Below are positions 1 to 64,000 of a stretch of DNA of 64,000 nucleotides, in pieces (within the stretch, counting starts at the first letter, position 1; each line of letters opens with the position of its first letter). Origin of the DNA: an uncultured Sphingomonadaceae bacterium (lineage in GTDB: Bacteria > Pseudomonadota > Alphaproteobacteria > Sphingomonadales > Sphingomonadaceae). The position numbers and the translations under genes are program-made. The notes beneath the pieces are model-generated. The model was not told where the DNA came from and made no database searches. It was given only the letters and a program-made list of their open reading frames with translations. Where the stretch lies: NCBI GenBank assembly GCA_947494305.1, contig CANLUL010000002.1:615727-679726 (forward strand). The letters are read 5' to 3'.

Positions 1-221
1 GCGGTCCATTGATCGGCGCTGCGTGTGCTTTTGACGACCTTGCCTTTCTTCTTTTGCGCGGAACCCAAATAACTCGGGATATCAAGCGTCAAAGGCCGCC
101 AATCAAACTGCATTCCCAGTTCTTCTTCCAGCGCAAGAATGGGTTTGATAGCGACAAAGGCATAGGGGCTTTTGATATCGATATAGACGATCAGTGGCGC
201 ATCGCTTTCAAGGGCTTTCAA
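1..221 (-). CDS. DsbA-fold protein, 2-hydroxychromene-2-carboxylate isomerase-like (partial)
   Basis: The N-terminal 73 codons of a gene that runs off the left edge. The translation has a thioredoxin-fold start with YIDIKSPYAFVAIKP, like the SPY signature of HCCA isomerases (the Ser is the glutathione-activating residue in that family). It has no CxxC, so it is not a DsbA disulfide oxidase. The start is taken as TTG at 221, because GGAGG lies 7 nt upstream and this TTG overlaps the stop of the preceding gene (TTGA), which implies translational coupling. It is the third cistron after a phytanoyl-CoA dioxygenase and a SnoaL-like gene, so a role in catabolism of an aromatic or alicyclic compound is inferred. 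The substrate is unknown. Confidence 0.7.
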   Translation of the reverse strand, partial: MKALESDAPLIVYIDIKSPYAFVAIKPILALEEELGMQFDWRPLTLDIPSYLGSAQKKKGKVVKSTRSADQWT

Positions 222-655
222 GCGGACGCCTCCTGCGAAATAGGAGTGTGATCACGAATGCTGTCCCAGATTTGCACTTCATGTTTGATGAAGCGCCATT
301 CTCCATCGCGTTTTTCCAATGTGCTGCGATAGAGACCGCGAAGCTGGATTGGTTTGCCTTTGCGTCCAGCATGGCCATCCGCATCATAATAAGCTTCGGC
401 TTTGGCGCTATCGCCATCGATCTCGATCAAAGGTGTATAGAGGCAGTGTCGCAGACCCTGAACCGGATCGCGCATTTTTGCTATCCATTTGGCAAACCCG
501 GTTCGGGCTTCGTCGACGCCCTGATGAATATTGCCACCGAAATTGAGATAGCACTCATCCCAGAAAAAGGCTGCTATGTCTTCCGCGGATCCTTGGTCCA
601 CGGCAAAGCAATAGCCAGCATAAAGGTTTTGGATTGTTTCATGGTCACTAGGCAT
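218..655 (-). CDS. SnoaL-like / NTF2-fold protein
   Basis: A 145-residue protein with the length and layout of the SnoaL_4 group: an N-terminal helix (ETIQNLYAGYCFAVDQG), a middle strand region and the C-terminal DGEWRFIKHEVQIWD strand typical of the NTF2 cone fold. The family includes small dehydratases, isomerases, oxygenase beta-like subunits and non-catalytic ligand binders, so the reaction cannot be read from sequence. It lies 12 bp downstream of the phytanoyl-CoA dioxygenase-like gene and overlaps the HCCA-isomerase-like gene, so the three are probably one operon. Cytoplasmic; no signal peptide is seen. Confidence 0.75.
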   Translation of the reverse strand: MPSDHETIQNLYAGYCFAVDQGSAEDIAAFFWDECYLNFGGNIHQGVDEARTGFAKWIAKMRDPVQGLRHCLYTPLIEIDGDSAKAEAYYDADGHAGRKGKPIQLRGLYRSTLEKRDGEWRFIKHEVQIWDSIRDHTPISQEASA

Positions 656-667
656 CGGTATCTCCGA

Positions 668-1546
668 TCAAGAAGGTAGCACCTTCGAAGGGTGCATACC
701 ATCGACATAGCCCATGAATGGCAGGTGGATATTGTAACCCAATAATTCCTGCACCCGTTTTGGCAATTTGGAGACCTTCTCCGGTGATACTGCCAGTAAT
801 TGCTGTTCGAGCGGACGGCACCAACCGCGGCAAAATTGCGGCGTGACAATCAAACGCGACTGATCGCTGTCATTCGCACCGCCGCGATGCCAGAGCGTGC
901 CTTTAGCGATCATTAGAGACCCCGCCGGCATTGTTGCCTTTATAGCCTGTCGATGATTGCCTGTACTCTCGCCTTCGCCATCAATACGCCCGGTTACAAA
1001 ATCATCGGCACTATTCGCACCATCCGGTTGCTCATCGCCCCATTTATGGCTGCCCGGAATAATTTCGGTCGCTCCATTTTTATCAGTGGTGTCTGTGATT
1101 GACCAGAATGTAGACATGCTCAGTGGCTCGCGCGGTCGGGCAAGGCCGCAGTGGCTGTCATCAAAATGCCAGGGTTGAGCGGTTTCGCCTGGATGCAAAT
1201 TGATCGCCAGGCTGGCGTAGAGAAGCACACTGGCACCCAGTTCGCGTTCGGCAAATGCCAATTGCAGCGGATGCGAAATCAGATCGCCAAAAACGGGGTC
1301 CTTGTCGAGCATCGCATAGATGCGATTGGATCGGGATCCCTCGAAATTATTGCGTCCCCGGATGTCGGCGTCAATCCAGGGTTTGAGCGCCGCGCGCTGT
1401 GTTTCAAGTTCTGCCGGAGAAAGCACGTTTTCAAAAATGACATATCCGTCTTCCTGAAACTGTTCCCAGACATCTGCAAAGGAGCGGCCGTTTAGATAGG
1501 GGGCAACAATAGCGTGATTGGCCGGTTCTATTTTATGTTTTAGCAT
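668..1546 (-). CDS. phytanoyl-CoA dioxygenase (PhyH) family protein
   Basis: A 292-residue Fe(II)/2-oxoglutarate-dependent oxygenase of the PhyH family. The metal triad is visible: H127-x-D129 in WHFDDSHCG and H220 in LWHRGG. R231 in SRLIVTPQF is the expected 2-oxoglutarate carboxylate ligand. The length is normal. Members hydroxylate small molecules or acyl-CoAs; the substrate here is unknown. It heads an operon with the SnoaL-like and HCCA-isomerase-like genes, which suggests a degradative pathway. The ATG at 1546 lacks a strong Shine-Dalgarno sequence, but no better start is close by. Confidence 0.85.
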   Translation of the reverse strand: MLKHKIEPANHAIVAPYLNGRSFADVWEQFQEDGYVIFENVLSPAELETQRAALKPWIDADIRGRNNFEGSRSNRIYAMLDKDPVFGDLISHPLQLAFAERELGASVLLYASLAINLHPGETAQPWHFDDSHCGLARPREPLSMSTFWSITDTTDKNGATEIIPGSHKWGDEQPDGANSADDFVTGRIDGEGESTGNHRQAIKATMPAGSLMIAKGTLWHRGGANDSDQSRLIVTPQFCRGWCRPLEQQLLAVSPEKVSKLPKRVQELLGYNIHLPFMGYVDGMHPSKVLPS

Positions 1547-1746
1547 TGCTACAATATGGCAGAAAACAGCTAGTTCGGCAACTTACCGTTGTGACGTTAC
1601 GGCATGGTGATTTTGCCAGTGTGAAGTTTCAATCTTATTTGCGGTCTACCGAATTGTTGCGGGTAACGCTGTCCGGTTGGTCCGGTAAAGTGAATGCAAA
1701 GCGCCTACCATCATGACCCGACCTAAGCCGCAGCAAAGAAAAACAG

Positions 1747-2289
1747 CTATCTTTGAAAATCAATTTGACCGAGAGCATTATGTGCACCGGAAGCAAGGCC
1801 TGTATTCAAGGAAAAGCTGCTATTCCGCAAATCCCAAACCGTTTTGTAGGCGATTTTGCGTTTGGATTTCTTGTCTTTGTTGTTGAACAGAAATGTCAGG
1901 CGGTTGCCGCTTCTATTTCCTGCAATATTCATCGAACCGATACCTTTTGGATTGACCCATCGGCCGGTCAGTTTTTTAGAGCCCGCATATTCCGCAATAT
2001 GGCCCAGCAAAGTATATGTGCCGCTGGACGCTGCGCATTTTCCGCTGAGAGACAGTTTTCGCGTTTTTGCATTATATTTTGCTTTTAGTCGGCATCTCAC
2101 TTTTTCTTTTGACGCTCCTACGGTTCGCGATGCCCAACCGTTGCCAGTCCACTGGCCAGCCATATTTGCCAGCGGAACCGATTTCGCTGCCTTGGCGGGT
2201 GGACTTCCCATGACAAGCAGGGCTGCAATTGCGACGATGGCGAGCGATCGACAAATACGCCTTGATGTGAGGTTGTATAACTGACCCAT
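1747..2289 (-). CDS. secreted hypothetical protein
   Basis: An unrecognised protein of 180 residues. Starting at the ATG at 2289 (GGGGG upstream) gives a clear signal peptide: a basic n-region (SRRICR), a hydrophobic core (AIVAIAALLVMG) and an AKA-AK cleavage region. The mature part is basic and beta-rich. It has two Cys (CRLKAK and GKCAAS), the phrase AGQWTGNGWASRT and repeated GxW/NRSGNRLTF patterns, reminiscent of lipocalin-like or DUF secreted proteins of alphaproteobacteria. An upstream in-frame start at 2379 would add 30 residues before the signal and is less likely. It is monocistronic and divergent from the MMPL exporter gene. Function unknown. Confidence 0.6.
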   Translation of the reverse strand: MGQLYNLTSRRICRSLAIVAIAALLVMGSPPAKAAKSVPLANMAGQWTGNGWASRTVGASKEKVRCRLKAKYNAKTRKLSLSGKCAASSGTYTLLGHIAEYAGSKKLTGRWVNPKGIGSMNIAGNRSGNRLTFLFNNKDKKSKRKIAYKTVWDLRNSSFSLNTGLASGAHNALGQIDFQR

Positions 2290-2494
2290 TTTTTTGCTGC
2301 CCCCGACGATTGTTCCCGTTACCGGCGATGCGATTGCAGGAAACAAACTTAGCTTGACCAGTTTTCGGTAATAAGACAATTGGATTCTTCGATCTCTGCG
2401 GTTTTCAACCTTCCATCCCAGATTCCTGACAAGCGGGTCAGGCCTTTGCTACTTGTTCTAAGAAAGACTTACACCATCTGCAGACCTGCTAGAC

Positions 2495-4765
2495 ATGATT
2501 GATCGGGTGAATAACCTTTTACTCGACCGGAAAAAATCTTTTGCGCTGCTTATCCTTGTGTTGGCGATATTGTCGGTATTCGGTGCCACCCAAATTCGTT
2601 TCGATGATGGCGCGCGCGATATCTTTGCCTCCACTTACCCGGAATATGTTCAGTTTACGGAGCACAAGACCGAATTCCCACAGGCCGACACCGAAATTGT
2701 CGTAGTCGCCCGTTCGGAACATCGCTTTAATCAGCGTCAACTTGAGGGGCTTCGCGATCTTGTTTTTGACGGGCAATTGGTTGACGGTATTGAGTTTGCA
2801 CATTCGATCTTCTCCATCCAGAACTATGATTCTGCATCGGGGGAATTTCAGAATCTGATTGCTGATGATCTTTCCAGCTATCCAAATATGTCAGTTCCAC
2901 TGAACCGAATTGCGCAGTCAGACTGGCAAATATTGCCGTTGGTGAACACCGAGCAAAATGAGATGGTAATTGTCTATTCGGTCGAAGAAGACCGAGTTGA
3001 TGAGAAAAATGTCCAACCGATTCTTGATGAATTGGGAGTCTTGCTTGCCGAAACGGCGGAAGATTCGAACCTGGAACTGCAGATGACCGGCACACTGCCG
3101 ATACTGAACCTGATAGTTAACCGCATTATCTCAGAGCAAGCCTTGTTGAACGCCATTGGCGGAATATTGGGAGCCCTTGTCTCCTTGCTTTTGTTCCGCA
3201 GTCTGGCTGTTGGTTTGCTCAACGGTATTGCCCCCATTTTTGCGGTCCTGCTTACGCTGGGCGCAATGGGCTGGCTCGGGCTGGAAATGAACGTGATCAC
3301 CAATTCGATTTCGATCCTAATTCTCGTGATCACAATGGCAAATTGCATTCACATGACATTCGAGCTGCGAAAAAATGCTGCTGCAGGCAAAGGGCGAGAT
3401 GAGTCTGTGCGCGCTATGATGCGAGCAATAGCTGCGCCTTGCATGTTAACTGGACTAACAACCATGATAGCGATGGCGGGTTTGTTTTACTCGGGATCGG
3501 CATTGATCGAAATGTTTGCTGTGGCGGCTATTGTCGGACTCATATTGTCGATATTTTCCGCAATTGTAGTTCATCCATTGGTTTTTGCCCTTGGCTGGCG
3601 TCTTGGCTGGATTGAAAGGGCGCTGACCAAACCATTACAGCCAACGGGCCGTGACAATTTGGGTTTTGCCGGAATAACACAATGGCTGATTGGCAGAAAA
3701 TACCCAGTGGTAATTTTGAGCGGACTATTTGCTACTCTGCTTTTGGCCGCTTTTCTGCCGGTGGAATCAACGCATCGGTTCAATGAGTATCTGTACGATG
3801 ACGAGCCAATAATATTGTCATTGAAACGGGCAGAGTCGATCAGCAGCCCGTCACAATCACTGGATATAGTTCTTCGCCAAACTCCCAAGAACCAACCGTT
3901 AATGTCCAAAGTGAATTTTGAAACGCTTGGTAAGGTGCATCAGGAACTAGAAAAAGCATATCCCGATAATCACATATATTCGCTTCATAGTTTGCGCCGG
4001 ATTTTGCTGAATTCCGGGGAGCCGGCGGGTCCAGATAGCATCGAAATACTTCTGGATACGCTACCGGACCGAATGAAGGCAGAGCTGATTGGATTGTCAG
4101 AAAGCGCGTTCAAACTGTCCTTTCGTGTCGAGGATCAGCCATCGCCCAATATCCGGCAGCTTACATCGGCGATTGAGACACAATTGAAATCCACCGATAC
4201 GGGACATTTAACCGTCGAGCCGATTACCGGCCTCACAGCGCTTTCCGCTCATTTGTCTGATCAGATGATCAAGGAACTGACGATCAGCTTTCTGATTGCT
4301 GCTTTTGCCTGTCCGTTGTTGATCGGGCTATGGTTTCGCGATTGGCGCTATGGTCTTGCAGCCGTTCTGCCCAACGTGATCCCTGTTCTGGTCGTTGGTG
4401 CATGGCTGATGGCCAGTGGCTGGAAACTCCAGTTTACCGGTGCGATTGCTCTCTCGATCGCCTTCGGAGTGGCTGTTGACGACACCATCCATGTTCTCAA
4501 TCGCCTGCATATCAACCGGCGCAAAAAAGGCGGTGCCTTTACCATTTCAGATCTATCCGGCGTTATGCAGCATGTTGCACCGGCATTGATTACAACGACG
4601 CTGGTTCTTTCCGTCGGCCTGTCCTCCGCTTTTTTTAGCGAGATGCCAACGGTCCTTTATTTCGGTTCAATTTGCATAGCGATTTTCCTACTCGCGCTTC
4701 TCGCAGATTTGTTGATGCTGCTGCCAATGATCGCTGTTTTGGAAACGAGCCGTCGCACGCTCTAA
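2495..4765 (+). CDS. MMPL/RND superfamily exporter
   Basis: A 756-residue inner-membrane protein with the duplicated RND layout. There is one TM near residues 15-33, a periplasmic loop to about 205, and a TM cluster about 210-370 containing NSISILILVITMANCIHM. The arrangement then repeats: TM near 400, second loop, TM cluster about 605-750 containing AFGVAVDDTIHVLNRLH. The Asp pair in VAVDD and the MMPL/sterol-sensing-like segments fit a proton-driven lipid or hydrophobic-molecule exporter. In size and type it resembles predicted exporters related to the hopanoid transporter HpnN, but no hopanoid gene is nearby. The gene stands alone, facing away from the secreted protein gene. Confidence 0.85.
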   Translation: MIDRVNNLLLDRKKSFALLILVLAILSVFGATQIRFDDGARDIFASTYPEYVQFTEHKTEFPQADTEIVVVARSEHRFNQRQLEGLRDLVFDGQLVDGIEFAHSIFSIQNYDSASGEFQNLIADDLSSYPNMSVPLNRIAQSDWQILPLVNTEQNEMVIVYSVEEDRVDEKNVQPILDELGVLLAETAEDSNLELQMTGTLPILNLIVNRIISEQALLNAIGGILGALVSLLLFRSLAVGLLNGIAPIFAVLLTLGAMGWLGLEMNVITNSISILILVITMANCIHMTFELRKNAAAGKGRDESVRAMMRAIAAPCMLTGLTTMIAMAGLFYSGSALIEMFAVAAIVGLILSIFSAIVVHPLVFALGWRLGWIERALTKPLQPTGRDNLGFAGITQWLIGRKYPVVILSGLFATLLLAAFLPVESTHRFNEYLYDDEPIILSLKRAESISSPSQSLDIVLRQTPKNQPLMSKVNFETLGKVHQELEKAYPDNHIYSLHSLRRILLNSGEPAGPDSIEILLDTLPDRMKAELIGLSESAFKLSFRVEDQPSPNIRQLTSAIETQLKSTDTGHLTVEPITGLTALSAHLSDQMIKELTISFLIAAFACPLLIGLWFRDWRYGLAAVLPNVIPVLVVGAWLMASGWKLQFTGAIALSIAFGVAVDDTIHVLNRLHINRRKKGGAFTISDLSGVMQHVAPALITTTLVLSVGLSSAFFSEMPTVLYFGSICIAIFLLALLADLLMLLPMIAVLETSRRTL

Positions 4766-4810
4766 CCGCACCGACTGCAATTGTAGCAAATAGGGTATCT
4801 ATGAAAAAAA

Positions 4811-4886
4811 TGGCAGGGGCGCACGGGTTCGAACCGTGGGCCTTCGGTTTTGGAGACCGACGCTCTACCAGCTGAGCTACACCCCT
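4811..4886 (-). tRNA. tRNA-Trp (CCA anticodon)
   Basis: The minus strand gives a full cloverleaf: acceptor AGGGGTG pairing with CGCCCCT, D-arm GTAGCTCAGCTGGTAGAGC, anticodon loop CTCCAAA with CCA, T-arm with GGTTCGAAC, discriminator G and encoded CCA end. It is immediately followed by a T-run (plus-strand A-run at 4804-4810), which may end transcription. It sits convergent to the MMPL gene. The usual secE-nusG neighbours are absent. Confidence 0.95.
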
Positions 4887-5147
4887 ACACGGACTTTGCG
4901 TCCCAATGGTTCGCGGGCCTTAGCGATAAGTGGGCCTTTTCGCAAGCATCCTGTTCACAGGTCCGGGGATAAGTAAAACGTGGTAAAATAATTGTGACTT
5001 ATTGTTTACCCCACGGGAAAATAAGCAATTTACCTCGCTCTGTGAAAAGGACTTGTCGATGCCAAAAACCATGAGGGTAATGTTTCCGGACCTGTTTCGG
5101 GCGAGGTTAAGGCAAAGCGCGGGATAGAAACAATCGGAGTAAGAAAC

Positions 5148-5555
5148 ATGACTGAATATTATACCGACACAGGCACAATTTCTCGAAAAGCAAGCGAACC
5201 AAAACCAGGTTTCGAGTCGCGACCACCTTTCGAATATGTTTATGCAGCTGAAGAAGATCGGTGTGCGGTGCGATATCCGGTCGCTATTCCTGCTCGTTTG
5301 CGCTTTTCCTGCGCGCAAAGTTTCGATGTCGTTTTGTCAGACATTTCACTGGCCGGGTTCAACTGTGACGCGCTTATGCAAGCCGATCCCGGAACGCGCT
5401 GTTGGATTACAATGCAGGGTTTGGGATCGCTCGAAGCTGAAGTGATCCGCTACGATAATCGCGGGCTGGGATGTGCTTTTTCCATCCTGCTTAATCCAGC
5501 GGTACTCGATCGATTGCTGGCGGAGTTTTCAACGAAAAAGCTCTCAAACACCTAA
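5148..5555 (+). CDS. PilZ domain protein
   Basis: A 135-residue protein whose C-terminal two thirds is a PilZ c-di-GMP receptor domain. The RxxxR motif (RCAVR) is followed by YPVAIPARLRF, and the second binding motif DISLAGF matches D/NxSxxG. Both halves of the c-di-GMP site are therefore intact. The N-terminal 35 residues are polar and probably disordered. The start is supported by GGAG 8 nt before the ATG. It is a paralogue of the PilZ protein at 7733-8113. A role as a small cytoplasmic c-di-GMP effector is inferred; the partner is unknown. Confidence 0.85.
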   Translation: MTEYYTDTGTISRKASEPKPGFESRPPFEYVYAAEEDRCAVRYPVAIPARLRFSCAQSFDVVLSDISLAGFNCDALMQADPGTRCWITMQGLGSLEAEVIRYDNRGLGCAFSILLNPAVLDRLLAEFSTKKLSNT

Positions 5556-5623
5556 TCATCTCGTCAATTTGCGGTTGATGCCTGCTTCGTTATAACGGTC
5601 TCCAATCTGGCCCGGAGGACATT

Positions 5624-6172
5624 ATGACAGAAGCAGGCATTGTAACTAAAAAGCAGCCCGATCCATTGAAGGTGCTCCGCATTTTCCGGGGCTCCGACGC
5701 GCCCAGCCTCGATGAAGCCGGCCATATGGAATATGTCGATGATGATCCGGTGATTTTGGATGGTGCGGCCAAATTAGGCGAAGCGGGAATTGGCGAAGGG
5801 GCCGTTTTGAAATGCCTATTCTCCGGATTTGGATTTTCACTCCACTATGTCTGGTTCAAACCCGCATACCCTTTGCCGCTGCATAGCCACAACAGCGATT
5901 GTCTATATTACATAATTTCCGGCGATATTCGCATGGGCACCGAAGAAATGAACGCCGGCGATGGGTTTTTTCTACCCGCAGAAACCCCCTATACCTACAC
6001 AGTTGGCGAAGATGGGGTCGAATTGCTTGAATTCCGCACGCAGGAAGATTTCGATATTCAGTTTAAGGGAAAAACCGAGGCCTATTGGGAAAAGATGCTT
6101 GAAAAGCTGCGCACTGAGCAGCCGAAATGGAAAGAAGCGCTGCCGCCTAGCCGAGAATATCGGAATGTATAG
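5624..6172 (+). CDS. cupin domain protein
   Basis: A 182-residue protein with one cupin barrel. The metal-binding motif 1 is PLPLHSHNSDCLYYIISG (HxHx(5)Y, with Tyr replacing the usual Glu). Motif 2 lies around GDGFFLPAETPYTYTVGEDG, where the usual His is not evident. The C-terminal tail is charged and helical (EAYWEKMLEKLRTEQPKW). Such proteins may be dioxygenases, isomerases or small-molecule binding proteins; the weak motif 2 makes an enzymatic role uncertain. It lies 68 bp downstream of the PilZ gene and convergent to the Rieske oxygenase gene. An accessory role in a catabolic pathway is only a guess. Confidence 0.75.
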   Translation: MTEAGIVTKKQPDPLKVLRIFRGSDAPSLDEAGHMEYVDDDPVILDGAAKLGEAGIGEGAVLKCLFSGFGFSLHYVWFKPAYPLPLHSHNSDCLYYIISGDIRMGTEEMNAGDGFFLPAETPYTYTVGEDGVELLEFRTQEDFDIQFKGKTEAYWEKMLEKLRTEQPKWKEALPPSREYRNV

Positions 6173-6247
6173 GCACCGATCCCTAGATTAACTAAAGCGC
6201 CGGAGCCTTTGATACATGGCGAGCTTCAGCATTGGACGCGCGTTCTC

Positions 6248-7483
6248 TTACTCCGCCGCTTCCAATGTCTCGTCTGATACTTCGCCGGCAAAAATGCCTG
6301 GCAAATCATCGTCATCAGCCTTTATCAATCGATCAACCCATTGGTGAAATGCCTGTCCGCCGCCTTCATTTCGGCCGAACCATACTTTCTCGAGCATCCC
6401 GCTTTGCAGAGCTTCATGCTGTCGTTTTCCGGTCGTGTAATCTTCATCTGCGACAACGGTTTCCAAGAAGGCGAATTGATCATGAGCACCTTGCCTGACT
6501 TCATCGCTATCTGGTTCTTTTTCCATCACGTAGAATTGCGTGGTAAAGCTTTCGCCAACATTTTTTCCAGGAAATAGCTGTGAGATCATCGCGCCGCGCC
6601 CGCCGCCGCCATAAAAGCTAGCAATCGAAATATGCGGGAAGATTGTCCACACGCCTTGGGTGAGGGCTTCAATCGGCCAATCCTTCTCATCCATTTGTGT
6701 GAGATCAATCTGTTCGTCACTGCCGACCATTTGGGAAGTTTTTGAAGGTGCCGAAAGTCGTTGATGCGGTCCCCAGGCGAAATAGTTAGCGCGATTGTAA
6801 AAGTCTGCGCCAAAAGTATTGGCGTGCAAAACTGGCAGGTGATAAAAATCCAGATAACCGTCATAAGCGGTTTTCCAATTGGGGCCCGGCAATGTGCGTT
6901 GCTCGAACAAGATCCAGTTTTCCAATCCAAAATGATTGAGCAATTCATCGTAACCGCAAAGATAGGTTTCGATATCCAGCGTGCTGTCTGGATCAAGTGT
7001 TGCCCAGATTAGGCCTGCGCGTTCGAGAGTTGGGAATTTCTTTAGGCAAAAAGCGGCTTTGTCTACTGCGCCAAAATCTTGCGCTGATGCGATGCCCATT
7101 AGCTCGCCGGTATTTTTGAAAGTCCAGCCATGATAACCGCAAACAAAGCGTGATGCCTTGCCGCTGCCCTGTGCAACGGGATTGCCACGATGCGTGCAGC
7201 TGTTCAGAAAAGATTGTGCAGTGCCGTCTTTCTGACGTGTCACCAAAACTGGAATCCCGGCGATTTCCATTGCCTTGAAGCAACCGGGTTCTGGGAGTTC
7301 GCAGGACGGCGCGACCATCAACGGAAGTCGCTTGAAGATTTTTTCCTTTTCAAGCTCAAACCGCGCTTCATCGGTATAGTCGGATGCAGGAACCGCCACG
7401 ACCTCATCAACCAGTTCCATGGTGTCTGCCTTGCCATGCTCAACCAACGAGCGTGTCATTTCTATCAGTTTCTCGCGTGACAT
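6248..7483 (-). CDS. Rieske 2Fe-2S aromatic ring-hydroxylating oxygenase, alpha subunit
   Basis: A 411-residue protein. The Rieske motif is C96-x-H98 (CTHRG) with C115-x2-H118 (CGYHGWTF). The catalytic mononuclear iron region is DGYLDFYHLPVLHANTFG, with the usual H-x4-H spacing. The length suits a ring-hydroxylating oxygenase alpha subunit or a one-component demethylase-type oxygenase. No beta subunit, ferredoxin or reductase gene lies beside it, so it must borrow electron-transfer partners or act as a single-component terminal oxygenase. The substrate is unknown. Convergent with the cupin gene. Confidence 0.9.
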   Translation of the reverse strand: MSREKLIEMTRSLVEHGKADTMELVDEVVAVPASDYTDEARFELEKEKIFKRLPLMVAPSCELPEPGCFKAMEIAGIPVLVTRQKDGTAQSFLNSCTHRGNPVAQGSGKASRFVCGYHGWTFKNTGELMGIASAQDFGAVDKAAFCLKKFPTLERAGLIWATLDPDSTLDIETYLCGYDELLNHFGLENWILFEQRTLPGPNWKTAYDGYLDFYHLPVLHANTFGADFYNRANYFAWGPHQRLSAPSKTSQMVGSDEQIDLTQMDEKDWPIEALTQGVWTIFPHISIASFYGGGGRGAMISQLFPGKNVGESFTTQFYVMEKEPDSDEVRQGAHDQFAFLETVVADEDYTTGKRQHEALQSGMLEKVWFGRNEGGGQAFHQWVDRLIKADDDDLPGIFAGEVSDETLEAAE

Positions 7484-7676
7484 CGGAATCTCCTAATTTG
7501 GCGAAGAATATCACAAGATGACCGCGTGCAAACTATCCTTTGTGCGAAGATTTTGGCTTGGCGAATACCGGCCGCAGCAACAGGATGGTTAAAATATTAA
7601 GGTTGTTTGTTGGTATGACCATTTAGCGTTCGCATAAGCCGCTGGGAATATAACTCTTAGTTGCCCCCAAAAAGCT

Positions 7677-7708
7677 GCCGAAATCTAGCATCAATATTGG
7701 ATTTCGGC
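7677..7708 (+). promoter_or_regulatory. perfect 9-bp inverted repeat in the 5' leader of a PilZ gene
   Basis: GCCGAAATC at 7677-7685 is the exact reverse complement of GATTTCGGC at 7700-7708, with a 14-nt spacer. It ends 24 bp before the ATG at 7733 and just upstream of its GGAG. There is no T-run after it, so it is not a simple terminator. An mRNA hairpin close to the ribosome site, or an operator, are both possible. Confidence 0.45.
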
Positions 7709-7732
7709 GGTTTGACCCAACGGAGAAAATCC

Positions 7733-8113
7733 ATGACTTCTTTTGACCCCAGTGTAAATCTAGCCAATAAAGTAATATTGGCCGACCAACCCCAACCAAA
7801 AGGCGAACGCCGAAAGGCACAGCGCTATACTATGGCGATACCTGCATTGATGGAATTTGCGGATGATGAAGTCATATCTGTCACCGTTACTGATATGTCT
7901 TTGGCTGGTTTCGCATGTGACAGTCGTCAAATTTTCACACCCGGCACAAAATGCTGGTTAAAGTTACCAAGCCTTCCGGGGTCACAAAGGTTCTCAATCA
8001 TGGAAACCCGTGTGGTGCGATGCGACGGAAACCATATGGGATGTGCTTTCGCATGGATGCTTAAACCAGAAGACTTGGAACCGTTTTTGGCTGAGTATCA
8101 GGTTGCCGCTTAG
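7733..8113 (+). CDS. PilZ domain protein (second copy)
   Basis: A 126-residue protein starting at the ATG with GGAG 7 nt upstream. It has an intact PilZ site: RKAQR (RxxxR) then YTMAIPALMEF, and DMSLAGF (DxSxxG). It shares the same architecture and several identical blocks (SLAGF, PGTKCW/PGTRCW, MGCAF/LGCAF) with the PilZ protein at 5148-5555, so the two are paralogues. The N-terminal 30 residues are polar. It probably acts as a single-domain cytoplasmic c-di-GMP receptor. An inverted repeat lies in its leader. Its end lies 1 bp from the convergent YbaN-like gene. Confidence 0.85.
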   Translation: MTSFDPSVNLANKVILADQPQPKGERRKAQRYTMAIPALMEFADDEVISVTVTDMSLAGFACDSRQIFTPGTKCWLKLPSLPGSQRFSIMETRVVRCDGNHMGCAFAWMLKPEDLEPFLAEYQVAA

Positions 8114-8114
8114 C

Positions 8115-8510
8115 CTATTCGACAAATTTTTGATTGGTTTCGGGTGGATCAAGATCCTTTGGTTCTGCCCGAGTCCAAATCCATGTACCGCCAATTAGAG
8201 CTGCTGCGAAAGGCGCCAGGCTCCAGGGCAGTTGTGCAAAGATCAGGGATATTACACAGCTAGCGGCAAAAGCTATCGTTGCTGCCCATTTTCCTTTCCG
8301 CGTAATGGCGCGGCCTTTTCGCCAGTTTTGGATGTGCGGACCAAATGTTTTATGTTCTACCAGCCATCTCTCTAACCGTGGTGAGCTGTTCGCAAAACAA
8401 AATGCGGCCAAAATCATAAATGGAACGGTCGGGAGCAATGGCAGGATAACGCCAATACTACCGAGTGCCAGTGAAGCTAGTCCCGCCAATAAGAAAAGCT
8501 GCTTTTTCAT
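8115..8510 (-). CDS. YbaN/DUF454 family inner-membrane protein
   Basis: A 131-residue protein from the ATG at 8510. The N-terminal TM contains the family-type sequence LGSIGVILPLLPTVPFMILAA. FCFANSSPRLERWLVEHKTFGPHI and the RGRAITRKGKW loop follow, then two further hydrophobic segments. This is the conserved pattern of DUF454 (E. coli YbaN), of unknown function. An in-frame GTG at 8543 directly abuts the nhaA stop and would add 11 residues. Neither start has a good Shine-Dalgarno; ATG gives the usual family length. It is probably co-transcribed with nhaA. Confidence 0.8.
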   Translation of the reverse strand: MKKQLFLLAGLASLALGSIGVILPLLPTVPFMILAAFCFANSSPRLERWLVEHKTFGPHIQNWRKGRAITRKGKWAATIAFAASCVISLIFAQLPWSLAPFAAALIGGTWIWTRAEPKDLDPPETNQKFVE

Positions 8511-8543
8511 CAGGCGGCAATAACATGATTGGACGGATTTCAC

Positions 8544-9749
8544 TCAAGCTATTTTGGGGGTTCCTGCGCCAATCGTCTCATAGCCATGTTTTGGAGCGAA
8601 ACGCAGCAGGCAATATCCCAGAACACCAGAGATCAGCGATCCGCTTATCACGCCCAATTTCACCGTTTCTATTTGCTCAGGATCGACAAAGGCGAGATTG
8701 CCGATAAACAGGCTCATCGTAAATCCGATCCCCGTTAGGCAAGCGAGACCATAGAGTTGCACCCAACTGACACCTTGTGGGCGCTGCACCAAACCCAGTT
8801 TTGTGGCGAGAAACATGAAGCCGAATACCCCAATTTGTTTGCCAAGCACCAATCCTGCCGCAACGCCAAGTGCCAAAGGTGCCATCAGATCGCTGACCTG
8901 AATACCGGCCAAAGAAACGCCAGCATTGGCAAAGGCAAATATCGGCAGAACCAAAAATGCTGTCCATGGATGGAGAATATGCTCCAGATGCTTAAGCGGT
9001 GACGTACCATCTTTGGCACTAAGCGGGATTGCGAGGGCTGCGACTACGCCAGCCAAGGTGGCATGGACGCCGGATTTCAGAACGCAAATCCACAAAAATG
9101 TTCCGACCAGAACATAGGATGCAATGCGCACTACGCCCAAACGATTCATAGTGAACAACACTATAGTTCCCACCGCTGCTAGCACCAAAGAGATGGTCGA
9201 AACATCCGCTGTGTAAAATAGCGCAATGATGATGATCGCACCGATATCGTCAATAATAGCGATCGCGAGCAACAATATCTTTAGGCTGAGAGGAGCATGT
9301 TTACCGAGCAGGGCCAGCACTCCGAGCGCAAAGGCAATGTCGGTGGCCGCTGGAATTGCCCACCCATTTAGGTTCTGCGGCATATCAATATTGATCCAGA
9401 CAAAAATGGCGGCGGGAATGGCCATCCCACCAACTGCGGCAATAGCGGGTAAAGAGGCTTGCTGGATACTGGAAAGCTGCCCTTCAACGATTTCCCGTTT
9501 AACTTCCAACCCGACCAGGAAAAAGAAAATGGCCATCAAGCCGTCATTGATCCACAGCGATAGCGGTTTGGCGATCTCTAGTGCGCCAAATTGCACCTCA
9601 ACAGGGATGTTCAGGAACGCCAGATAGATAGGGTTGAACGCACTGTTTACCGCAATCATTGCAGCCACAGCAGCAATGAACAGAACAATTCCTGCACTGG
9701 TTTCTTGTTTGATGAATTCTTGAAGGGCCGCTTTTACTGTGGTGACCAT
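8544..9749 (-). CDS. nhaA: Na+/H+ antiporter NhaA
   Basis: A 401-residue protein with the NhaA fold. Conserved motifs include NDGLMAIFFFLVGLEVKRE, PAATDIAFALGVLALLG (D137, the equivalent of E. coli D133) and IAIIDDIGAI with the ion-binding Asp pair D167-D168. The C-terminal half has GFTMSLFIGNLAF. About 12 TM segments are seen and the length is normal. It exports Na+ in exchange for protons across the inner membrane, giving salt and pH tolerance, which fits a marine lifestyle. It is followed by the YbaN-like gene and separated from the upstream DUF465 gene by a strong terminator. Confidence 0.97.
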   Translation of the reverse strand: MVTTVKAALQEFIKQETSAGIVLFIAAVAAMIAVNSAFNPIYLAFLNIPVEVQFGALEIAKPLSLWINDGLMAIFFFLVGLEVKREIVEGQLSSIQQASLPAIAAVGGMAIPAAIFVWINIDMPQNLNGWAIPAATDIAFALGVLALLGKHAPLSLKILLLAIAIIDDIGAIIIIALFYTADVSTISLVLAAVGTIVLFTMNRLGVVRIASYVLVGTFLWICVLKSGVHATLAGVVAALAIPLSAKDGTSPLKHLEHILHPWTAFLVLPIFAFANAGVSLAGIQVSDLMAPLALGVAAGLVLGKQIGVFGFMFLATKLGLVQRPQGVSWVQLYGLACLTGIGFTMSLFIGNLAFVDPEQIETVKLGVISGSLISGVLGYCLLRFAPKHGYETIGAGTPKIA

Positions 9750-9763
9750 AGTCTTGTTCTTTC

Positions 9764-9809
9764 ACAAAAAAAGTGGGGTGGCAAGCAATTGAGGGAAAGC
9801 TGCCACCCC
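9764..9809 (-). terminator. Rho-independent terminator after the DUF465 gene
   Basis: Read on the minus strand, GGGGTGGCAGC (9809-9799) pairs with GCTTGCCACCCC (9786-9775), with a single bulged base, around a 12-nt loop. An A, C and a run of seven T follow at 9772-9766. It lies between the DUF465 gene and nhaA on the same strand, so nhaA should have its own promoter or rely on read-through. Confidence 0.85.
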
Positions 9810-9840
9810 GAGGGAGTAAGAAGGATATAAGGAAGGAAGT

Positions 9841-10020
9841 TTAGGCCGACTGACGCACTCCGATTGGGGATGACGAACGCCGGATAAGCTGGATGCGATC
9901 CTTAAGTTGAAGGCGCATTTTTTTAAGTTTGCGTACTTGCGAAACATCGTGGCGCACCTTGTCGATTTGCGCATCAAGTTTACGGTGTTTGCGTATCAGG
10001 CTGTTTAGATAATTTTTCAT
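9841..10020 (-). CDS. DUF465/YdcH-like small coiled-coil protein
   Basis: A 59-residue highly charged protein beginning MKNYLNSLIRKHRKLDAQID and rich in Lys/Arg heptads (VRKLKKMRLQLKDRIQLI). This matches the DUF465/YdcH family of small helical-hairpin proteins common in alphaproteobacteria. The start is fixed by AAGGAG 7 nt before the ATG. It is divergently transcribed from the OxyR-like regulator and ends in a clear terminator. Function unknown; a regulatory effect of the neighbouring LysR-type protein on this gene is possible because they share the intergenic region. Confidence 0.8.
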   Translation of the reverse strand: MKNYLNSLIRKHRKLDAQIDKVRHDVSQVRKLKKMRLQLKDRIQLIRRSSSPIGVRQSA

Positions 10021-10113
10021 TTTTCATCTCCTTTTCGGACATCGCATGTTGTGTTGAAAGAGATATGGCAAAAATTGCTTGATATAGCCAATCGAATGAA
10101 ATAGTTATTGTTC

Positions 10114-10128
10114 ATAGAAAAAATCTAT
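10114..10128 (+). promoter_or_regulatory. OxyR-type half-operator ATAG-N7-CTAT
   Basis: ATAG at 10114-10117 and CTAT at 10125-10128 are separated by exactly seven bases, the spacing known for one OxyR dimer half-site. Two further ATAG tetramers lie upstream at 10084-10087 and 10101-10104, but not at the full consensus spacing. The site is 27 bp before the start of the OxyR-like gene, in the shared region with the divergent DUF465 gene, so autoregulation is the natural reading. Confidence 0.5.
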
Positions 10129-10155
10129 ATGCTTTTTGAGGGAGAAAGTCACGCT

Positions 10156-11061
10156 ATGCCGACTTTACGTCAATTTGAATATCTGGTTGCGGTGGCGGAT
10201 CATCGTCATTTCGGTAAGGCTGCGCAGGCCGCGGCAGCCTCCCAACCAACGCTTAGTCACCAACTTCGGACTTTGGAGCAACGATTGGGCGTGACCCTGG
10301 TGGAACGGAGAACACATGGCGCAGAGCTGACGCCGGTTGGTCGCGAAATTGCGGAACGCGCCCGTCAGGTTCTGGTTGAAGTTAAGGACATTCGTGACCT
10401 GGCCGAGCGCGCCAGTGAGCGATTAGCGGGCACGCTGAGATTTGGTGTATCTCCGACGCTAGGGCCATATCTTATGCCTCCTGTCATTGCCGCGCTTCAC
10501 CAAAGCCGCCCCGATCTGCGTTTTTATATGCGAGAAGGTATTCCTGACTTGCAAGCAATGGAGTTGGTCAAAGGATCGATCGATATGCTGCTTGGCCCAC
10601 TACCGATTGAAGGAGAGAATCTTCAGATCGAGCCACTGTTTCGTGAGCCGCTTATTCTAGTTGCACCACCTGATCATGTGCTCGCGAAAAAAGAGAAAAT
10701 CAGTGTTTCAGATTTGGCCGGTGCACCTGTACTCAGTCTTGATCGCCGCCATCACCTTCATCGTGATGTGGAGGCACAATGTCAGCAATATGACATGAAC
10801 CTGTTGCGCGATTATGAGGGTACGAGTCTTGATAGCGTACGGCAGATGGTTGCCTCCGGTCTCGGCCTTGGCATATTACCCGAATTATATGTGCAAAGTG
10901 AACTTGCACGGGGGGGTGATGTGGCTCTGCTTGATGTTGATGGCTGGAATGTAACGCGATCTATTGGTGCGGCCTGGCGAACGGGCGCGGGTTTTGCAGA
11001 TGAATATGACGCCATCGCCCAAAAAATAGCAGATGAGGCAAGAGCGATGCTGCCAGCCTAA
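10156..11061 (+). CDS. LysR-family regulator, OxyR-like
   Basis: A 301-residue LysR-type regulator. The N-terminal helix-turn-helix (FGKAAQAAAASQPTLSHQLR) is followed by an OxyR-like effector domain with TSLDSVRQMVASGLGLGILPE, which aligns directly to OxyR. The start is ATG 10156 with GAGGGAGAAAG upstream; an in-frame GTG/ATG further upstream is unlikely. In the redox segment RRHHLHRDVEAQC, the position of OxyR Cys199 is His200 while the Cys208 position is Cys209. The classical peroxide-sensing disulfide therefore cannot form. It may sense another signal or use a single thiol. Divergent from the DUF465 gene, and 52 bp before aat. Confidence 0.85.
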   Translation: MPTLRQFEYLVAVADHRHFGKAAQAAAASQPTLSHQLRTLEQRLGVTLVERRTHGAELTPVGREIAERARQVLVEVKDIRDLAERASERLAGTLRFGVSPTLGPYLMPPVIAALHQSRPDLRFYMREGIPDLQAMELVKGSIDMLLGPLPIEGENLQIEPLFREPLILVAPPDHVLAKKEKISVSDLAGAPVLSLDRRHHLHRDVEAQCQQYDMNLLRDYEGTSLDSVRQMVASGLGLGILPELYVQSELARGGDVALLDVDGWNVTRSIGAAWRTGAGFADEYDAIAQKIADEARAMLPA

Positions 11062-11113
11062 AAATCGGACGATTTACTCTTGAGCATCGCTTTCCATTTG
11101 TTAAGGCAATGTA

Positions 11114-12031
11114 GTGACTATCGATCTCGACCTGCTGCTGAAAGCTTATGCTTCTGGTATTTTCCCGATGGCGGACAGCCGAGTTGATCCTGAAACATTC
11201 TGGGTTGAGCCGCAGAACCGGGCCATTATTCCATTGGAAAGTTTTCATTGTTCACGTTCGTTGCACAAAACCATTCGAAGCGACCGGTTTCACGTTACTG
11301 CCGATACCGCTTTCTCTGATATTATCTCCACCTGCGCTGAAACGTCGAAGGGAAGGGAGGAGACCTGGATCAATGATGATATTGAGCAGGCGTTCAATGA
11401 TCTTCACGAGCGGGGTTTTGCCCATAGTGTGGAATGCTGGCGATCCGACAAAGAGGGCAGCGAAGCAAAATTGGTAGGTGGGCTGTACGGCATTGCGATC
11501 GGCGGTGCTTTTTGCGGAGAGAGTATGTTCTCCCGGGAACGGGATGCGTCTAAGGTTGCACTCGCATGGCTAGTTGCGCGGCTGAAAGTCGGAGGTTTTT
11601 CGCTACTCGATTGCCAATTTATTACCGAACACCTGGCAACGATGGGCGCAGTGGAAATCAGTCAGGAGGAATATTTGGAGCTGTTGCGTGCAGCTTTAAC
11701 TCAGCCGCCTTCTTCCGTTTCAGCGATGAGATCGCCGATCAGATCCTCTGGTCCCTCAGTAGGTCCGACGGCAGGTGCTGGCTCCGGTGTGGGAACAGGT
11801 GCTGGCGTCGGTGCGGGAGCTGGCGCGGGTGTGGGCGCAGGTTCGGGTATTAGTGGAGCAGCGACAGCCGGCGGCGCATCATTGGAAACCGGTCCTGAAT
11901 TTTCCACATTAGATGAACGATTGGCGATGTTGGAATCTGAAGACCGCGGCGCGGTTGGATCTGTTGCATCATTTGGTGGGCTGGCTTCGCCGGGGAAACT
12001 CATTTCGCATTTCTTGACCCAAACATCGTAA
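11114..12031 (+). CDS. aat: leucyl/phenylalanyl-tRNA-protein transferase with long antisense-coded tail
   Basis: Residues 1-195 are a typical Aat: AYASGIFPMAD, WVEPQNRAIIPL, GGLYGIAIGGAFCGESMFS, then LLDCQFITEHLATMGAVEIS. It attaches Leu/Phe to N-terminal Arg/Lys of proteins, marking them for ClpS/ClpAP degradation. The GTG start has AAGG 7 nt upstream. The family normally ends soon after this point. Here the frame has no stop and runs on for 110 residues of Ser/Gly/Ala low complexity (GAGAGVGAGAGAGV-type), which is entirely antisense to the DUF2155 gene. A one-base shift would bring a TAA into frame right after LRAAL. Either the tail is translated, or a frameshift is present. Confidence 0.85.
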   Translation: MTIDLDLLLKAYASGIFPMADSRVDPETFWVEPQNRAIIPLESFHCSRSLHKTIRSDRFHVTADTAFSDIISTCAETSKGREETWINDDIEQAFNDLHERGFAHSVECWRSDKEGSEAKLVGGLYGIAIGGAFCGESMFSRERDASKVALAWLVARLKVGGFSLLDCQFITEHLATMGAVEISQEEYLELLRAALTQPPSSVSAMRSPIRSSGPSVGPTAGAGSGVGTGAGVGAGAGAGVGAGSGISGAATAGGASLETGPEFSTLDERLAMLESEDRGAVGSVASFGGLASPGKLISHFLTQTS

Positions 12032-12501
12032 ATCGGATGTTCAACCACATTGAGCGAAGGGGATTCACGGAACAGCCATCCCGAGAACACTCTTTTCCAA
12101 TTTTCATCGCCGCTATTGGATGAGCGTTCGTTCACCAAAAGCTGTACAAAAGCACCATGCTCGGGCGTCAATTCCCAAGGAGCGGTCCGTTCACAAGCAC
12201 GCAAACGCACAATGGCGCGTCCTATTCGAATGGATTGACCGGGGCGCAGTTCCAGATCGCGTGTTAAGCCGTTTCTTTTGTTCAAAAACCCGAGTGTAGC
12301 CAATCGCTCTTCCATGGGCGTACCAATTTGCTCGGTTACGGTTTGCACCAAATCGTCATTGGTCGCGGCTGCTTCTGCCTTTTCTGCCGCCTGGCCAGTG
12401 GCATTTTTTTCAACATCATCACTGCTGAACCAGCTGCAGCCCGCAAGCATTAGTGCGCCGGATATCGGCACCAGCAAACGGGAAGCGGTTTTCATGTTCA
12501 T
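11701..12501 (-). CDS. DUF2155 lipoprotein with Pro/Ala-rich tail
   Basis: A 266-residue protein. A signal peptide ends in the lipobox LMLAGC, so it is probably a lipoprotein. The DUF2155 core (ERLATLGFLNKRNGLTRDLE to FSGWLFRESPSLNVVEHPIYDVWVKKC) follows. The C-terminal 60 residues are a Pro-Ala-Thr repeat (APTPAPAPAPTPAP) ending in an acidic helix. The start is ATG 12501, which overlaps the stop of the NDUFA12-type gene (ATGA). Clustering with NDUFA12 and aat is usual in alphaproteobacteria, but the role is not known. Its 3' 331 bp overlap the convergent aat frame. Confidence 0.85.
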   Translation of the reverse strand: MNMKTASRLLVPISGALMLAGCSWFSSDDVEKNATGQAAEKAEAAATNDDLVQTVTEQIGTPMEERLATLGFLNKRNGLTRDLELRPGQSIRIGRAIVRLRACERTAPWELTPEHGAFVQLLVNERSSNSGDENWKRVFSGWLFRESPSLNVVEHPIYDVWVKKCEMSFPGEASPPNDATDPTAPRSSDSNIANRSSNVENSGPVSNDAPPAVAAPLIPEPAPTPAPAPAPTPAPVPTPEPAPAVGPTEGPEDLIGDLIAETEEGG

Positions 12502-12899
12502 TCCGCTTCGGCCGGGTTCCATGGTTCATAGTCGCCGGTTGCTGAGGCACGAACGCCACCAGATTCCAAGGCACCTGCTGGCCGATAGGCCTCTGCGGTT
12601 CCCGTTAGATTGGGGGTATATTCTTTTTCCCAAATGCGCGGTTGCTGCAAATGACTTTCGGGAACTTCATCATAGCTATGATGTAACCAACCATGCCATT
12701 CGGAGGGCACTCGGCTTGCGTCATTGGCGCCGTCATAGATAACCCAGCGGCGGCTTTCCCCTTCACCGGGCTTGCGCAGTTCGTAATATTTATTGCCAAA
12801 AATGTCTTCGCCGACGGATTTTCCTTTCCGCCAGCTATACAAAGTTGTGCCGATAGTGGCGCCGTCCCACCATGTGAATATTTTGCCTAGTAAACCCAT
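12498..12899 (-). CDS. NADH:ubiquinone oxidoreductase NDUFA12-like subunit
   Basis: A 133-residue protein of the mitochondrial B17.2/NDUFA12 family found in alphaproteobacterial complex I. Visible family sequence includes FTWWDGATIGTTLYSWRKGKSVGED, FGNKYYELR, RRWVIYDGANDASRVPSEWHGWLHH and DEVPESHL. It is an accessory subunit at the hydrophilic arm of complex I, on the cytoplasmic side. It is the first gene of the pair with DUF2155, with ATGA overlap. Length and motifs are normal. Confidence 0.93.
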   Translation of the reverse strand: MGLLGKIFTWWDGATIGTTLYSWRKGKSVGEDIFGNKYYELRKPGEGESRRWVIYDGANDASRVPSEWHGWLHHSYDEVPESHLQQPRIWEKEYTPNLTGTAEAYRPAGALESGGVRASATGDYEPWNPAEAE

Positions 12900-12979
12900 G
12901 GCGACCGCTTAGCGTCTGGTATGGTCTGTTCGCAAATAAAAAATGCTGTTTGCGCCATAACGGGAAGACTTATGACCAC

Positions 12980-13480
12980 TTACCAGCGTACTAGATCTCC
13001 GGCAGCTATGCCCAATTCTGTAGCCCGCCCACCGGCGATCTCCAAAACGGCAGCTACCGGTTCGCCGGACTGCACCGCATCAAGTGAGTAGGGAGTCGTG
13101 TTGGCAGCGATGGATTCAATAGTACCGTCCCGCCGTACAAATATAATATCGAGCGGGATAACGGTGTTTTTCATCCAGAAACTAGCCATCCGGTCTGTCC
13201 CAAAGGGAAAGATCATCCCTTCATCAGGATCTAGTTTTGTGCGGAACATCAATCCGCGTGCTTGTTCTTCAACTGATTGTGCCAATTCTACGGTGAAGCG
13301 GTGCTCTGCCTCCTTTGAAGTGACTGTGAGGGGTGCTTGACGCAATCCGTTTTCGGATAAATTTTCGACGGGTGACCCACTTCGTGCCTCATTCTCACTG
13401 GCTATCGCATTGCATGCGATCAACGATATACTGCTCACAACGACCAGTGCTGATTGTGCGATTTTGGTTAAGGATGACAT
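12980..13480 (-). CDS. DUF192 exported protein
   Basis: A 166-residue protein starting at ATG 13480. An N-terminal hydrophobic segment ends with the lipobox-like SLIAC. The DUF192 domain follows, with HRFTVELAQSVEEQARGLMFR, DEGMIFPF, FWMKNTVIPLDIIFVRRDG and VLEIAGGRATELGIAAGD. DUF192 proteins form a small beta-barrel of unknown function. A TTG at 13498 directly after the upstream stop would add six residues. It follows the double cold-shock gene with no gap and is probably in the same transcript. Confidence 0.85.
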   Translation of the reverse strand: MSSLTKIAQSALVVVSSISLIACNAIASENEARSGSPVENLSENGLRQAPLTVTSKEAEHRFTVELAQSVEEQARGLMFRTKLDPDEGMIFPFGTDRMASFWMKNTVIPLDIIFVRRDGTIESIAANTTPYSLDAVQSGEPVAAVLEIAGGRATELGIAAGDLVRW

Positions 13481-13498
13481 AGAGAATAATGTGTCCAA

Positions 13499-14113
13499 TT
13501 AATCGGCCGGAGGCAAGCAAACCTGAACGGCCTGATGGCCTCGCTTACCGGCAGCAACGCGTACGAGCAATTCTTGTCCGGGCATAACCTCACCAATGGC
13601 CCCTTCACGAAGAGTTTCCATGTGAATAAAAATATCTCCGTCAACAGAATCAACAATCAAAAAGCCATAGCCTTTGGCACGATTAAACCATTTTACTTCT
13701 GCGTCTAGAAAGCCAGTTGCATCATCTACGACGTGGATGGATTGACCGCGATTGGAGCTTTTGAGCATTGGCGCTGTGTCATTGCACTGAGAATCGTCAA
13801 TATCCAGGATTTTGACGGCTTGCAGGCCTTTTGGTGCTTCTACATACTCACAGGTAACGACGGCCATCTCAGGAAGATCGCGGCGTCCTAGCGGTTCCAA
13901 AACCGACCAATGAACCAAGATATCCTGCTCATCTGATCCAAAAATTGGACGGTCGGGAATGATGAAGCCAAATCCGCGATGGCTATCAAACCATTTCACC
14001 GACCCAGTTGCTTGAAAAACCTTGTCATCCGCAGCGTTATTGTCGGTATCGACTTCCTTTTGAATAAGGTCGTCCATCTCCTCTTCAACCGTTTCTGCAA
14101 ACAAACTAGGCAC
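13499..14113 (-). CDS. double cold-shock-domain protein
   Basis: A 204-residue protein with two CSD folds. The first is about residues 34-105, with GSVKWFDSHRGFGFI and DILVHWSVLEPLG. The second is about 132-200, with AEVKWFNRAKGYGFLIV and DIFIHMETLREGAIG. The RNP1-like KGYGFL and RNP2-like DIFIH motifs are intact, giving single-stranded nucleic acid binding. The layout matches the double-CSD proteins of alphaproteobacteria such as Caulobacter CspC/CspD. The GTG start at 14113 is chosen because GGAG lies 7 nt upstream. The first gene of a pair with DUF192. Confidence 0.9.
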   Translation of the reverse strand: MPSLFAETVEEEMDDLIQKEVDTDNNAADDKVFQATGSVKWFDSHRGFGFIIPDRPIFGSDEQDILVHWSVLEPLGRRDLPEMAVVTCEYVEAPKGLQAVKILDIDDSQCNDTAPMLKSSNRGQSIHVVDDATGFLDAEVKWFNRAKGYGFLIVDSVDGDIFIHMETLREGAIGEVMPGQELLVRVAAGKRGHQAVQVCLPPAD

Positions 14114-14265
14114 AAATCGTCTCCAAATGCAAAGTCCAGATGACTTAACTAGCGGTCATTAGGGACTCGAACAAAAGGGATATATCACAACAATTATAAA
14201 CTTGCGATTCTTCTCAACATATCAGTCGCTTTTGCCCGTTGCGGCAGTCAGAGATTTACTCGTTT

Positions 14266-14826
14266 TTAGACGTTTTGCTCGACCATTTCCCCCGGCTTTG
14301 CGAAAACAAATTTGGTGGCGATTTCATAGTCATGACCTGCCCGCATGAAGGCTTGTAGCATTTTTTGACATTTTGCTCGATCATATTGCTCACTTGCATA
14401 GGGGCCAATGCGCCGTTTTTTTGCAAATTTTGCGGCCGCGTCCCACTTTCCCTTTTCACTGAGTATTAAAGCGTTCATTTGATCTGACTTATCAATGCCA
14501 GCTTGTTTCAGCGCTTGTTCAATACGGCGTTCACCATAGCCTCTGCGAAGCAGTGATGAAGCCCGGTGTTCGGCGAAGAGGGCATCATCAATATAGCCGA
14601 GCTGCTCATACTTGTCCGCAATATTGATGATTATGTTGATATGTTCCTCATCGCCCCCTTTTTCGCGTACTTTCCGGTGCAGATATGATTTCAATTTATG
14701 CTTGGTGGTTGCGTAACGACTGACATAGCGCAAAGCGAGTGCTTCGAGATCTTTCGGGTTCAACGCTTTGTCGCTGTTTTTCAACGCTTTAACTTTCAAA
14801 AACTGTAATTGCCCTTTTTGTGCCAC
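14266..14826 (-). CDS. recX: RecX-family regulatory protein
   Basis: A 186-residue helical, basic protein. The RecX core is visible in LALRYVSRYATTKHKLKSYL, YIDDALFAEHRASSLLRRGYGERRIEQALKQAGI and the later RIGPYASEQYDRAKCQKML. RecX-type proteins bind RecA filaments and modulate recombination. It starts at GTG 14826. The adjacent double-CSD gene lies downstream on the same strand, an arrangement seen elsewhere in alphaproteobacteria. recA is not in the window. Confidence 0.8.
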   Translation of the reverse strand: MAQKGQLQFLKVKALKNSDKALNPKDLEALALRYVSRYATTKHKLKSYLHRKVREKGGDEEHINIIINIADKYEQLGYIDDALFAEHRASSLLRRGYGERRIEQALKQAGIDKSDQMNALILSEKGKWDAAAKFAKKRRIGPYASEQYDRAKCQKMLQAFMRAGHDYEIATKFVFAKPGEMVEQNV

Positions 14827-14951
14827 AGTCGAGCCGAATTTTAAACGCCAACAACGATCATTGCACCAATTACTCAGGAGGAAGACGCGTTTTTGCCGCT
14901 TTCCCTACATGACAGATTTTGAAGGCTGGACCTTTAGGAAATGGAAGAAAA

Positions 14952-16682
14952 ATGACAGACTTACGCCCCACTCCGACAATCGATGATAACCCCAAACGTT
15001 TTTCAGATTTCGACACGTTGGGAGAAGCGCTGGATTATGCTGCTTTGGGCGAAAAGGGATTTAATTTCCATGACGCTCGCGCGACACTGATTAAAACATA
15101 TCCATTTAGCGAGCTGCGTGAAGATGCAATGATGGCAGCCAAAAGACTGATTGATTTTGGTGTGAAGCCAGGCGATCGTGTGGCATTGATTGCAGATACT
15201 GAGCCTCAGTTTTGCGCCCTTTTCTTCGGCGCTGTCTATGCGGGTGCTCTTCCTGTTCCGCTTCCGCTTCCAACGTCTTTTGGCGGAAAAGAAAGCTATA
15301 TTGATCAAATCGGCGTTCAGCTCGATAGCTGTGATCCTTGTATATTGCTGTTTCCGGATGAGATCACCGAAATGGCAAGCGCGGCCGGACAAACACGCAA
15401 TATACCCGTCTCCGGATGGGATGATTTCGCGGAACGCGAGGCACCTGACTGTACATTGCCTGAGGCCAAGAGCAGTGATCTTGCTTATCTGCAATATTCC
15501 AGCGGTTCGACGCGCTTTCCTCATGGTGTGGCCGTTACGCACAAGGCGCTACTGCACAATCTGGGATCGCATGCGCATGGCATGCTGATCAGCGGCGATG
15601 ATCGCTGCATTTCCTGGTTGCCGCTATATCATGATATGGGCCTGGTCGGCTGTTTCTTGTCGATGGTCGCCAATCAGGTTTCGACCGATTTTCTGAAAAC
15701 GGCGGACTTTGCGCGGCGGCCCTTGTCTTGGTTGGACCTGATCACACGCAACGAAGGCACTTCTTGCAGCTTTTCCCCGACATTCGGCTATGAGATTTGT
15801 GCACGCAGAATTGGCAGTCAAACCAACGTTGTTGATCGTTTTGATCTATCCCGCTGGAGACTTGCTGGTAATGGTGCCGACATGATCCGGCCCGATGTGA
15901 TGCAACGCTTTACAGACGCTTTCGCACCAGCTGGATTTGATGCGAAATCATTTTTGCCTAGCTATGGTTTGGCGGAAGCAACACTAGCCGTAACCCTGAT
16001 GCCGGTTGGCGAGGGCATGCAAGTGGAATTGGTAGAAGAAACCGAGCTTTCCGGCGAAAAACAAAGCGATGGCAATCGCCCGAAACGATATCGTGCAATC
16101 GTGAATTGCGGCAAAGTTGTGCGTGATACACAAATCGAAATTCGCAGTGAGGACGGTGCCGTGCTGCCAGAAAAATCCGTTGGCAAGGTATGGATGAAAA
16201 GTCCGGCAGTAATGGAATGTTACTACCGCGATCAAGAATCAACAGATGCCTGTTTGATCGATGGCTGGCTTGATACGGGCGATATGGGATATCTTTCTGA
16301 TGAATATCTCTACATCGTGGGCCGTGCAAAAGACATGATCATCATCAATGGTAAAAACCATTGGCCGCAAGACATTGAATGGGCAGTGGAGCAGTTACCG
16401 GGCTTTAAAACCGGTGATATCGCTGCCTTTGCAATTACCACACCTGGGGGCGAGGAAACACCTGCGGTTCTAGTGCAATGCCGGACATCAGATGATTCAG
16501 AACGCTTGCGTTTGCGCGATGAGATTAGGGAGAAAGTACGTGCTATTACCGGCATGAACTGTGTGATTGAATTGGTTCCACCCCGGACGCTCCCGCGCAC
16601 GAGCTCGGGCAAGCTGAGCCGCGCAAAGGCTCGAAACCTTTATCTTTCAGGCGATATTCAACCATATGCAATGGCTGCCTGA
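14952..16682 (+). CDS. fatty acyl-AMP ligase (AMP-dependent synthetase family)
   Basis: A 576-residue adenylate-forming enzyme. The P-loop-like motif is LQYSSGSTRFPHGVAVTHKA near residue 180, with LPLYHDMGLVGCFL, PSYGLAEATLAVT and LDTGDMGYLSDEYLYIVGRAKDMIIINGKNHWPQDIE further on. The pattern matches FAALs, which activate fatty acids as acyl-AMP for transfer to an acyl carrier protein rather than to CoA. The start is the ATG preceded by GGAAG. No ACP, polyketide synthase or acyltransferase gene is adjacent, so the carrier must be elsewhere. The GGDEF-EAL gene follows 44 bp downstream. Confidence 0.88.
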   Translation: MTDLRPTPTIDDNPKRFSDFDTLGEALDYAALGEKGFNFHDARATLIKTYPFSELREDAMMAAKRLIDFGVKPGDRVALIADTEPQFCALFFGAVYAGALPVPLPLPTSFGGKESYIDQIGVQLDSCDPCILLFPDEITEMASAAGQTRNIPVSGWDDFAEREAPDCTLPEAKSSDLAYLQYSSGSTRFPHGVAVTHKALLHNLGSHAHGMLISGDDRCISWLPLYHDMGLVGCFLSMVANQVSTDFLKTADFARRPLSWLDLITRNEGTSCSFSPTFGYEICARRIGSQTNVVDRFDLSRWRLAGNGADMIRPDVMQRFTDAFAPAGFDAKSFLPSYGLAEATLAVTLMPVGEGMQVELVEETELSGEKQSDGNRPKRYRAIVNCGKVVRDTQIEIRSEDGAVLPEKSVGKVWMKSPAVMECYYRDQESTDACLIDGWLDTGDMGYLSDEYLYIVGRAKDMIIINGKNHWPQDIEWAVEQLPGFKTGDIAAFAITTPGGEETPAVLVQCRTSDDSERLRLRDEIREKVRAITGMNCVIELVPPRTLPRTSSGKLSRAKARNLYLSGDIQPYAMAA

Positions 16683-16726
16683 ACGCAGATAATTGGTTCT
16701 TAATATAAATTAGCAAATTTTGGGGT

Positions 16727-19147
16727 TTGATTACCTTTCAGCAAGGTTTCTTGCGTAAACGTTCTTCTGTGGAAGAGAAATTACCCCAATCCGGCTTGCC
16801 GCAACACATACCTCTACGAGCGCTTATGGGCTTTAGCGATTCCCCAGGCGTGGACTGGGGGCGTATTCGTGCGCTTCAATTTCAAGGCATGCAAAAACAT
16901 GGCTTGCTCAAGACGGTAGCCACCATAGTTTGCGGGTTGTTGGCGGTTCAGTTTGGGATGAATACTGTCAATCCAATTTTGCTAGGTATCTGGCTTGTCT
17001 CGCTTTGCACGTTATATATTTACTCCCATTTTATGCTGGAAAAGCAAGCCTTCTGGAAACGCAAGACTATTGAACGCAAGGATACGTCAATAGTGCATCT
17101 GATTTCTCTGGCTGGCGGATGTATTTGGGCTGCTGGGTTTGTGCTGTTTGGTTACACCGTAAGTCAACCCGATATGATTGGGTTTTGGTCCATCATGGTA
17201 TGTTTGATGGTGGGTTCCGCCATGCTCCTATCCTCTATTCCGCTCAGCAGCATTGTTTTCATTATTGCGACCGGTATTGGATCGTCTGTCGGCTGGTATT
17301 TTGCCGAAAGTTTTCAACTGACTATGGCTTCTGTAGCCATAACGATACTGCTGATTGCTTCATCACTTGCAACGGGGCGTTCCTTCATCGAACGACGCAT
17401 CGCCGAGGCAAGCCTCAATGAAAAGAAAGAAACGGTTAGCCTTTTGCTCCGAGAGTTTGAGGATACGGGAGCAGATTGGTTGTGGCAGACCGATACATCG
17501 CGGCGCATCACCCATGTTTCTCCCAGATTTGCCCATGCCGTTGGGAAACCTTCTGACGACATCGAAGGCAAACCTTTTCTACAATTGGTCGCTGGAGAAT
17601 CATGGGATAGCGGTAATTTCCCATCGGCTCTGCACGATCTAGCGGAACGCTTAAAACGGCGGGACAGTTTCAGCAATATTTTGATTCCTGTTTCGATTAA
17701 TGGTGAGATGCGCTGGTGGGAGTTGTCGGCTTCACCGAAACTGGATGAAAGTGGCATTTTTCATGGATTTCGGGGAGTCGGTTCCGATGTAACTGAACAA
17801 CGGGAATCGGCAGATAAGATTTCCCGCATGGCACGGTTTGATACATTGACTGGCCTGCCTAACCGTCTGCAATTGACTGAAACCATGGGCAAAGCGATGC
17901 AGGATTCCGAAAAATGGAACGGTCGTTGCGGTTTTATGATGCTGGACCTCGATCGATTCAAGGCGGTGAACGATACATTGGGCCATCCAGTGGGCGATCG
18001 TTTGTTGGCGCGCGTTTCTGAGCGATTGCGTTCCATCATGTCTGACAATGAGCTATGTGGACGTCTTGGGGGCGATGAATTTGCTATCGTCGTAAAAGAT
18101 GCAAGCGACAGCCACTATATGGAAACGCTCGGTGACAAGATCATCGATACGCTTTCGCGTCCCTATGAGGTGGATCAGCACACATTATATATTGGCGCCA
18201 GCGTAGGCACCGCAATTGGACCGCGTGACGGTAGGACTGTAGAAATGCTGATGCGCAGTGCCGATCTCGCGCTCTATAGATCGAAGGATCAGGGCGGCGG
18301 CTCGCATAATCAATATGAACCAAAGCTTCATGTCCACGCTGAAGAGCGCCGAGTCATGGAAATTGCCTTGCGCAAGGCGTTGGAAAACGATGAGTTTACG
18401 CTGAATTACCAACCCGTTGTCAGCGCAGATAGTGGTGGCGTTGTTGGATTTGAGGCATTGTTGCGCTGGACCAATCCAGAGTTTGGAGTGGTTTCTCCCG
18501 CCAAATTTGTTCCGCTTGCAGAAGATGCGCGATTGATTGTTCCGATTGGTGAATGGGTCATGCGCACAGCTTGTAAAGAAGCGATGAAATGGCCTTCGAC
18601 CGTCAAAGTCGCCGTAAACGTATCGGCAGATCAACTGAATGATCCCGAGTTTTTCAATATGGTTGTTTCTGCCTTGCAGGACAGCCAGCTTCCCGCGCAT
18701 CGGTTGGAAATCGAAGTGACCGAGAGCATCTTTATGCGCGAAGGCACCGGAGCCGCCGAAAAACTCGACGAGGTTATCGCCATGGGTATTAACCTGTCGC
18801 TTGATGATTTCGGTACAGGCTATTCTTCTCTTGGATATCTACGCAAAACTCGGTTTAACACGATCAAAGTTGATCGCAGCTTTGTGCAGGGTGCAGCCAA
18901 GAATGTCCCTGAAAGCCTTGCCATTATCCGCGCTGTGGTGGCCATGGCTGATAGCTTAGGCATGTCTACGACTGCGGAGGGTGCGGAAACCGAAGAAGAA
19001 GTGCGGATGATTCAGAAACTGGGTTGTCGCAAAATCCAGGGTTACTATTTCGGACGGCCGATGACGGCGACGGATGCCTTGGAGTTGTTCGGAGATTATG
19101 ATGTCGAGACCGAAACATCGAGAATTCAGGATTTCCGGGCTGCCTAA
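16727..19147 (+). CDS. membrane PAS-GGDEF-EAL c-di-GMP protein
   Basis: An 806-residue protein. Several TM segments lie at about residues 60-205. A PAS-like region spans about 238-360 (DWLWQTDTSRRITHVSPRF, ending FRGVGSDVTEQRE). A GGDEF domain has an intact GRLGGDEFAIVV motif near 446, and an EAL domain has FEALLRW near 574 and DDFGTGYSSLGYLRK. Both diguanylate cyclase and phosphodiesterase signatures look intact, so net activity cannot be predicted. Signals probably enter through the membrane and PAS parts. The start is uncertain: TTG 16727 is the longest, ATG 16826 is an alternative. It is a plausible source or sink for the c-di-GMP read by the two PilZ proteins. Confidence 0.92.
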   Translation: MITFQQGFLRKRSSVEEKLPQSGLPQHIPLRALMGFSDSPGVDWGRIRALQFQGMQKHGLLKTVATIVCGLLAVQFGMNTVNPILLGIWLVSLCTLYIYSHFMLEKQAFWKRKTIERKDTSIVHLISLAGGCIWAAGFVLFGYTVSQPDMIGFWSIMVCLMVGSAMLLSSIPLSSIVFIIATGIGSSVGWYFAESFQLTMASVAITILLIASSLATGRSFIERRIAEASLNEKKETVSLLLREFEDTGADWLWQTDTSRRITHVSPRFAHAVGKPSDDIEGKPFLQLVAGESWDSGNFPSALHDLAERLKRRDSFSNILIPVSINGEMRWWELSASPKLDESGIFHGFRGVGSDVTEQRESADKISRMARFDTLTGLPNRLQLTETMGKAMQDSEKWNGRCGFMMLDLDRFKAVNDTLGHPVGDRLLARVSERLRSIMSDNELCGRLGGDEFAIVVKDASDSHYMETLGDKIIDTLSRPYEVDQHTLYIGASVGTAIGPRDGRTVEMLMRSADLALYRSKDQGGGSHNQYEPKLHVHAEERRVMEIALRKALENDEFTLNYQPVVSADSGGVVGFEALLRWTNPEFGVVSPAKFVPLAEDARLIVPIGEWVMRTACKEAMKWPSTVKVAVNVSADQLNDPEFFNMVVSALQDSQLPAHRLEIEVTESIFMREGTGAAEKLDEVIAMGINLSLDDFGTGYSSLGYLRKTRFNTIKVDRSFVQGAAKNVPESLAIIRAVVAMADSLGMSTTAEGAETEEEVRMIQKLGCRKIQGYYFGRPMTATDALELFGDYDVETETSRIQDFRAA

Positions 19148-19148
19148 C

Positions 19149-19880
19149 TCAAACTTTGGTTAGCTTTTTTTCTATCCCACGCCAGATTTTGGCATAAGAT
19201 TTCGCTGCCGGACTGCTAGCGGCAAACGCTCCGACCGGTTTTTTGATCTTTGTCATTCGTTCTACTACACTTGCCATGGGAATGACTGGCCATTTCTTAT
19301 GCTGCTTGAGCATTTGTTTGTGTATCGTCCGGCGGCGATCAACCATCGTGAAAACGGGTAACATGGGCGCATGTTTGCGGCCTTCCGAATCCAGAAAATG
19401 CTGCACATCTTTCAAGGCACGCTCGGATAACGGAGATGGGATGATGGGAACGATGACCAAATCGGCGTTGCGTAATATCTGTTCACTGGTTTCTGTTAGT
19501 CCGGGTGGGCAGTCCAATATGATGCGGTCGTAATCCTTGCTCAATTGTTTGAGGATTTTCCCAATATGTTTGCGCTTGCCCAAATCGAAGAAGAAACGAT
19601 CCAAGCCGCGAAGGGATAGATCTGCCGCCAAAAGATCAATATTTTCAAATTCAGTTTTCCTGACCAGCTTGGAGGGCTTGATATCTCCTTCGATCATCGC
19701 ACGTGCGTGATCTTTCTTCTGCTTGTCACCGTTTAATATGAAGGATGCCGCGCCTTGCGGGTCCAGATCCCAGACCAATGTTTTACGCGATGAATTGACG
19801 GCACTATTCCAGGCAAGATTTATCGCTGTGCAGCTTTTACCGACACCGCCTTTCATGCTGTAAACTGCTATCGTCGCCAT
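19149..19880 (-). CDS. ParA/MinD-like ATPase, stand-alone
   Basis: A 243-residue deviant Walker ATPase. The P-loop is YSMKGGVGKSCTAINLAW, switch I lies around LVWDLDPQGAAS, and Walker B is YDRIILDCPPGLTETS. The start is ATG 19880, the first good ATG before MATIAVYSMKGG. No parB or plasmid gene is beside it, so it is an orphan ParA-type protein of the kind that positions cargo in the cell. Its partner is not visible. Convergent with the GGDEF-EAL gene with only 1 bp between them; followed upstream by arsC. Confidence 0.88.
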   Translation of the reverse strand: MATIAVYSMKGGVGKSCTAINLAWNSAVNSSRKTLVWDLDPQGAASFILNGDKQKKDHARAMIEGDIKPSKLVRKTEFENIDLLAADLSLRGLDRFFFDLGKRKHIGKILKQLSKDYDRIILDCPPGLTETSEQILRNADLVIVPIIPSPLSERALKDVQHFLDSEGRKHAPMLPVFTMVDRRRTIHKQMLKQHKKWPVIPMASVVERMTKIKKPVGAFAASSPAAKSYAKIWRGIEKKLTKV

Positions 19881-19928
19881 TTGCGTCTCGGCATCCCTAT
19901 TCAATGTTCAGCCAAAGTACGCCTGACC

Positions 19929-20279
19929 CTAGAGGATTTCGCGAACCTTATCTTGTGGCCGGCAAAGCCGGACGCCCTTGTCCGTTTCCACCAATGGCCG
20001 TTCAAGCAGCATCGATTCTTGTGCCATCGCATCTAATATTTCATCGGCGGTGACGCTATCCTTGGTCAACCCGAGTTCTTCGGCGGGTGATCCGCGTACG
20101 CGTAAGCCCTCTTGCGGTGTGATTCCAGCGTCCTTGTAAAGCTGTTCCAGCTTGGCACGAGTCGGTGCATCTTTTAGATATTCGATGACGGTAACGTCCA
20201 CGCCATCGGTCTCCTCCAATATCGCCAATGTCTTGCGAGACGTCCCACATTTCGGGTTGTGCCAGATGGTTGCTTTCAT
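19929..20279 (-). CDS. arsC: arsenate reductase (glutaredoxin-type ArsC)
   Basis: A 116-residue ArsC-family protein. The catalytic Cys lies in WHNPKCGTSRKTL, EYLKDAPTRAKLEQLY follows, and the family motif LLERPLVETDKGVRLCRP is near the C-terminus. It reduces arsenate to arsenite using glutathione and glutaredoxin. Some members (YffB/Spx-like) have other roles, but the GTSRKTL context fits the ArsC type. No arsB, acr3 or arsR gene is nearby, so it is not in an ars operon. Normal length. Confidence 0.88.
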   Translation of the reverse strand: MKATIWHNPKCGTSRKTLAILEETDGVDVTVIEYLKDAPTRAKLEQLYKDAGITPQEGLRVRGSPAEELGLTKDSVTADEILDAMAQESMLLERPLVETDKGVRLCRPQDKVREIL

Positions 20280-20377
20280 GTCCTGCTCCTGAATGACTCG
20301 TTTCTGTGCCCCATAAACATCAGTTTTGTTTCACTTTCAAAACAATTTTTGAATTTATCAGAATAGGGATTGCACAT

Positions 20378-20425
20378 AAGAACCATTCTCATTAGAGCCC
20401 GAATCAATATTGAGAATGATTTGCA
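20378..20425 (+). promoter_or_regulatory. two Fur-box-like sequences before the siderophore receptor gene
   Basis: On the minus strand, 20394-20378 reads TAATGAGAATGGTTCTT. On the plus strand, 20406-20425 reads AATATTGAGAATGATTTGCA. Both share the core TGAGAATG-rTT, which resembles classical Fur hexamers (GAGAAT/GATAAT). They lie 19-66 bp before the ATG of a TonB-dependent siderophore receptor gene, where iron repression is expected. Fur binding is inferred, not shown. Confidence 0.55.
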
Positions 20426-20443
20426 GTTGAGGGAATTTGCTGA

Positions 20444-22621
20444 ATGAGGATATCATCGAAGCGCGCATCCAAAATGGCGGCTTTGTCGAGTTTGAGCGTG
20501 CTGGCAATGGCTTCGCAACCGGCCTTTGCGGCGGACGAATCCGAGGGCGCTGTGGATGATCGGGAAATCGTCGTATCCGGGGAAGTTCTATATTCCAACC
20601 AGATCAATGCAGTCAAAACGCCGACGCCGATTATTGATGTTCCTCAAAGCCTTACAATTACCTCGAAAGAAGAGATTTTGGAGCGAGGGATTACCAGTAT
20701 CGGTCAGATTATCGATTACACACCGGGTGTGAATAGCTCTCAGGGAGAGGGTCATCGCGATGCAGTCGTGTTCCGCGGTGTTCGGTCAACCGCTGACTTC
20801 TTCATTGATGGCATGCGCGATGACGTTCAATATTATCGTGGGCTATACAATCTAGAACAAGTTGAAATTCTCCGTGGCCCCAATGCGCTTCTATTTGGCC
20901 GTGGCGGCGCAGGCGGCGTACTAAACCGTGTTACCAAGAAAGGGACGATTGGCAGAACCTTTGGCGGGGGCCAGATTGCCGTTAATACCTTTGGTGGTTT
21001 CAGTATTCAGGGTGATGTTAATTTGGCAGCCGGTGAAAATATCGGTGTTCGGCTAAATGCGGCCTATGAACATCTCAACAATCATCGCGACTTTTTTGAC
21101 GGTGATCGCATCGGAATCAATCCAACGGTCCGATTCAAGCTGGGAGAAGCAACCACATTGGATTTGTCATACGAATATGCCGATCATGAGCGTTTCATTG
21201 ATCGCGGTATTCCGACCGGAGACGATGGCCGCCCCGTTTCGACGCTACGCAATGTCGTATTCGGCGATCCGGAATTTAATTTCCTGGATTTGCAGGCGCA
21301 TATTTTTCGCGCCAATTTGAGTCACGAGTTTTCCGATAATTTCAAGGGTAACTTTGGCGCTTTTTACGGTGACTATGACAAGGTTTATTCAAACTTTTTT
21401 ACCAATGATTTCGATCCTGCAACCAATCGGGTTGAACTGGATGGTTATGTTGACACGACCGAACGCCAGAATCTGGTCCTGTCAGGCAACTTGGTCGGTG
21501 AATTTGAAACAGGGAGCATCGGTCATACGCTGATCTTTGGTGGTGAATATATCAATACTTCATCGGATCAGAACCGCCTCAACACCCGTTTCGATACTTC
21601 TGTTACCGATGTAGCAAATGGGGTTGTTGATCCATTTTTCGGTGCGGCTAGAACTGACCGTGCCATTTTTGGTGTTTCTCGCCCTCTAAGCCTCAGCAAC
21701 AACATGGGCACATTGGCCGATGGTCGGGCAACAATAAATTCCTTCGCCGACCTCAATGATGATACCCGTGTCGATATTGATGTGTTGTCTTTCTACATTC
21801 AGGATGAAATCAAGCTAACCGACTGGTTGAATGTAGTCGTCGGCGGCCGTTTTGACAGTTTTGATATCACGGTGAACAATGTTCCTGGTAATGAGATCCG
21901 GACCCGCAAGGATGAAGAATTTTCTCCTCGTCTTGGACTGATCTTGAAGCCACGTGAGAATGTCTCCTTTTACGCCAGCTATAGTGAGAGCTTCTTGCCG
22001 CGTAGTGGAGAACAGTTCGCCAATATTAATGGCAGCAACAATGCTCTAGACCCCAATACATTCACCAACCTTGAGGCTGGTGTCAAATGGGACTTCGAGC
22101 AAGGTCTGAGCTTAACCGCTGCGATATTTGAAATTGAACAAAGTTCGCCGCAAACCAGTGACAATGACCCCTCCACGCTTGACGTGATTGATTCCAAAAT
22201 TCAAGGTTTTGAGGTGCAGCTGGAAGGCCGCGTAACAGATAATTGGACGATCTCTGCTGGTTACAGCTATCTCGATGGCGAGCAGGTTAATCGCGGGGGG
22301 CCTACTGGCCTTCGCCCTCGCGAATTGCCCGAAAATATGTTCTCGATCTGGAACAATATTCAGATATCGGATCGTATCGGCTTCGGTGTCGGACTGACCC
22401 ATCAGGATGAGAGCTTTATCAACAATGGCAATACAGCGGTCCTGCCATCTTACACGCGGCTTGATGCGGCGGCCCATTTTGATGTGACTGAGAATCTGCG
22501 GTTGCAGGTCAATATCGAAAATCTGACCGATACAACCTATTTCCCGAACGCACACGCCACCCATCAAGCCACGGTTGGCGCACCGCTGAACGCCCGTTTT
22601 TCCGTTACGGGCAAATTCTGA
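20444..22621 (+). CDS. TonB-dependent siderophore receptor
   Basis: A 725-residue outer-membrane receptor. A signal peptide (SSKRASKMAALSSLSVLAMA with AFA cleavage) is followed by the plug domain: TPIIDVPQSLTITSKEEI, INDYTPGV-like DYTPGVNSSQGEG, and EQVEILRGPNALLFGRGGAGGVLNRVTKK. A long beta-barrel follows, ending in the canonical aromatic ARFSVTGKF. The NLTDTTYFPNAHATHQATVGAP end block is typical of ferric-siderophore receptors of the TIGR01783 kind. GAGGG lies 10 nt before the ATG. It is preceded by Fur-like boxes, so it is probably induced by iron starvation. The siderophore is unknown and no biosynthesis genes are nearby, so it may scavenge xenosiderophores. Confidence 0.93.
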   Translation: MRISSKRASKMAALSSLSVLAMASQPAFAADESEGAVDDREIVVSGEVLYSNQINAVKTPTPIIDVPQSLTITSKEEILERGITSIGQIIDYTPGVNSSQGEGHRDAVVFRGVRSTADFFIDGMRDDVQYYRGLYNLEQVEILRGPNALLFGRGGAGGVLNRVTKKGTIGRTFGGGQIAVNTFGGFSIQGDVNLAAGENIGVRLNAAYEHLNNHRDFFDGDRIGINPTVRFKLGEATTLDLSYEYADHERFIDRGIPTGDDGRPVSTLRNVVFGDPEFNFLDLQAHIFRANLSHEFSDNFKGNFGAFYGDYDKVYSNFFTNDFDPATNRVELDGYVDTTERQNLVLSGNLVGEFETGSIGHTLIFGGEYINTSSDQNRLNTRFDTSVTDVANGVVDPFFGAARTDRAIFGVSRPLSLSNNMGTLADGRATINSFADLNDDTRVDIDVLSFYIQDEIKLTDWLNVVVGGRFDSFDITVNNVPGNEIRTRKDEEFSPRLGLILKPRENVSFYASYSESFLPRSGEQFANINGSNNALDPNTFTNLEAGVKWDFEQGLSLTAAIFEIEQSSPQTSDNDPSTLDVIDSKIQGFEVQLEGRVTDNWTISAGYSYLDGEQVNRGGPTGLRPRELPENMFSIWNNIQISDRIGFGVGLTHQDESFINNGNTAVLPSYTRLDAAAHFDVTENLRLQVNIENLTDTTYFPNAHATHQATVGAPLNARFSVTGKF

Positions 22622-22731
22622 GCGGATGACTATTTGATCAGGTGACTTCGCACAAAGATTCGAAGCCATCTGATCGAGTAGCAAATTGCTTGCCGTAAAT
22701 CAGGCCTTCATCGTCAGCTTTTGGGGTTTTG

Positions 22732-23910
22732 TTACCGCCGCTGCTCTTCGGCCTGTATCGTTCTGGCATTGGCTTTCTCAATCTCGTTCACAGCAACCTC
22801 AGTGCTGGTGGGGCGATACCAATCGAAGCGGGAAAAATGTGCGGTGAGATCGGCGCTCTGAAAAATCCGGCCCTTGCGTGCGAAGATTTCGTTTCGGGCG
22901 AGGCGCAGTTCGGCCTTACTCAGAGAGCTTAACTCGCCGGGACTGATAATTCTGCTGCCAGAGTCGGGAAAATAAACTTTGGGCGATTTGGCTCGGCTCG
23001 CGGTCAACGCGATCCGAGAATAATGCATATAACCAATCTGACCATCATCGGTACGGATCTTCCACCATTGACCCTGTTGCCGGTGCGTATAGAATATTTC
23101 ACCGGTTTCAATGCGTCCGATGATGGAGGAAGAACGCGTGGGTTCGGCGCGGAAATTGGTCCAGCCATCGGCATCCTCGATCATCGCCGATTCATTAAAC
23201 TCGTTGCTTTTTGGTGATTTTGGCAGAGGAACGGCGGGTGGAGCTGGCTCGGACGCATCCGTGTCTGCGGCTTCCGTTGACTCGGCAGCTTCGGTGTCCT
23301 CAGTCTCGGCTGATGCTACCGTATCGACAGCTGTTTCTGTAACTTTGTCATCGCCGCCAAGGATAAGCCATCCCACTAAACCAGCGACAAGCACCAGCGA
23401 GCAAATGGATATAATCAGCGGCAACTGGCTGCTTTTTGCAGTAGCAGTTTCCGGCGGCGGCGCGGGAATCGATGCTTCTTTTCGAGGGGCCGGTGCAGGC
23501 TTTGGAGCCGCGACATGTTCTTTGCCGACCAGATCAGCAAGGCTGAGCAATACTTTGTGCCAGGCAGGATGATCGCTCTCGCCATCCCAATCAGATAGCA
23601 ACGCATATTGGATCTGGTTGAAGGGCAGGGGCGGCATACCGTCGTCAATCGATGTCTGTACGAGTTTATTTTGGTTGCGGGCCATATCCGCCTCGGCGCG
23701 TACCCATTCTGATTTTGCTGCTTGTGCTGACCAAACCACGATGACGGCTTTGGCTCCGCCGATCTTTTCCTGGATCACTTCGGTATAGGAAAGATGCGGA
23801 GGCAGGTCCTTGTCCCACCATAGGTCGTAGCCTGCTTCTTTGACGGCAGTCGCGATTTTGCTGACCGTTTCCAGATCATCGCGCGAATAGGAAATGAATA
23901 CATCGGCCAA
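22732..23910 (-). CDS. TIR domain - TM - SH3 - YARHG protein
   Basis: A 392-residue protein. Residues 1-130 are a bacterial TIR domain (ADVFISYSRDD, AGYDLWWDKDLPP, AVIVVWSAQAAKSEWVRAEADMA). E73 in the WVRAE motif is in the place of the NADase catalytic Glu of SARM1-type TIRs. A Pro/Ala linker and a TM at 163-185 follow, then an acidic Thr/Glu/Ala stretch, an SH3-like domain at about 241-300 (GWTNFRAEPTRSSSIIG, WWKIRTDDGQIGYMH) and a YARHG-like domain at about 322-385 (LSKAELRLARNEIFARKG). Topology suggests a cytoplasmic TIR and periplasmic SH3/YARHG. The start is TTG 23910 with GGGGGA 7 nt upstream. Known TIR proteins act in defence or signalling; the role here is inferred only. Confidence 0.88.
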   Translation of the reverse strand: MADVFISYSRDDLETVSKIATAVKEAGYDLWWDKDLPPHLSYTEVIQEKIGGAKAVIVVWSAQAAKSEWVRAEADMARNQNKLVQTSIDDGMPPLPFNQIQYALLSDWDGESDHPAWHKVLLSLADLVGKEHVAAPKPAPAPRKEASIPAPPPETATAKSSQLPLIISICSLVLVAGLVGWLILGGDDKVTETAVDTVASAETEDTEAAESTEAADTDASEPAPPAVPLPKSPKSNEFNESAMIEDADGWTNFRAEPTRSSSIIGRIETGEIFYTHRQQGQWWKIRTDDGQIGYMHYSRIALTASRAKSPKVYFPDSGSRIISPGELSSLSKAELRLARNEIFARKGRIFQSADLTAHFSRFDWYRPTSTEVAVNEIEKANARTIQAEEQRR

Positions 23911-23975
23911 ATCAAATATCCCCCAAAACTTGCGACCGCTTCAGTTCATATCGGGAGAGGAAGAGAATGTCACAA

Positions 23976-24515
23976 TCATTCTTCCGGGGTCAGTGCCGGA
24001 ACAGCCTTTGCTGCATCTTCCGGATCAATCCCGGGCGGAGGTGCGGCGCTGAGCGTCGCTTCTCCCCGTGCCACCCGTCCGGCCCGTTGGATCGCTTCAC
24101 GAACCCGCGGATAAGTCCCGCAGCGACATATGTTCGTGATCGCTTCGTCAATATCATCATTGGATGGGTTGGGGTTTTTCTTGAGCAATACCGCGGCCGC
24201 CATGATCATGCCCGATTGGCAAAAACCACATTGCGGGACGTTTTCGGCCGCCCATGCCTGTTGCACCGGATGGCTGCGATCACGCGATAGCGCTTCAATG
24301 GTCGTGATAAAGCGCCCTTCCAGTTCACCGATGGTGACGAGGCAGGACCGTATCGCCTCTCCGTCAATCTCCACCATACAGGCGCCGCATTCACCGGTGC
24401 CGCAGCCATATTTTGTGCCGGTTAGATTGGACGCGTCACGCAAAGCCCAAAGCAATGGCGTGTCTTCGTCCATACGATATTCCACGGGGCGATTATTGAC
24501 GGTGAATTTTGTCAA
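23976..24515 (-). CDS. 2Fe-2S subunit of a molybdenum hydroxylase (IorA/CoxS-like)
   Basis: A 179-residue protein with the two-cluster layout of xanthine dehydrogenase-family small subunits. The plant-type ferredoxin Cys are C38, C43, C46 and C58 (YGCGTGECGACMV, RSCLV). The second cluster Cys are C96, C99, C130 and C132 (QCGFCQSGM, NICRCGTYPRV). All eight are present. The C-terminal 25 residues are a Pro/Ala/Glu tail beyond the usual family end. It would pass electrons from a molybdopterin large subunit, but no such gene adjoins it; the next gene is the TIR protein 65 bp on. The TTG start is imperfect. Confidence 0.9.
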   Translation of the reverse strand: MTKFTVNNRPVEYRMDEDTPLLWALRDASNLTGTKYGCGTGECGACMVEIDGEAIRSCLVTIGELEGRFITTIEALSRDRSHPVQQAWAAENVPQCGFCQSGMIMAAAVLLKKNPNPSNDDIDEAITNICRCGTYPRVREAIQRAGRVARGEATLSAAPPPGIDPEDAAKAVPALTPEE

Positions 24516-24529
24516 ACCCTGGCCTTACT

Positions 24530-24665
24530 CGTCATCCTGAACCCTACTCGTCATCCCGAACCATACCCGTCATCCTGAACTTGTTTCAGGATCTTTGTGC
24601 GATGCTTTATCCCGATGGGGATGCTGAGCCAAGGGCCATCGGAAAATAACCAAGTTCAGCATGAC
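24530..24665. repeat. three 19-bp tandem units with a distant inverted copy
   Basis: CGTCATCCTGAAC-type units begin at 24530, 24549 and 24568, an exact 19-bp period; the 13-bp core differs by a single C/T. The third unit continues as TTGTTTCAGGATC, which pairs with its own CCTGAAC. At 24651-24665, CAAGTTCAGCATGAC is the reverse complement of the third unit (GTCATCCTGAACTTG) with one mismatch. The whole block fills the gap between the molybdenum-hydroxylase subunit and the aldolase genes and has no open frame worth calling. It looks like a dispersed intergenic palindromic element. Confidence 0.7.
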
Positions 24666-24677
24666 AAACGGTGAATT

Positions 24678-25442
24678 CTATTCCCGCCAGCTTGTATCTT
24701 TCTGATCAATCAACCGCACCATTGCATCAAATTCGGGCGCGCCAACGGCGGTCGGATCAATTTGCGCCTCATGCAGATGGGCCATGTGACGATCCACAAC
24801 CTCGTCAGAAATCAGAACAGGGTCTCCCATAGATAAAGTCTGAATTTGGATTTCGCACGCGCGCTGCAGGGCCCAATGATCCTGGAAACATTGCTCGATA
24901 GTTTTGGCCATCACCACTGGGCCATGATTCTTGAGCATCATGATCCGTTTGCTGCCCAGGCTTTTCAGGAAGTCTGGCCCCTCATCTGCGCGGACCGTGA
25001 TGCCTTGAAAATCATGATAGGCAAGACGCCGGGTCAGCATTGCGGCATAGAAATTGATGGGCAGCAGTCCGCCATCATAAGAGCAAACCGCCATGGTCGC
25101 TGTGGTATGCGTATGAGCGATCGCATGAATCTCGGGTTTTTCGCGGTGGAACAGGCTGTGCTGTACAAAGCCGGCCTTGTTTACTGGATATTTGGAACCA
25201 TCCAACGTGTTGCCATCAATATCGATTTTCACAAGCGTCGATGCGGTAACCTCGCTGAAATGCAGGCCGTAAGGGTTGATCAGGAAGGCATTGTCTTCGT
25301 CCGGAACTTTCAAGGTGATGTGATTGTAAATCAGCTCGTCCCAACCGAAATGAGCGAAGATTCGATAACAGGCCGCTAGGCGTTGGCGGGTTTTCCATTC
25401 GATCTCGGTACAGGCGGATTGGACGTTAATTGCAGTGGCCAT
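24678..25442 (-). CDS. class II aldolase/adducin family protein
   Basis: A 254-residue protein. The start is ATG 25442 with GGAGA 7 nt upstream. The class II aldolase fold shows YNHITLKVPD, LINPYGLHFSEVTAS, the zinc-binding HTHTTATMAV pair, then MLKNHGPVVMAKT with the third His. Family members include L-fuculose-phosphate aldolase, ribulose-5-phosphate epimerase and methylthioribulose dehydratase; the closest annotation group is the bacterial adducin-like proteins of unknown substrate. It stands upstream of the intergenic repeat block and is probably monocistronic. Cytoplasmic. Confidence 0.85.
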   Translation of the reverse strand: MATAINVQSACTEIEWKTRQRLAACYRIFAHFGWDELIYNHITLKVPDEDNAFLINPYGLHFSEVTASTLVKIDIDGNTLDGSKYPVNKAGFVQHSLFHREKPEIHAIAHTHTTATMAVCSYDGGLLPINFYAAMLTRRLAYHDFQGITVRADEGPDFLKSLGSKRIMMLKNHGPVVMAKTIEQCFQDHWALQRACEIQIQTLSMGDPVLISDEVVDRHMAHLHEAQIDPTAVGAPEFDAMVRLIDQKDTSWRE

Positions 25443-25492
25443 GATATTCTCTCCTCGAATCAATCGCTGATTATTGTTGTGGAGCCTATAGC

Positions 25493-25579
25493 ATGGTGAA
25501 GCCAAAGACGAATGCTAAGCCGTTTGCATTGGCGCAAAGCGCCGTCAAACGGGCTGAACACCTGATTCAAAAAGCTTGA
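25493..25579 (+). CDS. possible 28-residue basic peptide
   Basis: An ATG with GGAG 8 nt upstream opens a 28-codon frame encoding a basic peptide (MVKPKTNAKPFALAQSAVKR at its start) and ending in TGA. It lies in the 276-bp gap between the divergent aldolase gene and rpsU. The Lys/Arg-rich content and good ribosome site are suggestive, but so short a frame arises easily by chance. No homologue is known to me. Confidence 0.2.
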   Translation: MVKPKTNAKPFALAQSAVKRAEHLIQKA

Positions 25580-25718
25580 AATCGCCGATTAACGCTGTTA
25601 GGCGCGCTTTGATTGCGAAGACTGAGTCTCTCGCAAACCCTTTTTTATGGCTTTTTAGATATTTAGCCGGTCGATCGATTGCCGGTACAACGAAATTTGA
25701 ATGGAGTGTTTTAGTAAT

Positions 25719-25925
25719 ATGCAAATCATGGTTCGCGACAATAATGTAGATCAGGCCCTACGTGCGCTGAAAAAGAAATTGCAGCGTGAAGGCGTCTACC
25801 GCGAAATGAAGCTCCGTCGTCATTACGAAAAGCCATCCGAAAAGCGCGCGCGCGAAAAAGCCGCCGCTGTTCGCCGCGCCCGCAAGATGGAGCGTAAGCG
25901 GATGGAACGCGACGGTCTGGTTTAA
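25719..25925 (+). CDS. rpsU: 30S ribosomal protein S21
   Basis: A 68-residue basic protein with full S21 sequence ([20 protein letters not shown], then the Arg/Lys-rich [20 protein letters not shown]). It binds the small subunit near the 3' end of 16S rRNA and helps translation initiation. The start MQIMVRDNN is chosen to match the family; a six-codon upstream extension is in frame but not typical. It heads an apparent operon with two FKBP-type isomerase genes. Confidence 0.97.
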
Positions 25926-25956
25926 GGCCTCTCAATATTCTTAAAGGATACGCTAT

Positions 25957-26535
25957 ATGTCCGTGACCACTGTTCCGATCCAACCCATTAAAAAGGGTTC
26001 TCTAACGAAATTGTGGATCGGACTGGCGCTGATTACGGCTATAGCAGCTGGCCTTGCTTGGATGGGTACAAAAGCCGCTGTTACGAACGGCGCAAGCAAT
26101 GAACAGTTTCTTGCGGCCAATGCCGAAGAAAATGGCGTTGAAACAACCGAATCCGGTCTGCAGTATAAAGTACTCAAGCCTGGTGAAGGTCCTTCGCCGA
26201 CTGTAACGGATACCGCTCTGGTAAAATATGAAGGCCGTCTGCGTGATGGCACGATATTCGATGCCAACGAACAAACCCCCATGCCGGTTGGTGGTGTTGT
26301 TCCGGGATTTTCTGAAGCCCTGCAATTGATGAAAAAGGGCGGCGAATACCGCATCTGGATCCCATCAGATTTGGCTTATGGTGAAGTATCTCCGGGACCA
26401 GAAATTCCGGCTAACGCATTGCTGATATTTGATGTGACGCTGATGGATTTCATTTCCCAAGAGCAAATGCAGCAGTTGCAACAGCAGATGCAGCAACAAG
26501 GTATCGGGCCCGGCGGACCTCCTCCCGGTCAATAA
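25957..26535 (+). CDS. membrane-anchored FKBP-type peptidyl-prolyl isomerase
   Basis: A 192-residue protein. The N-terminal TM at about residues 18-36 (LWIGLALITAIAAGLAWMG) has no clear cleavage site and is followed by an FkpA-like linker (TTESGLQYKVLKPGEGPSP). The FKBP domain shows LVKYEGRLRDGTIFD, MPVGGVVPGFSEALQLMKKG and LIFDVTLMDF. A Gln/Met-rich tail (EQMQQLQQQMQQQG) ends it. It probably assists folding in the periplasm while anchored in the inner membrane. It lies 31 bp after rpsU and 8 bp before a paralogue that repeats nearly all these motifs. Confidence 0.9.
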   Translation: MSVTTVPIQPIKKGSLTKLWIGLALITAIAAGLAWMGTKAAVTNGASNEQFLAANAEENGVETTESGLQYKVLKPGEGPSPTVTDTALVKYEGRLRDGTIFDANEQTPMPVGGVVPGFSEALQLMKKGGEYRIWIPSDLAYGEVSPGPEIPANALLIFDVTLMDFISQEQMQQLQQQMQQQGIGPGGPPPGQ

Positions 26536-26543
26536 AATAACCT

Positions 26544-27158
26544 GTGTCGACAATTGGCCCTTCCCAATCCCGCGATGGGCAGAACAATTCTGGCGGTTCT
26601 CCCGTTAAACCATTCTTTCTAGGCCTGCTTATCGGGATCGCAGTGACCTGTGTGTTTGTATATTCGCTACCGGAGGGAACAAGTCCTCGCGGATATGCTG
26701 TGCAAGCTTGGGAATCAGTTTTCCCTCCACCAGATAACGCAGAATTTCTTGCAGAAAATGCCAGAAATGAAGATGTGATCCAAACCAAATCGGGATTGCA
26801 ATATCGCGTGATTAAAGCGGGCGAGGGTTTATCACCAAAAGCAACAGATACCGCACTGGTAAAATATCAAGGCCAGTTGCGCGATGGTTCGGTTTTTGAT
26901 GAGAATGAACAAACGCCCATGCCGGTCGCCGGCGTTGTACCGGGATTTTCCGAGGCTTTGCAATTGATGCAAAAGGGCGGAGAGTACCGCATCTGGCTGC
27001 CTTCAGAACTGGCTTATGGCGAAGCATCCCCCGGACCAGAGGTGCCGCCCAATTCGGTGCTGATTTTCGATGTGACTTTGCTCGACTTTATTTCCCAAGA
27101 GCAGATGCAGGAGCTGCAACAACAAATGCAGCAAAGCGTTCAGCCACCGGCACAGTGA
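26544..27158 (+). CDS. membrane-anchored FKBP-type peptidyl-prolyl isomerase (tandem paralogue)
   Basis: A 204-residue protein from a GTG start. One TM lies at about residues 26-44 (FFLGLLIGIAVTCVFVYSLP). A linker resembles that of the preceding protein (QTKSGLQYRVIKAGEGLSP), as does the FKBP domain with LVKYQGQLRDGSVFDENEQ, VPGFSEALQLMQKGGEYRIW and LIFDVTLLDF. The same Gln/Met-rich C-terminus follows. It is a recent tandem duplicate of the upstream gene, with a diverged N-terminus. It should act in the periplasm; whether the two have different clients is unknown. Confidence 0.88.
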   Translation: MSTIGPSQSRDGQNNSGGSPVKPFFLGLLIGIAVTCVFVYSLPEGTSPRGYAVQAWESVFPPPDNAEFLAENARNEDVIQTKSGLQYRVIKAGEGLSPKATDTALVKYQGQLRDGSVFDENEQTPMPVAGVVPGFSEALQLMQKGGEYRIWLPSELAYGEASPGPEVPPNSVLIFDVTLLDFISQEQMQELQQQMQQSVQPPAQ

Positions 27159-27205
27159 TTATCCGCGCTGCGCACCAGCCTGAAACTAAAACCTATCGGT
27201 AGGCT

Positions 27206-29296
27206 CTAAAGCCGCTCTGCCTGCGCAACAGCATCTGAAGACCTGAGCGCGGATAATATGCGCATTAAATGGTGCACATTATGCACTTCCAGATCGACCT
27301 CGAAGGTATGGAATGGCGCGTCGCGATTGGTCATCCGAAGCCGCAGGATATTGGAATTGTGGAAGCCAAATATTCCGGCCATTTCGGCTAACGTTCCCGG
27401 CTTGTCATGGAGAACGACCGCGAGCCTTGCGGCAGCACCGTCGCTATCCTTTCCCCAGCTCAGATCGACCCAGTCGGCATCAACACCGTCAGCCAGTTTG
27501 AAACAGTCGATTGCGTGAACCTCAACATTTTCACCGCTACGGCGCAGGCCGACAATGCGGTCTCCTGGAACCGGGTGACAACATTCCGCAAGATCAAAGG
27601 CAACACCGGGCGTCAGGCCTTTGATTGAAATGGCGCTACCCTGTTCCGGCCAGGACCAGTCTTCGTCATTATCGTTGACGCTACCGGGCATAAGCGCTTC
27701 CATCACTTCCCGGTCGCTAATATCCCGTGTCCCGATGGCCATCATCAGGTCTTCTTCTTCCTTCACATTAAGCCGCTTTAGCGCTGCCTTTTGCGCTCTC
27801 TTGCCAATTTTCCCCGGTAGCCGCTCGATAATTTCTTCGTAAAGTTTCGTGCCAATTTCTATAATTTCGTCGCGTTCTTTGTGCCGTACGAACCGTCTGA
27901 TCGCGGCTCGTGCTTTCCCTGTAATCACAAAAGAAAGCCAACCGGGTTGCGGTTCCTGACCTTCTGACCGGAGAACTTCTACAACATCACCATTGGTAAG
28001 TTGGGTTCTTAAAGGGACGTGACGGCCATTCACTTTTGCCCCCACCGCTTGATTGCCGAGATCGGTATGAACCGCGTAGGCAAAATCCACCGTCGTTGAC
28101 CCTTTCGGAAGCTGCAACAAAGTACCCTTGGGCGTGAAGGCAAAAATCCGGTCCTGATACATGGCCAGCTTGGTATGCTCGAGAAGTTCCTCAGCATCTT
28201 CGGCATGGTCCAGAATTTCGATCAGATCCCTGATCCAACCCGCCTGGCCATCTGGCTGGTTTCCTTGTTTGTAGGACCAGTGGGCGGCCAGTCCGAACTC
28301 ATTGTCCTGATGCATACGTTCAGAGCGGATTTGAATTTCCACGCGCATGTTGTTTTCATGCATGATCGTGGTGTGCATCGATCGATAGCCGTTGCGTTTG
28401 GGCGTCGAGATATAATCTTTGAACCGGCCTGGCACCATTTTCCATTTGTCGTGCAATATGCCCAGCGCACGGTAGCATTCTGCTCGGTTTTCGGTAACCA
28501 CACGAAAAGCCATGATATCTGTCAGAGCCTCAAAACTGACATGACGCTCCTGCATTTTTTTCCAGATTGAATAGGGGTGCTTCTCACGGCCTGTAACCTC
28601 TGCTGACAACCCAGCATTTGTTAATGCTTGAGAGAGGGAGCCCGCAATCTTATCAAGTTGGCCATCATCACCTTCTTTGATCTGCTGTAAGCGGGCGGTG
28701 ATAGTTTCATAGGCTTCGGGTTCAAGATGGCGAAAGGCGAGCAGCTGCATCTCTCGCATATATTCGTACATGCCGATCCGTTCAGCCAGCGGGGCATAGA
28801 TATCCAGCGTCTCACCCGCTATCCGCCGGCGTTTTGCTTCGTTTTTGATGAAATGCAATGTCCGCATATTGTGCAGACGGTCGGCAAGCTTGACGAGCAG
28901 CACCCGAATGTCATCGGACAATGCCAACAGAAATTTCCGCAAATTCTCCGCAGCCCGTTCATCTTCGGTCTGTGCCTCAATTTTGGAAAGCTTGGTCACG
29001 CCGTCGACTAACCGCGCAATCTCTTTGCCAAAAAGCTTTTCGATTTCCTCGATGGTGGTGAGCGTATCTTCGACCGTGTCATGCAGGAGGGCAGTGACAA
29101 TCGTCTGTTGATCGAGTTTCAGGTCGGTCATTAGCCCGGCGACTTCGATTGGATGGCTAAAATAGGGATCGCCGCTGGCGCGTTTTTGGCTGCCATGCAT
29201 TTTTACGGAGTAGACATAGGCGCGGTTGATCAGATCTTCATCTGCATCCGGGTCATAGTCTCGCACCCGTTCAACCAGTTCATATTGTCTAAGCAT
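27206..29296 (-). CDS. bifunctional (p)ppGpp synthetase/hydrolase (RSH family)
   Basis: A 696-residue long RSH protein. The HD hydrolase domain shows SGDPYFSHPIEVAGLM and LLHDTVEDT (H72-D73), with LLVKLADRLHNMRTL later. The synthetase domain shows ALTDIMAFRVV, RFKDYISTPKRNGYRSMHT and VEIQIRSERMHQDNEFGLAAHW. The RFKD form is that of Rel/SpoT bifunctional enzymes. A TGS domain (PKGTLLQLPKGSTTVDFAYAVH) and a C-terminal ACT domain complete it. It controls the stringent response and is usually the only long RSH in alphaproteobacteria. rpoZ, often adjacent in related genomes, is not upstream here. Confidence 0.96.
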   Translation of the reverse strand: MLRQYELVERVRDYDPDADEDLINRAYVYSVKMHGSQKRASGDPYFSHPIEVAGLMTDLKLDQQTIVTALLHDTVEDTLTTIEEIEKLFGKEIARLVDGVTKLSKIEAQTEDERAAENLRKFLLALSDDIRVLLVKLADRLHNMRTLHFIKNEAKRRRIAGETLDIYAPLAERIGMYEYMREMQLLAFRHLEPEAYETITARLQQIKEGDDGQLDKIAGSLSQALTNAGLSAEVTGREKHPYSIWKKMQERHVSFEALTDIMAFRVVTENRAECYRALGILHDKWKMVPGRFKDYISTPKRNGYRSMHTTIMHENNMRVEIQIRSERMHQDNEFGLAAHWSYKQGNQPDGQAGWIRDLIEILDHAEDAEELLEHTKLAMYQDRIFAFTPKGTLLQLPKGSTTVDFAYAVHTDLGNQAVGAKVNGRHVPLRTQLTNGDVVEVLRSEGQEPQPGWLSFVITGKARAAIRRFVRHKERDEIIEIGTKLYEEIIERLPGKIGKRAQKAALKRLNVKEEEDLMMAIGTRDISDREVMEALMPGSVNDNDEDWSWPEQGSAISIKGLTPGVAFDLAECCHPVPGDRIVGLRRSGENVEVHAIDCFKLADGVDADWVDLSWGKDSDGAAARLAVVLHDKPGTLAEMAGIFGFHNSNILRLRMTNRDAPFHTFEVDLEVHNVHHLMRILSALRSSDAVAQAERL

Positions 29297-29491
29297 TTGC
29301 GCAGGTTGTCGCGCTTTATGAGTAGGCGCAATAAAAAAATAGCGCCGATACCAACTTAATCGCTTTAGGAGCGTTCCCTGAGAGGGAGGATCAAGTGGTA
29401 TCGGCGCCCCGAATTGGATCGGGGGGAGGTCTGGCCAAAAATGCCTTTAAGGCTCTATCGGGATTGAGAGATCGGCCAGTATGGGGTCAGT

Positions 29492-29821
29492 TTATTTATT
29501 GCATTTGGCCAGCGCTTCGTCGTCGACTGCTTCGCCTTTGTAAGAGAAGGAAGCGAGTTCACCGACTTCATCCGACAGTTTGGCGCAAATGGTGCGAACC
29601 GAGGAGCTACTCTTGCGGCCTTTGCACTCGGTTCCGGCGCAGCGAATAACTGTACCGCGAATAATGTGATTGGCGGCCTCGACGGGTGCGGCCAGTTCGG
29701 CGGTGTAAACGATAGGGTTGCTGCGCGCTTGTCCTGCGCTGGCTGTGAACATGAGTGCTGATGCCATTAAAGCGGTTGCAAGTGTGGCCGTTGCGCGAAG
29801 GGGAGATTGGGAGAGAGTCAT
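29492..29821 (-). CDS. CC_3452-family secreted protein
   Basis: A 109-residue exported protein from ATG 29821 (AAAGGACG upstream). A signal peptide (SPLRATATLATALMASALMF, AGQA cleavage) is followed by a small mature domain with four Cys. The characteristic region is VEAANHIIRGTVIRCAGTECKG and SSSSVRTICAKLSDEVGELASF, which matches the CC_3452 family of alphaproteobacterial secreted proteins of unknown function. It is divergent from an HxlR-family regulator gene, with a palindrome between them, so local regulation by that protein is likely. Confidence 0.8.
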   Translation of the reverse strand: MTLSQSPLRATATLATALMASALMFTASAGQARSNPIVYTAELAAPVEAANHIIRGTVIRCAGTECKGRKSSSSVRTICAKLSDEVGELASFSYKGEAVDDEALAKCNK

Positions 29822-29911
29822 TGTTCGTCCTTTCAAATTCGAGCCCTGGGAGAGGGAATTTTTTTGTTTGCAATTTAGGTTGCGAATCAGTACCTATATA
29901 AAAAGGTTTTA

Positions 29912-29921
29912 AGTTGCAACT
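29912..29921. promoter_or_regulatory. perfect palindrome AGTTGCAACT between divergent genes
   Basis: AGTTGCAACT is a 10-bp perfect palindrome, extended with one mismatch on each side by TTA and AAA. It lies 54 bp before the HxlR-type gene start and 91 bp before the divergent CC_3452 gene start, beside an AT-rich TATATAAAAA. Degenerate copies of its core (TTGCAA near 29868, GGTTGCGA near 29878) lie nearer the CC_3452 gene. It is a reasonable HxlR operator candidate. Confidence 0.4.
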
Positions 29922-29974
29922 AAAAACTTAAATTTTTTTCGCACTCACGGCAAAACTCGGTTAGGAAGGTGTTT

Positions 29975-30517
29975 ATGGGATTAAAAGAAGACTTATCGAG
30001 TTTGGCAAATGATGAATGCAGCCTTCCAGCATCGCTGGAGGTTATCGGTGAACGCTGGTGTTTCATGATATTGCGGGCTGCATTAAACGGTGTGGGGCAT
30101 TTTGAAGGCTTCCTCTCCGAAATCGGCATTGCCCGCAATATATTGGCCAACCGGCTGACCCGAATGGTCGATGCAGGTATTATGTCCCGAAAGCCGTGCG
30201 AGCATGACAAACGCAAAGTTGAATATCGACTGACAGAAAAAGGTCAGGATCTACTCCCGACGATGATCGCTATGCGTCAATGGGGGGAGCGCTGGGAAAC
30301 CGGCGTAGCCTCCAATCCTGTATTATGTGATTCGCGTGACCGACTGCCTATTCAGGATCTGGGAATTCGCGCGCATGATGATCGGATATTGGTCATGGAA
30401 GACTTGTGCTGGATTGACGAGGCTGAACTACGTGATCATGCCGCCAGCGATTCGAACGACCGCGATGATATCAATGTTCGCCATCTAAAGACGATTGGTG
30501 AATCCACGGCTGCCTAG
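29975..30517 (+). CDS. HxlR-family winged-helix transcriptional regulator
   Basis: A 180-residue protein. The start is ATG 29975 with AGGAAGG 5 nt upstream. Residues about 15-95 are an HxlR (MarR-like) winged helix: SLPASLEVIGERWCFMILRAAL, FEGFLSEIGIARNILANRLTRM, VEYRLTEKGQDLLPTMIAMRQWGERW. A second part of about 80 residues is acidic and has no clear family. The first Cys (DECSLPAS) matches the position of the redox-sensing Cys known in some HxlR proteins such as HypR. Divergent from the CC_3452 gene. Confidence 0.88.
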   Translation: MGLKEDLSSLANDECSLPASLEVIGERWCFMILRAALNGVGHFEGFLSEIGIARNILANRLTRMVDAGIMSRKPCEHDKRKVEYRLTEKGQDLLPTMIAMRQWGERWETGVASNPVLCDSRDRLPIQDLGIRAHDDRILVMEDLCWIDEAELRDHAASDSNDRDDINVRHLKTIGESTAA

Positions 30518-30691
30518 ATGACGAGGACGCTTATTTAGCAATCTCAAATCTGTCGATCTCGGCCCGTTCCCGAGATGGTCGCTTTTCACTCGACAAATTT
30601 GAGTTGCGCTGTGTCGAATATTGGGCCCGGCTCAGCGACAAATGTGAGGCCATTCTTTCCCTATCGATAATGGCTCGCTATATAGAGCTTC

Positions 30692-31921
30692 ATGGCCGTC
30701 ATGGAAATTCGTCCCCAGCCGTTTTTTGACAATAAGAATCGGGCGTTCTGGAACCTGCAGTCCGCGGGTTGGGCTGGTGCGCTGGTGTTACGCGGCTTGT
30801 CAGGCATCGCAAATGGTCAACCACTTAGCTTCCTACTGCCGATCATTATTTCCACTATAACCGGCTATTGCGTAACGCTTTTGCTTTCGGTGGTATACCG
30901 GAACCTGATCAACAAGCGCCCGCTGGTCACCTGGGGGGTGACTGCTATTGTCCTTTCGATTGCAGTGGCTTTATTCGCATTTATTGATGCTTGGGTATTT
31001 TTGATTCAAAATCCTGCGGTAGAAAGCGGCTTTGGCAGCCTGTTTGTAGGCTATGTTTTTGTTGACCTGACTTTGCTTGGTGCCTGGTCGGCACTCTATT
31101 ACGCGATCAATTTCTTTCTTCGCGTGGAAGAGCAGAACGATCAACTGGTACAGTTGGAAAGCCAGGCAACCCGGGCGCAACTGGCGATGTTGCGTTATCA
31201 GCTGAACCCGCATTTTTTGTTTAACACGCTGAACAGTATTTCTACATTGGTGCTGCTGAAGCAGACCGAACCCGCCAATGCTATGCTATCGCGACTTTCC
31301 TCCTTCCTTCGTCATACGTTGGTCAATGAAGTCCACAGCCGTGTATCTTTGGCGCAAGAGGTTGAAACGCTGCACCTCTATCTCGACATAGAAAAAATGC
31401 GTTTTGAGGAGCGAATGCGTCCGCATTTTGATATTGATCCAGCAGTGCGCGATTCATTGCTTCCATCGCTGTTGCTACAGCCGCTTGTGGAGAACGCGAT
31501 CAAATACGCGGTTACGCCGAAGGAAGAAGGAGCCGATATTTCAGTATCGGCAAAGCTTGTCGATGGAAATGTGGAGATAGTGGTCTCCGACACGGGGCCA
31601 GGCACCAATTCCATATCCGACAATACAAGTGGTTCAACGGGTGTTGGCTTGGGAAATATTCAGGAGCGATTAAACCAAGCTTATGGAGATGCACATACAT
31701 TCAAGGTTAGCTCATCATCTGGGAATGGTTTTGCGGTGACAATCACCCTACCGTTTGAAACAAGAGAACAATTGGAACGTGAAGCGGAATTGAACGAAGC
31801 CAATGACGAAAAAGCCGCTGGGGAGCGGACCGTCAGCGCAACTTCAGGAGCCGGAACCATAGAGGGGCAGACGAACGCGCCAGCAATGGCTACATTGCAG
31901 CATAAGGAAGTGAGTCCATGA
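30692..31921 (+). CDS. LytS/YehU-type sensor histidine kinase
   Basis: A 409-residue protein. Four or so TM segments lie at about residues 28-145. A coiled-coil follows, then the His_kinase (PF06580) motif RAQLAMLRYQLNPHFLFNTL with phospho-acceptor H174. The HATPase domain shows LLQPLVENAIKYAV, VSDTGPGT and GVGLGNIQERL. The C-terminal 50 residues are an acidic/Thr-Ala tail. It should phosphorylate the LytTR regulator encoded by the overlapping next gene (ATGA). The extracytoplasmic loops are short, so a membrane-borne signal is likely. Confidence 0.92.
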   Translation: MAVMEIRPQPFFDNKNRAFWNLQSAGWAGALVLRGLSGIANGQPLSFLLPIIISTITGYCVTLLLSVVYRNLINKRPLVTWGVTAIVLSIAVALFAFIDAWVFLIQNPAVESGFGSLFVGYVFVDLTLLGAWSALYYAINFFLRVEEQNDQLVQLESQATRAQLAMLRYQLNPHFLFNTLNSISTLVLLKQTEPANAMLSRLSSFLRHTLVNEVHSRVSLAQEVETLHLYLDIEKMRFEERMRPHFDIDPAVRDSLLPSLLLQPLVENAIKYAVTPKEEGADISVSAKLVDGNVEIVVSDTGPGTNSISDNTSGSTGVGLGNIQERLNQAYGDAHTFKVSSSSGNGFAVTITLPFETREQLEREAELNEANDEKAAGERTVSATSGAGTIEGQTNAPAMATLQHKEVSP

Positions 31922-32718
31922 CCATAAAAGCAATATTAGTAGACGACGAGAAATTGGCCATTCAAGGCTTGGAGATTCGTCTAGAAAAATTTGATGATAT
32001 CGAAATAGTCGACACCTGTAACAACGGACGAGAAGCTATTCGCAAGATCAAGACTCTGAAACCCGATCTGGTATTTCTGGATATTCAAATGCCTGGATTC
32101 GATGGGTTTTCGGTGGTTCAGGGCGTGATGGAGATTGAGCCGCCTTTGTTCATTTTTGTGACCGCCTATGCTGATCATGCGGTGCGTGCGTTTGAAGCGT
32201 CTGCCATCGACTATCTGGTCAAACCGGTGGAGGAAGACCGGCTTGCTGATGCGATCGACCGCGTACGCAAACGTCTGACCGAAAAACGCGGAGCGGAAGA
32301 AATTGAAAAACTGAAAACTGTCCTCAGCGAAGTCGCGCCCGATGCCATGGCGAATATGGCGAATGAAGAAGAACCCGCAGCCGCCAGTCGCTATGAAAAG
32401 CTGATTAACGTCAAGGACCGCGGTCAGATTTTCCGGGTTGATGTTGACACGATCGAACGCATTGATGCTGCGGGCGACTATATGTGTATCTATACGGCAG
32501 ACAATTCATTGATTTTGCGTGAGACGATGAAAGATCTAGAAAAACGGCTTGATCCTCGCCACTTCCAGCGTGTCCATCGCTCCACTATCGTAAACCTTAG
32601 CCAGGTCCGTGAAGTAAAACCGCATACCAATGGCGAATGTTTCCTGGTGCTGGGTTCAGGCGCCCAAGTGAAGGTTAGTCGCAGTTACAGGGACGTGGTA
32701 GCGCGGTTTGTCCATTAA
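31918..32718 (+). CDS. LytTR-family response regulator
   Basis: A 266-residue protein. The receiver domain is at residues 1-120, with the acidic pair in LVDDE, the phospho-acceptor D55 in LVFLDIQMPG, and IDYLVKPVEEDRL. The LytTR DNA-binding domain is about residues 160-266, with INVKDRGQIFRVDVDTIERID and FQRVHRSTIVNLSQVREVKPHTNGE. The start overlaps the sensor kinase stop (ATGA), so the two form a cognate pair. Target genes are not known; no LytTR direct repeats were recognised nearby. Confidence 0.94.
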   Translation: MTIKAILVDDEKLAIQGLEIRLEKFDDIEIVDTCNNGREAIRKIKTLKPDLVFLDIQMPGFDGFSVVQGVMEIEPPLFIFVTAYADHAVRAFEASAIDYLVKPVEEDRLADAIDRVRKRLTEKRGAEEIEKLKTVLSEVAPDAMANMANEEEPAAASRYEKLINVKDRGQIFRVDVDTIERIDAAGDYMCIYTADNSLILRETMKDLEKRLDPRHFQRVHRSTIVNLSQVREVKPHTNGECFLVLGSGAQVKVSRSYRDVVARFVH

Positions 32719-32722
32719 AAAT

Positions 32723-33181
32723 CTAACGCCGACGCGATTGGAAGAACGCCTTTAACAAAGCCGAAGCCTCGGCCTCTTCGATTTCCGAATAGACTTCAGG
32801 TGCATGGTGACAGCTTTCCTGTTCGAAAAACCGCACGCCGCTCTCTACCGCGCCGCCCTTTGGGTCGGCGGCTCCATAGTAGAGCCTGCCGACTCGGGCG
32901 TGAGCGATAGCGCCGGCGCACATAGTGCAAGGTTCGAGCGTAACCCATAAATCGCACCCTTCCAGGCGATCTGATTTCAGATTCTGGCACGCATCTCGAA
33001 TCGCTACAATTTCGGCGTGAGCGCTTGGGTCATGGTGGGAGCGCGGTTGATTATGGCCTTTGCCAATGATCTTGCCCTGCTTCACAACCAACGCACCAAC
33101 CGGGACTTCACCAAGTTTTTGTGCCTGCTTGGCCAGCTTTAGCGCTTCGGCCATGTACGAAGTGAAAGTCCCGCTTTGCAT
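32723..33181 (-). CDS. tadA: tRNA adenosine(34) deaminase / nucleoside deaminase
   Basis: A 152-residue cytidine/adenosine deaminase fold. The catalytic HAEIVAIRDA has zinc ligand H55 and proton-shuttle E57. LEPCTMCAGAIAHARVGRLYYGA supplies C85 and C88. GEVPVGALVV and DPKGGAVESG match TadA, which converts A34 to inosine in tRNA-Arg(ACG). Guanine deaminases are related, but the EPCTMCAGAI context favours TadA. Convergent with the LytTR regulator gene. Confidence 0.9.
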   Translation of the reverse strand: MQSGTFTSYMAEALKLAKQAQKLGEVPVGALVVKQGKIIGKGHNQPRSHHDPSAHAEIVAIRDACQNLKSDRLEGCDLWVTLEPCTMCAGAIAHARVGRLYYGAADPKGGAVESGVRFFEQESCHHAPEVYSEIEEAEASALLKAFFQSRRR

Positions 33182-33332
33182 AGATGCGTAACTACCCCTA
33201 AACTAGGGCACTGACTAGCAATCTTGTGGCAGTGAATAACTTGCGCTCAAGGTTGACGAACCCTTCAAATGGCGCTAGTCGCCGCTTCTTTCCCGCGCGG
33301 GAATCACTGACAATAAGAAATTGGATTATACG

Positions 33333-33623
33333 ATGTCGCGAATTTGCGAACTGACAGGTAAAACTCGGCTGGTAGGCAATAATGTATCCCACGCCAAAAA
33401 CCGGACCAAGAAAACCTTTTTGCCTAACCTGCAAAATGTGACCCTGATTTCCGACACATTGGAAAAAGGCGTCAAATTGCGGGTATCAACGCATGGACTG
33501 CGGTCTGTTGAGCATGTTGGCGGTCTCGACAATTGGTTGCTCAAAACAAAAGACGACAAGTTGAGCCTGAAGGCGCGTCGTCTGAAAAGAGAAGTTGCCA
33601 AGAAACAAGCAGCAGCTGCTTAA
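33333..33623 (+). CDS. rpmB: 50S ribosomal protein L28
   Basis: A 96-residue basic protein with L28 sequence: [42 protein letters not shown] and [20 protein letters not shown]. The start is ATG 33333, matching the family; a TTG four codons upstream is in frame. It is a large-subunit protein transcribed alone and followed by a terminator hairpin. Confidence 0.97.
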
Positions 33624-33630
33624 AAAAACG

Positions 33631-34719
33631 TTAGTCTTCTAGCGACGAGAAGCCGGGTTTATCCCCGGCTTTTTCTTTGTCATTTTCCGATTCGACAGCT
33701 TTCTTCGGTTTACCGTCGCGTTTCGTTTTGCCCTTCAACAAACGAAATTTCATCAATAGCGTCTCCTGAAACGGACTAAAATTATCGTCAGATGCCATCC
33801 ACACAATTGTATCTTTGCCCTCCTGCGTGACGGCGAGTGCTTCCATATTGTCCACGCGTAACGGTGGTTTCAAAGTGGCGATGGGCTTTGACTGCAGGTT
33901 TTGACCTGCGGAAATCCCTGTCAGATCGGCTATCGACAAAATGGCTGATACGCCTTCAAATGGCGTGAACCGCCGATGTAGCAACAGCGCTTTTCCATCT
34001 GGAAGAAGTGCCGCATCGGTTATCCTGAAGCCATCTGGTGGCGTGTGAGAAAAGGATGTGACGCTAGAATCGGTTTCGGCTGGATCTCCTTCAACAACTA
34101 ACGCCTGATAGCCGCCATCTTTCGCAAGTGCCGATTCAGAAAAAATCAAAAAGCGGCCATCTTTCAGTTTTAGCAGCGCTTCCGCTCCACCATTTTTCGG
34201 CCAATCTTGCATGGCCGGAATGGCAGTCGCTGATTCTTTTCGGGCAAAGGAGCGACCGTATCGCCATATGCTGTGCTGATGTTCAAATCCGATCCAGAAT
34301 TGACCTGTATCAGGTTCATGGAGAAGTGATTCTGCATCCCAATTCTGTGCAGCAAACTCATTCTCTTGTTTCGGGCCGTCAGGCAAAGGAGCGATGAAAG
34401 GGCGTTTGGCCCTGTTAGTTTTTTCGTTGAGAGTGAAACCGGTCAATCCGCCCATATCGCTTAAAAAGAAGAACCGGCCATTGGGCATCGCCAACATCGC
34501 TGAAAACCCGCCGAAGTTGCTATTCTCGCTAGACATCTTCCATCCGGCCAAAAACTCGAGACGACCAACTATTTTTTGGAGAGGGTTTCCGCTATCAAGC
34601 TGTATCGGTTGCAGGTTGATATATTGGCTGTCATTTTCTCGAGGTTTAGGACCATGGACAAAGGTCACCGGTACTAGGAAGAACAACAGTGATAAGCAGG
34701 CAAGAACGCGGATCATCAT
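33631..34719 (-). CDS. esterase-like activity of phytase family protein
   Basis: A 362-residue exported protein. A signal peptide-like start (IRVLACLSLLFFLVPVTFV) is followed by a beta-propeller-like body with SENSNFGGFSAMLAMPNGRFFFLSDMGG, AAQNWDAESLLHEPDTGQFWIGFEHQHSIWRY and DNMEALAVTQEGKDTIVWMASDDNF. This matches the phytase-like esterase family (PF13449). It is probably periplasmic. The substrate is uncertain. A Lys/Glu-rich tail ends the protein, and its last codons contain the hairpin that terminates the convergent rpmB. Confidence 0.82.
   Translation of the reverse strand: MMIRVLACLSLLFFLVPVTFVHGPKPRENDSQYINLQPIQLDSGNPLQKIVGRLEFLAGWKMSSENSNFGGFSAMLAMPNGRFFFLSDMGGLTGFTLNEKTNRAKRPFIAPLPDGPKQENEFAAQNWDAESLLHEPDTGQFWIGFEHQHSIWRYGRSFARKESATAIPAMQDWPKNGGAEALLKLKDGRFLIFSESALAKDGGYQALVVEGDPAETDSSVTSFSHTPPDGFRITDAALLPDGKALLLHRRFTPFEGVSAILSIADLTGISAGQNLQSKPIATLKPPLRVDNMEALAVTQEGKDTIVWMASDDNFSPFQETLLMKFRLLKGKTKRDGKPKKAVESENDKEKAGDKPGFSSLED
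33651..33679 (+). terminator. Rho-independent terminator of rpmB, inside the convergent gene's 3' end
   Basis: AGCCGGG (33651-33657) pairs perfectly with CCCGGCT (33664-33670) around a 6-nt loop, followed by TTTTTCTTT. It ends the rpmB transcript 28 bp after its stop. The same bases code for the C-terminal KAGDKPGF of the convergent phytase-like gene. Confidence 0.8.
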
Positions 34720-34818
34720 TGAGCGAATACCCTAAAATTGATCGCAAATATATTCTATTCTGGACGCTGTTGCGATAGTTACGCTAGTGATCTCCCTTAA
34801 AGAACCAGAGGCACAAAT

Positions 34819-35526
34819 ATGAAGAAAATCTACCCCGATGCAGCCAGTGCGCTGGACGGATTATTATTTGACGGTATGCAGCTGTGCGTTGGCGGTTTTG
34901 GTTTGTGCGGTATCCCCGAAAGGTTGATCGATGCGCTGCAGGAAAATGGTGTGAAGGACCTTACCATCGCTTCCAACAATGCCGGAATCGACAATGAAGG
35001 CCTCGGAAAATTGCTGCGCTCGCGACAGGTGAAGAAAATGATCTCCTCCTATGTCGGAGAGAATAAAGAGTTTGAACGGCAGTTTCTGTCCGGCGAATTG
35101 GAAGTGGAGTTTTGTCCGCAAGGTACTCTGGCCGAACGATGCCGTGCGGGCGGCGCCGGTATTCCCGGTTTCTATACCAAAACTGGTGTAGGAACACAGG
35201 TGGCCGAAGGCAAAGAAGTCAAAAAATTTGATGATGAGGATTATATCCTGGAACGCGGAATTTATGCAGACTTGTGCCTGATTAAAGGCTGGAAAGCAGA
35301 CAAGGCCGGTAACTTGGTGTTCCGTAAAACTGCGCGGAACTTCAACGCACCGATGGCGACGGCGGGCAAAATCTGTGTTGCTGAAGTAGAGGAGATCGTG
35401 GAAGTGGGTGAGCTGGATCCTGATGCGATCCATCTACCGAGCATCTACGTGAAACGGCTGATCAGCGGAGCCCCCTATGATAAGAAAATTGAGTTTCGTA
35501 TGACCCGGGAACGGCAGGTCTCCTAG
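34819..35526 (+). CDS. scoA: 3-oxoacid CoA-transferase subunit A
   Basis: A 235-residue SCOT-type alpha subunit: [92 protein letters not shown]. With subunit B it transfers CoA from succinyl-CoA to acetoacetate or another 3-oxo acid, feeding ketone or branched-chain breakdown. The B subunit gene is 946 bp downstream, separated by a HAD-like lipoprotein gene whose GTG start overlaps this stop by one base (TAGTG), so all three are probably one transcript. Confidence 0.94.
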
Positions 35527-36470
35527 TGCGTGGTTCCGCGCTTCTTGCTCTGGCAACAATTCCATTGCTGTCTGGCTGCGTGGCTGCACTGCTGCCGCTT
35601 GCCGCCGCCGGCGCTCTTGGCAAGGGCGAAATTGATCGTGCCAAGGCGAAGCGGGAATTAATTGCGGCTGGTGCGATCGATATGAAACAGCCGATTGTTA
35701 CGGTTGGCAATGGCTCCAAAGCTTCTGAAAAGCTAAGAAAATCGGAAGGCCAGTCGTCCGAATTCTCCGGTAAAGGGGAGGGTGCTGAAATATCCGACCG
35801 TGATCTGGAGGGCGGTTCTAACAATTATTTGTCACGCTTTTTCCAGCCCATTGGCCCGCAAGCTTCGCCCTTTGCTGGATTTGCTGCTCACGCTTTGGAA
35901 CAGGTTGCGCGACTGGAAGCAGGGGAAGGGGTAGAGTCAGTCGTTCTGATACCCAGAGTTGACATTTTTAAACCCGAAACAGTGGAATGTGGTGGTAAGC
36001 CGTTGGCGGTTTTGATGGATCTGGATGATCAGGAAAACGCCGATCTGGTTGCAGCCGAAACGCTTTACCGACAAAATGGCCTTGTGGAGGTTCTACGCAG
36101 TCTCCGTGCTGCGGAAATTAGTGTGATTTGGATATCCGATGAACCTGTTTCCACAGCTGCGACAATCTCAACCATACTTAAGGAAGGAGGTTTGTCGGAG
36201 AGCGAGTCAGGCGATTTCCTGTTTCTTGACCGTGGTAATGATGACCGTAAGCAGGTCCGTCGTTGGGACGCCGCAAGAAATTACTGCATAGTGGCAATAG
36301 CAGGGGATGAGCGCGCGGATTTTGATGAGCTCTATGATTATCTCCGCAATCCTGATGGTGCCATTTCACTGGAACATATGTTCGGGAATGGCTGGTTTAT
36401 AACACCGCCGCCACTGGTTGTAGCGACCGAAGAAAATCAGCCCGCCAGCTCCGACGAAGAAGGATTATAG
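35526..36470 (+). CDS. HAD-like acid-phosphatase-type lipoprotein
   Basis: A 314-residue protein. The signal peptide has the lipobox LLSGC, and GTG at 35526 overlaps the stop of scoA. The C-terminal part has HAD motifs: D165-x-D167 in AVLMDLDDQEN, WISDEP for motif II, a Lys in NDDRKQVR, and IAGDERADF for motif IV. This resembles class B/C acid phosphatases, though the usual Thr after the DxD pair is Gln. The middle is disordered and charged. It is probably periplasmic, anchored by lipid. Its position between the two CoA-transferase subunit genes has no obvious biochemical reason. Confidence 0.75.
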   Translation: MRGSALLALATIPLLSGCVAALLPLAAAGALGKGEIDRAKAKRELIAAGAIDMKQPIVTVGNGSKASEKLRKSEGQSSEFSGKGEGAEISDRDLEGGSNNYLSRFFQPIGPQASPFAGFAAHALEQVARLEAGEGVESVVLIPRVDIFKPETVECGGKPLAVLMDLDDQENADLVAAETLYRQNGLVEVLRSLRAAEISVIWISDEPVSTAATISTILKEGGLSESESGDFLFLDRGNDDRKQVRRWDAARNYCIVAIAGDERADFDELYDYLRNPDGAISLEHMFGNGWFITPPPLVVATEENQPASSDEEGL

Positions 36471-36472
36471 TA

Positions 36473-37132
36473 ATGTCCGATCAAGTTACCGACAAAGTCG
36501 GTTGGGATAGAAATCAAATGGCCGCGCGCGCGGCTCAAGAACTGCAAGATGGCTATTATGTCAATCTGGGCATTGGTATCCCGACACTGGTTGCCAATCA
36601 TATCCCGGCCGGGGTTGAGGTTACGTTGCAAAGTGAAAACGGTATGCTCGGCATTGGGCCATTTCCTTATGAAGATGAAATCGATGCCGATCTGATCAAT
36701 GCGGGTAAGCAGACGATTAGCGAGTTGGACAGCTCGAGCTATTTTGGCAGCGCAGACAGTTTTGCGATGATCCGCGGCGGGCATATTGACCTGACAGTGT
36801 TGGGCGCGATGGAAATCGCGGAAAATGGCGATATTGCCAACTGGATGATTCCCGGAAAAATGATCAAGGGCATGGGCGGCGCGATGGATCTGGTAGCGGG
36901 CGTGAAGAAAATTATCGTGGTGATGGATCATTGCGCCAAAGACGGCTCGCCCAAGTTCATCCCCGAATGTACCTTGCCGCTAACCGGAACGAATGTGGTC
37001 GATATGATCATTACCGATTTATGTGTGTTCCACCGCAAGGATCACAATAGCCCCTTCAAGCTGATCGAGCTCGCACCCGGCGTTAGTGCCGAAGATGTCG
37101 CAGCAAAGACGACTGCCAGCTACGAGAACTGA
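36473..37132 (+). CDS. scoB: 3-oxoacid CoA-transferase subunit B
   Basis: A 219-residue beta subunit. GYYVNLGIGIPTLVANHIP is followed by the catalytic glutamate E55 in LQSENGMLGIGPFP, which forms the glutamyl-CoA thioester in this family. DSFAMIRGGHIDLTVLGAMEI and GAMDLVAGVKKIIVVMDHCAKDG follow. It works with subunit A upstream. Two bases separate it from the HAD-like gene stop. Confidence 0.95.
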   Translation: MSDQVTDKVGWDRNQMAARAAQELQDGYYVNLGIGIPTLVANHIPAGVEVTLQSENGMLGIGPFPYEDEIDADLINAGKQTISELDSSSYFGSADSFAMIRGGHIDLTVLGAMEIAENGDIANWMIPGKMIKGMGGAMDLVAGVKKIIVVMDHCAKDGSPKFIPECTLPLTGTNVVDMIITDLCVFHRKDHNSPFKLIELAPGVSAEDVAAKTTASYEN

Positions 37133-37174
37133 AACCGTTATTTTATTTGGAAAACCATATCGGGAGACGTTTGT

Positions 37175-38044
37175 ATGAAACTATCTGAAATCTGGCGTTT
37201 TCCCGTAAAGTCGATGATTGGTGAGAAGCTGGAACATGCTCATGTCGGCCAGCGCGGGATATTGGGCGACCGGGCCTATGCGCTTATAGATGTTGAAACC
37301 GGGCGGGTTGGCAGCGCGAAAGATACCAAAAAGTTTTCCGGCGTTTTGAATTGCAAGGCAAGGTTTGTTGAAGTTCCTGTCGAAGGTGAGCCCGTGCCAC
37401 CGGTTCTCATAACCCTACCCGATGGACAAAGCGCGACCAGCGATTCTGCAGAGGTAAACACAATGCTTTCGGGGTATTTTGACCGGGAAGTTACCCTTGA
37501 GCAATCCGCGCCCGAAGAGTTTGTAATCGATGCCGACATTGTCGACGTAGAGCATGCCGATCCTTCGGGTGACCCCGGCACGACCAAAGAGCAAAAGCTG
37601 GGCGCATCTCTGTTTCGTGAACTAGGCATGGATCCGGCCGCTGCAGAAGGTCTGTTTTTTGATGTATTCCCGCTAACCGTGATGACCGATGCCACCATGG
37701 GTGCGCTGGAGCGTCATGCACCGGGTACGAAGGCGGACCCGCGCCGTTTTCGCATGAACTTGATTTTGGAAACCGAGAAAACCGGATTTGTTGAAAATGA
37801 TTGGATTGGAAAGGCTCTGACAATTGGGGATAGCCTGTCGATGGCCATCACCATGCCCGACCCGCGCTGTGTGGTCACGACACTGGCTCAGGATGGCCTG
37901 TCTCAAGATGTCGAGGTTATTCGCCAACTGGTTAAAAACAACCGGCTTGATATTGGCGGCTCAAAATTCCCCTGCGCGGGCGTTTATGCGATGCCTGTGT
38001 CGGGCGGAAAAATTTCGGTCGGCAGTCAGTGTTCATTGGCTTGA
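37175..38044 (+). CDS. MOSC domain protein
   Basis: A 289-residue protein. The MOSC N-terminal beta-barrel part is MKLSEIWRFPVKSMIGEKL then RGILGDRAYALID. The MOSC domain follows, with FDVFPLTVMTDATMGALE, PRRFRMNLILE, WIGKALTIGD and DPRCVVTTLAQDG, including the conserved Cys that can carry sulfur or bind molybdenum cofactor. Such proteins are relatives of mARC and of the MoCo sulfurase C-terminus and usually reduce N-hydroxylated compounds or carry sulfur. It follows scoB by 42 bp. An exact substrate cannot be given. Confidence 0.87.
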   Translation: MKLSEIWRFPVKSMIGEKLEHAHVGQRGILGDRAYALIDVETGRVGSAKDTKKFSGVLNCKARFVEVPVEGEPVPPVLITLPDGQSATSDSAEVNTMLSGYFDREVTLEQSAPEEFVIDADIVDVEHADPSGDPGTTKEQKLGASLFRELGMDPAAAEGLFFDVFPLTVMTDATMGALERHAPGTKADPRRFRMNLILETEKTGFVENDWIGKALTIGDSLSMAITMPDPRCVVTTLAQDGLSQDVEVIRQLVKNNRLDIGGSKFPCAGVYAMPVSGGKISVGSQCSLA

Positions 38045-38088
38045 AGTTAGGCGTGGAACACAATCTATGATTGTTGATTTCCGTTAAT

Positions 38089-39384
38089 ATGATCGCCCGG
38101 TCAATCACCTGGCTCATTGCGATTGCAGCCGTGTTGTTAGTCGGCTGGTACGGATATCGCGGATTGGTGCAGTCGAAGCCGGACCTTCCGCAGGCCGAAG
38201 CTGCTGTTCCAGAATCAGAAGCGCCTGAAACCACTGCCAATACCGAACTGCCAATTGAACCAAGTGATTGGATTGGCAGAATTGATTATCGCGGCCTTGA
38301 TCGCAACTTTGATGCCATAGCAAGGCGCCCCGAAATGGCGGGATTAGCGGTTGCGATCGTTGAGGATGGCGCGCTTCGCTTTGTTCAAACCTATGGTGTG
38401 ACTGATAAACGCAGCGGTGAATGGGTGATGCCGGAAACCGTGTTTCGTTGGGCTTCGGTTTCGAAAGGCGTGGCTGGCGCATTGGCGGCAAAATTATCGA
38501 GCCAGGGCGCACTGAATATCGATGCGCCAATAGCCAACTGGCAGACATCTCTCCGGCTTCCTGGCGGCGCCAACTCAACAGTCACATTGCAGCAGCTCCT
38601 GTCCCATCAGACTGGATTGGTGAAAAATAGCTATGATCGGAAACTGGAAGATGGGCAGAGCCCAGGTATTCTTCGCGCCAGTCTGGCGGGCGCGCCGCTC
38701 AAATGCATACCCGGCACCTGCCACAGTTATCAGAACATTGCCTTTGACGCTTCGGCAGAAATATTGGCCCAGACGGCCGGAACGCTCTATTCCGCATCGA
38801 CAAGGGATTTGTTTTTCGAACCGCTTGGCATGGATAGCGTTGGCTTTGGTCTCGGCGGACTGACCCAGAATAGAAGCTGGGCGCGGCCGCATTGGGGGGA
38901 TGAAGTTCGGACGCTTCAGGATACCTATTTTCTTTTACCCGCTGCTGCCGGTATCAGCAGCAATATCGTCGATATGGCGCGCTGGATGCAGGCACAGATG
39001 GGAAGTGATCCGGAAGTGCTGTCTGCCGAAATGCTGGCACAGGCCCACGCACCGATTGTGAAAACACCACGCGTCTATGGTGGAAAGCTTTCCCGTTCAC
39101 TGTTGCAACCGGCTTATGGTTTGGGCTGGCGGAGCTTTACCTATGCACGGCGGCGACTGGTCGGGCATAGCGGTGCGGTGGAAGGATATCGGGCGACAAT
39201 GGTTTTTGATCCCGAAGCGCGAACCGGCGTGGTTGCGATGTGGAACAATGCCTGGGGTAAGCCGTTCGGCATTCCTTTTGCTGTGCTCGACAGCTATTAT
39301 GGCGGCGGGGAGCATGACTGGCTCGATATATCGGATATTCCGCTGCCTGAACCCAAGCCGCCTGTTGTGGGTGACCTTCCATGA
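38089..39384 (+). CDS. serine hydrolase, beta-lactamase class C type
   Basis: A 431-residue protein with an N-terminal membrane anchor (ITWLIAIAAVLLVGWYGY). The penicillin-binding triad motifs are visible: S123-V-S-K126 in FRWASVSKGVAGAL, the tyrosine motif Y-Q-N in CHSYQNIAF, and H-S-G in VGHSGAVEGYRATM. This is the AmpC/EstB/DD-peptidase-like group. Activity could be esterase, peptidase or lactamase; the periplasmic location is inferred from the anchor. The start is ATG 38089. It lies 10 bp before an alpha/beta hydrolase gene, so the two are probably co-transcribed. Confidence 0.88.
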   Translation: MIARSITWLIAIAAVLLVGWYGYRGLVQSKPDLPQAEAAVPESEAPETTANTELPIEPSDWIGRIDYRGLDRNFDAIARRPEMAGLAVAIVEDGALRFVQTYGVTDKRSGEWVMPETVFRWASVSKGVAGALAAKLSSQGALNIDAPIANWQTSLRLPGGANSTVTLQQLLSHQTGLVKNSYDRKLEDGQSPGILRASLAGAPLKCIPGTCHSYQNIAFDASAEILAQTAGTLYSASTRDLFFEPLGMDSVGFGLGGLTQNRSWARPHWGDEVRTLQDTYFLLPAAAGISSNIVDMARWMQAQMGSDPEVLSAEMLAQAHAPIVKTPRVYGGKLSRSLLQPAYGLGWRSFTYARRRLVGHSGAVEGYRATMVFDPEARTGVVAMWNNAWGKPFGIPFAVLDSYYGGGEHDWLDISDIPLPEPKPPVVGDLP

Positions 39385-39394
39385 GGGGATTGCT

Positions 39395-40294
39395 ATGAAC
39401 TGGCGCATGTGGATCGGAATTATCATTGCGGCGATGGTAGGCATTGGCGCCTATCTGGCGACTGCCTCTCCGCCAGGATTGCTAAGTAAGTTGGATGCAG
39501 CGATGGGCGGCGGAACCGGTGTCCAACATGTTGGAAAGAATGTTGGATTTGGTGACCATGGTCAGAAATTGGATATTTGGCGGGGTGATGAGGCTTCCCA
39601 GTCTTCCCGTTTACCAGTTGTAATTTTCTGGCATGGTGGCGGTTGGGTGAAAGGATCGCGCCAGGATTATGCTTTCGCGGCCAAGGCTTTTGCAAGAGAA
39701 GGCTTTCTGGTTGTTATTCCGGACTATCGCAAGGTTCCAGATGTACATTTTCCCGACTATATAATCGATGGCGCTCAGGCGGTACGCTGGGTGCAGGATA
39801 ATATCGCACAATATGGCGGTGATCCGGAGAATATTGCACTTTCCGGCCATAGCGCTGGTGCTCACACCGCTGTACTTATTGCTCTGGATCCAAGCTGGAT
39901 TGAGAATGCCAACGGAAATATCGAATCGATCAAAGCCGTGGTTGGCATGAGCGGACCGTATGATTTCTACCCGTTCGACAAGAAACGTTCGATTGATGCA
40001 ATGGCACAATATGAGGAGCCTGAACGCACACAGCCGGTTAATTTTGCTCGTGCCGATGCGCCCGCCATGCTGCTGCTCACCAGCACGAAGGACACGATTG
40101 TGCGTCCCCGCAATGCGATAAGGCTCACCGAGAAATTAGAGGCTGTGGGCGCCAATGTCGCCATGATCAACTATGAAGGGTTGACCCATGAAGAGGTGAT
40201 GATGGCGATTTCCATACCGTTTCGCAGGACAGCAACAGTGCTGAAAGATAGCGCCAAATTTTTGAATGAAAATATGCGGGTGGTCGAGCCCTAA
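39395..40294 (+). CDS. alpha/beta hydrolase (carboxylesterase type)
   Basis: A 299-residue protein. The start is ATG 39395 with GAGGGG 6 nt upstream. The N-terminal TM (IGIIIAAMVGIGAYLATAS) suggests membrane anchoring or export. The oxyanion-hole motif FWHGGGWVKGS, the nucleophile motif SGHSAGAHTA, the Asp in TKDTIVRPRNA and the His in LTHEEVMM form the expected catalytic set of a hormone-sensitive-lipase-like esterase. It probably works with the upstream serine hydrolase in the envelope; the substrate is unknown. Convergent with the ABC exporter operon. Confidence 0.88.
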   Translation: MNWRMWIGIIIAAMVGIGAYLATASPPGLLSKLDAAMGGGTGVQHVGKNVGFGDHGQKLDIWRGDEASQSSRLPVVIFWHGGGWVKGSRQDYAFAAKAFAREGFLVVIPDYRKVPDVHFPDYIIDGAQAVRWVQDNIAQYGGDPENIALSGHSAGAHTAVLIALDPSWIENANGNIESIKAVVGMSGPYDFYPFDKKRSIDAMAQYEEPERTQPVNFARADAPAMLLLTSTKDTIVRPRNAIRLTEKLEAVGANVAMINYEGLTHEEVMMAISIPFRRTATVLKDSAKFLNENMRVVEP

Positions 40295-40307
40295 ATAGTC
40301 TTGGTAG

Positions 40308-41522
40308 TTAGCGGCCGGCGACCCGTGCAATCAGGCTTTTCTTGCGAGCCGCCTGACCCGATTTCATCACATTGCGTCTAAACAGCATCACGCTGAAGCG
40401 GATGATGATGAGCGTAAATAGTGCCTGCCAGAGGATCGCCGCGCCATGCTGCCATAGATTATCCATCTGCGCGGCGCGGGCAATCATTGCGAACGGTGAA
40501 CTGAATGGAAAGATAACCGCAAACCATTCGATGGTTTCGCCCAGTTTTGTCACCGACATTGCTGCCAGGAAAAATACCAACAACTGTCCCATTGTGACGG
40601 GCATGGAGAGCGTTTGCACTTCGCGTACCGTCGTTGCCATGGCGCCGATACCGAGAAACAACGAACCCAGCAGCAGATAGGCCATCGAGAAGTAAACGAC
40701 CAACAAAAGGCAGAATATGGGCCAGCCTACTGCAGGAGCGGGAAGGTTTGGAAGGTCAGGTAAGATGAAAAAGAGTCCGATGGCTCCAAGCGTTGACCAG
40801 ACCGTTATGCCAACCAGAGCCATGCCAAGCATCGCGAATAACTTACCCAGGAAAATCGCATCCATCGGAATCGCCGCCGCAAGAATTTCAATAATCTTGT
40901 TGGTCTTTTCTTCAACCAAATTGGAAAGGACCATGCCTGCCAATATCATGGTGAGCAGAACCAGAACAATCTGACCGCCTTGTGCGGTTAGCAATTGGGT
41001 GCGCTTCTTGGAGCTTCCTGTAGCCGCTACATAATCGGTTTCGACAGCAATCGGGCTGGATCCTTTCAGTGCGGTTTCCGCGAGCAAAGCGGTCCGCCCT
41101 TGCCAGCGTTTCACATCCTGCTCGGTTCCTGTCAGTCTTGGCTTCTCCAAAGTTCCGGAAATAATGGCGGTAAGTGGTTGCGTTGCTTTGTCGAGATGGC
41201 GCTGAATGTCCGGATCGTCAGCTGCTACTTCTGGCAAAATAATCAGTTCCGGGATGGTTGAGTTACCTAAGTTTTCAGCCAAGGCGCTGCGGGCCGATAT
41301 CAGTTTTTTCGTTTCGCCCTCGCTTAATGCAACGCCGATAAAGGGTCGATCGATATCCTGATTTACTTGTTTGCCCAGACCGCCAGCCGCCAAGCCAATT
41401 ATCAAGGGAAATAACGGTCCCAACAGGAAGAAGAAAAATGACTTCGAAAAGATAATCGCGGTGAAATCGCGGCGTGCAATCACGAAGGCGGCGCGGATGA
41501 CTTCTTTAAAATTCTCGATCAT
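40308..41522 (-). CDS. ABC-2 type transporter permease (NatB-like)
   Basis: A 404-residue membrane protein. One TM lies near the N-terminus (FFFLLGPLFPLIIGLAAGG), a soluble loop of about 150 residues follows, then about five TM segments including VLLTMILAGMVLSNLVEEKTNKIIE and SMAYLLLGSLFLGIG. The motif LVEEKTNKIIEILAAAIP is typical of ABC-2 permeases of the NatB/YhaP kind (Na+ or lipid/drug efflux). It overlaps the ATPase gene by 4 bp (ATGA) and forms a complete exporter with it. Confidence 0.9.
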   Translation of the reverse strand: MIENFKEVIRAAFVIARRDFTAIIFSKSFFFFLLGPLFPLIIGLAAGGLGKQVNQDIDRPFIGVALSEGETKKLISARSALAENLGNSTIPELIILPEVAADDPDIQRHLDKATQPLTAIISGTLEKPRLTGTEQDVKRWQGRTALLAETALKGSSPIAVETDYVAATGSSKKRTQLLTAQGGQIVLVLLTMILAGMVLSNLVEEKTNKIIEILAAAIPMDAIFLGKLFAMLGMALVGITVWSTLGAIGLFFILPDLPNLPAPAVGWPIFCLLLVVYFSMAYLLLGSLFLGIGAMATTVREVQTLSMPVTMGQLLVFFLAAMSVTKLGETIEWFAVIFPFSSPFAMIARAAQMDNLWQHGAAILWQALFTLIIIRFSVMLFRRNVMKSGQAARKKSLIARVAGR

Positions 41523-42481
41523 GCAGCCTCCCCCAGAGCATCCGCTGCGGCATCCGCGTCCATCTTCTTGGCGGCGGCTTCACCGGCAATATGGACAAAT
41601 GCATCGTGCAGGCCAGGTCGTTCGATGGATAGAGACTCTATGCCCGCCTTGCCTTGGATCAAGGCCTCCAGCAGAGGTTCGACACCGCTTTCCGGTAATG
41701 TGAAATGCCAGTTATGTCCCAACGGCTCGCAATCAGCGGGAATGGATGAACGCCAGGGGCCATCCAATTCACGGGTTTCCAGATGAACTTGTGGGCGCAA
41801 GCGATCACGCGCCGTCGAAACCTTGCCTTTAAAGGGAACTTTACCATCGGCGATAATCGCGATTTCTTCGCACAGTCGTTCCGCGTGAGCGATAACATGG
41901 GTGGAGAAAATCACTGTTACGCCTCTATCCGCCTGACCGCGGATTAGACGCTCAAGCTTGCCTTGGTTCAGAGCATCGAGTCCTGAAAATGGCTCATCGA
42001 GAATGATCAAATCGGGTTCATGAACGATTGTACCGAGTAACTGAACGGTCTGAGCCATACCTTTGGACAGAGCCCGAATTTGTTTGTCGACAGCATCACC
42101 CAGACCATGGTTTTCCATCATTTCGCGGCCGCGCTTGCGTCCTTCTGCCAGCGGCAATCCGCGCAAAGCCCCCATGAAGGCAATGGCATCAAAGGCTTTC
42201 ATCGACTGGTACAGGCCGCGCTCTTCCGGAAGATACCCAACCTTATGCGCTTTACTGATGGGATCGGCACTACCGAGCAGATAGCGCTCGCCCTCGTCTG
42301 GATCGATTATTCCTAAAAGCATTCGTAACGTCGTGGTTTTACCGGCACCGTTGGGGCCTAATATTCCAAAGATGCTGCCCTTTTTTATGGTCAGATCGAT
42401 ACCATCTACGGCTGTATCGCCATCAAAGCGTTTAACAATCTGGCGGGCTTCAATTGCAATGTCGGGGGAAGTGGAAGTCAT
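41519..42481 (-). CDS. ABC transporter ATP-binding protein (NatA-like)
   Basis: A 320-residue ATPase. Walker A is GPNGAGKTTTLRMLLGI, the signature region is ALSKGMAQTVQLLGTIV (the family LSGGQ replaced by LSKGM, common in NatA-type exporters), and Walker B is DLIILDEPFSGLDALNQG. FSTHVIAHAERLCEEI gives the H-loop. The C-terminal 90 residues form the usual DUF4162-like extension. It drives the permease encoded downstream. Confidence 0.93.
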   Translation of the reverse strand: MTSTSPDIAIEARQIVKRFDGDTAVDGIDLTIKKGSIFGILGPNGAGKTTTLRMLLGIIDPDEGERYLLGSADPISKAHKVGYLPEERGLYQSMKAFDAIAFMGALRGLPLAEGRKRGREMMENHGLGDAVDKQIRALSKGMAQTVQLLGTIVHEPDLIILDEPFSGLDALNQGKLERLIRGQADRGVTVIFSTHVIAHAERLCEEIAIIADGKVPFKGKVSTARDRLRPQVHLETRELDGPWRSSIPADCEPLGHNWHFTLPESGVEPLLEALIQGKAGIESLSIERPGLHDAFVHIAGEAAAKKMDADAAADALGEAA

Positions 42482-42525
42482 TTACGGCTTTCAATAGAGG
42501 CTAAGCTGTTTGATAGTAGCGCTCT

Positions 42526-43581
42526 ATGGCCGATGACAAGTTAAGATTGACCAAAAGTCTGGAAAAAATGGCGCGGGATGAAGGCTTCGCTGCCTTTGGC
42601 GTTGCGCATGCTGCGTTGGCCCCCAAAACTGGTCAACGGCTTAAAGCATGGCTGGCCGAGGGCGGGCACGGCGATATGATTTGGATGGAGAGCCGCGCAA
42701 ATGAGCGGGCTGATCCCATGACTTTGTGGCCGGATGTGCAATCCGTGATTATGCTGGGCATGAACTATGCGCCGCAAAATGATCCCTTCGCATTGGAAAA
42801 AGAGCCTAGTTTAGGCCGTATTTCGGTCTACGCGCAGGGCAAGGATTATCATGATATCGTTAAAAAGGCGCTGAAGCGTATGGCGCGATCATTGGTCGAG
42901 CAGACAGATTGTTCGGTAAAAGTCTTTGTTGATACCGCGCCCGTTATGGAAAAACCGCTGGCAGAGGCCGCTGGGCTTGGCTGGCAGGGAAAGCATACCA
43001 ATTTGGTTAGCCAGGAACATGGCAGTTGGCTGTTTTTGGGAGCGATATACACCACGCTGGATTTGCTCCCTTCGCAATCTGGACAGGACCGCTGCGGCAG
43101 TTGCTCTGCTTGTCAGGATATTTGCCCAACCAATGCCTTTCCCGAACCATATAAACTGAATGCTCGTGCCTGTATCTCCTATTTGACGATAGAGCATAAG
43201 GGACCAATTCCTCACGAGTATCGCAAGGCGATCGGCAATCATATTTATGGTTGCGATGATTGTTTGGCGGTTTGTCCCTGGAACAAGTTTGCGCAAACAG
43301 CGGCGAAGCACAAAGCCTTTTTTCCACGAGCGGAGCTAACGGCCCCTGCTTTGGCAGATTTACTGGCGCTGGACGACTCAACATTTCGGCAAGTTTTCTC
43401 CGGATCACCGATCAAGAGAACCGGGCGGCATCGAATGGTCAGAAATACACTGATCGCCGCTGGGAACAGCAATGATCAATCGCTGGTGGAACCAGTTAAA
43501 GCATTGTTGGTAGACGACAATGAGGTGGTTCGCGAAGCGGCGGAATGGGCTTTGGAAGAATTGACTTTAGCGCAACCGTAG
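42526..43581 (+). CDS. queG: epoxyqueuosine reductase
   Basis: A 351-residue protein. The N-terminal cobalamin-binding half has AFGVAHA, VIMLGMNYAP and KVFVDTAPVMEKPLAEAAGLGWQGK. Two 4Fe-4S clusters come from CGSCSACQDICPT and GCDDCLAVCPWN with ACISYLTIEHKGPIP between. It reduces epoxyqueuosine to queuosine in tRNA, the last step of Q synthesis. A HEAT-like C-terminal end is present. Its last 15 bp overlap the convergent small lipoprotein gene. Confidence 0.95.
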   Translation: MADDKLRLTKSLEKMARDEGFAAFGVAHAALAPKTGQRLKAWLAEGGHGDMIWMESRANERADPMTLWPDVQSVIMLGMNYAPQNDPFALEKEPSLGRISVYAQGKDYHDIVKKALKRMARSLVEQTDCSVKVFVDTAPVMEKPLAEAAGLGWQGKHTNLVSQEHGSWLFLGAIYTTLDLLPSQSGQDRCGSCSACQDICPTNAFPEPYKLNARACISYLTIEHKGPIPHEYRKAIGNHIYGCDDCLAVCPWNKFAQTAAKHKAFFPRAELTAPALADLLALDDSTFRQVFSGSPIKRTGRHRMVRNTLIAAGNSNDQSLVEPVKALLVDDNEVVREAAEWALEELTLAQP

Positions 43582-43929
43582 GGCGTTTACACAGCTCACC
43601 CGATCCACCTCTGCGCCATCGCTGCGGCGTGTATCGATATGTGTAACGCGTTGCTCACCGCCACCTTGTGGAGAATAAAGATAAGCGTCCAATATACAGG
43701 CACCACTAGCAAATTGCAGCTTTCGTGCCGGCGGCTCTGCCACGTCCTGCTGCGCGTCACCGAATAGACGTTTTAGTTGGCTAGCTGTCTTACCCATCAC
43801 ACTGTCGAGGCCGGCGACATTTGTTAACGGCGACGGCGGATTGGGTGGCAAGGATGTGGTTGTTGCACCCGTTGAAGCGCAGGCTGCCAGTGCTGGAATA
43901 GTAAGCAGGATTAGAAATTTGCGGATCAC
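43567..43929 (-). CDS. small hypothetical lipoprotein
   Basis: A 120-residue protein. GTG 43929 overlaps the stop of the EI24 gene (GTGA) and gives a signal peptide with lipobox ALAAC. The mature part is Pro-rich, then LDSVMGKTASQLKRLFGDAQQDVAEPPARKLQF and GACILDAYLYSP, a pattern seen in small lipoproteins of sphingomonads (outer-membrane-assembly-like DPBB folds such as OmlA are only distantly similar). Function unknown. Its end overlaps queG by 15 bp on the other strand. Confidence 0.65.
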   Translation of the reverse strand: MIRKFLILLTIPALAACASTGATTTSLPPNPPSPLTNVAGLDSVMGKTASQLKRLFGDAQQDVAEPPARKLQFASGACILDAYLYSPQGGGEQRVTHIDTRRSDGAEVDRVSCVNALRLR

Positions 43930-44618
43930 GTCGGGGCCTCCTCTTGCCTTTGCCGATGCACCAGATGGGTAGCCATAGCGGCTCCAACAATGGGCGCAAG
44001 AAAATTGACGAAGGGGACTGCGAGCAGCAGTGCTATAATTAGGCCGAGAATGAATCTCGTGATTTTGGGAAGTTGCCAACCATTTTCTATATCTCTGAAA
44101 TCTTTCAAATGCCGGGAGGCAACCATGTCTTGCAGATCGCGGCCTATCAGAATTGCGTTTACCGCAAAAAAGGCGATCGCAGTTCCAACCCCGGTGATTA
44201 AAAGGCCGATGTAGAGCGGGGCGGCTAGCAGATTGTAACCCAATGCCCTGCCAGCGGATGCAAGACCCATACGCAGTCCTAAAGCATAGCTGGGTGGTTT
44301 GGCCTGTTCGCAGCGGGCCGGATAATATTTGCTCTCTACCGCATCGACCACGTCATCTGAGAATATATTGATGACAAATATCGCGATAACCCGAAACAGG
44401 AAAACGGAAGCCAATATGCTCAATATTGCGGCAGTTGCCGCCGCTGCAAAACCACTGTCGGCCGGCAGATATTGAGCAAACAGCCAGCTAAGCAGGAAAA
44501 ACAGACCAATTCCCAAAATGGCCAACAATCCCAAAGTGGTGAGCAGCACTTTTCCAAGCAGCAGGATAATCTTTCGATCCCGCATTTGAGAGATGGCCAA
44601 TTGAAAAGCTTCTAACAC
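43926..44618 (-). CDS. EI24 domain membrane protein (CysZ-like)
   Basis: A 230-residue protein with four or more TM segments (ILLLGKVLLTTLGLLAILGIGLFFL; ATAAILSILASVFLFRVIAIFVI; LLAAPLYIGLLITGVGTAIAFF; FILGLIIALLLAVPFVNFLAP), matching the EI24/CysZ family. CysZ imports sulfate in enterobacteria; other members are uncharacterised. The DVVDAVESKYYPARC loop is polar. It starts an operon with the small lipoprotein gene and diverges from the PfkB kinase gene. Confidence 0.85.
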   Translation of the reverse strand: MLEAFQLAISQMRDRKIILLLGKVLLTTLGLLAILGIGLFFLLSWLFAQYLPADSGFAAAATAAILSILASVFLFRVIAIFVINIFSDDVVDAVESKYYPARCEQAKPPSYALGLRMGLASAGRALGYNLLAAPLYIGLLITGVGTAIAFFAVNAILIGRDLQDMVASRHLKDFRDIENGWQLPKITRFILGLIIALLLAVPFVNFLAPIVGAAMATHLVHRQRQEEAPT

Positions 44619-44722
44619 CCCGTTCTCATGTCATGAATTCTTGTCTGTCGTCAATTCCTCTTGAAGCACAGCTCTTCACCCTCTAACGCCGCGCTAGTTG
44701 AAATTGCCATCAGGGAATTCTT

Positions 44723-45721
44723 ATGACCACCGAAGCCCGCTACGATATTGTTGCCATCGGAAATGCTATTGTCGACGTCATCGCTCAGGCTAGCGATGAT
44801 TTCTTGGAGGAAGAGCAGCTGGTCAAGGGCAGTATGGCGCTCATCGATGCAGATCGGGCAAAAGAACTATATCGCGACATGGGTCAGGCACGTGAGATTA
44901 GCGGCGGATCAGGTGCGAACACGTTAGCGGGAGCGTCCATTCTGGGTCGCCAATGCGCCCTTATCGCCCAGGTCGCCGATGATCAACTGGGAGAAGTATT
45001 TCGGCATGATATCCGTGCGGTGGGAATCGATTTTGATGTGCCGGCTATGGGAAAAGAACCGCCAACGGCACGCTGTTTGATATTGGTAACACCCGATGCA
45101 CAACGAACGATGAATACCTTTTTGGGCGCATCCCAGTTTCTACCTCCAGCAGCAGTTGACGCGGATCTGATCGCGAGTGGTTCCATTCTTTATCTGGAAG
45201 GTTATTTGTGGGATTCCGGGGAACCCAAGGCAGCCATGGCATTGGGTATTGATATTGCTCATCAACATGATCGGAAAGTAGCCTTCACGCTGTCGGACGG
45301 TTTTTGTGTAGATCGTCACCGGGATGATTTTACCGGTATGTTGAAGCAGGGCAGGATCGATATTCTCTTTTCCAACGAAGATGAGATAAAATCCCTATGC
45401 GAAACCGATGATTTCGATGCGGCCGTTGCGCAAACCGCTGCACAGGTTGAAACCCTTGTGGTCACAAGAAGTGAAAAGGGGGCCATTGCGGTGCGTGATG
45501 GCAAAACCACTAGCGTTGCCGCTGAACCGGTTGATCAGATTATCGACACGACAGGCGCAGGTGATTTGTTCGCTGCAGGTTTCCTGAGCGGTTATGTCGA
45601 ACAGCGTTCGATGGAAGATTGCCTGATTATGGGAGCAGTGGCTGCTGCTGAAGTGATTTCTCACTATGGCGCGCGCCCAGAGGCTGATTTGCGGGAGCTG
45701 GTAAAACAGCGGCTTGGTTAG
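44723..45721 (+). CDS. PfkB-family sugar/adenosine kinase
   Basis: A 332-residue ribokinase-fold protein. ISGGSGANTLAGASILGR near residue 60 is PfkB signature 1, and DTTGAGDLFAAGFLSGY near 275 is signature 2 with the catalytic Asp. The overall pattern, including GNAIVDVIAQASDDFL and LEGYLWDSGEPKAAM, is that annotated as adenosine kinase in alphaproteobacteria. AGGGA lies 6 nt before the ATG. Substrate assignment by motif alone is moderate. Convergent with the flippase gene. Confidence 0.88.
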   Translation: MTTEARYDIVAIGNAIVDVIAQASDDFLEEEQLVKGSMALIDADRAKELYRDMGQAREISGGSGANTLAGASILGRQCALIAQVADDQLGEVFRHDIRAVGIDFDVPAMGKEPPTARCLILVTPDAQRTMNTFLGASQFLPPAAVDADLIASGSILYLEGYLWDSGEPKAAMALGIDIAHQHDRKVAFTLSDGFCVDRHRDDFTGMLKQGRIDILFSNEDEIKSLCETDDFDAAVAQTAAQVETLVVTRSEKGAIAVRDGKTTSVAAEPVDQIIDTTGAGDLFAAGFLSGYVEQRSMEDCLIMGAVAAAEVISHYGARPEADLRELVKQRLG

Positions 45722-45724
45722 AAG

Positions 45725-47293
45725 CTAGCTTTTCATCTTAAACAGTTTTCGGTCTTCCGGACCAAAGCCCCATTTCCAGATGACCAGTGCATAGCTGGCG
45801 AGGATAGCTGGTATGCCAAACACCAGTTCGGCCCATTCCGGCAAATAGGTTGATAAGACACCGACTATGGTGCCCGCTGCTACAGCTATCAGCAACGTCC
45901 AGCGCCAACCATTGACCGGTGCGCCGAGAAGTTTGGATAAGAATATCGCTTTGACCAGCGAGGCATAAGCGAGAGCAACCATTAGCGCGGCAGCGACCGA
46001 CGCCGCCTGGAACAGCGGAGGCCAACCGAGGCGCATGCAAATCTGGATAAAGGCAACGCTGAGACCAGCCTGCAGCAGCAGCATGGAAAGAGAAATCAGC
46101 AAGTTACGGTGACGCGCAACATAGACCAGTACAGACTCGCTAACCACTGCAGTTGCGGCGACGGCTTCGGCGGCCAGCAGAAACGCCAGTGCACCCGTGC
46201 CGCCGACAAAATTGGGTCCAACCAATCCCATGACCGCTTCACCGGGAATGGCCAATGCCAAGGCAATGCCGATCTGCGCCGCGATAATCCAGAAACCGAC
46301 CTGGCTCACCTGACCGGCAATGGCTTTCAAATTGCCTTCTTCCAGATTGCGTGTGATCACTGGTCCCAGTATCGGATCAAAGCTGGTTTTGAGCTTCTGC
46401 GGCAAACTCGCCACCTGCTGCGCAATGTAATATATGCCGACAATAGCTGGAGAGGCGAACAATCCTAGTATTGCAAGATCCAGTCGCCGGGAGCCCCACT
46501 CGGCAGCATCGGCGGCGGCAAGTGGCATGTTGCGACGGGCTAGTGCCGCTATTCTAAGCGGTTTTGGCCGCCAACCCTTGGGTAAACCATAGCTGCGAAA
46601 AAGCGGCCACAAAGATGCAACGAGAGCTGCGACCATCGAGACAACATAAGATAGAATCAAACCGTCCCGCAGGGAGAAGAACGGCATGAAAGGCAACGCA
46701 AACCAGAGGGCAGCCAGGCTGATAGTCCAGGGTTCGACTATGGCCCGAGCACGCACTGTTGATGCGATGTCGTAGCGATAGGCGAGCGCAGCGAGTGCAA
46801 TATCGGCACCGGCTATTGTGAAAATAACCAGCGGCAGAAAGCGATCAAGCCCGTTGATTTCGCTATTCGGGAACATGATTTGCGGAAAACTAATTAAAAT
46901 AATCGCGGCAACGGCGGACGCAAAGAATGAGACCAGCAATCCATCCCAGACGACGTGAACATGCGGCCTTTTGGTTCTGCTTAACTGTTCGGCCAGTCCG
47001 CGGCGCAGGCCAAGCGTTGCGAGTTGCGCTGCAAACTCCACCACCAAAATGGCATAGGCAAAGCGCCCAAGCGCCTCCGGACCATACATGCGCCCAGCGA
47101 TAAAAAGAAAGGGAAGTCGCGCCGCTAGGCGCAATAAAAAGCCAAAAACATTGGTGCGGCCACCTTTGGCGAGTGCGGCGATATCTTCCGTTTCCTTGGC
47201 ATCTGGTTCTGGCGCATCAGTTATCCTGCCGCTACGCGCGCCTGTGGAGCCAGATGTGGTCAAAAGGAGTTTCCCTGGTGGTTCTGCGAACAA
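45725..47293 (-). CDS. polysaccharide/lipid flippase, MATE/Wzx-like
   Basis: A 522-residue membrane protein with 12-14 TM segments after a 40-residue polar N-terminus. FAYAILVVEFAAQLATLGLRRGLAEQLSRT and IVGIYYIAQQVASLPQKLKTSFDPILGPVI match the oligosaccharide flippase (Polysacc_synt) family of the MVF clan. It would move lipid-linked oligosaccharide across the inner membrane. The start is TTG 47293 with AGAGAG upstream; no ATG is available near the first TM, so the exact start is uncertain. It follows gpsA by 56 bp. No glycosyltransferase gene is adjacent. Confidence 0.85.
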   Translation of the reverse strand: MFAEPPGKLLLTTSGSTGARSGRITDAPEPDAKETEDIAALAKGGRTNVFGFLLRLAARLPFLFIAGRMYGPEALGRFAYAILVVEFAAQLATLGLRRGLAEQLSRTKRPHVHVVWDGLLVSFFASAVAAIILISFPQIMFPNSEINGLDRFLPLVIFTIAGADIALAALAYRYDIASTVRARAIVEPWTISLAALWFALPFMPFFSLRDGLILSYVVSMVAALVASLWPLFRSYGLPKGWRPKPLRIAALARRNMPLAAADAAEWGSRRLDLAILGLFASPAIVGIYYIAQQVASLPQKLKTSFDPILGPVITRNLEEGNLKAIAGQVSQVGFWIIAAQIGIALALAIPGEAVMGLVGPNFVGGTGALAFLLAAEAVAATAVVSESVLVYVARHRNLLISLSMLLLQAGLSVAFIQICMRLGWPPLFQAASVAAALMVALAYASLVKAIFLSKLLGAPVNGWRWTLLIAVAAGTIVGVLSTYLPEWAELVFGIPAILASYALVIWKWGFGPEDRKLFKMKS

Positions 47294-47349
47294 TGCATCT
47301 CTCTAGACGAGACGGTCCGCGTTGTCATCTTTTGGGGCTGTATCAAGCC

Positions 47350-48339
47350 TTAACGTCGTTCGGAAACCAACGGGCGGTTCATGAGCTGATCCACTACGGA
47401 CTTGGGATCGGTCTTGCCCGCCAGCAATGCACAGACTGCGTCAACAATAGGCATGTCTACACCGTGCTCCCGAGCGTCAGCTTGCAAAACAGGAGCGGTA
47501 TGAGCTCCTTCGGCAACGGTAGAACGGTTCGACATCAGCGACGCAGCAGATTGTCCTTCACCAAGCCCTTTGCCTAAAGAAAAATTTCGCGAGCTGGTTG
47601 AAGAACAGGTTAAAACAAGATCTCCCAATCCGCAGAGACCGGACAGGGTTTCCGTTCGTGCTCCGCGTGAAGTTCCATAGCGGAGCATTTCCGCGAAACC
47701 CCTTCCAATCAAAGATGCCCGTGCATTTTGCCCTAATCCTGCGCCTTCAACCACACCGCATCCAATGGCGAGGACGTTTTTGACGGCGCCACCAATTTCA
47801 GCGCCAATGATGTCGTCAGAATAATAGGGACGAAAACTAGGCTTTGCGATCAGCGGTTTGAGCTGATCCCAAAGCGTTTCGGTTTCACATGCCAAGGTGA
47901 GGGCCGTCGGCAGGCCTTTTGCTACTTCCCCTGCGAAAGTGGGGCCGGATAAAACGGCGAGCGGGTTGTTCGGACGTAACGCCTTCACAAGATCGCTCAT
48001 CAACATCCGGCTGCTTGCTTCAATCCCTTTTGAACAAAGGATAAGAGGAGCATCGGTATTGGGGAGCGCTTCTAGACTGGCTCGCAAATGCTGGGCCGGA
48101 GTAACCAGTAAAATGACCTCACATGAAGCCAGATCATCTGTGTCATTGGTCGCCACAATGTTTTGGCGCAATGGATGGTTTGCTAAATAGCTCTTATTCT
48201 CGTGATGCGTATTTATTTGCTCGATCACTTCGAGTTCGCGTGCCCACAGCAAGAGATTGTCCTGACCTTCCGATAGGACCTGGGCCAATGCAGTACCCCA
48301 TGCACCTGCCCCGACAATGCCTATTTTGGCCGCGTTCAT
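47350..48339 (-). CDS. gpsA: glycerol-3-phosphate dehydrogenase [NAD(P)+]
   Basis: A 329-residue protein. The N-terminal Rossmann motif is [54 protein letters not shown] and [37 protein letters not shown] are characteristic, with the catalytic Lys in the AVKN segment. It makes sn-glycerol-3-phosphate for phospholipids. It overlaps tsaD by 4 bp, an arrangement common in alphaproteobacteria. Confidence 0.96.
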
Positions 48340-49370
48340 GCCTTAACCCCAGCGCCGCGTACCTTCTCAGCATTGGGGTCTAACGGCCATCTTGGGCGGG
48401 CCGCGATGTCCAGAGGGTCGGTCAAACCTGCAGCGAACCGTTCCGCTCCAGCCCAAGCAATCATCGCGGCATTATCGGTGCAGAGCCAGAGTGGCGGCGC
48501 CGTAAATTGCATTTCATGTTCGGCCGCTAGAGTCTCGAGCATAGCCCTGATTGGACTATTGGCGGCCACTCCCCCGGCCACCACAAGATGATCTACCGGT
48601 TCATGCTCGCGGATTGATTTTTCTAGGCGATCTTTCAAACAATCTACGGCTGCTTGCTGAAAAGCGGCGGCAATATCGGCATTTTCATATTTGCCACCGT
48701 CATAGGCACGAACGACGGCGCTCTTTAATCCTGCGAACGAGAAATGCGGTTCTTTCGAACCAAGCAAAGGGCGCGGTAGGGGAACAGCTTCGGCATCGCC
48801 TTCTGCCGCCAGCTTTTCCACTTTTGGACCGCCGGGATAACCCAGCCCGAGGATCTTGGCGGTTTTGTCAAAAGCTTCCCCAGCAGCGTCATCGATCGTA
48901 GTCGCCAGTCTGCGATACTCATTCACGCCCTCCACCCGCAGTATCTGGCAATGCCCACCTGATACTAGCAGCAGCAGGTAAGGGAATTTCAATTCCGGGT
49001 TTGAAAGGCGAGGCGAAAGCGCGTGGCCCTCCAAATGATTGACGGCAATCAGCGGTTTGTCAGCGGCCATGGCCAGCGCCTTTCCCGTTACCAGTCCAAC
49101 CATCACACCGCCGATGAGTCCGGGTCCCGCTGTCGCTGCGATCGCATCAACATCATCCAAAGCCATATTGGCTTCATCCAAAGCCGCCTCGATCAGCGGC
49201 GTTAGAATCTCCGCATGGGCGCGTGCTGCAATCTCCGGAACCACCCCGCCATAGGGCGCATGTTCTTCTTCCTGTCCCGCTAGCTTATGAGCCAAAATTT
49301 CACGGTCGGAAGTGACCAATGCCGCTGCAGTTTCATCGCAGCTCGATTCTATCCCCAAAATGATGCTCAT
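48336..49370 (-). CDS. tsaD: tRNA N6-adenosine threonylcarbamoyltransferase
   Basis: A 344-residue protein of the Kae1/Gcp family. [16 protein letters not shown] begins it, the metal-binding [11 protein letters not shown] gives the H-x3-H pair, and [27 protein letters not shown] and [14 protein letters not shown] follow. It transfers threonylcarbamoyl to A37 of ANN-decoding tRNAs with TsaB and TsaE. It diverges from hemC with a 41-bp gap and leads gpsA. Confidence 0.97.
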
Positions 49371-49411
49371 AGCTCTAGTAGTTAGAGCCTCAACTGATTA
49401 GGACAAGGGTC

Positions 49412-50371
49412 ATGAGTGAAAAGACCCACGAAGATAAGATAATCAGGGCTGGAATCGATCGCCCGATGAGGATTGGAACACGTCAATCTCCCTTGGCCAT
49501 GGTGCAGGCTGAACTAGCTGCCAAATCTATCATTGCGGCCCATGGTTGGCGATCCGATCAAGTGGAACTGGTGCCGATGATTGCAACCGGCGACAAGATT
49601 AAGGACAAGGCGCTCGCCGATGTGGGCGGGAAGGCGCTTTGGACCAAAGAACTCGACCGTGCATTGGCAGAGGGTGACATTGATTGCGCCGTTCACAGCA
49701 TGAAAGATGTGGAAACCATACGGCCCGATATATTCACTATTGGGGCAATGCTGAAGCGCGCGGCAACCCATGACAAGTTGGTAGGTGCCAAATCAATCAA
49801 TGGTTTGCCCGAAAACGCCATTGTCGGAACGGCATCTCCGCGACGAAAGGCGCAATTGCTCAATTTGCGCAATGATCTCGATATTCGTTTGATAAGAGGC
49901 AATGTACAAACGCGGCTGAAGAAAATTGAGGATGGCGAATTTGAGGCGACCCTGCTGGCCGCAGCGGGCTTGGATCGGCTGGATATGAAAGATATTGGTA
50001 GCACCATATCCAAACGCACCATGCTGCCCGCCCCGTCGCAGGGAGCTGTTGGTATTGAGGTACGATCCGAAGATCGGTACATGCGGCAGATCTTACGAAA
50101 AATTTCGCACACTGAGACGTTTCGTGAAGTGACGGCTGAAAGGGTTTTTCTGAAGGCACTTAAGGCCGATTGCCATAGTCCCGTTGCGGCCTTGGCAAAA
50201 TTTGCCGGAAAGCACGCCTCAATGCGAGCCGAAATTCTGCTTCCCGATGGCACTGAACGCATTGCAGATCGCATAGAATTTGATCATGGCGATGTAGCTG
50301 CACCCAAAAGACTGGCTCAAAAACTGCTGGTTCAAGCCAGTGATGAACTGAAATCCATCTTTGGGAAATGA
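49412..50371 (+). CDS. hemC: porphobilinogen deaminase (hydroxymethylbilane synthase)
   Basis: A 319-residue protein. RIGTRQSPLAMVQAEL, DKALADVGGKALWTKELDRALAEGDIDCAVHSMKDV, GTASPRRKAQLLNLR and LPAPSQGAVGIEVR are the family blocks, and the dipyrromethane-cofactor Cys lies in LKADCHSPVAALA. It polymerises four porphobilinogens in haem and cobalamin synthesis. It overlaps hemD by 4 bp (ATGA). Confidence 0.97.
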   Translation: MSEKTHEDKIIRAGIDRPMRIGTRQSPLAMVQAELAAKSIIAAHGWRSDQVELVPMIATGDKIKDKALADVGGKALWTKELDRALAEGDIDCAVHSMKDVETIRPDIFTIGAMLKRAATHDKLVGAKSINGLPENAIVGTASPRRKAQLLNLRNDLDIRLIRGNVQTRLKKIEDGEFEATLLAAAGLDRLDMKDIGSTISKRTMLPAPSQGAVGIEVRSEDRYMRQILRKISHTETFREVTAERVFLKALKADCHSPVAALAKFAGKHASMRAEILLPDGTERIADRIEFDHGDVAAPKRLAQKLLVQASDELKSIFGK

Positions 50372-51048
50372 GCCTACCAGTACTGATCTTGCGGCCAATC
50401 GAAGGCGCACAAAGCACCGCCGCTAAGGCGCAAGCGCTTGGTTTAAATACGATTGTGGATCCATTGTTCGAGATTAAACCGCTTCCATGGAGTGCTCCTC
50501 CAGCCGATCAATATGATGCGATCATGTTCAGCAGTGCCAATGCTTTGAAAATGACGGGCTCCGAATTACAAGACTATGCACAACTATCTGCGGTAGTGGT
50601 CGGGGCAGCTACCAAGCAGGCCGCAGAACTGGCTGGCTTTGAGGTGATCCAAACCGGTAAATCAGGCGTGCAATCGCTGGTAGATATGCTGCCAGAAAAT
50701 CGTTTCGAGCGAATTTTACGGTTATCAGGATCAGAATATACAACGGTCCAATCAGACCGAGTAATTGATCAAGTCGCTGTTTATGAATCTGTCTGCATTG
50801 GGTTGGGCGAGAAAGCCCGAACGTCTCTGGAGAACGGCGCCATCATATTAATACACTCGATGCGTGCGGCGCAATCGCTGGCCGGTGAAATGGACAAAAT
50901 GAACATTCCGCGCAAAAACAATCACATCATTGCGATTTCACCAAATGTTGCTGACGCGGCTGGTAAAGCTTGGAAATCAATAAATGTTGCGAAGCAGCCG
51001 ACCGACGAAGCTTTACTGACGCAAGCTGCCCGCCTATGTTCCGTATGA
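50368..51048 (+). CDS. hemD: uroporphyrinogen-III synthase
   Basis: A 226-residue protein, a family with weak conservation. PVLILRPIEGAQSTAAKAQALGL is the typical N-terminus. DAIMFSSANALKM, VVVGAATKQAAELAGFEV, then ILIHSMRAAQSLAGEMDKM and IIAISPNVADAAGKAW give the two-domain layout. It closes hydroxymethylbilane with D-ring inversion. Position directly after hemC and before a mitofilin-like gene supports the call. Confidence 0.9.
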   Translation: MSLPVLILRPIEGAQSTAAKAQALGLNTIVDPLFEIKPLPWSAPPADQYDAIMFSSANALKMTGSELQDYAQLSAVVVGAATKQAAELAGFEVIQTGKSGVQSLVDMLPENRFERILRLSGSEYTTVQSDRVIDQVAVYESVCIGLGEKARTSLENGAIILIHSMRAAQSLAGEMDKMNIPRKNNHIIAISPNVADAAGKAWKSINVAKQPTDEALLTQAARLCSV

Positions 51049-51067
51049 ATAGAGACAAGGAGCCCGA

Positions 51068-52042
51068 ATGAGCCGGGACTATGAAAAACTGTTGGGATCA
51101 GGTGGTAATAGCAATCTGACTCGCAATGTATTGGTATTGATGATCGTTGCCTTTGTCGGTGGTGCGATTTTGGCCGGCTGGGTCCTGTCGCGCTATAATC
51201 CGTTTGACAGCGATGAAACCCCTGTAACAGAAGCAGTGACGACAACAGCGGAAAAGGCGGTTGTCGATCCTGCCGCCGCATTGGCCAATAGAATTGATGC
51301 GGATGGTTCTGTTCTTCCATCGCCGGCGCAAAAAGAAGAGGTCGAATTACCTGTTCCAGCGTTGACGCCGGAAAAAGAACGCGCGTTAGCAGTGCGCGTT
51401 GCCGATCTCGAAGACCGGCTGTCTCGGATCAATGTACAGGCCCAAGCCGCCTCTGGTAATGCGGCGCGCGCGGAAGGTCTATTGATAGCGTTTGCAGCAC
51501 GGCGTGCGTTAGATCGTGGGTCGCCTCTAGGATATATAGAGTCCCAACTTCGACTAAGATTTGGCGAAGCGCAGCCAAGAGCCGTACAGACCATCATTAA
51601 TGCCTCGCGGGAGCCCGTAACTTTGGAAGAACTGGCCGGTGGCCTTGATGATTTGGCTCCGACGCTGACGGCAGGAACAAAAAGTCAGGGATTTTGGGCC
51701 GACATTCAACGCGAAGTTTCTGAGCTTTTTGTCATTCGTAAAGAGGGATCACCGTCGACTGCACCACAACAGCGTCTTGTTCGTTCTGAACGATATATTG
51801 AGGTTGGAAATGTCGATGCTGCCATTACGGAAATGGATAGATTACCTGCGGTGATGAGCGGAGATGAAGACGCCATCGCCTGGATGGAAAAGGCGCGGCG
51901 CTACAATGAGGCACGACGTGCGCTGGATGTCATTGAAACGGCGGCAATATTGGAGCCACAACAATTGCGCGCCGGTGATGGCGAGCGTGTCGATGCACCT
52001 TCCCCATTGGCACCCAATGTGACACCAATTCCAGCGCCTTAG
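51068..52042 (+). CDS. mitofilin-like inner-membrane protein
   Basis: A 324-residue protein. One TM lies at about residues 20-40 (VLVLMIVAFVGGAILAGWVLS), then a Pro/Ala/Glu linker, a coiled-coil (ERALAVRVADLEDRLSRINVQAQAASG) and a helical C-terminal part (AFAARRALDRGSPLGYIESQL, ITEMDRLPAVMSGDEDAIAWMEKARRY). The hemC-hemD-mitofilin order is common in alphaproteobacteria (COG4223 type), where such proteins shape inner-membrane contacts. The last 4 bp overlap the convergent thioesterase gene. Confidence 0.8.
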   Translation: MSRDYEKLLGSGGNSNLTRNVLVLMIVAFVGGAILAGWVLSRYNPFDSDETPVTEAVTTTAEKAVVDPAAALANRIDADGSVLPSPAQKEEVELPVPALTPEKERALAVRVADLEDRLSRINVQAQAASGNAARAEGLLIAFAARRALDRGSPLGYIESQLRLRFGEAQPRAVQTIINASREPVTLEELAGGLDDLAPTLTAGTKSQGFWADIQREVSELFVIRKEGSPSTAPQQRLVRSERYIEVGNVDAAITEMDRLPAVMSGDEDAIAWMEKARRYNEARRALDVIETAAILEPQQLRAGDGERVDAPSPLAPNVTPIPAP

Positions 52043-52434
52043 TCTGTAAGAAACAATTCAACCAAGTCAGCCGGAACGCGAACAGGTCGCTGGCTTTGAC
52101 GGTCAATTATCGCCCAATTGGTGCGTCCGGAAACCATGTTTTTGCCATCTGCATTGGTAAAGCTGAAATTGCGCCAGAATCGCGCGCCCTTGGGTTTCTC
52201 TGAAATCCAGGTGCGACCTGTCGCGGTTTCCCCGACCGTCATATTGCTACGATAATCAATCTCATGTCGCGTGACGACCCAGATATATCGGTCAATCGCA
52301 TCCTTAGGCGCAACCGCGTTCCAATGTGCGGTTGCCAGCTCCTGTACCCAACGCACCCAGACGGCGTTGTTCACATGGCCAAGCTCGTCGATATCATCAG
52401 GCCGCGCAGTTAGTTCCAAAAAATGCTCGTTCAT
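52039..52434 (-). CDS. acyl-CoA thioesterase, 4HBT hot-dog fold
   Basis: A 131-residue single hot-dog protein. The start is ATG 52434, which overlaps the stop of the oligopeptidase B gene (ATGA). The active-site region is DDIDELGHVNNAVWVRWVQELATAHW, with the Asp typical of the 4-hydroxybenzoyl-CoA thioesterase group. YIWVVTRHEIDYRSNMTVGE and FTNADGKNMVSGRTNWAIID complete the domain. It hydrolyses an acyl-CoA; the acyl group is unknown. Confidence 0.87.
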   Translation of the reverse strand: MNEHFLELTARPDDIDELGHVNNAVWVRWVQELATAHWNAVAPKDAIDRYIWVVTRHEIDYRSNMTVGETATGRTWISEKPKGARFWRNFSFTNADGKNMVSGRTNWAIIDRQSQRPVRVPADLVELFLTD

Positions 52435-54512
52435 CGCTTGTTTTCGGTCATCCCCATTTGCCACAGAATAAATGCATATTCCTCTGCAATTTCCTCGATG
52501 CGGTTCCAGCGGCCCGATTTGCCGCCATGGCCAGCACCCATGTTGATTTTCATGAGCAGCATATTGTCATCGGTCTTGGTTGCACGTAGCTTCGCAGTCC
52601 ATTTGGCGGGTTCCCAATAGGTTACACGCGGGTCGTTGAGGCCCCCGGTAATCAGCATTGGTGGATAATTTTGGGCGCTCACCTGATCATAGGGAGAATA
52701 GCTGCGAATATATTCAAAGGCTGCTTTGTCGGTGATCGGATTACCCCATTCCGGCCATTCTCCCGGCGTTAGTGGTAGACTCTCATCCTGCATCGTATTG
52801 AGCACATCAACGAAGGGAACGTGCGCCACAACCGCTCCCCAGAGATCAGGATCGGAGTTGACGATGGCTCCCATTAGCTCCCCGCCGGCGGAGCCGCCCG
52901 ATGCGGTGACACGCCCTTTGCTGGTATATCCTTTCGCAATTAGTCCTTTTGCCACATCGACGAAATCGTTGAACGTGTTGATCCGCTGCATCAGCTTGCC
53001 TTGCAGATACCAATCGCGGCCTAGATCATCACCGCCACGGATATGCGCGATGGCATAGATGAGACCACGATCAACCAAAGAGAGCCTATTGGTTGAAAAG
53101 CTGGGCGGTACAGCATAGCCATATGCACCATAAGCATAGAGGTGTAGCGGCGCGCTTCCGTCGAGTTTTGTACCTTTTTTGTAGACAAGGCTGACGGGAA
53201 CCATCGCGCCATCGCGTGCCTTGATCGTCAATCGCTCGGTCGCATATTCACTGGCATCATAGCCAGAGGGGATTTCCTGCACCTTCAGCGTTTCCAAAAT
53301 ACCATTGGCCACGGTAAAGTCATAAACCGTATCGGGTGTAACCATCGATTCATATGAAAGCCGCAACTTGGTCACGTCATATTCGGGATTGTTGTCGAGG
53401 CCTGCATTATAGCTTGCTTCGGGGAATTTGACGCGACCCTTGATGGAACTATCGTAGGACCAGACATCCACCTGATCGAGGCCATTTTCACGGCCTTCGG
53501 TGACATAGAAATCTTTGAAGGTCGTCACACCGGTTAGATAAAACTCATCTGATCCGGCGATCAATGTCGTCCACTCGCCCGGATTGTCCAGTGAAGCGGT
53601 CGCCAGCCGAAAATTCACATGGTCGTCGTTGGTCAAAACATACAGCACATCGTCATGCTCTTCGATGGAATATTCCCGGCCTTTCTTGCGCGGAGAAATC
53701 AGGACCGGATCAGCTGTCGGATTATCGGTCGGTACCAGGCGTACCTCGCTGGTTTCATTGTCGCCGGTTGCGATAACAATATATTTCTCGGATTGGGTCA
53801 GGCCAATACCGACGGTGAAACCGTCCTGTTCTTCCTTGTACAGCTCGATATGGTCTTTCACATCGGTGCCTAGCACATGCAGCCGCGCATTGTCCGTTCG
53901 CCAGTTCTCGTTGGCTAATCCGTACAGCAATTTGGTTGAATCGGCCGACCAGACAAGGCTCGACAATGTGCCGGGGATAATATCCGGCAATTCGTCGCCG
54001 GTGCTCAGATCGCGAAAATGAACATCAAATCGCTCGGAGCCATTGTCGTCATAAGAATAAGCGAGAATCTTGCCGTTGGGAGAAACAGAAAAGGCACCGA
54101 GGCGAAAATAGTCCTTACCTTTCGCCAGTTCGTTTTCGTCGAGAATTCTAAGCGGTGACGCATTGTCAACCGGTGCCACGCGCTTGCGATACCAAATTTT
54201 ATACTGCGATCCTTCCTCAAATTCGGTCCAGTATATCCAATCACCATCTTTTTGTGGAACCGAGGATTCGTCTTCTTTGACCCGTGCTTTCATTTCTTCG
54301 AACAGTTCTTCGGTCAGACCTTTCTGATCCGCCATGTTTTGTTCAAACCAGTGATTTTCCTCTCTCAGATAATCGAGTATGTCTTCATCATCGACCTTCG
54401 GATAGCTCGGGTCCTTCAGCCAGTGGTAAGGATCATGTATCGTATAGCCGTGGCGATCGTAACTATGAGGGCGCTGTTCGGCGGTGGGCGCGCTGGTCAT
54501 CGGTTTGGTCAT
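52431..54512 (-). CDS. ptrB: oligopeptidase B (S9 family)
   Basis: A 693-residue S9A serine peptidase. The N-terminal propeller begins RHGYTIHDPYHWLKDPSYP. The catalytic domain has YGAYGYAVPPSFSTNRLSL, IAHIRGGDDLGRDWYLQGK, the nucleophile motif ASGGSAGGELMGAI, the Asp in ITGGLNDPRVTYWEPAKW and the His in MGAGHGGKSGRW. Cleaves short peptides after basic residues in the cytoplasm or periplasm; no signal peptide is visible. The thioesterase gene is coupled to its end. Confidence 0.94.
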   Translation of the reverse strand: MTKPMTSAPTAEQRPHSYDRHGYTIHDPYHWLKDPSYPKVDDEDILDYLREENHWFEQNMADQKGLTEELFEEMKARVKEDESSVPQKDGDWIYWTEFEEGSQYKIWYRKRVAPVDNASPLRILDENELAKGKDYFRLGAFSVSPNGKILAYSYDDNGSERFDVHFRDLSTGDELPDIIPGTLSSLVWSADSTKLLYGLANENWRTDNARLHVLGTDVKDHIELYKEEQDGFTVGIGLTQSEKYIVIATGDNETSEVRLVPTDNPTADPVLISPRKKGREYSIEEHDDVLYVLTNDDHVNFRLATASLDNPGEWTTLIAGSDEFYLTGVTTFKDFYVTEGRENGLDQVDVWSYDSSIKGRVKFPEASYNAGLDNNPEYDVTKLRLSYESMVTPDTVYDFTVANGILETLKVQEIPSGYDASEYATERLTIKARDGAMVPVSLVYKKGTKLDGSAPLHLYAYGAYGYAVPPSFSTNRLSLVDRGLIYAIAHIRGGDDLGRDWYLQGKLMQRINTFNDFVDVAKGLIAKGYTSKGRVTASGGSAGGELMGAIVNSDPDLWGAVVAHVPFVDVLNTMQDESLPLTPGEWPEWGNPITDKAAFEYIRSYSPYDQVSAQNYPPMLITGGLNDPRVTYWEPAKWTAKLRATKTDDNMLLMKINMGAGHGGKSGRWNRIEEIAEEYAFILWQMGMTENKR

Positions 54513-54688
54513 GGTGGTTTCTTTGGATTCTTTCTCTGCAAGAGAGGGCTAAGCGAGCAAGCTCGCAGCGAGATTTATGGAGCTATCGTGAATTTCAGAT
54601 AATTTCTCACACAGCAAATTATGTGGCGGAATCGCCGTGAAACACCTATGTGTTTGGCAACAAATATATTCAAGGAGTTTTGGTCCAG

Positions 54689-56473
54689 ATGTTGATGTCC
54701 ACTTACGAAGCACGACTCACGGCCCTGCGTGAGCAAATGGCCGAAGATGGTCTGGATGGGTTTGTCGTTCCCATTTGTGATGAACATATGAGTGAATATG
54801 TTGGCGATTATGCACAGCGTCTGGCTTGGCTTACGGGCTTTGGCGGATCAGCTGGATCCGCAGTAGTGTTAAAGGACAAGGCCGCAATTTTCGTCGATGG
54901 TCGCTATACCATTCAGGTGCGCGATCAGGTGGATGGCAATCTCTATGAATATGTCGGTACGGCCGATCAGAGTGTGATTGACTGGCTGGGCACCAATAGT
55001 CCCGAGGGTGCTTCTATCGGCTATGATGCATGGCTGCATACCCAGGACTGGGCCAAGTCAGCTTCTGCGAAACTACAAAAGGCTGGCGCAGCGCTGGTTG
55101 CAGTGAAATCCAATCCTATTGATGCTGTATGGGAAGATCAGCCAGAACCATCGCTCGAAAAACTCGATGTGCAACCGGATGAGTTTGCAGGAAAATCATC
55201 TGCCGAAAAACGTTTGGAAATTGCCGAATGGCTCAAAAAAGAAGGCCTGGATGCGACGGTAATCGCGGCCCTCGATTCCGTTGCATGGGCCTTTAACATT
55301 CGCGGGAAAGATATCTCCAACACGCCTGTCCCGCGGGGTTATGCCATTGTGAAATCAGACGGCAATGCCGATCTGTTTGTGGCACCTGAAAAGCTAACCG
55401 ACGAGGTGCGTGTGCATCTGGGCAATGAAGTTGGTCTGCGCAGCTATGATGAGTTTAGTGCCGCGCTTGCGGAATATAAGGACCAGAAAATCGGTGTTGA
55501 TCCGGAGCGTTCGGTTGCCGCAATTTTTGAGCAACTTGGTGATGCTGGTGCCACAATCGTCAAGAAACGCGATCCAACCATCCTGGCGAAAGCCATCAAG
55601 AATGATGCCGAGGTGAACGGCCACAAAGCGGCACAAGCCAGGGATGGAGCGGCACTAACCCGATTCCTTCACTGGTTCTCTGAAAATGCGTTACATGACC
55701 AGGACGAACTGTCAGTTGCGGCAAAACTCGCCGAGTTTCGCGGGCAGTCAGACAAATTAATGGATCTTTCATTCCGGACGATATCGGGGGCCGGACCAAA
55801 TGGTGCGCTGTGCCACTATAGCGTTAATGAGGAAACCAACCGTCCGATTGAAGATGGCACGCTCTATCTGGTCGACAGCGGCGGACAATATCGCGATGGG
55901 ACGACAGATGTCACCCGGACCATGGCCGTTGGTGCGCCGACCAAGGAAATGATCAAGCGGTATACGCAAGTGTTACAGGGGCATATCGCTCTAGCCAAAG
56001 CGGCGTTTCCGAAGGGTACAACCGGCGGGCAATTAGACATATTGGCACGGCAATATTTGTGGGCCGACGGCGTCGATTATGCACATGGCACGGGGCATGG
56101 TGTAGGCGCTTATCTTTCCGTCCATGAAGGACCCCAGCGTATTGCAGCCTTTGGTGGATTTAATGAACCGCTTGTCGCGGGCATGATCTGCTCCAACGAG
56201 CCGGGTTATTATAAAACCGATGCATTTGGTATCCGGATTGAAAACCTGATCCTCGTTGAAGAGCGGAATATTGAAGGAGCGGAGCAATCAATGCTCGGTT
56301 TTGAAACGCTCACATTTGCACCGCTGGATCGCCGCCTTATCGATGTTGCTATGCTTTCAGATGCGCAGCGACAGTGGGTTGATGATTATCACAGCAAAGT
56401 GCTCGATATCGTGGGGCCACAAATCGATGGCGATACGCTGGGCTGGCTCGAAGAGCAGTGTGCTGCGCTCTAA
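54689..56473 (+). CDS. Xaa-Pro aminopeptidase (M24B)
   Basis: A 594-residue protein of the large aminopeptidase P type. The N-terminal creatinase domains (YEARLTALREQMAEDGLDGFVVP, TGFGGSAGSAVVL, FVDGRYTIQ) precede the pita-bread catalytic domain. Its metal ligands are visible in LVDSGGQYRDGTTDVTRTM, HGTGHGVGAYLSVHEGP and SNEPGYYKTDAFGIRIENL. It removes an N-terminal residue before proline. The ATG at 54689 is chosen; a further in-frame ATG at 54695 and a longer start at 54650 exist. The thioesterase gene follows with no gap. Confidence 0.93.
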   Translation: MLMSTYEARLTALREQMAEDGLDGFVVPICDEHMSEYVGDYAQRLAWLTGFGGSAGSAVVLKDKAAIFVDGRYTIQVRDQVDGNLYEYVGTADQSVIDWLGTNSPEGASIGYDAWLHTQDWAKSASAKLQKAGAALVAVKSNPIDAVWEDQPEPSLEKLDVQPDEFAGKSSAEKRLEIAEWLKKEGLDATVIAALDSVAWAFNIRGKDISNTPVPRGYAIVKSDGNADLFVAPEKLTDEVRVHLGNEVGLRSYDEFSAALAEYKDQKIGVDPERSVAAIFEQLGDAGATIVKKRDPTILAKAIKNDAEVNGHKAAQARDGAALTRFLHWFSENALHDQDELSVAAKLAEFRGQSDKLMDLSFRTISGAGPNGALCHYSVNEETNRPIEDGTLYLVDSGGQYRDGTTDVTRTMAVGAPTKEMIKRYTQVLQGHIALAKAAFPKGTTGGQLDILARQYLWADGVDYAHGTGHGVGAYLSVHEGPQRIAAFGGFNEPLVAGMICSNEPGYYKTDAFGIRIENLILVEERNIEGAEQSMLGFETLTFAPLDRRLIDVAMLSDAQRQWVDDYHSKVLDIVGPQIDGDTLGWLEEQCAAL

Positions 56474-56965
56474 ATGACCGACAATATACATCCCGGCGAG
56501 GGTTTTCGCTCATCCACACCGCTGCGCGTTCGGTACGCAGAATGTGATCTCCAAGGCATTGTTTTCAACGCCAATTATCTGGCCTTCGCCGATGTTGGCC
56601 TCACCGAATATTTGCGCGCGCTGATGGTACATGAAACGGGCAGTGGTGAGCGAGATATGTTGCATGGCTTTATCGGCATCTTTGGCGGGGATAACTGGGT
56701 GCGGCATGCTGATGTCGATTTCCGCGCACCGGCAAAAGCGGATGATCTTTTGGATATCGCCATTCGCATCATGCGGTTTGGCAAAACCAGCTACACTGCA
56801 TTATGCCATATCATGCGCGGCGATGAACTGCTCAATGCGGTCACGCTTACCTATGTCTGGTTTGATCCGGTAACCGAGGAGGTGTCTCCGGTGTCGCAAA
56901 AGTTCATTGATGCAGTTACGAAATATGAGTTGATTGCGCCGGAACGATCCGTCGTCTCCACATGA
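56474..56965 (+). CDS. acyl-CoA thioesterase, YbgC/FadM-like
   Basis: A 163-residue hot-dog protein whose ATG directly follows the stop of the aminopeptidase gene (TAAATG). RVRYAECDLQGIVFNANYLAFADVGLTEYLR carries the catalytic Asp of the YbgC/FadM group. VDFRAPAKADDLLDIAIRIMRFGKTSYT is typical of the core strands. Probably a housekeeping acyl-CoA thioesterase. It is a different subfamily from the one at 52039-52434. Confidence 0.88.
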   Translation: MTDNIHPGEGFRSSTPLRVRYAECDLQGIVFNANYLAFADVGLTEYLRALMVHETGSGERDMLHGFIGIFGGDNWVRHADVDFRAPAKADDLLDIAIRIMRFGKTSYTALCHIMRGDELLNAVTLTYVWFDPVTEEVSPVSQKFIDAVTKYELIAPERSVVST

Positions 56966-56970
56966 TCTCT

Positions 56971-57114
56971 CTACTTTTCGCCTGAATCTCTCGGCGTTGT
57001 TGCTTTGGATTGGGCTTTGCGCCGCCGAAGGTTGGCGCGCAGTTGCTCTGCAAGTCGCTCCGCCTTCTCTGCTTCCTTGCGCTGTTTTTCCGATTTGGGC
57101 TGTGGTTTGGGCAT
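56971..57114 (-). CDS. small basic hypothetical protein
   Basis: A 47-residue, highly charged protein (KSEKQRKEAEKAERLAEQLR, then NLRRRKAQSKA). Proteins of this length and composition recur in alphaproteobacteria and are annotated as hypothetical. The start is the internal ATG 57114, because the upstream 20 residues from ATG 57174 look unlike the family. It lies 5 bp from the convergent thioesterase gene and 133 bp before tRNA-Thr. Function unknown. Confidence 0.5.
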   Translation of the reverse strand: MPKPQPKSEKQRKEAEKAERLAEQLRANLRRRKAQSKATTPRDSGEK

Positions 57115-57247
57115 CTCGACCAACTGCCATCCGGCTCCAAAAAATGCAACTGCGCTTGACAAGATGGTAACCATTTGGTCTTAGGCGCGCGGACTGGAGT
57201 TATGCGCCGCTATAGGCCGCGATTATTAACAACTCCAAAAATGGAAC

Positions 57248-57322
57248 GCTGCTGTAGCTCAGTGGTAGAGCGCGTCATTGGTAATGACGAGGTCGAGAGT
57301 TCAATTCTCTCTAGCAGCACCA
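57248..57322 (+). tRNA. tRNA-Thr (GGT anticodon)
   Basis: Full cloverleaf: acceptor GCTGCTG pairing with TAGCAGC (one G-U), D-arm GTAGCTCAGTGGTAGAGC, anticodon arm GTCATTGGTAATGAC with GGT, T-arm GAGAGTTCAATTCTCTC, discriminator A, encoded CCA. It marks the left edge of the serine-recombinase module that follows, a usual place for integrated elements. Confidence 0.96.
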
Positions 57323-57533
57323 TTTTTCTTTCAGGTTTCAGGCGTCTCCTAGAACGTTGGTGATTAACGTAAATAGTCCTTAAGTTTCAGAAGCTTAGCC
57401 ACTATCGTTTGAGCGTACCCTGATCCAGAGACCATTTGTCACCCGCTATATCGCTGCAAATAGCTGGTTTATCTCCATGCCCCGAAACGTGGATCCCAGA
57501 TGCACTATTAGGATGTGAGTGATTTCGGCTCTA
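57323..57533. other. gene-free segment between tRNA-Thr and the serine recombinase gene
   Basis: 211 bp with no credible coding sequence. Short open stretches exist in all frames but none has a start or a recognised motif. It would hold the attachment junction if the recombinase module is integrated here. I could not find a copy of the tRNA 3' end near the other side of the module (60265-60434). Confidence 0.35.
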
Positions 57534-59150
57534 TTAGAACCCAAATAGGGTGTGCTGCTCTTCCCAATCGAGAGGGATGTTTCCAGCGCGCAAAAAGCGT
57601 CTACCGGTTAGATTGACAGGTTGTGTACCCTGGATGATAGCTTTGATTATGTCAGGCGCCAGGAAACTCAGCCTAGCAAGCTTGTTCAAATGCCTCTGGG
57701 AATAATCTGATACTAGCGGCGATGCTATGCCGTCGACCAAATAGTCTCGTGCTGCAAATGCATTTACAACTAACCTTAGCAACACTGGATCCGGTTCGTG
57801 TTTGGCGGGACCGCCGTCAGGTGCCATCGCCAATCGCAGGTCTGACCCTTTGCTAACCAGTTTCGCTTTGACTGAGATTATGATTGGCTCCTGCTGGTCG
57901 GCCAAACTCAAACTGATCTTCACTGCTTCGTCGCTCAGTTGAACCTTTGCCTTTTGCGCTAGCAGGAACTTTCGTTGATCAAGCATGCTCATAGATGGAA
58001 GAGCTTCCGCAGCTTTCCCGTGTTGAGTGAGTGACTTTTGACCCTGCGATCTACTGGTCACCTCGTCCATCAGTTTAGACACCAAGTCTCCGGCAATGGC
58101 TTTGATAACCGTGGTCTCCAATTCGCCAGCTGGCAAGTGCCAAGCCGATGTTTTGTCCTCCAATGGCTTGAGACGCGTGGAATAATATCGATAGCATTTC
58201 GACCCTTTGTTCGCCTGGGTGGGTGACATCGGCCGTCCATCAGGATCTGAAATCATGCCAGTAAGCAGGCTGGGATTGCGTGTTCTTTTTCCAAGTGATT
58301 TGTCCCGGCGATTGCGTTTGAAGATTGCCTGTACTTCATCGAACAACTCTGTATCGATAATCGCTTCATGCTCACCCTCGTAGACTCTGCCTTTGTGACG
58401 GATTTTTCCGATATAGATTGGATTGTGCAACATCAATGTCAGCGCACCTGTACTGATGTGATTACCTCCCAGAATTTTCCCACTAGTCATTAAGCGCTTG
58501 CGCGTTCTGAAGTCGCGTGCGGCAAGATCATCAACGAGTTTGGGAACAGATTTGAGTTTAATGTACCGCTTGAAGATATAGCGGACCTCTTCAACTTCAT
58601 CTTCTCGGATCAACAATTTCCGATCTTCAACTTTGAACCCATGTGGGATAGCGCCACCCATCCACATGCCTTTCTTCTTGGAAGCCGCTATTTTGTCGCG
58701 GATGCGTTCGCCGGTGACCTCGCGTTCAAACTGTGCGAATGAGAGAAGCACGTTCAATGTCAATCTTCCCATGCTGGTTGTGGTGTTGAACGACTGGGTA
58801 ACGCTGACAAATGACGCGTCATTTTCATCCAGTATCTCAACAATCTTCGCAAAGTCCGCCAGCGCACGGGTTAGGCGATCAACTTTATAGACGACAATAA
58901 TATCGATTTTTCCTGCTTTCACATCGTCGAGCATTTGGACAAGGGCAGGGCGCTGCATATTCCCGCCAGACCAACCGCCGTCATCATAAAGCTCAGGAAC
59001 AGCTTCCCAGCCTTCGCTGGCTTGGCTCATGATGTAGGACGAGCAAGATTCTCGTTGGGCATCGAGGCTGTTGAAGTCCTGCTCCAACCCATCTTCGGTG
59101 GATTTACGAGTATAAATTGCACACCGCTTGCGTTTAGCGCGCTCAGTCAT
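57534..59150 (-). CDS. large serine recombinase
   Basis: A 538-residue site-specific recombinase. The resolvase catalytic domain is about residues 9-160, with nucleophile S17 in CAIYTRKSTEDGLEQ, YKVDRLTRALADF and FAQFEREVTGERIRDKIA. A recombinase domain follows at about 185-290 (GFKVEDRKLLIREDEVEEVR, ALTLMLHNPIYIGKIRHKGR). The usual zinc-ribbon position has no Cys pairs (LTGMISDPDGRPMS). A helical C-terminal region ends it. The start is ATG 59150, overlapping the DUF2924 stop by 8 bp. This DUF3489-DUF2924-recombinase set is seen on islands and prophages of alphaproteobacteria. Confidence 0.93.
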   Translation of the reverse strand: MTERAKRKRCAIYTRKSTEDGLEQDFNSLDAQRESCSSYIMSQASEGWEAVPELYDDGGWSGGNMQRPALVQMLDDVKAGKIDIIVVYKVDRLTRALADFAKIVEILDENDASFVSVTQSFNTTTSMGRLTLNVLLSFAQFEREVTGERIRDKIAASKKKGMWMGGAIPHGFKVEDRKLLIREDEVEEVRYIFKRYIKLKSVPKLVDDLAARDFRTRKRLMTSGKILGGNHISTGALTLMLHNPIYIGKIRHKGRVYEGEHEAIIDTELFDEVQAIFKRNRRDKSLGKRTRNPSLLTGMISDPDGRPMSPTQANKGSKCYRYYSTRLKPLEDKTSAWHLPAGELETTVIKAIAGDLVSKLMDEVTSRSQGQKSLTQHGKAAEALPSMSMLDQRKFLLAQKAKVQLSDEAVKISLSLADQQEPIIISVKAKLVSKGSDLRLAMAPDGGPAKHEPDPVLLRLVVNAFAARDYLVDGIASPLVSDYSQRHLNKLARLSFLAPDIIKAIIQGTQPVNLTGRRFLRAGNIPLDWEEQHTLFGF

Positions 59151-59601
59151 TGGCGGGCACCTTCGGTTTGTATCCACTTCGTTTCTTCAATCCGAAGAAG
59201 CGAGGACCAGACCAATGAGCTCCTGTGATCTCGCGAGCGATATGGCTGAGGCTTGCGTAATGTCGGCCTTCAAACTCAAAGCCATCATCACAAACAAGCA
59301 CGTGGTAGCTTTTACCATTCCATGACCGCACAAGCCGCGTTCCTGTCTTGAGCGAAATTGCATGCATGGGACCAGCTTTGCCTGTTCGTTCGACCCGTTT
59401 GCGAAGCCGCTCGATCTCGCGCTTTGTGGCACCCGTCATACTGCCATGGACACGTTCCTGCAGCCGGTTGGCGATGCCGCGTCGGAGCAGGTCCGGTCCA
59501 ATGTCCGGAGCAGGCGACTTAAAGGTATCCCGCCAGGCAGACCGCAATTGGGCAGGAGGCATGGCCATTAGCTCTGCCAATCGATTGTCTACCGCACTCA
59601 T
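59143..59601 (-). CDS. DUF2924 protein
   Basis: A 152-residue basic protein. The DUF2924 pattern is clear: LRSAWRDTFKSPAPDIGPDLLRRGIANRLQE, TGTRLVRSWNGKSYHVLVCDDGFEFEGRHY and LSHIAREITGAHWSGPRFFGL. The family is found next to serine recombinases of the type encoded downstream; a DNA-binding helper role is often assumed but not shown. ATG overlaps the DUF3489 stop (ATGA), so the three genes are translationally coupled. Confidence 0.88.
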   Translation of the reverse strand: MSAVDNRLAELMAMPPAQLRSAWRDTFKSPAPDIGPDLLRRGIANRLQERVHGSMTGATKREIERLRKRVERTGKAGPMHAISLKTGTRLVRSWNGKSYHVLVCDDGFEFEGRHYASLSHIAREITGAHWSGPRFFGLKKRSGYKPKVPAND

Positions 59602-59840
59602 GCTGCACCTTTTGGCTCTTTATCGCTTGGGTTTTGTGTGATGCGATAGGCGGTGGCGTCATCACCGCGCTGTTCGCGTACAAGCGCACAGCCCTTCTTG
59701 CGCAGGCCTGTCAGAAATGCACGGACGCTATTTTGCTGCCATTCCGTTGCTTTGCATATCTCGTCGAGAGTAGCGCCTTTGGATCGTGATAGCAGCGCAA
59801 TGACTTTTGCTGACTTGGTTTGAGGTTTTGTGTTTGCCAT
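59598..59840 (-). CDS. DUF3489 winged-helix-like protein
   Basis: An 80-residue protein with ATG 59840 and GGAGA 6 nt upstream. The family pattern is visible in AKVIALLSRSKGATLDEICKATEWQQNSVRAFLTGLRKKG and DATAYRI, which looks like a small winged helix. Together with DUF2924 and the serine recombinase it forms a three-gene operon. It is probably a DNA-binding regulator or accessory factor of the recombinase; this is inference from context. Confidence 0.85.
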   Translation of the reverse strand: MANTKPQTKSAKVIALLSRSKGATLDEICKATEWQQNSVRAFLTGLRKKGCALVREQRGDDATAYRITQNPSDKEPKGAA

Positions 59841-59928
59841 CTTGTGTCTCCAGCTTGGCGCTGGCGAATCCAGCGCTTCCACTGACGCTGGGCCGCAGAT
59901 CGCTTGTGAGGCGGGCGGCTCGTCGCAA

Positions 59929-60264
59929 ATGATGTTTGCGACACCAACAGCAATGCTCGAACAAACACTGAAGTCCAGTCGTTTATATTCACAAATGCAA
60001 AAGCTGCATGTGGACTTCCATGCCAAGTCGAGCATAGGTTCTGACATGGCATTCACAGATGACGAAATTGATCCGATCAAGGTGCGAACTGGATTGTTTG
60101 CGCTTATCACAGCAAGGCTCGAAGATGTACATGAAGTCGGCGTGAAGGGTCAGGCCACCAAGATCGGCAATCAAAATATTGGCGATTTGATTGTTGATCT
60201 GCGTTCGATGCTCGATGAAATCGATATTCAAATTGATGCGATCGATTTGTTGCATGATCTCTAG
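59929..60264 (+). CDS. hypothetical protein, divergent from the recombinase operon
   Basis: A 111-residue acidic protein beginning MMFATPTAMLEQTLKSSRLY, divergent from the DUF3489 gene by 88 bp. It looks helical, with no recognised motif (ITARLEDVHEVGVKGQATKI, DLRSMLDEIDIQIDAIDLLH). No good Shine-Dalgarno is seen; an upstream GTG at 59830 is in frame but would overlap the DUF3489 start. It may belong to the same mobile module. Function unknown. Confidence 0.5.
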   Translation: MMFATPTAMLEQTLKSSRLYSQMQKLHVDFHAKSSIGSDMAFTDDEIDPIKVRTGLFALITARLEDVHEVGVKGQATKIGNQNIGDLIVDLRSMLDEIDIQIDAIDLLHDL

Positions 60265-60434
60265 TGACAGTTTGCCGATCTGCGGCTTTCTAATCAACTG
60301 CTGTCACTTTGCCTCGGGTCCGGAACTGGGCCGATTGTAGAATGTCTGGTTCTACCAGCTTTGGGCGGATTGTCCGGTTTTGACGCTTTGGATGCAAAAG
60401 CAGACTCCGCTAAACCCGTGATCGAATATAATTG

Positions 60435-61985
60435 TCATTGTTTGGCAGATTGCATTCGTTCTCGCTCAATCCTGCGTTGACGTCTTTGCCTAACCAGCCG
60501 CGCAGCCTCAGATGGTGCATAGTACATCCGACCGTCGCCCGACGCTTGAGCCTGCACGATTAATCCTTCTGGCAAAATATGCAGTCGCTCCAGTTTCGCG
60601 TCGATCAATCGTCCACGAAATACAAACCCTTCCAGCGGCTCTGCTTTCAGCCAGTCATCTGCTTTCTTCAGACCATCATTATAGTCTGTGGTGAAATCGT
60701 AGCTAATTTTTCCAATCAGTTCGGCATCAATTTCATCCTTGCTGACCGCGCCGACCATTGCGTTGAACAGCCGGTTGTTGGTGCGACTGATCACCGTTAG
60801 ATTTGAAATTCCGATAGTCTTTTTCGGGATATCCAGTCGGGGCCGGGCAACGATCCAGATTTTCCCTTCAACGTCCCCGAGCCATCGGATTGGTTCCTTG
60901 ACGGTCAAGCCGATACCAATCGCTATCTTGCCGCCATCGACTCCGAAAATCTCAACATCATTGAATCGTGCCTCGGCTGACGAACCATCTTCTAGCCGAA
61001 CCGTTTGGAATGTCCCCAGTTCGAGAGCCTGCTCAACGGGTTTTTGCAAAACTGAATAGGGAATATGAAAAGGCACATTCACAAAAATTCCGCTGGGAGG
61101 CAGATTGCGCATCAAACTGGGTAAGGGTGTGATTTCTGGATCTTCGGGACGCGGGCCAAAAATGGTTCTGGTTTGCGCACGGGTGGCGAGACTGACGATC
61201 AATCGACCACCACGGACTGTGTAACCGGCATAGCCAATTTGTTCGGGTTTAAAGCTCACCCATATTTCCGGGTCAGATTTTGCGCGCGCAGAGGTAAATC
61301 CCTCCCGCCATATGTTCTGGGCCTTTTGACGGGCATTGAGACTGTTGATCAATCGTGGCAGTCGCCGTTCGATTTGTGCTGCTATCTTTCTGACTTCCGG
61401 ATCGACCCGAGATGTGAATTCAATACGCCGATCCAGAAAATCAATGCCCGGCTTTTTTCTCCAGGCATAGTTCACATCGACTTTTGCCGATGGTCTCCAA
61501 TCCCCGCTTAGCGATAAACGCAGATGCATGGTCACCAGCATCGAACCAGTCGCGGTCTCTTTTTTGATGATACCGCCAATATTGCGTGCCTGAACACGGG
61601 CATCAATCGGGATTGTGATTTTCAGTTTCTGACCAGACCCAGTCAGACGAATACGCCCACGGTCGATGTTACCGACCAATGTGCATTTGATATCGGGAAT
61701 CAGTTTTGATTTTGTCTTGAGGCAGATTTTTTGAGGTTCGTTGATGGTAGCGACGCGCCTTGGGATATCTTTGTTCAGCATATCTTCGAATATCTTCAGG
61801 CTGCCACTGACAGGGATGAAGATAGTGGATGTCTGCTTTGCCAGCGTAACCTCTGATCGAATTTCGGTGGGAATGGGTGCAGGAGGTGGTTCTTCGAGGT
61901 TGGAAAAGAACCAAATTGCAGCCCCGGCAACTAGAATTATTAGCGCCGCGATGACCCCGAGCAGGATTTTGACGCCAAGCTTCAT
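60435..61985 (-). CDS. DUF4403 membrane-anchored protein
   Basis: A 516-residue protein. ATG 61985 overlaps the channel gene stop (ATGA). One TM lies at residues 6-29 (KILLGVIAALIILVAGAAIWFF), then PPPAPIPTEIRSEVTLAKQTSTIFIPV begins the DUF4403 domain. FLDRRIEFTSRVDPEVRKIAAQIERRLP and the later EVFGVDGGK-like EIFGVDGGKIAIGIGLTV fit a two-fold beta/helix repeat as in lipid-binding TULIP-like folds. It is probably periplasmic. The C-terminus is basic. Function unknown. Confidence 0.85.
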   Translation of the reverse strand: MKLGVKILLGVIAALIILVAGAAIWFFSNLEEPPPAPIPTEIRSEVTLAKQTSTIFIPVSGSLKIFEDMLNKDIPRRVATINEPQKICLKTKSKLIPDIKCTLVGNIDRGRIRLTGSGQKLKITIPIDARVQARNIGGIIKKETATGSMLVTMHLRLSLSGDWRPSAKVDVNYAWRKKPGIDFLDRRIEFTSRVDPEVRKIAAQIERRLPRLINSLNARQKAQNIWREGFTSARAKSDPEIWVSFKPEQIGYAGYTVRGGRLIVSLATRAQTRTIFGPRPEDPEITPLPSLMRNLPPSGIFVNVPFHIPYSVLQKPVEQALELGTFQTVRLEDGSSAEARFNDVEIFGVDGGKIAIGIGLTVKEPIRWLGDVEGKIWIVARPRLDIPKKTIGISNLTVISRTNNRLFNAMVGAVSKDEIDAELIGKISYDFTTDYNDGLKKADDWLKAEPLEGFVFRGRLIDAKLERLHILPEGLIVQAQASGDGRMYYAPSEAARLVRQRRQRRIERERMQSAKQ

Positions 61986-62410
61986 TGCTCGGTTTGAGCC
62001 GCCCTGAGTCTGGAAATGAATTCTATGAAGAAGGCTGTTGCCAGACTGAACAATATTAGACCGTTGGCTGCGATCAGACCGGAAAGCAGCCGCCATTCTT
62101 TACCAATAACAATGTCACCATACCCCAGCGTCGTCATCGATACGACAGAGAAGTATAGTGCGGTTTCCAGTTCCTGAAATTGACCCAGGATCAGGAACGC
62201 GGATGCCCAAATCCAGACGCCAATACTGATCGCGGCCAGCATCCACAATACCACCATCAGCAAAGCAAGCATGAATTTCAAGAGCTTGCGACCGGTTGTC
62301 AGGCGACTTCCGGCTTTCGACAGGACTGCTGAGGCGATACCAATAAAACTAACTTCAACGACAATAGTTGCGCAGACCAGCCCAGATCCCAAAAGCAATT
62401 GTGATAGCAT
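61982..62410 (-). CDS. two-TM potassium channel protein
   Basis: A 142-residue protein from ATG 62410 (GGGAGAACAGGGACAA upstream). Three to four hydrophobic segments include ATIVVEVSFIGIASAVL and LLMVVLWMLAAISIGVWIW. The pore has the K+ selectivity filter SMTTLGYGDIVIG, preceded by a pore helix (LETALYFSVV). This is the Ion_trans_2 fold. No regulatory RCK domain is attached. It is translationally coupled to the DUF4403 gene downstream, so the two may act together in the envelope. Confidence 0.85.
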   Translation of the reverse strand: MLSQLLLGSGLVCATIVVEVSFIGIASAVLSKAGSRLTTGRKLLKFMLALLMVVLWMLAAISIGVWIWASAFLILGQFQELETALYFSVVSMTTLGYGDIVIGKEWRLLSGLIAANGLILFSLATAFFIEFISRLRAAQTEQ

Positions 62411-62543
62411 TTGTCCCTGTTCTCCCCGACAGTACTTATAGGCCCTTTGGTATAGGGGTGTTTTCAGATAGCTATAAATAGCGCATGATGACAGCGTACA
62501 TTTATTGATTCTCGGGAAGGTCAGGATTTTGGCGGGTTTGCGT

Positions 62544-63605
62544 ATGCATTCAAATGTATTTTCAAAGATTCTTGGTGTCTTGGCTATTGGCATGCTTGCT
62601 TCCTGTTCAGGCGGCGAAGTTGAAGAACCGGAAATCGTCCGACCGGCAAAATTGCATGTTGTCCAAAAATCTGAAGATCGCCTCGAAATCAACTTTCCGG
62701 CAGTGATTGAAGCCAGCGCGTCTTCGACCCTGACATTTCAGGTCGGCGGTTTGCTGCAAAGCCTGCCCATCCGGGAGGGGCAGTTTGTCCGCAAAGGCGG
62801 TGTAATCGGTGTTTTGGACAAAAGGCGATATAACAACGCTGTTGCATCGGCCCGTGCGGAATATGCCAATGCACAATCCGAATATCAAAGCGCGGTTCGG
62901 TTGCTGGAAGAAGATGCGATCGCTCGGATTGCGGTCAACCAACGCCGTGCGAAACGCGATATCGCAAAGGCCAATCTGGACAGCACGTTGAAAGATTTGG
63001 CTGACACAACGTTACGCGCACCCTTTTCGGGCGTGGTCGCGACAAAGCACGCAACGCGGTTTGAAAATGTTCAACCCAATCAGGAGATTGTGACCTTGCA
63101 ATCCACAGGCGAGGTCGAAGCCACGGTCAACGTTCCCAGTAATATAGTTGCACGGATCGATCAGACGAAAGAAGCCCAAGCCTATATTCTGCTCAATGCA
63201 GCACCGGATGTCAGGATTCCGGGCCAGTTTCGATCGGCTGCCACACAAGCAGACACACAGACACAGACTTTTCGCGTTAAATTCGCGTTTAGCCCGCCTC
63301 CCGGATTGAACATACTGCCCGGGATGACCGGTTCGGTTATCGGAAGCCGTGAATTAATAACCGACGGCAAATCGGAGGCGCAAATATCCGTACCGCTCGG
63401 CGCCATTCAGGCCGAAGGTAAAAAACGCTTTGTCTGGGTCGTCAACAAGAAGACCATGAAAGTGAAGAAGCGCGCAGTGCAGGTCGCAGAAGATGTCGGC
63501 GAGGAAGTTTCGATTGTGAGCGGTCTGAAAGCCGGTGAAACCATTGTCGCAGCCGGCGCTGCCTATCTGCACGATGACATGAAAATTCGGCCCTATGAGG
63601 GTTGA
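62544..63605 (+). CDS. RND efflux periplasmic adaptor (MFP)
   Basis: A 353-residue membrane-fusion protein. The signal peptide with lipobox MLASC makes it a lipoprotein adaptor. The lipoyl/hairpin region has FQVGGLLQSLPIREGQFVRKGGVIGVLD and a coiled-coil (AVASARAEYANAQSEYQSAVRLLEE), followed by TLRAPFSGVVATKHATR and the barrel and membrane-proximal domains. ATG 62544 is used; TTG 62529 has a better-spaced GGAAGG and TTG 62505 is also in frame, so the start is uncertain. It pairs with the pump gene 6 bp downstream. Confidence 0.92.
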   Translation: MHSNVFSKILGVLAIGMLASCSGGEVEEPEIVRPAKLHVVQKSEDRLEINFPAVIEASASSTLTFQVGGLLQSLPIREGQFVRKGGVIGVLDKRRYNNAVASARAEYANAQSEYQSAVRLLEEDAIARIAVNQRRAKRDIAKANLDSTLKDLADTTLRAPFSGVVATKHATRFENVQPNQEIVTLQSTGEVEATVNVPSNIVARIDQTKEAQAYILLNAAPDVRIPGQFRSAATQADTQTQTFRVKFAFSPPPGLNILPGMTGSVIGSRELITDGKSEAQISVPLGAIQAEGKKRFVWVVNKKTMKVKKRAVQVAEDVGEEVSIVSGLKAGETIVAAGAAYLHDDMKIRPYEG

Positions 63606-63611
63606 TCGTTA

Positions 63612-64000
63612 ATGCCTGATCTCGCAGAATTTTCGATCAAAAACCGTCTGATAATGTTCATCATTATTGCCCTCTCGGTGGCGGGCGGTTGGTATAGCTA
63701 TCAAAACATCGCGCGGTTCGAAGACCCGGAATTCACTATCCGCACGGCGCAGATTGTGACGTCCTATCCCGGGGCGACGCCGGAAGAAGTTGCAAATGAA
63801 GTGACAGAAACACTGGAGAGCGCGGTTCAGCAACTTCAGGAAGTCGAGGAAATTCGGTCGGTATCCTCTGCAGGGCGTTCGGAAATTAGTGTTGATATTC
63901 TCTATAGTTTCTCTCCAGAAAAATCAGACTTGCAACAAATCTGGAGCAAGCTGAGGAACAAGGTCAATGACGTCCAGAACCGGTTGCCGCCAGGTGTGGA
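63612..64000 (+). CDS. RND efflux pump, AcrB-like (partial)
   Basis: The N-terminal 129 codons of an AcrB/MexB-type RND transporter cut by the right edge. FSIKNRLIMFIIIALSVAGGWYSYQNIARFEDPEF is TM1 and its exit, and IVTSYPGATPEEVANEVTETLESAVQQL is a strong family signature of the porter domain. It is operonic with the adaptor gene. The substrate is not predictable from this part; an outer-membrane factor gene would lie beyond the window or elsewhere. Confidence 0.95.
   Translation, partial: MPDLAEFSIKNRLIMFIIIALSVAGGWYSYQNIARFEDPEFTIRTAQIVTSYPGATPEEVANEVTETLESAVQQLQEVEEIRSVSSAGRSEISVDILYSFSPEKSDLQQIWSKLRNKVNDVQNRLPPGV

Follow-up and report, generated by a model that had tools for sequence, protein, structure and literature searches.

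A transmembrane TIR protein with SH3 and YARHG domains as the probable receptor half of a TIR-cyclase signalling module in Sphingomonadaceae

Most of what is known about TIR proteins in bacteria concerns soluble forms that act as effectors against phages or make messengers. The window considered here, i.e. the whole analysed stretch of 64,000 nucleotides, contains a gene for a TIR protein that also has a transmembrane helix (TM), an SH3 domain and a YARHG domain, and the locus raises the question of what such a protein does and whether it does so alone. The original prediction was that of a one-protein receptor. In the following, the protein, its relatives and their gene neighbours are analyzed. 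We will argue that the gene encodes the receptor, or input, half of a two-part signalling module, in which an envelope-sensing TIR protein feeds a cyclase with a SLOG-like domain, and we put the probability of this reading at roughly 0.6.

The features of the locus that are needed for the discussion are the following (window coordinates):

22622 to 23975, no strand: strain-specific insertion, flanked by a TonB-dependent receptor gene (20444-22621, plus strand) and a 2Fe-2S protein gene (23976-24515, minus strand).
22732 to 23910, minus strand: whole coding sequence of the TIR-TM-SH3-YARHG protein, 392 residues, with a TTG start.
23581 to 23901, minus strand: TIR domain, residues 4-110 (Pfam TIR_2, 6e-20; Foldseek matches AbTIR, SPARTA and SARM1), predicted to be cytosolic from the topology.
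23692 to 23706, minus strand: W69-V-R-A-E73, a WxxxE motif with the catalytic-type glutamate, from its invariance and its alignment to PdTIR and AbTIR.
23359 to 23415, minus strand: single transmembrane helix, best 19-residue window at residues 166-184, from hydropathy.
23200 to 23352, minus strand: acidic linker rich in Pro and Ala, residues 187-237, from the sequence and its low pLDDT.
23017 to 23157, minus strand: SH3_3 domain, residues 252-298 (Pfam, E=4e-9), probably periplasmic.
22744 to 22971, minus strand: YARHG domain (PF13308), residues 314-389 (Pfam, E=1e-17), probably periplasmic.

The TIR_2, SH3_3 and YARHG matches all lie above the curated Pfam cut-offs and are the only ones in the protein to do so; a cyclic-nucleotide-binding domain is not among them. 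In the AlphaFold model, evaluated in blocks of ten residues, the pLDDT is 77-96 for the TIR domain, 92-97 for SH3 and 88-97 for YARHG. For residues 131-230, which comprise the linker and the transmembrane helix, it is 40-65, and the helix is thus outside the confident part of the model. The best Foldseek match of the model is AbTIR in complex with 3AD (7uxu). Structure prediction and profile searches of each part, together with the hydropathy, hence confirm the domain layout that had been proposed.

Hydropathy gives exactly one hydrophobic stretch in each of the 40 aligned family members, and the charge of its flanks places the TIR side in the cytosol for 31 of them. Judged from this charge bias, the SH3/YARHG side is most likely extracytoplasmic, in agreement with the original assignment. 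The glutamate E73 of the WVRAE segment is unchanged in all 40 aligned TIR domains and falls on the W-x-x-x-E glutamate of PdTIR and AbTIR in the alignment, in the latter of which we take it to be E208; its placement at the catalytic position is therefore upheld. According to the part of PMC10022894 used here, the catalytic glutamate of AbTIR is E208. The TIR domain of the window protein thus keeps the catalytic-type glutamate and may be an active NADase. A promoter and terminator scan around the gene gave nothing above chance.

We next consider the genomic setting. Of the 32 genomes of the genus, one has a window-type TIR gene and the other 31 have none, and in all 11 congeneric loci examined the flanking genes are syntenic and free of any match to the window TIR, which points to a recent insertion of a single gene. 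The window copy stands alone, with no adjoining cyclase gene, and the site is not a genomic island, as had been stated. In the TIR tree it forms a long branch of unsure position; this tree has 89 rows and few columns, was built with a quick method, omits six duplicate loci (L036-L040 and L046) and is the one place where more distant TIR rows, below the family cut-off given below, were used.

The occurrence in a single genome of the genus, the otherwise syntenic surroundings, the long branch and a usual partner that is not adjoining would all suit a partnerless passenger, i.e. a horizontally transferred single gene on its way to loss. We regard this as improbable, since the reading frame is open, no TIR residue that is invariant in the family has been lost, the three domains score above the Pfam cut-offs, and a SLOG-like cyclase is encoded elsewhere in the same genome. 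This cyclase gives the only such match of the genome (G000:C2:497399-498646), 139 kb from the window TIR, and its gene, at about 497393-499153 of contig C2, lies directly behind a second TIR gene, whose product has two hydrophobic helices at its C-terminus and, by eye, a stretch resembling a coiled coil. No STALD match was obtained in the window genome.

Upstream of the 2Fe-2S gene, positions 24523-24580 of the window hold three tandem copies of a 19-nucleotide unit resembling CCTTACTCGTCATCCTGAAC, and an inverted pair related to this unit is found at 24569-24586 and 24648-24665. The idea that the family resides in defence islands was also considered and found no support in the neighbours viewed in relatives, which are housekeeping or mixed genes (pyruvate kinase; YebC-like and GltX-like by eye).

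The relatives of the protein give a different picture as to partners. Among 249 surveyed genomes from the family, one of which is that of the window, close TIR relatives occur in seven other genomes, with eight genes. Four of these relatives (in G122, G104, G023 and G116) have both SH3 and YARHG, and the remaining ones have one of the two domains. Except in L039 and L042, i.e. in six of the eight loci, the TIR gene is followed by a cyclase gene that overlaps or nearly overlaps it; for L037, L038 and L041 the cyclase family PF00211 was confirmed by Pfam, and for L035, L036 and L040 the cyclase frames were found by profile searches of open reading frames and six-frame translations.

A broader sample comes from the contigs of named genomes. 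A search with the single protein gave no match there, but a scan with the family profile did, and the best 80 of the 101 confirmed matches correspond to 80 loci (L058-L137), mainly from Sphingomonadales but also from some Caulobacteraceae and from two unplaced MAGs. Defining the family by a TIR score of at least 175 bits yields 51 genes in 49 loci among these best 80 of 101 matches. Downstream of 38 of the 51, within 4 kb and on the same strand, there is a gene for a SLOG-like cyclase, with or without an N-terminal TPR-S domain; nine are unlinked with at least 3 kb visible and four lie at a contig edge (best 80 of 101 matches). The earlier remark that no other defence gene stands beside the TIR gene is thus correct for the window copy and misleading for the family. 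For the exact SH3+YARHG layout the neighbourhood survey speaks against a stand-alone arrangement, with a linked cyclase in 19 of 19 loci among the best 80 of 101 matches, a pattern from which the window copy departs; in one of the 19 (L071) only the SLOG-like part is seen before the contig ends, and in another (L094) the cyclase frame is broken. The recurrence of the full layout in four other genomes of the family survey and in 19 named-genome loci (again from the best 80 of 101 matches) shows that it is not a chance combination.

The two genes are also close in the strict sense. A possible cyclase start lies at most 60 bp from the TIR stop in 35 of the 38 linked pairs, with a 4-base overlap in 20 and a 1-base overlap in five of these 35 (best 80 of 101 matches), counts that favour small distances since the in-frame start nearest to the TIR stop was taken. 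Overlap or near-overlap of start and stop is what translationally coupled genes usually show. The complete two-gene unit measures about 2.0-3.1 kb (L098, L058 and L070). Two consecutive TIR-TM-YARHG genes are found ahead of a single SLOG-like cyclase in L082 and L084. Overall, we consider the pairing of the TIR protein with a SLOG-like cyclase to be well supported and likely.

It is of interest to see what happens where the two genes are not linked. All 14 searched genomes whose family TIR is unlinked or at a contig edge contain the cyclase, which in G656 is split between two contigs. In ten of the 14 there is no family TIR in the flank of the cyclase (1.5 kb or up to the contig end). As to the other four, the cyclase belongs to a second TIR-cyclase operon in two, stands beside another TIR type in one, and in the last is apparently part of the same operon as the TIR gene, split by the contig end. 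With the window genome included, the count is 15 of 15.

These numbers bear on the possibility of a stand-alone receptor NADase, in which a periplasmic ligand would switch on the TIR domain, the output would be loss of NAD+, and the cyclase would belong to a separate process. The lone, non-island position of the window copy and its intact WxxxE motif would agree with such a protein, as would the nine of 51 relatives that are also unlinked (best 80 of 101 matches). A cyclase in every genome with an unlinked or edge copy, and the operon-like arrangement elsewhere, argue against it, and we consider it to have only a small chance of being correct. The original one-protein receptor is accordingly not supported, and a two-part arrangement is the better reading, with the cyclase linked in most relatives and present in the 14 genomes above and in the window genome itself.

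Statistically, the cyclase (E<=1e-56) is found in all eight genomes of the family survey that have a window-type TIR, the window genome among them, and in 21 of the 241 that lack one (Fisher 1.3e-8); this and the other co-occurrence p-values are optimistic, as the genomes are related and the comparison leaves aside how common the cyclase is within the clades to which the unlinked copies belong. In the larger draws, the genome searches scored part of the first-look candidates. When the cut is relaxed to E<=1e-20, 48 of the 249 genomes match the cyclase profile, 19 of them with partial or weaker matches. As a control, 12 genomes with the TIR type that comes next in similarity, at 115-150 bits, were inspected; three of them have a full cyclase (p=0.15 versus the rest), so that the rule does not extend to this type. 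A fourth, G111, shows a partial SLOG-like match only. The control TIR reading frames are mostly 550-760 residues long, with TPRs confirmed by Pfam in four of the 12.

The association does not hold in the reverse direction. Of 29 cyclase-containing genomes in the family, 21 have no window-type TIR, and 10 of 37 cyclase genomes have no TIR_2 match within 4 kb, so that the cyclase is not tied to the window-type TIR. It does keep company with TIR domains in general: 27 of the 37 have a TIR_2 match within 4 kb, where about 1% would be expected at 3.4 matches per genome, and 36 of the 37 have one somewhere, i.e. one of the ten without a close match has none at all. Within the genus, the cyclase occurs in 11 of 32 genomes, and a second TIR type is present in the same 11 and in none of the other 21. 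This second type (reading frames of 337-376 residues) was recognised by length and score, three copies that were compared being 75-99% identical; it is linked to the cyclase in four genomes (G000, G260, G269 and G275) and far from it in seven. In a class-wide draw, the cyclase is found in 23 of 385 genomes from many families (E<=1e-30), and two of the 22 loci outside the window genome show a TIR within the flanks examined. One genome (G142) has 11 TIR_2 matches and a single SLOG-like cyclase match, with none of the former near the latter.

We now turn to the partner protein. It has no consistent transmembrane helix and consists of a Rossmann-type domain followed by a class III cyclase, often with TPR-S at the N-terminus. 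PF00211 is above the cut-off in the partners of L041, L038, L037 and L047, and the best fold and profile matches of the cyclase half are solved adenylyl and guanylyl cyclases, CyaB and Cya2 in the case of Foldseek. Two aspartates at the metal positions and the arginine of an ARIEP segment are invariant in 29 rows; their roles are presumably those of the corresponding residues in class III cyclases. The positions of base recognition, read by eye, seem to hold Asn and a hydrophobic residue, unlike the usual Lys/Asp of adenylyl and Glu/Cys of guanylyl cyclases. In the Foldseek search of the cyclase, a uridylate cyclase appears at rank 44.

The AlphaFold model of the partner has a pLDDT of 90 and a pTM of 0.89, and as a whole it matches a phage DprA-like protein with a TM-score of 0.80 by target length, in a Foldseek output that does not give the matched part. 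The Rossmann-type domain carries a loop, GPLACGAD, in which we see a resemblance to the SGxAxGID motif of DprA. An assignment as SLOG by sequence was attempted and abandoned: four regions and one whole protein gave no Pfam family for this domain at E<=10, hhalign gave no match of it to one ThsA-type STALD protein, to the TIR alignment or to the cyclase alignment, a profile search with the domain returned LOG proteins only, weakly (E=1.1), and a broader profile run against the PDB returned unrelated chains only (E=0.9). We therefore call the domain SLOG-like on the basis of its predicted fold. TPR-S (PF20308) is N-terminal in the two partners tested for it, one of them that of the window genome (E=2.5e-12 and 4e-13), and the match in the L037 partner is below the cut-off; short partners of about 370-400 residues, such as those of L038 and L041, have no room for it.

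On the basis of these components the following mechanism seems the most likely one. The SH3 and YARHG domains in the periplasm would read the state of the envelope, and the single transmembrane helix would pass the signal on to the cytosolic TIR domain. Upon stimulation, the TIR domains would cluster and convert NAD+ into an ADP-ribose-type nucleotide, which would be bound by the SLOG-like domain of the partner. The cyclase half would then make a cyclic nucleotide that drives the response. The window TIR would in this scheme act in trans on the cyclase 139 kb away. The step in which the TIR product is sensed by the SLOG-like domain is, in our estimate, slightly short of an even chance.

TIR domains are classic assembly modules, and the main alternative to this scheme is that the TIR domain is a non-enzymatic scaffold, whose ligand-driven clusters would bind the SLOG-like cyclase and switch it on directly, with no NAD+-derived messenger. 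A physical complex of this kind fits the close gene coupling and the joint conservation. A pure scaffold would have no need of the WxxxE glutamate, which is invariant in 40 of 40 members, and the co-occurrence persists where the TIR and cyclase genes are far apart, which makes this alternative rather unlikely.

The flow of information could also be reversed, with a cyclic mononucleotide from the cyclase activating the TIR NADase and leading to NAD+ depletion and growth stop. The search with PADLOC, which we understand to include PycC models, gave no family at E<=1 for the two partner cyclases submitted (L041 and L037). In the text of PMC11224242 that we drew on, a class III cyclase and a TIR protein form a Pycsar pair, and PycTIR is known from Novosphingobium. 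This Pycsar-like flow is improbable for the present protein, because Pfam finds no cyclic-nucleotide-binding domain in it and the two cyclases go unrecognised by PADLOC; in addition, the TIR protein has sensor-like domains of its own.

Returning to the preferred reading, in which the TIR protein is the input to the cyclase, we find that the sensor part of the TIR proteins is swapped from locus to locus. Near SLOG-like cyclases there are TIR-TM-SH3-YARHG, TIR-TM-SH3 and TIR-TM-YARHG proteins, TIR proteins with two C-terminal transmembrane helices (L047 and L266) and TIR-TM-TPR proteins (L257 and L262, by Pfam), the last not always encoded by the adjoining gene or on the same strand. In one locus from the window's own genus (L265), a TIR-TM-LprI gene (2685-3890, minus strand) is divergent from a SLOG-like cyclase gene (3936-5723, plus strand), and a second small TIR with two C-terminal hydrophobic stretches lies at 8105-8818 (minus strand), beyond an ABC1-kinase gene. 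The LprI domain is named as a lysozyme inhibitor. Two other loci (L052, 2170-8310; L053, 2472-8531) hold a gene cassette in which a Ser/Thr kinase and a PP2C phosphatase accompany TIR-FHA and a SLOG-like cyclase, possibly a phospho-controlled version of the same TIR-cyclase module.

In L038 (the same locus as L098), the product of a third operon gene, at 2360-3085, resembles a lipoprotein, the signal and lipobox being judged by eye, and contains two copies of the SH3 type found in the window protein, and the TIR protein itself is without SH3, a case of domain fission. The same YARHG type also ends a caspase-like protein (Pfam) in which an N-terminal hydrophobic segment precedes the caspase part (L043, 9600-11045), and a similar YARHG end and hydrophobic segment are seen in a protein that is caspase-like by resemblance (L044, 7519-9855). 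As for published work, the part of PMC3355149 at hand proposes peptidoglycan binding for YARHG and describes kinase-TM-YARHG, caspase-YARHG and SH3-YARHG layouts, and the word TIR is absent from its main text. Taken together, the SH3 lipoprotein, the caspase-YARHG proteins, the LprI domain and the YARHG literature suggest that what is sensed is the envelope, and the ligand of SH3 and YARHG is probably peptidoglycan or something linked to the wall.

As a more general and more tentative proposal, which we hold somewhat less probable than not, Alphaproteobacteria may possess modular transmembrane TIR receptors with exchangeable sensors, either periplasmic (SH3, YARHG, LprI) or other (FHA, TPR), whose NAD+-derived product would be read by a SLOG-like domain and turned into a cyclic nucleotide. 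This would join the chemistry of Thoeris and that of Pycsar in a relay of two messengers, would represent a prokaryotic TIR receptor working from the outside to the inside, and would allow several TIR receptors of one genome to feed one cyclase. If true, TIR signalling would be used for reporting on the cell envelope, by a transmembrane TIR coupled to a cyclase, NAD+-derived messengers would be connected to cyclic nucleotides, and the ways in which Toll-like TIR receptors can arise could be tested directly. Among the matches listed in a literature search that left most subscription papers and bioRxiv outside its scope, no title or abstract opening describes a pair of TIR and SLOG-like cyclase. 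The nearest paper, in the part consulted (PMC7159879), counts cyclases together with TIR and SLOG among the domains that generate signals in vWA-MoxR conflict systems.

Among the known systems, Thoeris resembles the present pair in that a TIR gene with a catalytic-type glutamate lies next to a gene with a SLOG-type domain, assigned here by fold, and in that a single partner gene is accompanied in the genome by one TIR gene or by several, with linkage in 38 of 51 TIR genes (best 80 of 101 matches) and in 27 of 37 cyclase genomes. In Thoeris, one ThsA gene accompanies one or several ThsB genes (PMC11204291, from the part used). The output domain of the present partner is, however, a class III cyclase instead of SIR2 or TM-macro, the partner gives no STALD match, and the window-type TIR is anchored in the membrane, with domains that are most likely outside. 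A gene for a SIR2-STALD protein (ThsA-like) with a TIR-like frame on the opposite strand (by eye) was encountered in L205 (genome G532) and may mark a genuine Thoeris system in a different alphaproteobacterium.

The Ser/Thr kinases with YARHG described in the consulted part of PMC3355149 share the general plan of an N-terminal cytosolic signalling domain, one transmembrane helix and a C-terminal YARHG outside, with a putative role in wall sensing, and differ in the signalling domain, which in the window protein is TIR. With Pycsar, the present pair has in common a protein of the class III cyclase family that is genetically linked to a TIR protein. It differs in that no cyclic-nucleotide-binding domain is detected in the TIR protein, in that the two partner cyclases have no PADLOC match, and in that a SLOG-like domain, often together with TPR-S, forms part of the cyclase protein. 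Compared with Toll-like receptors, finally, the domain order is, as we take it, reversed and the sensor domains are different. No kinship is claimed, and the likeness is a functional analogy: a sensor predicted to be outside, one transmembrane helix, and a TIR domain in the cytosol.
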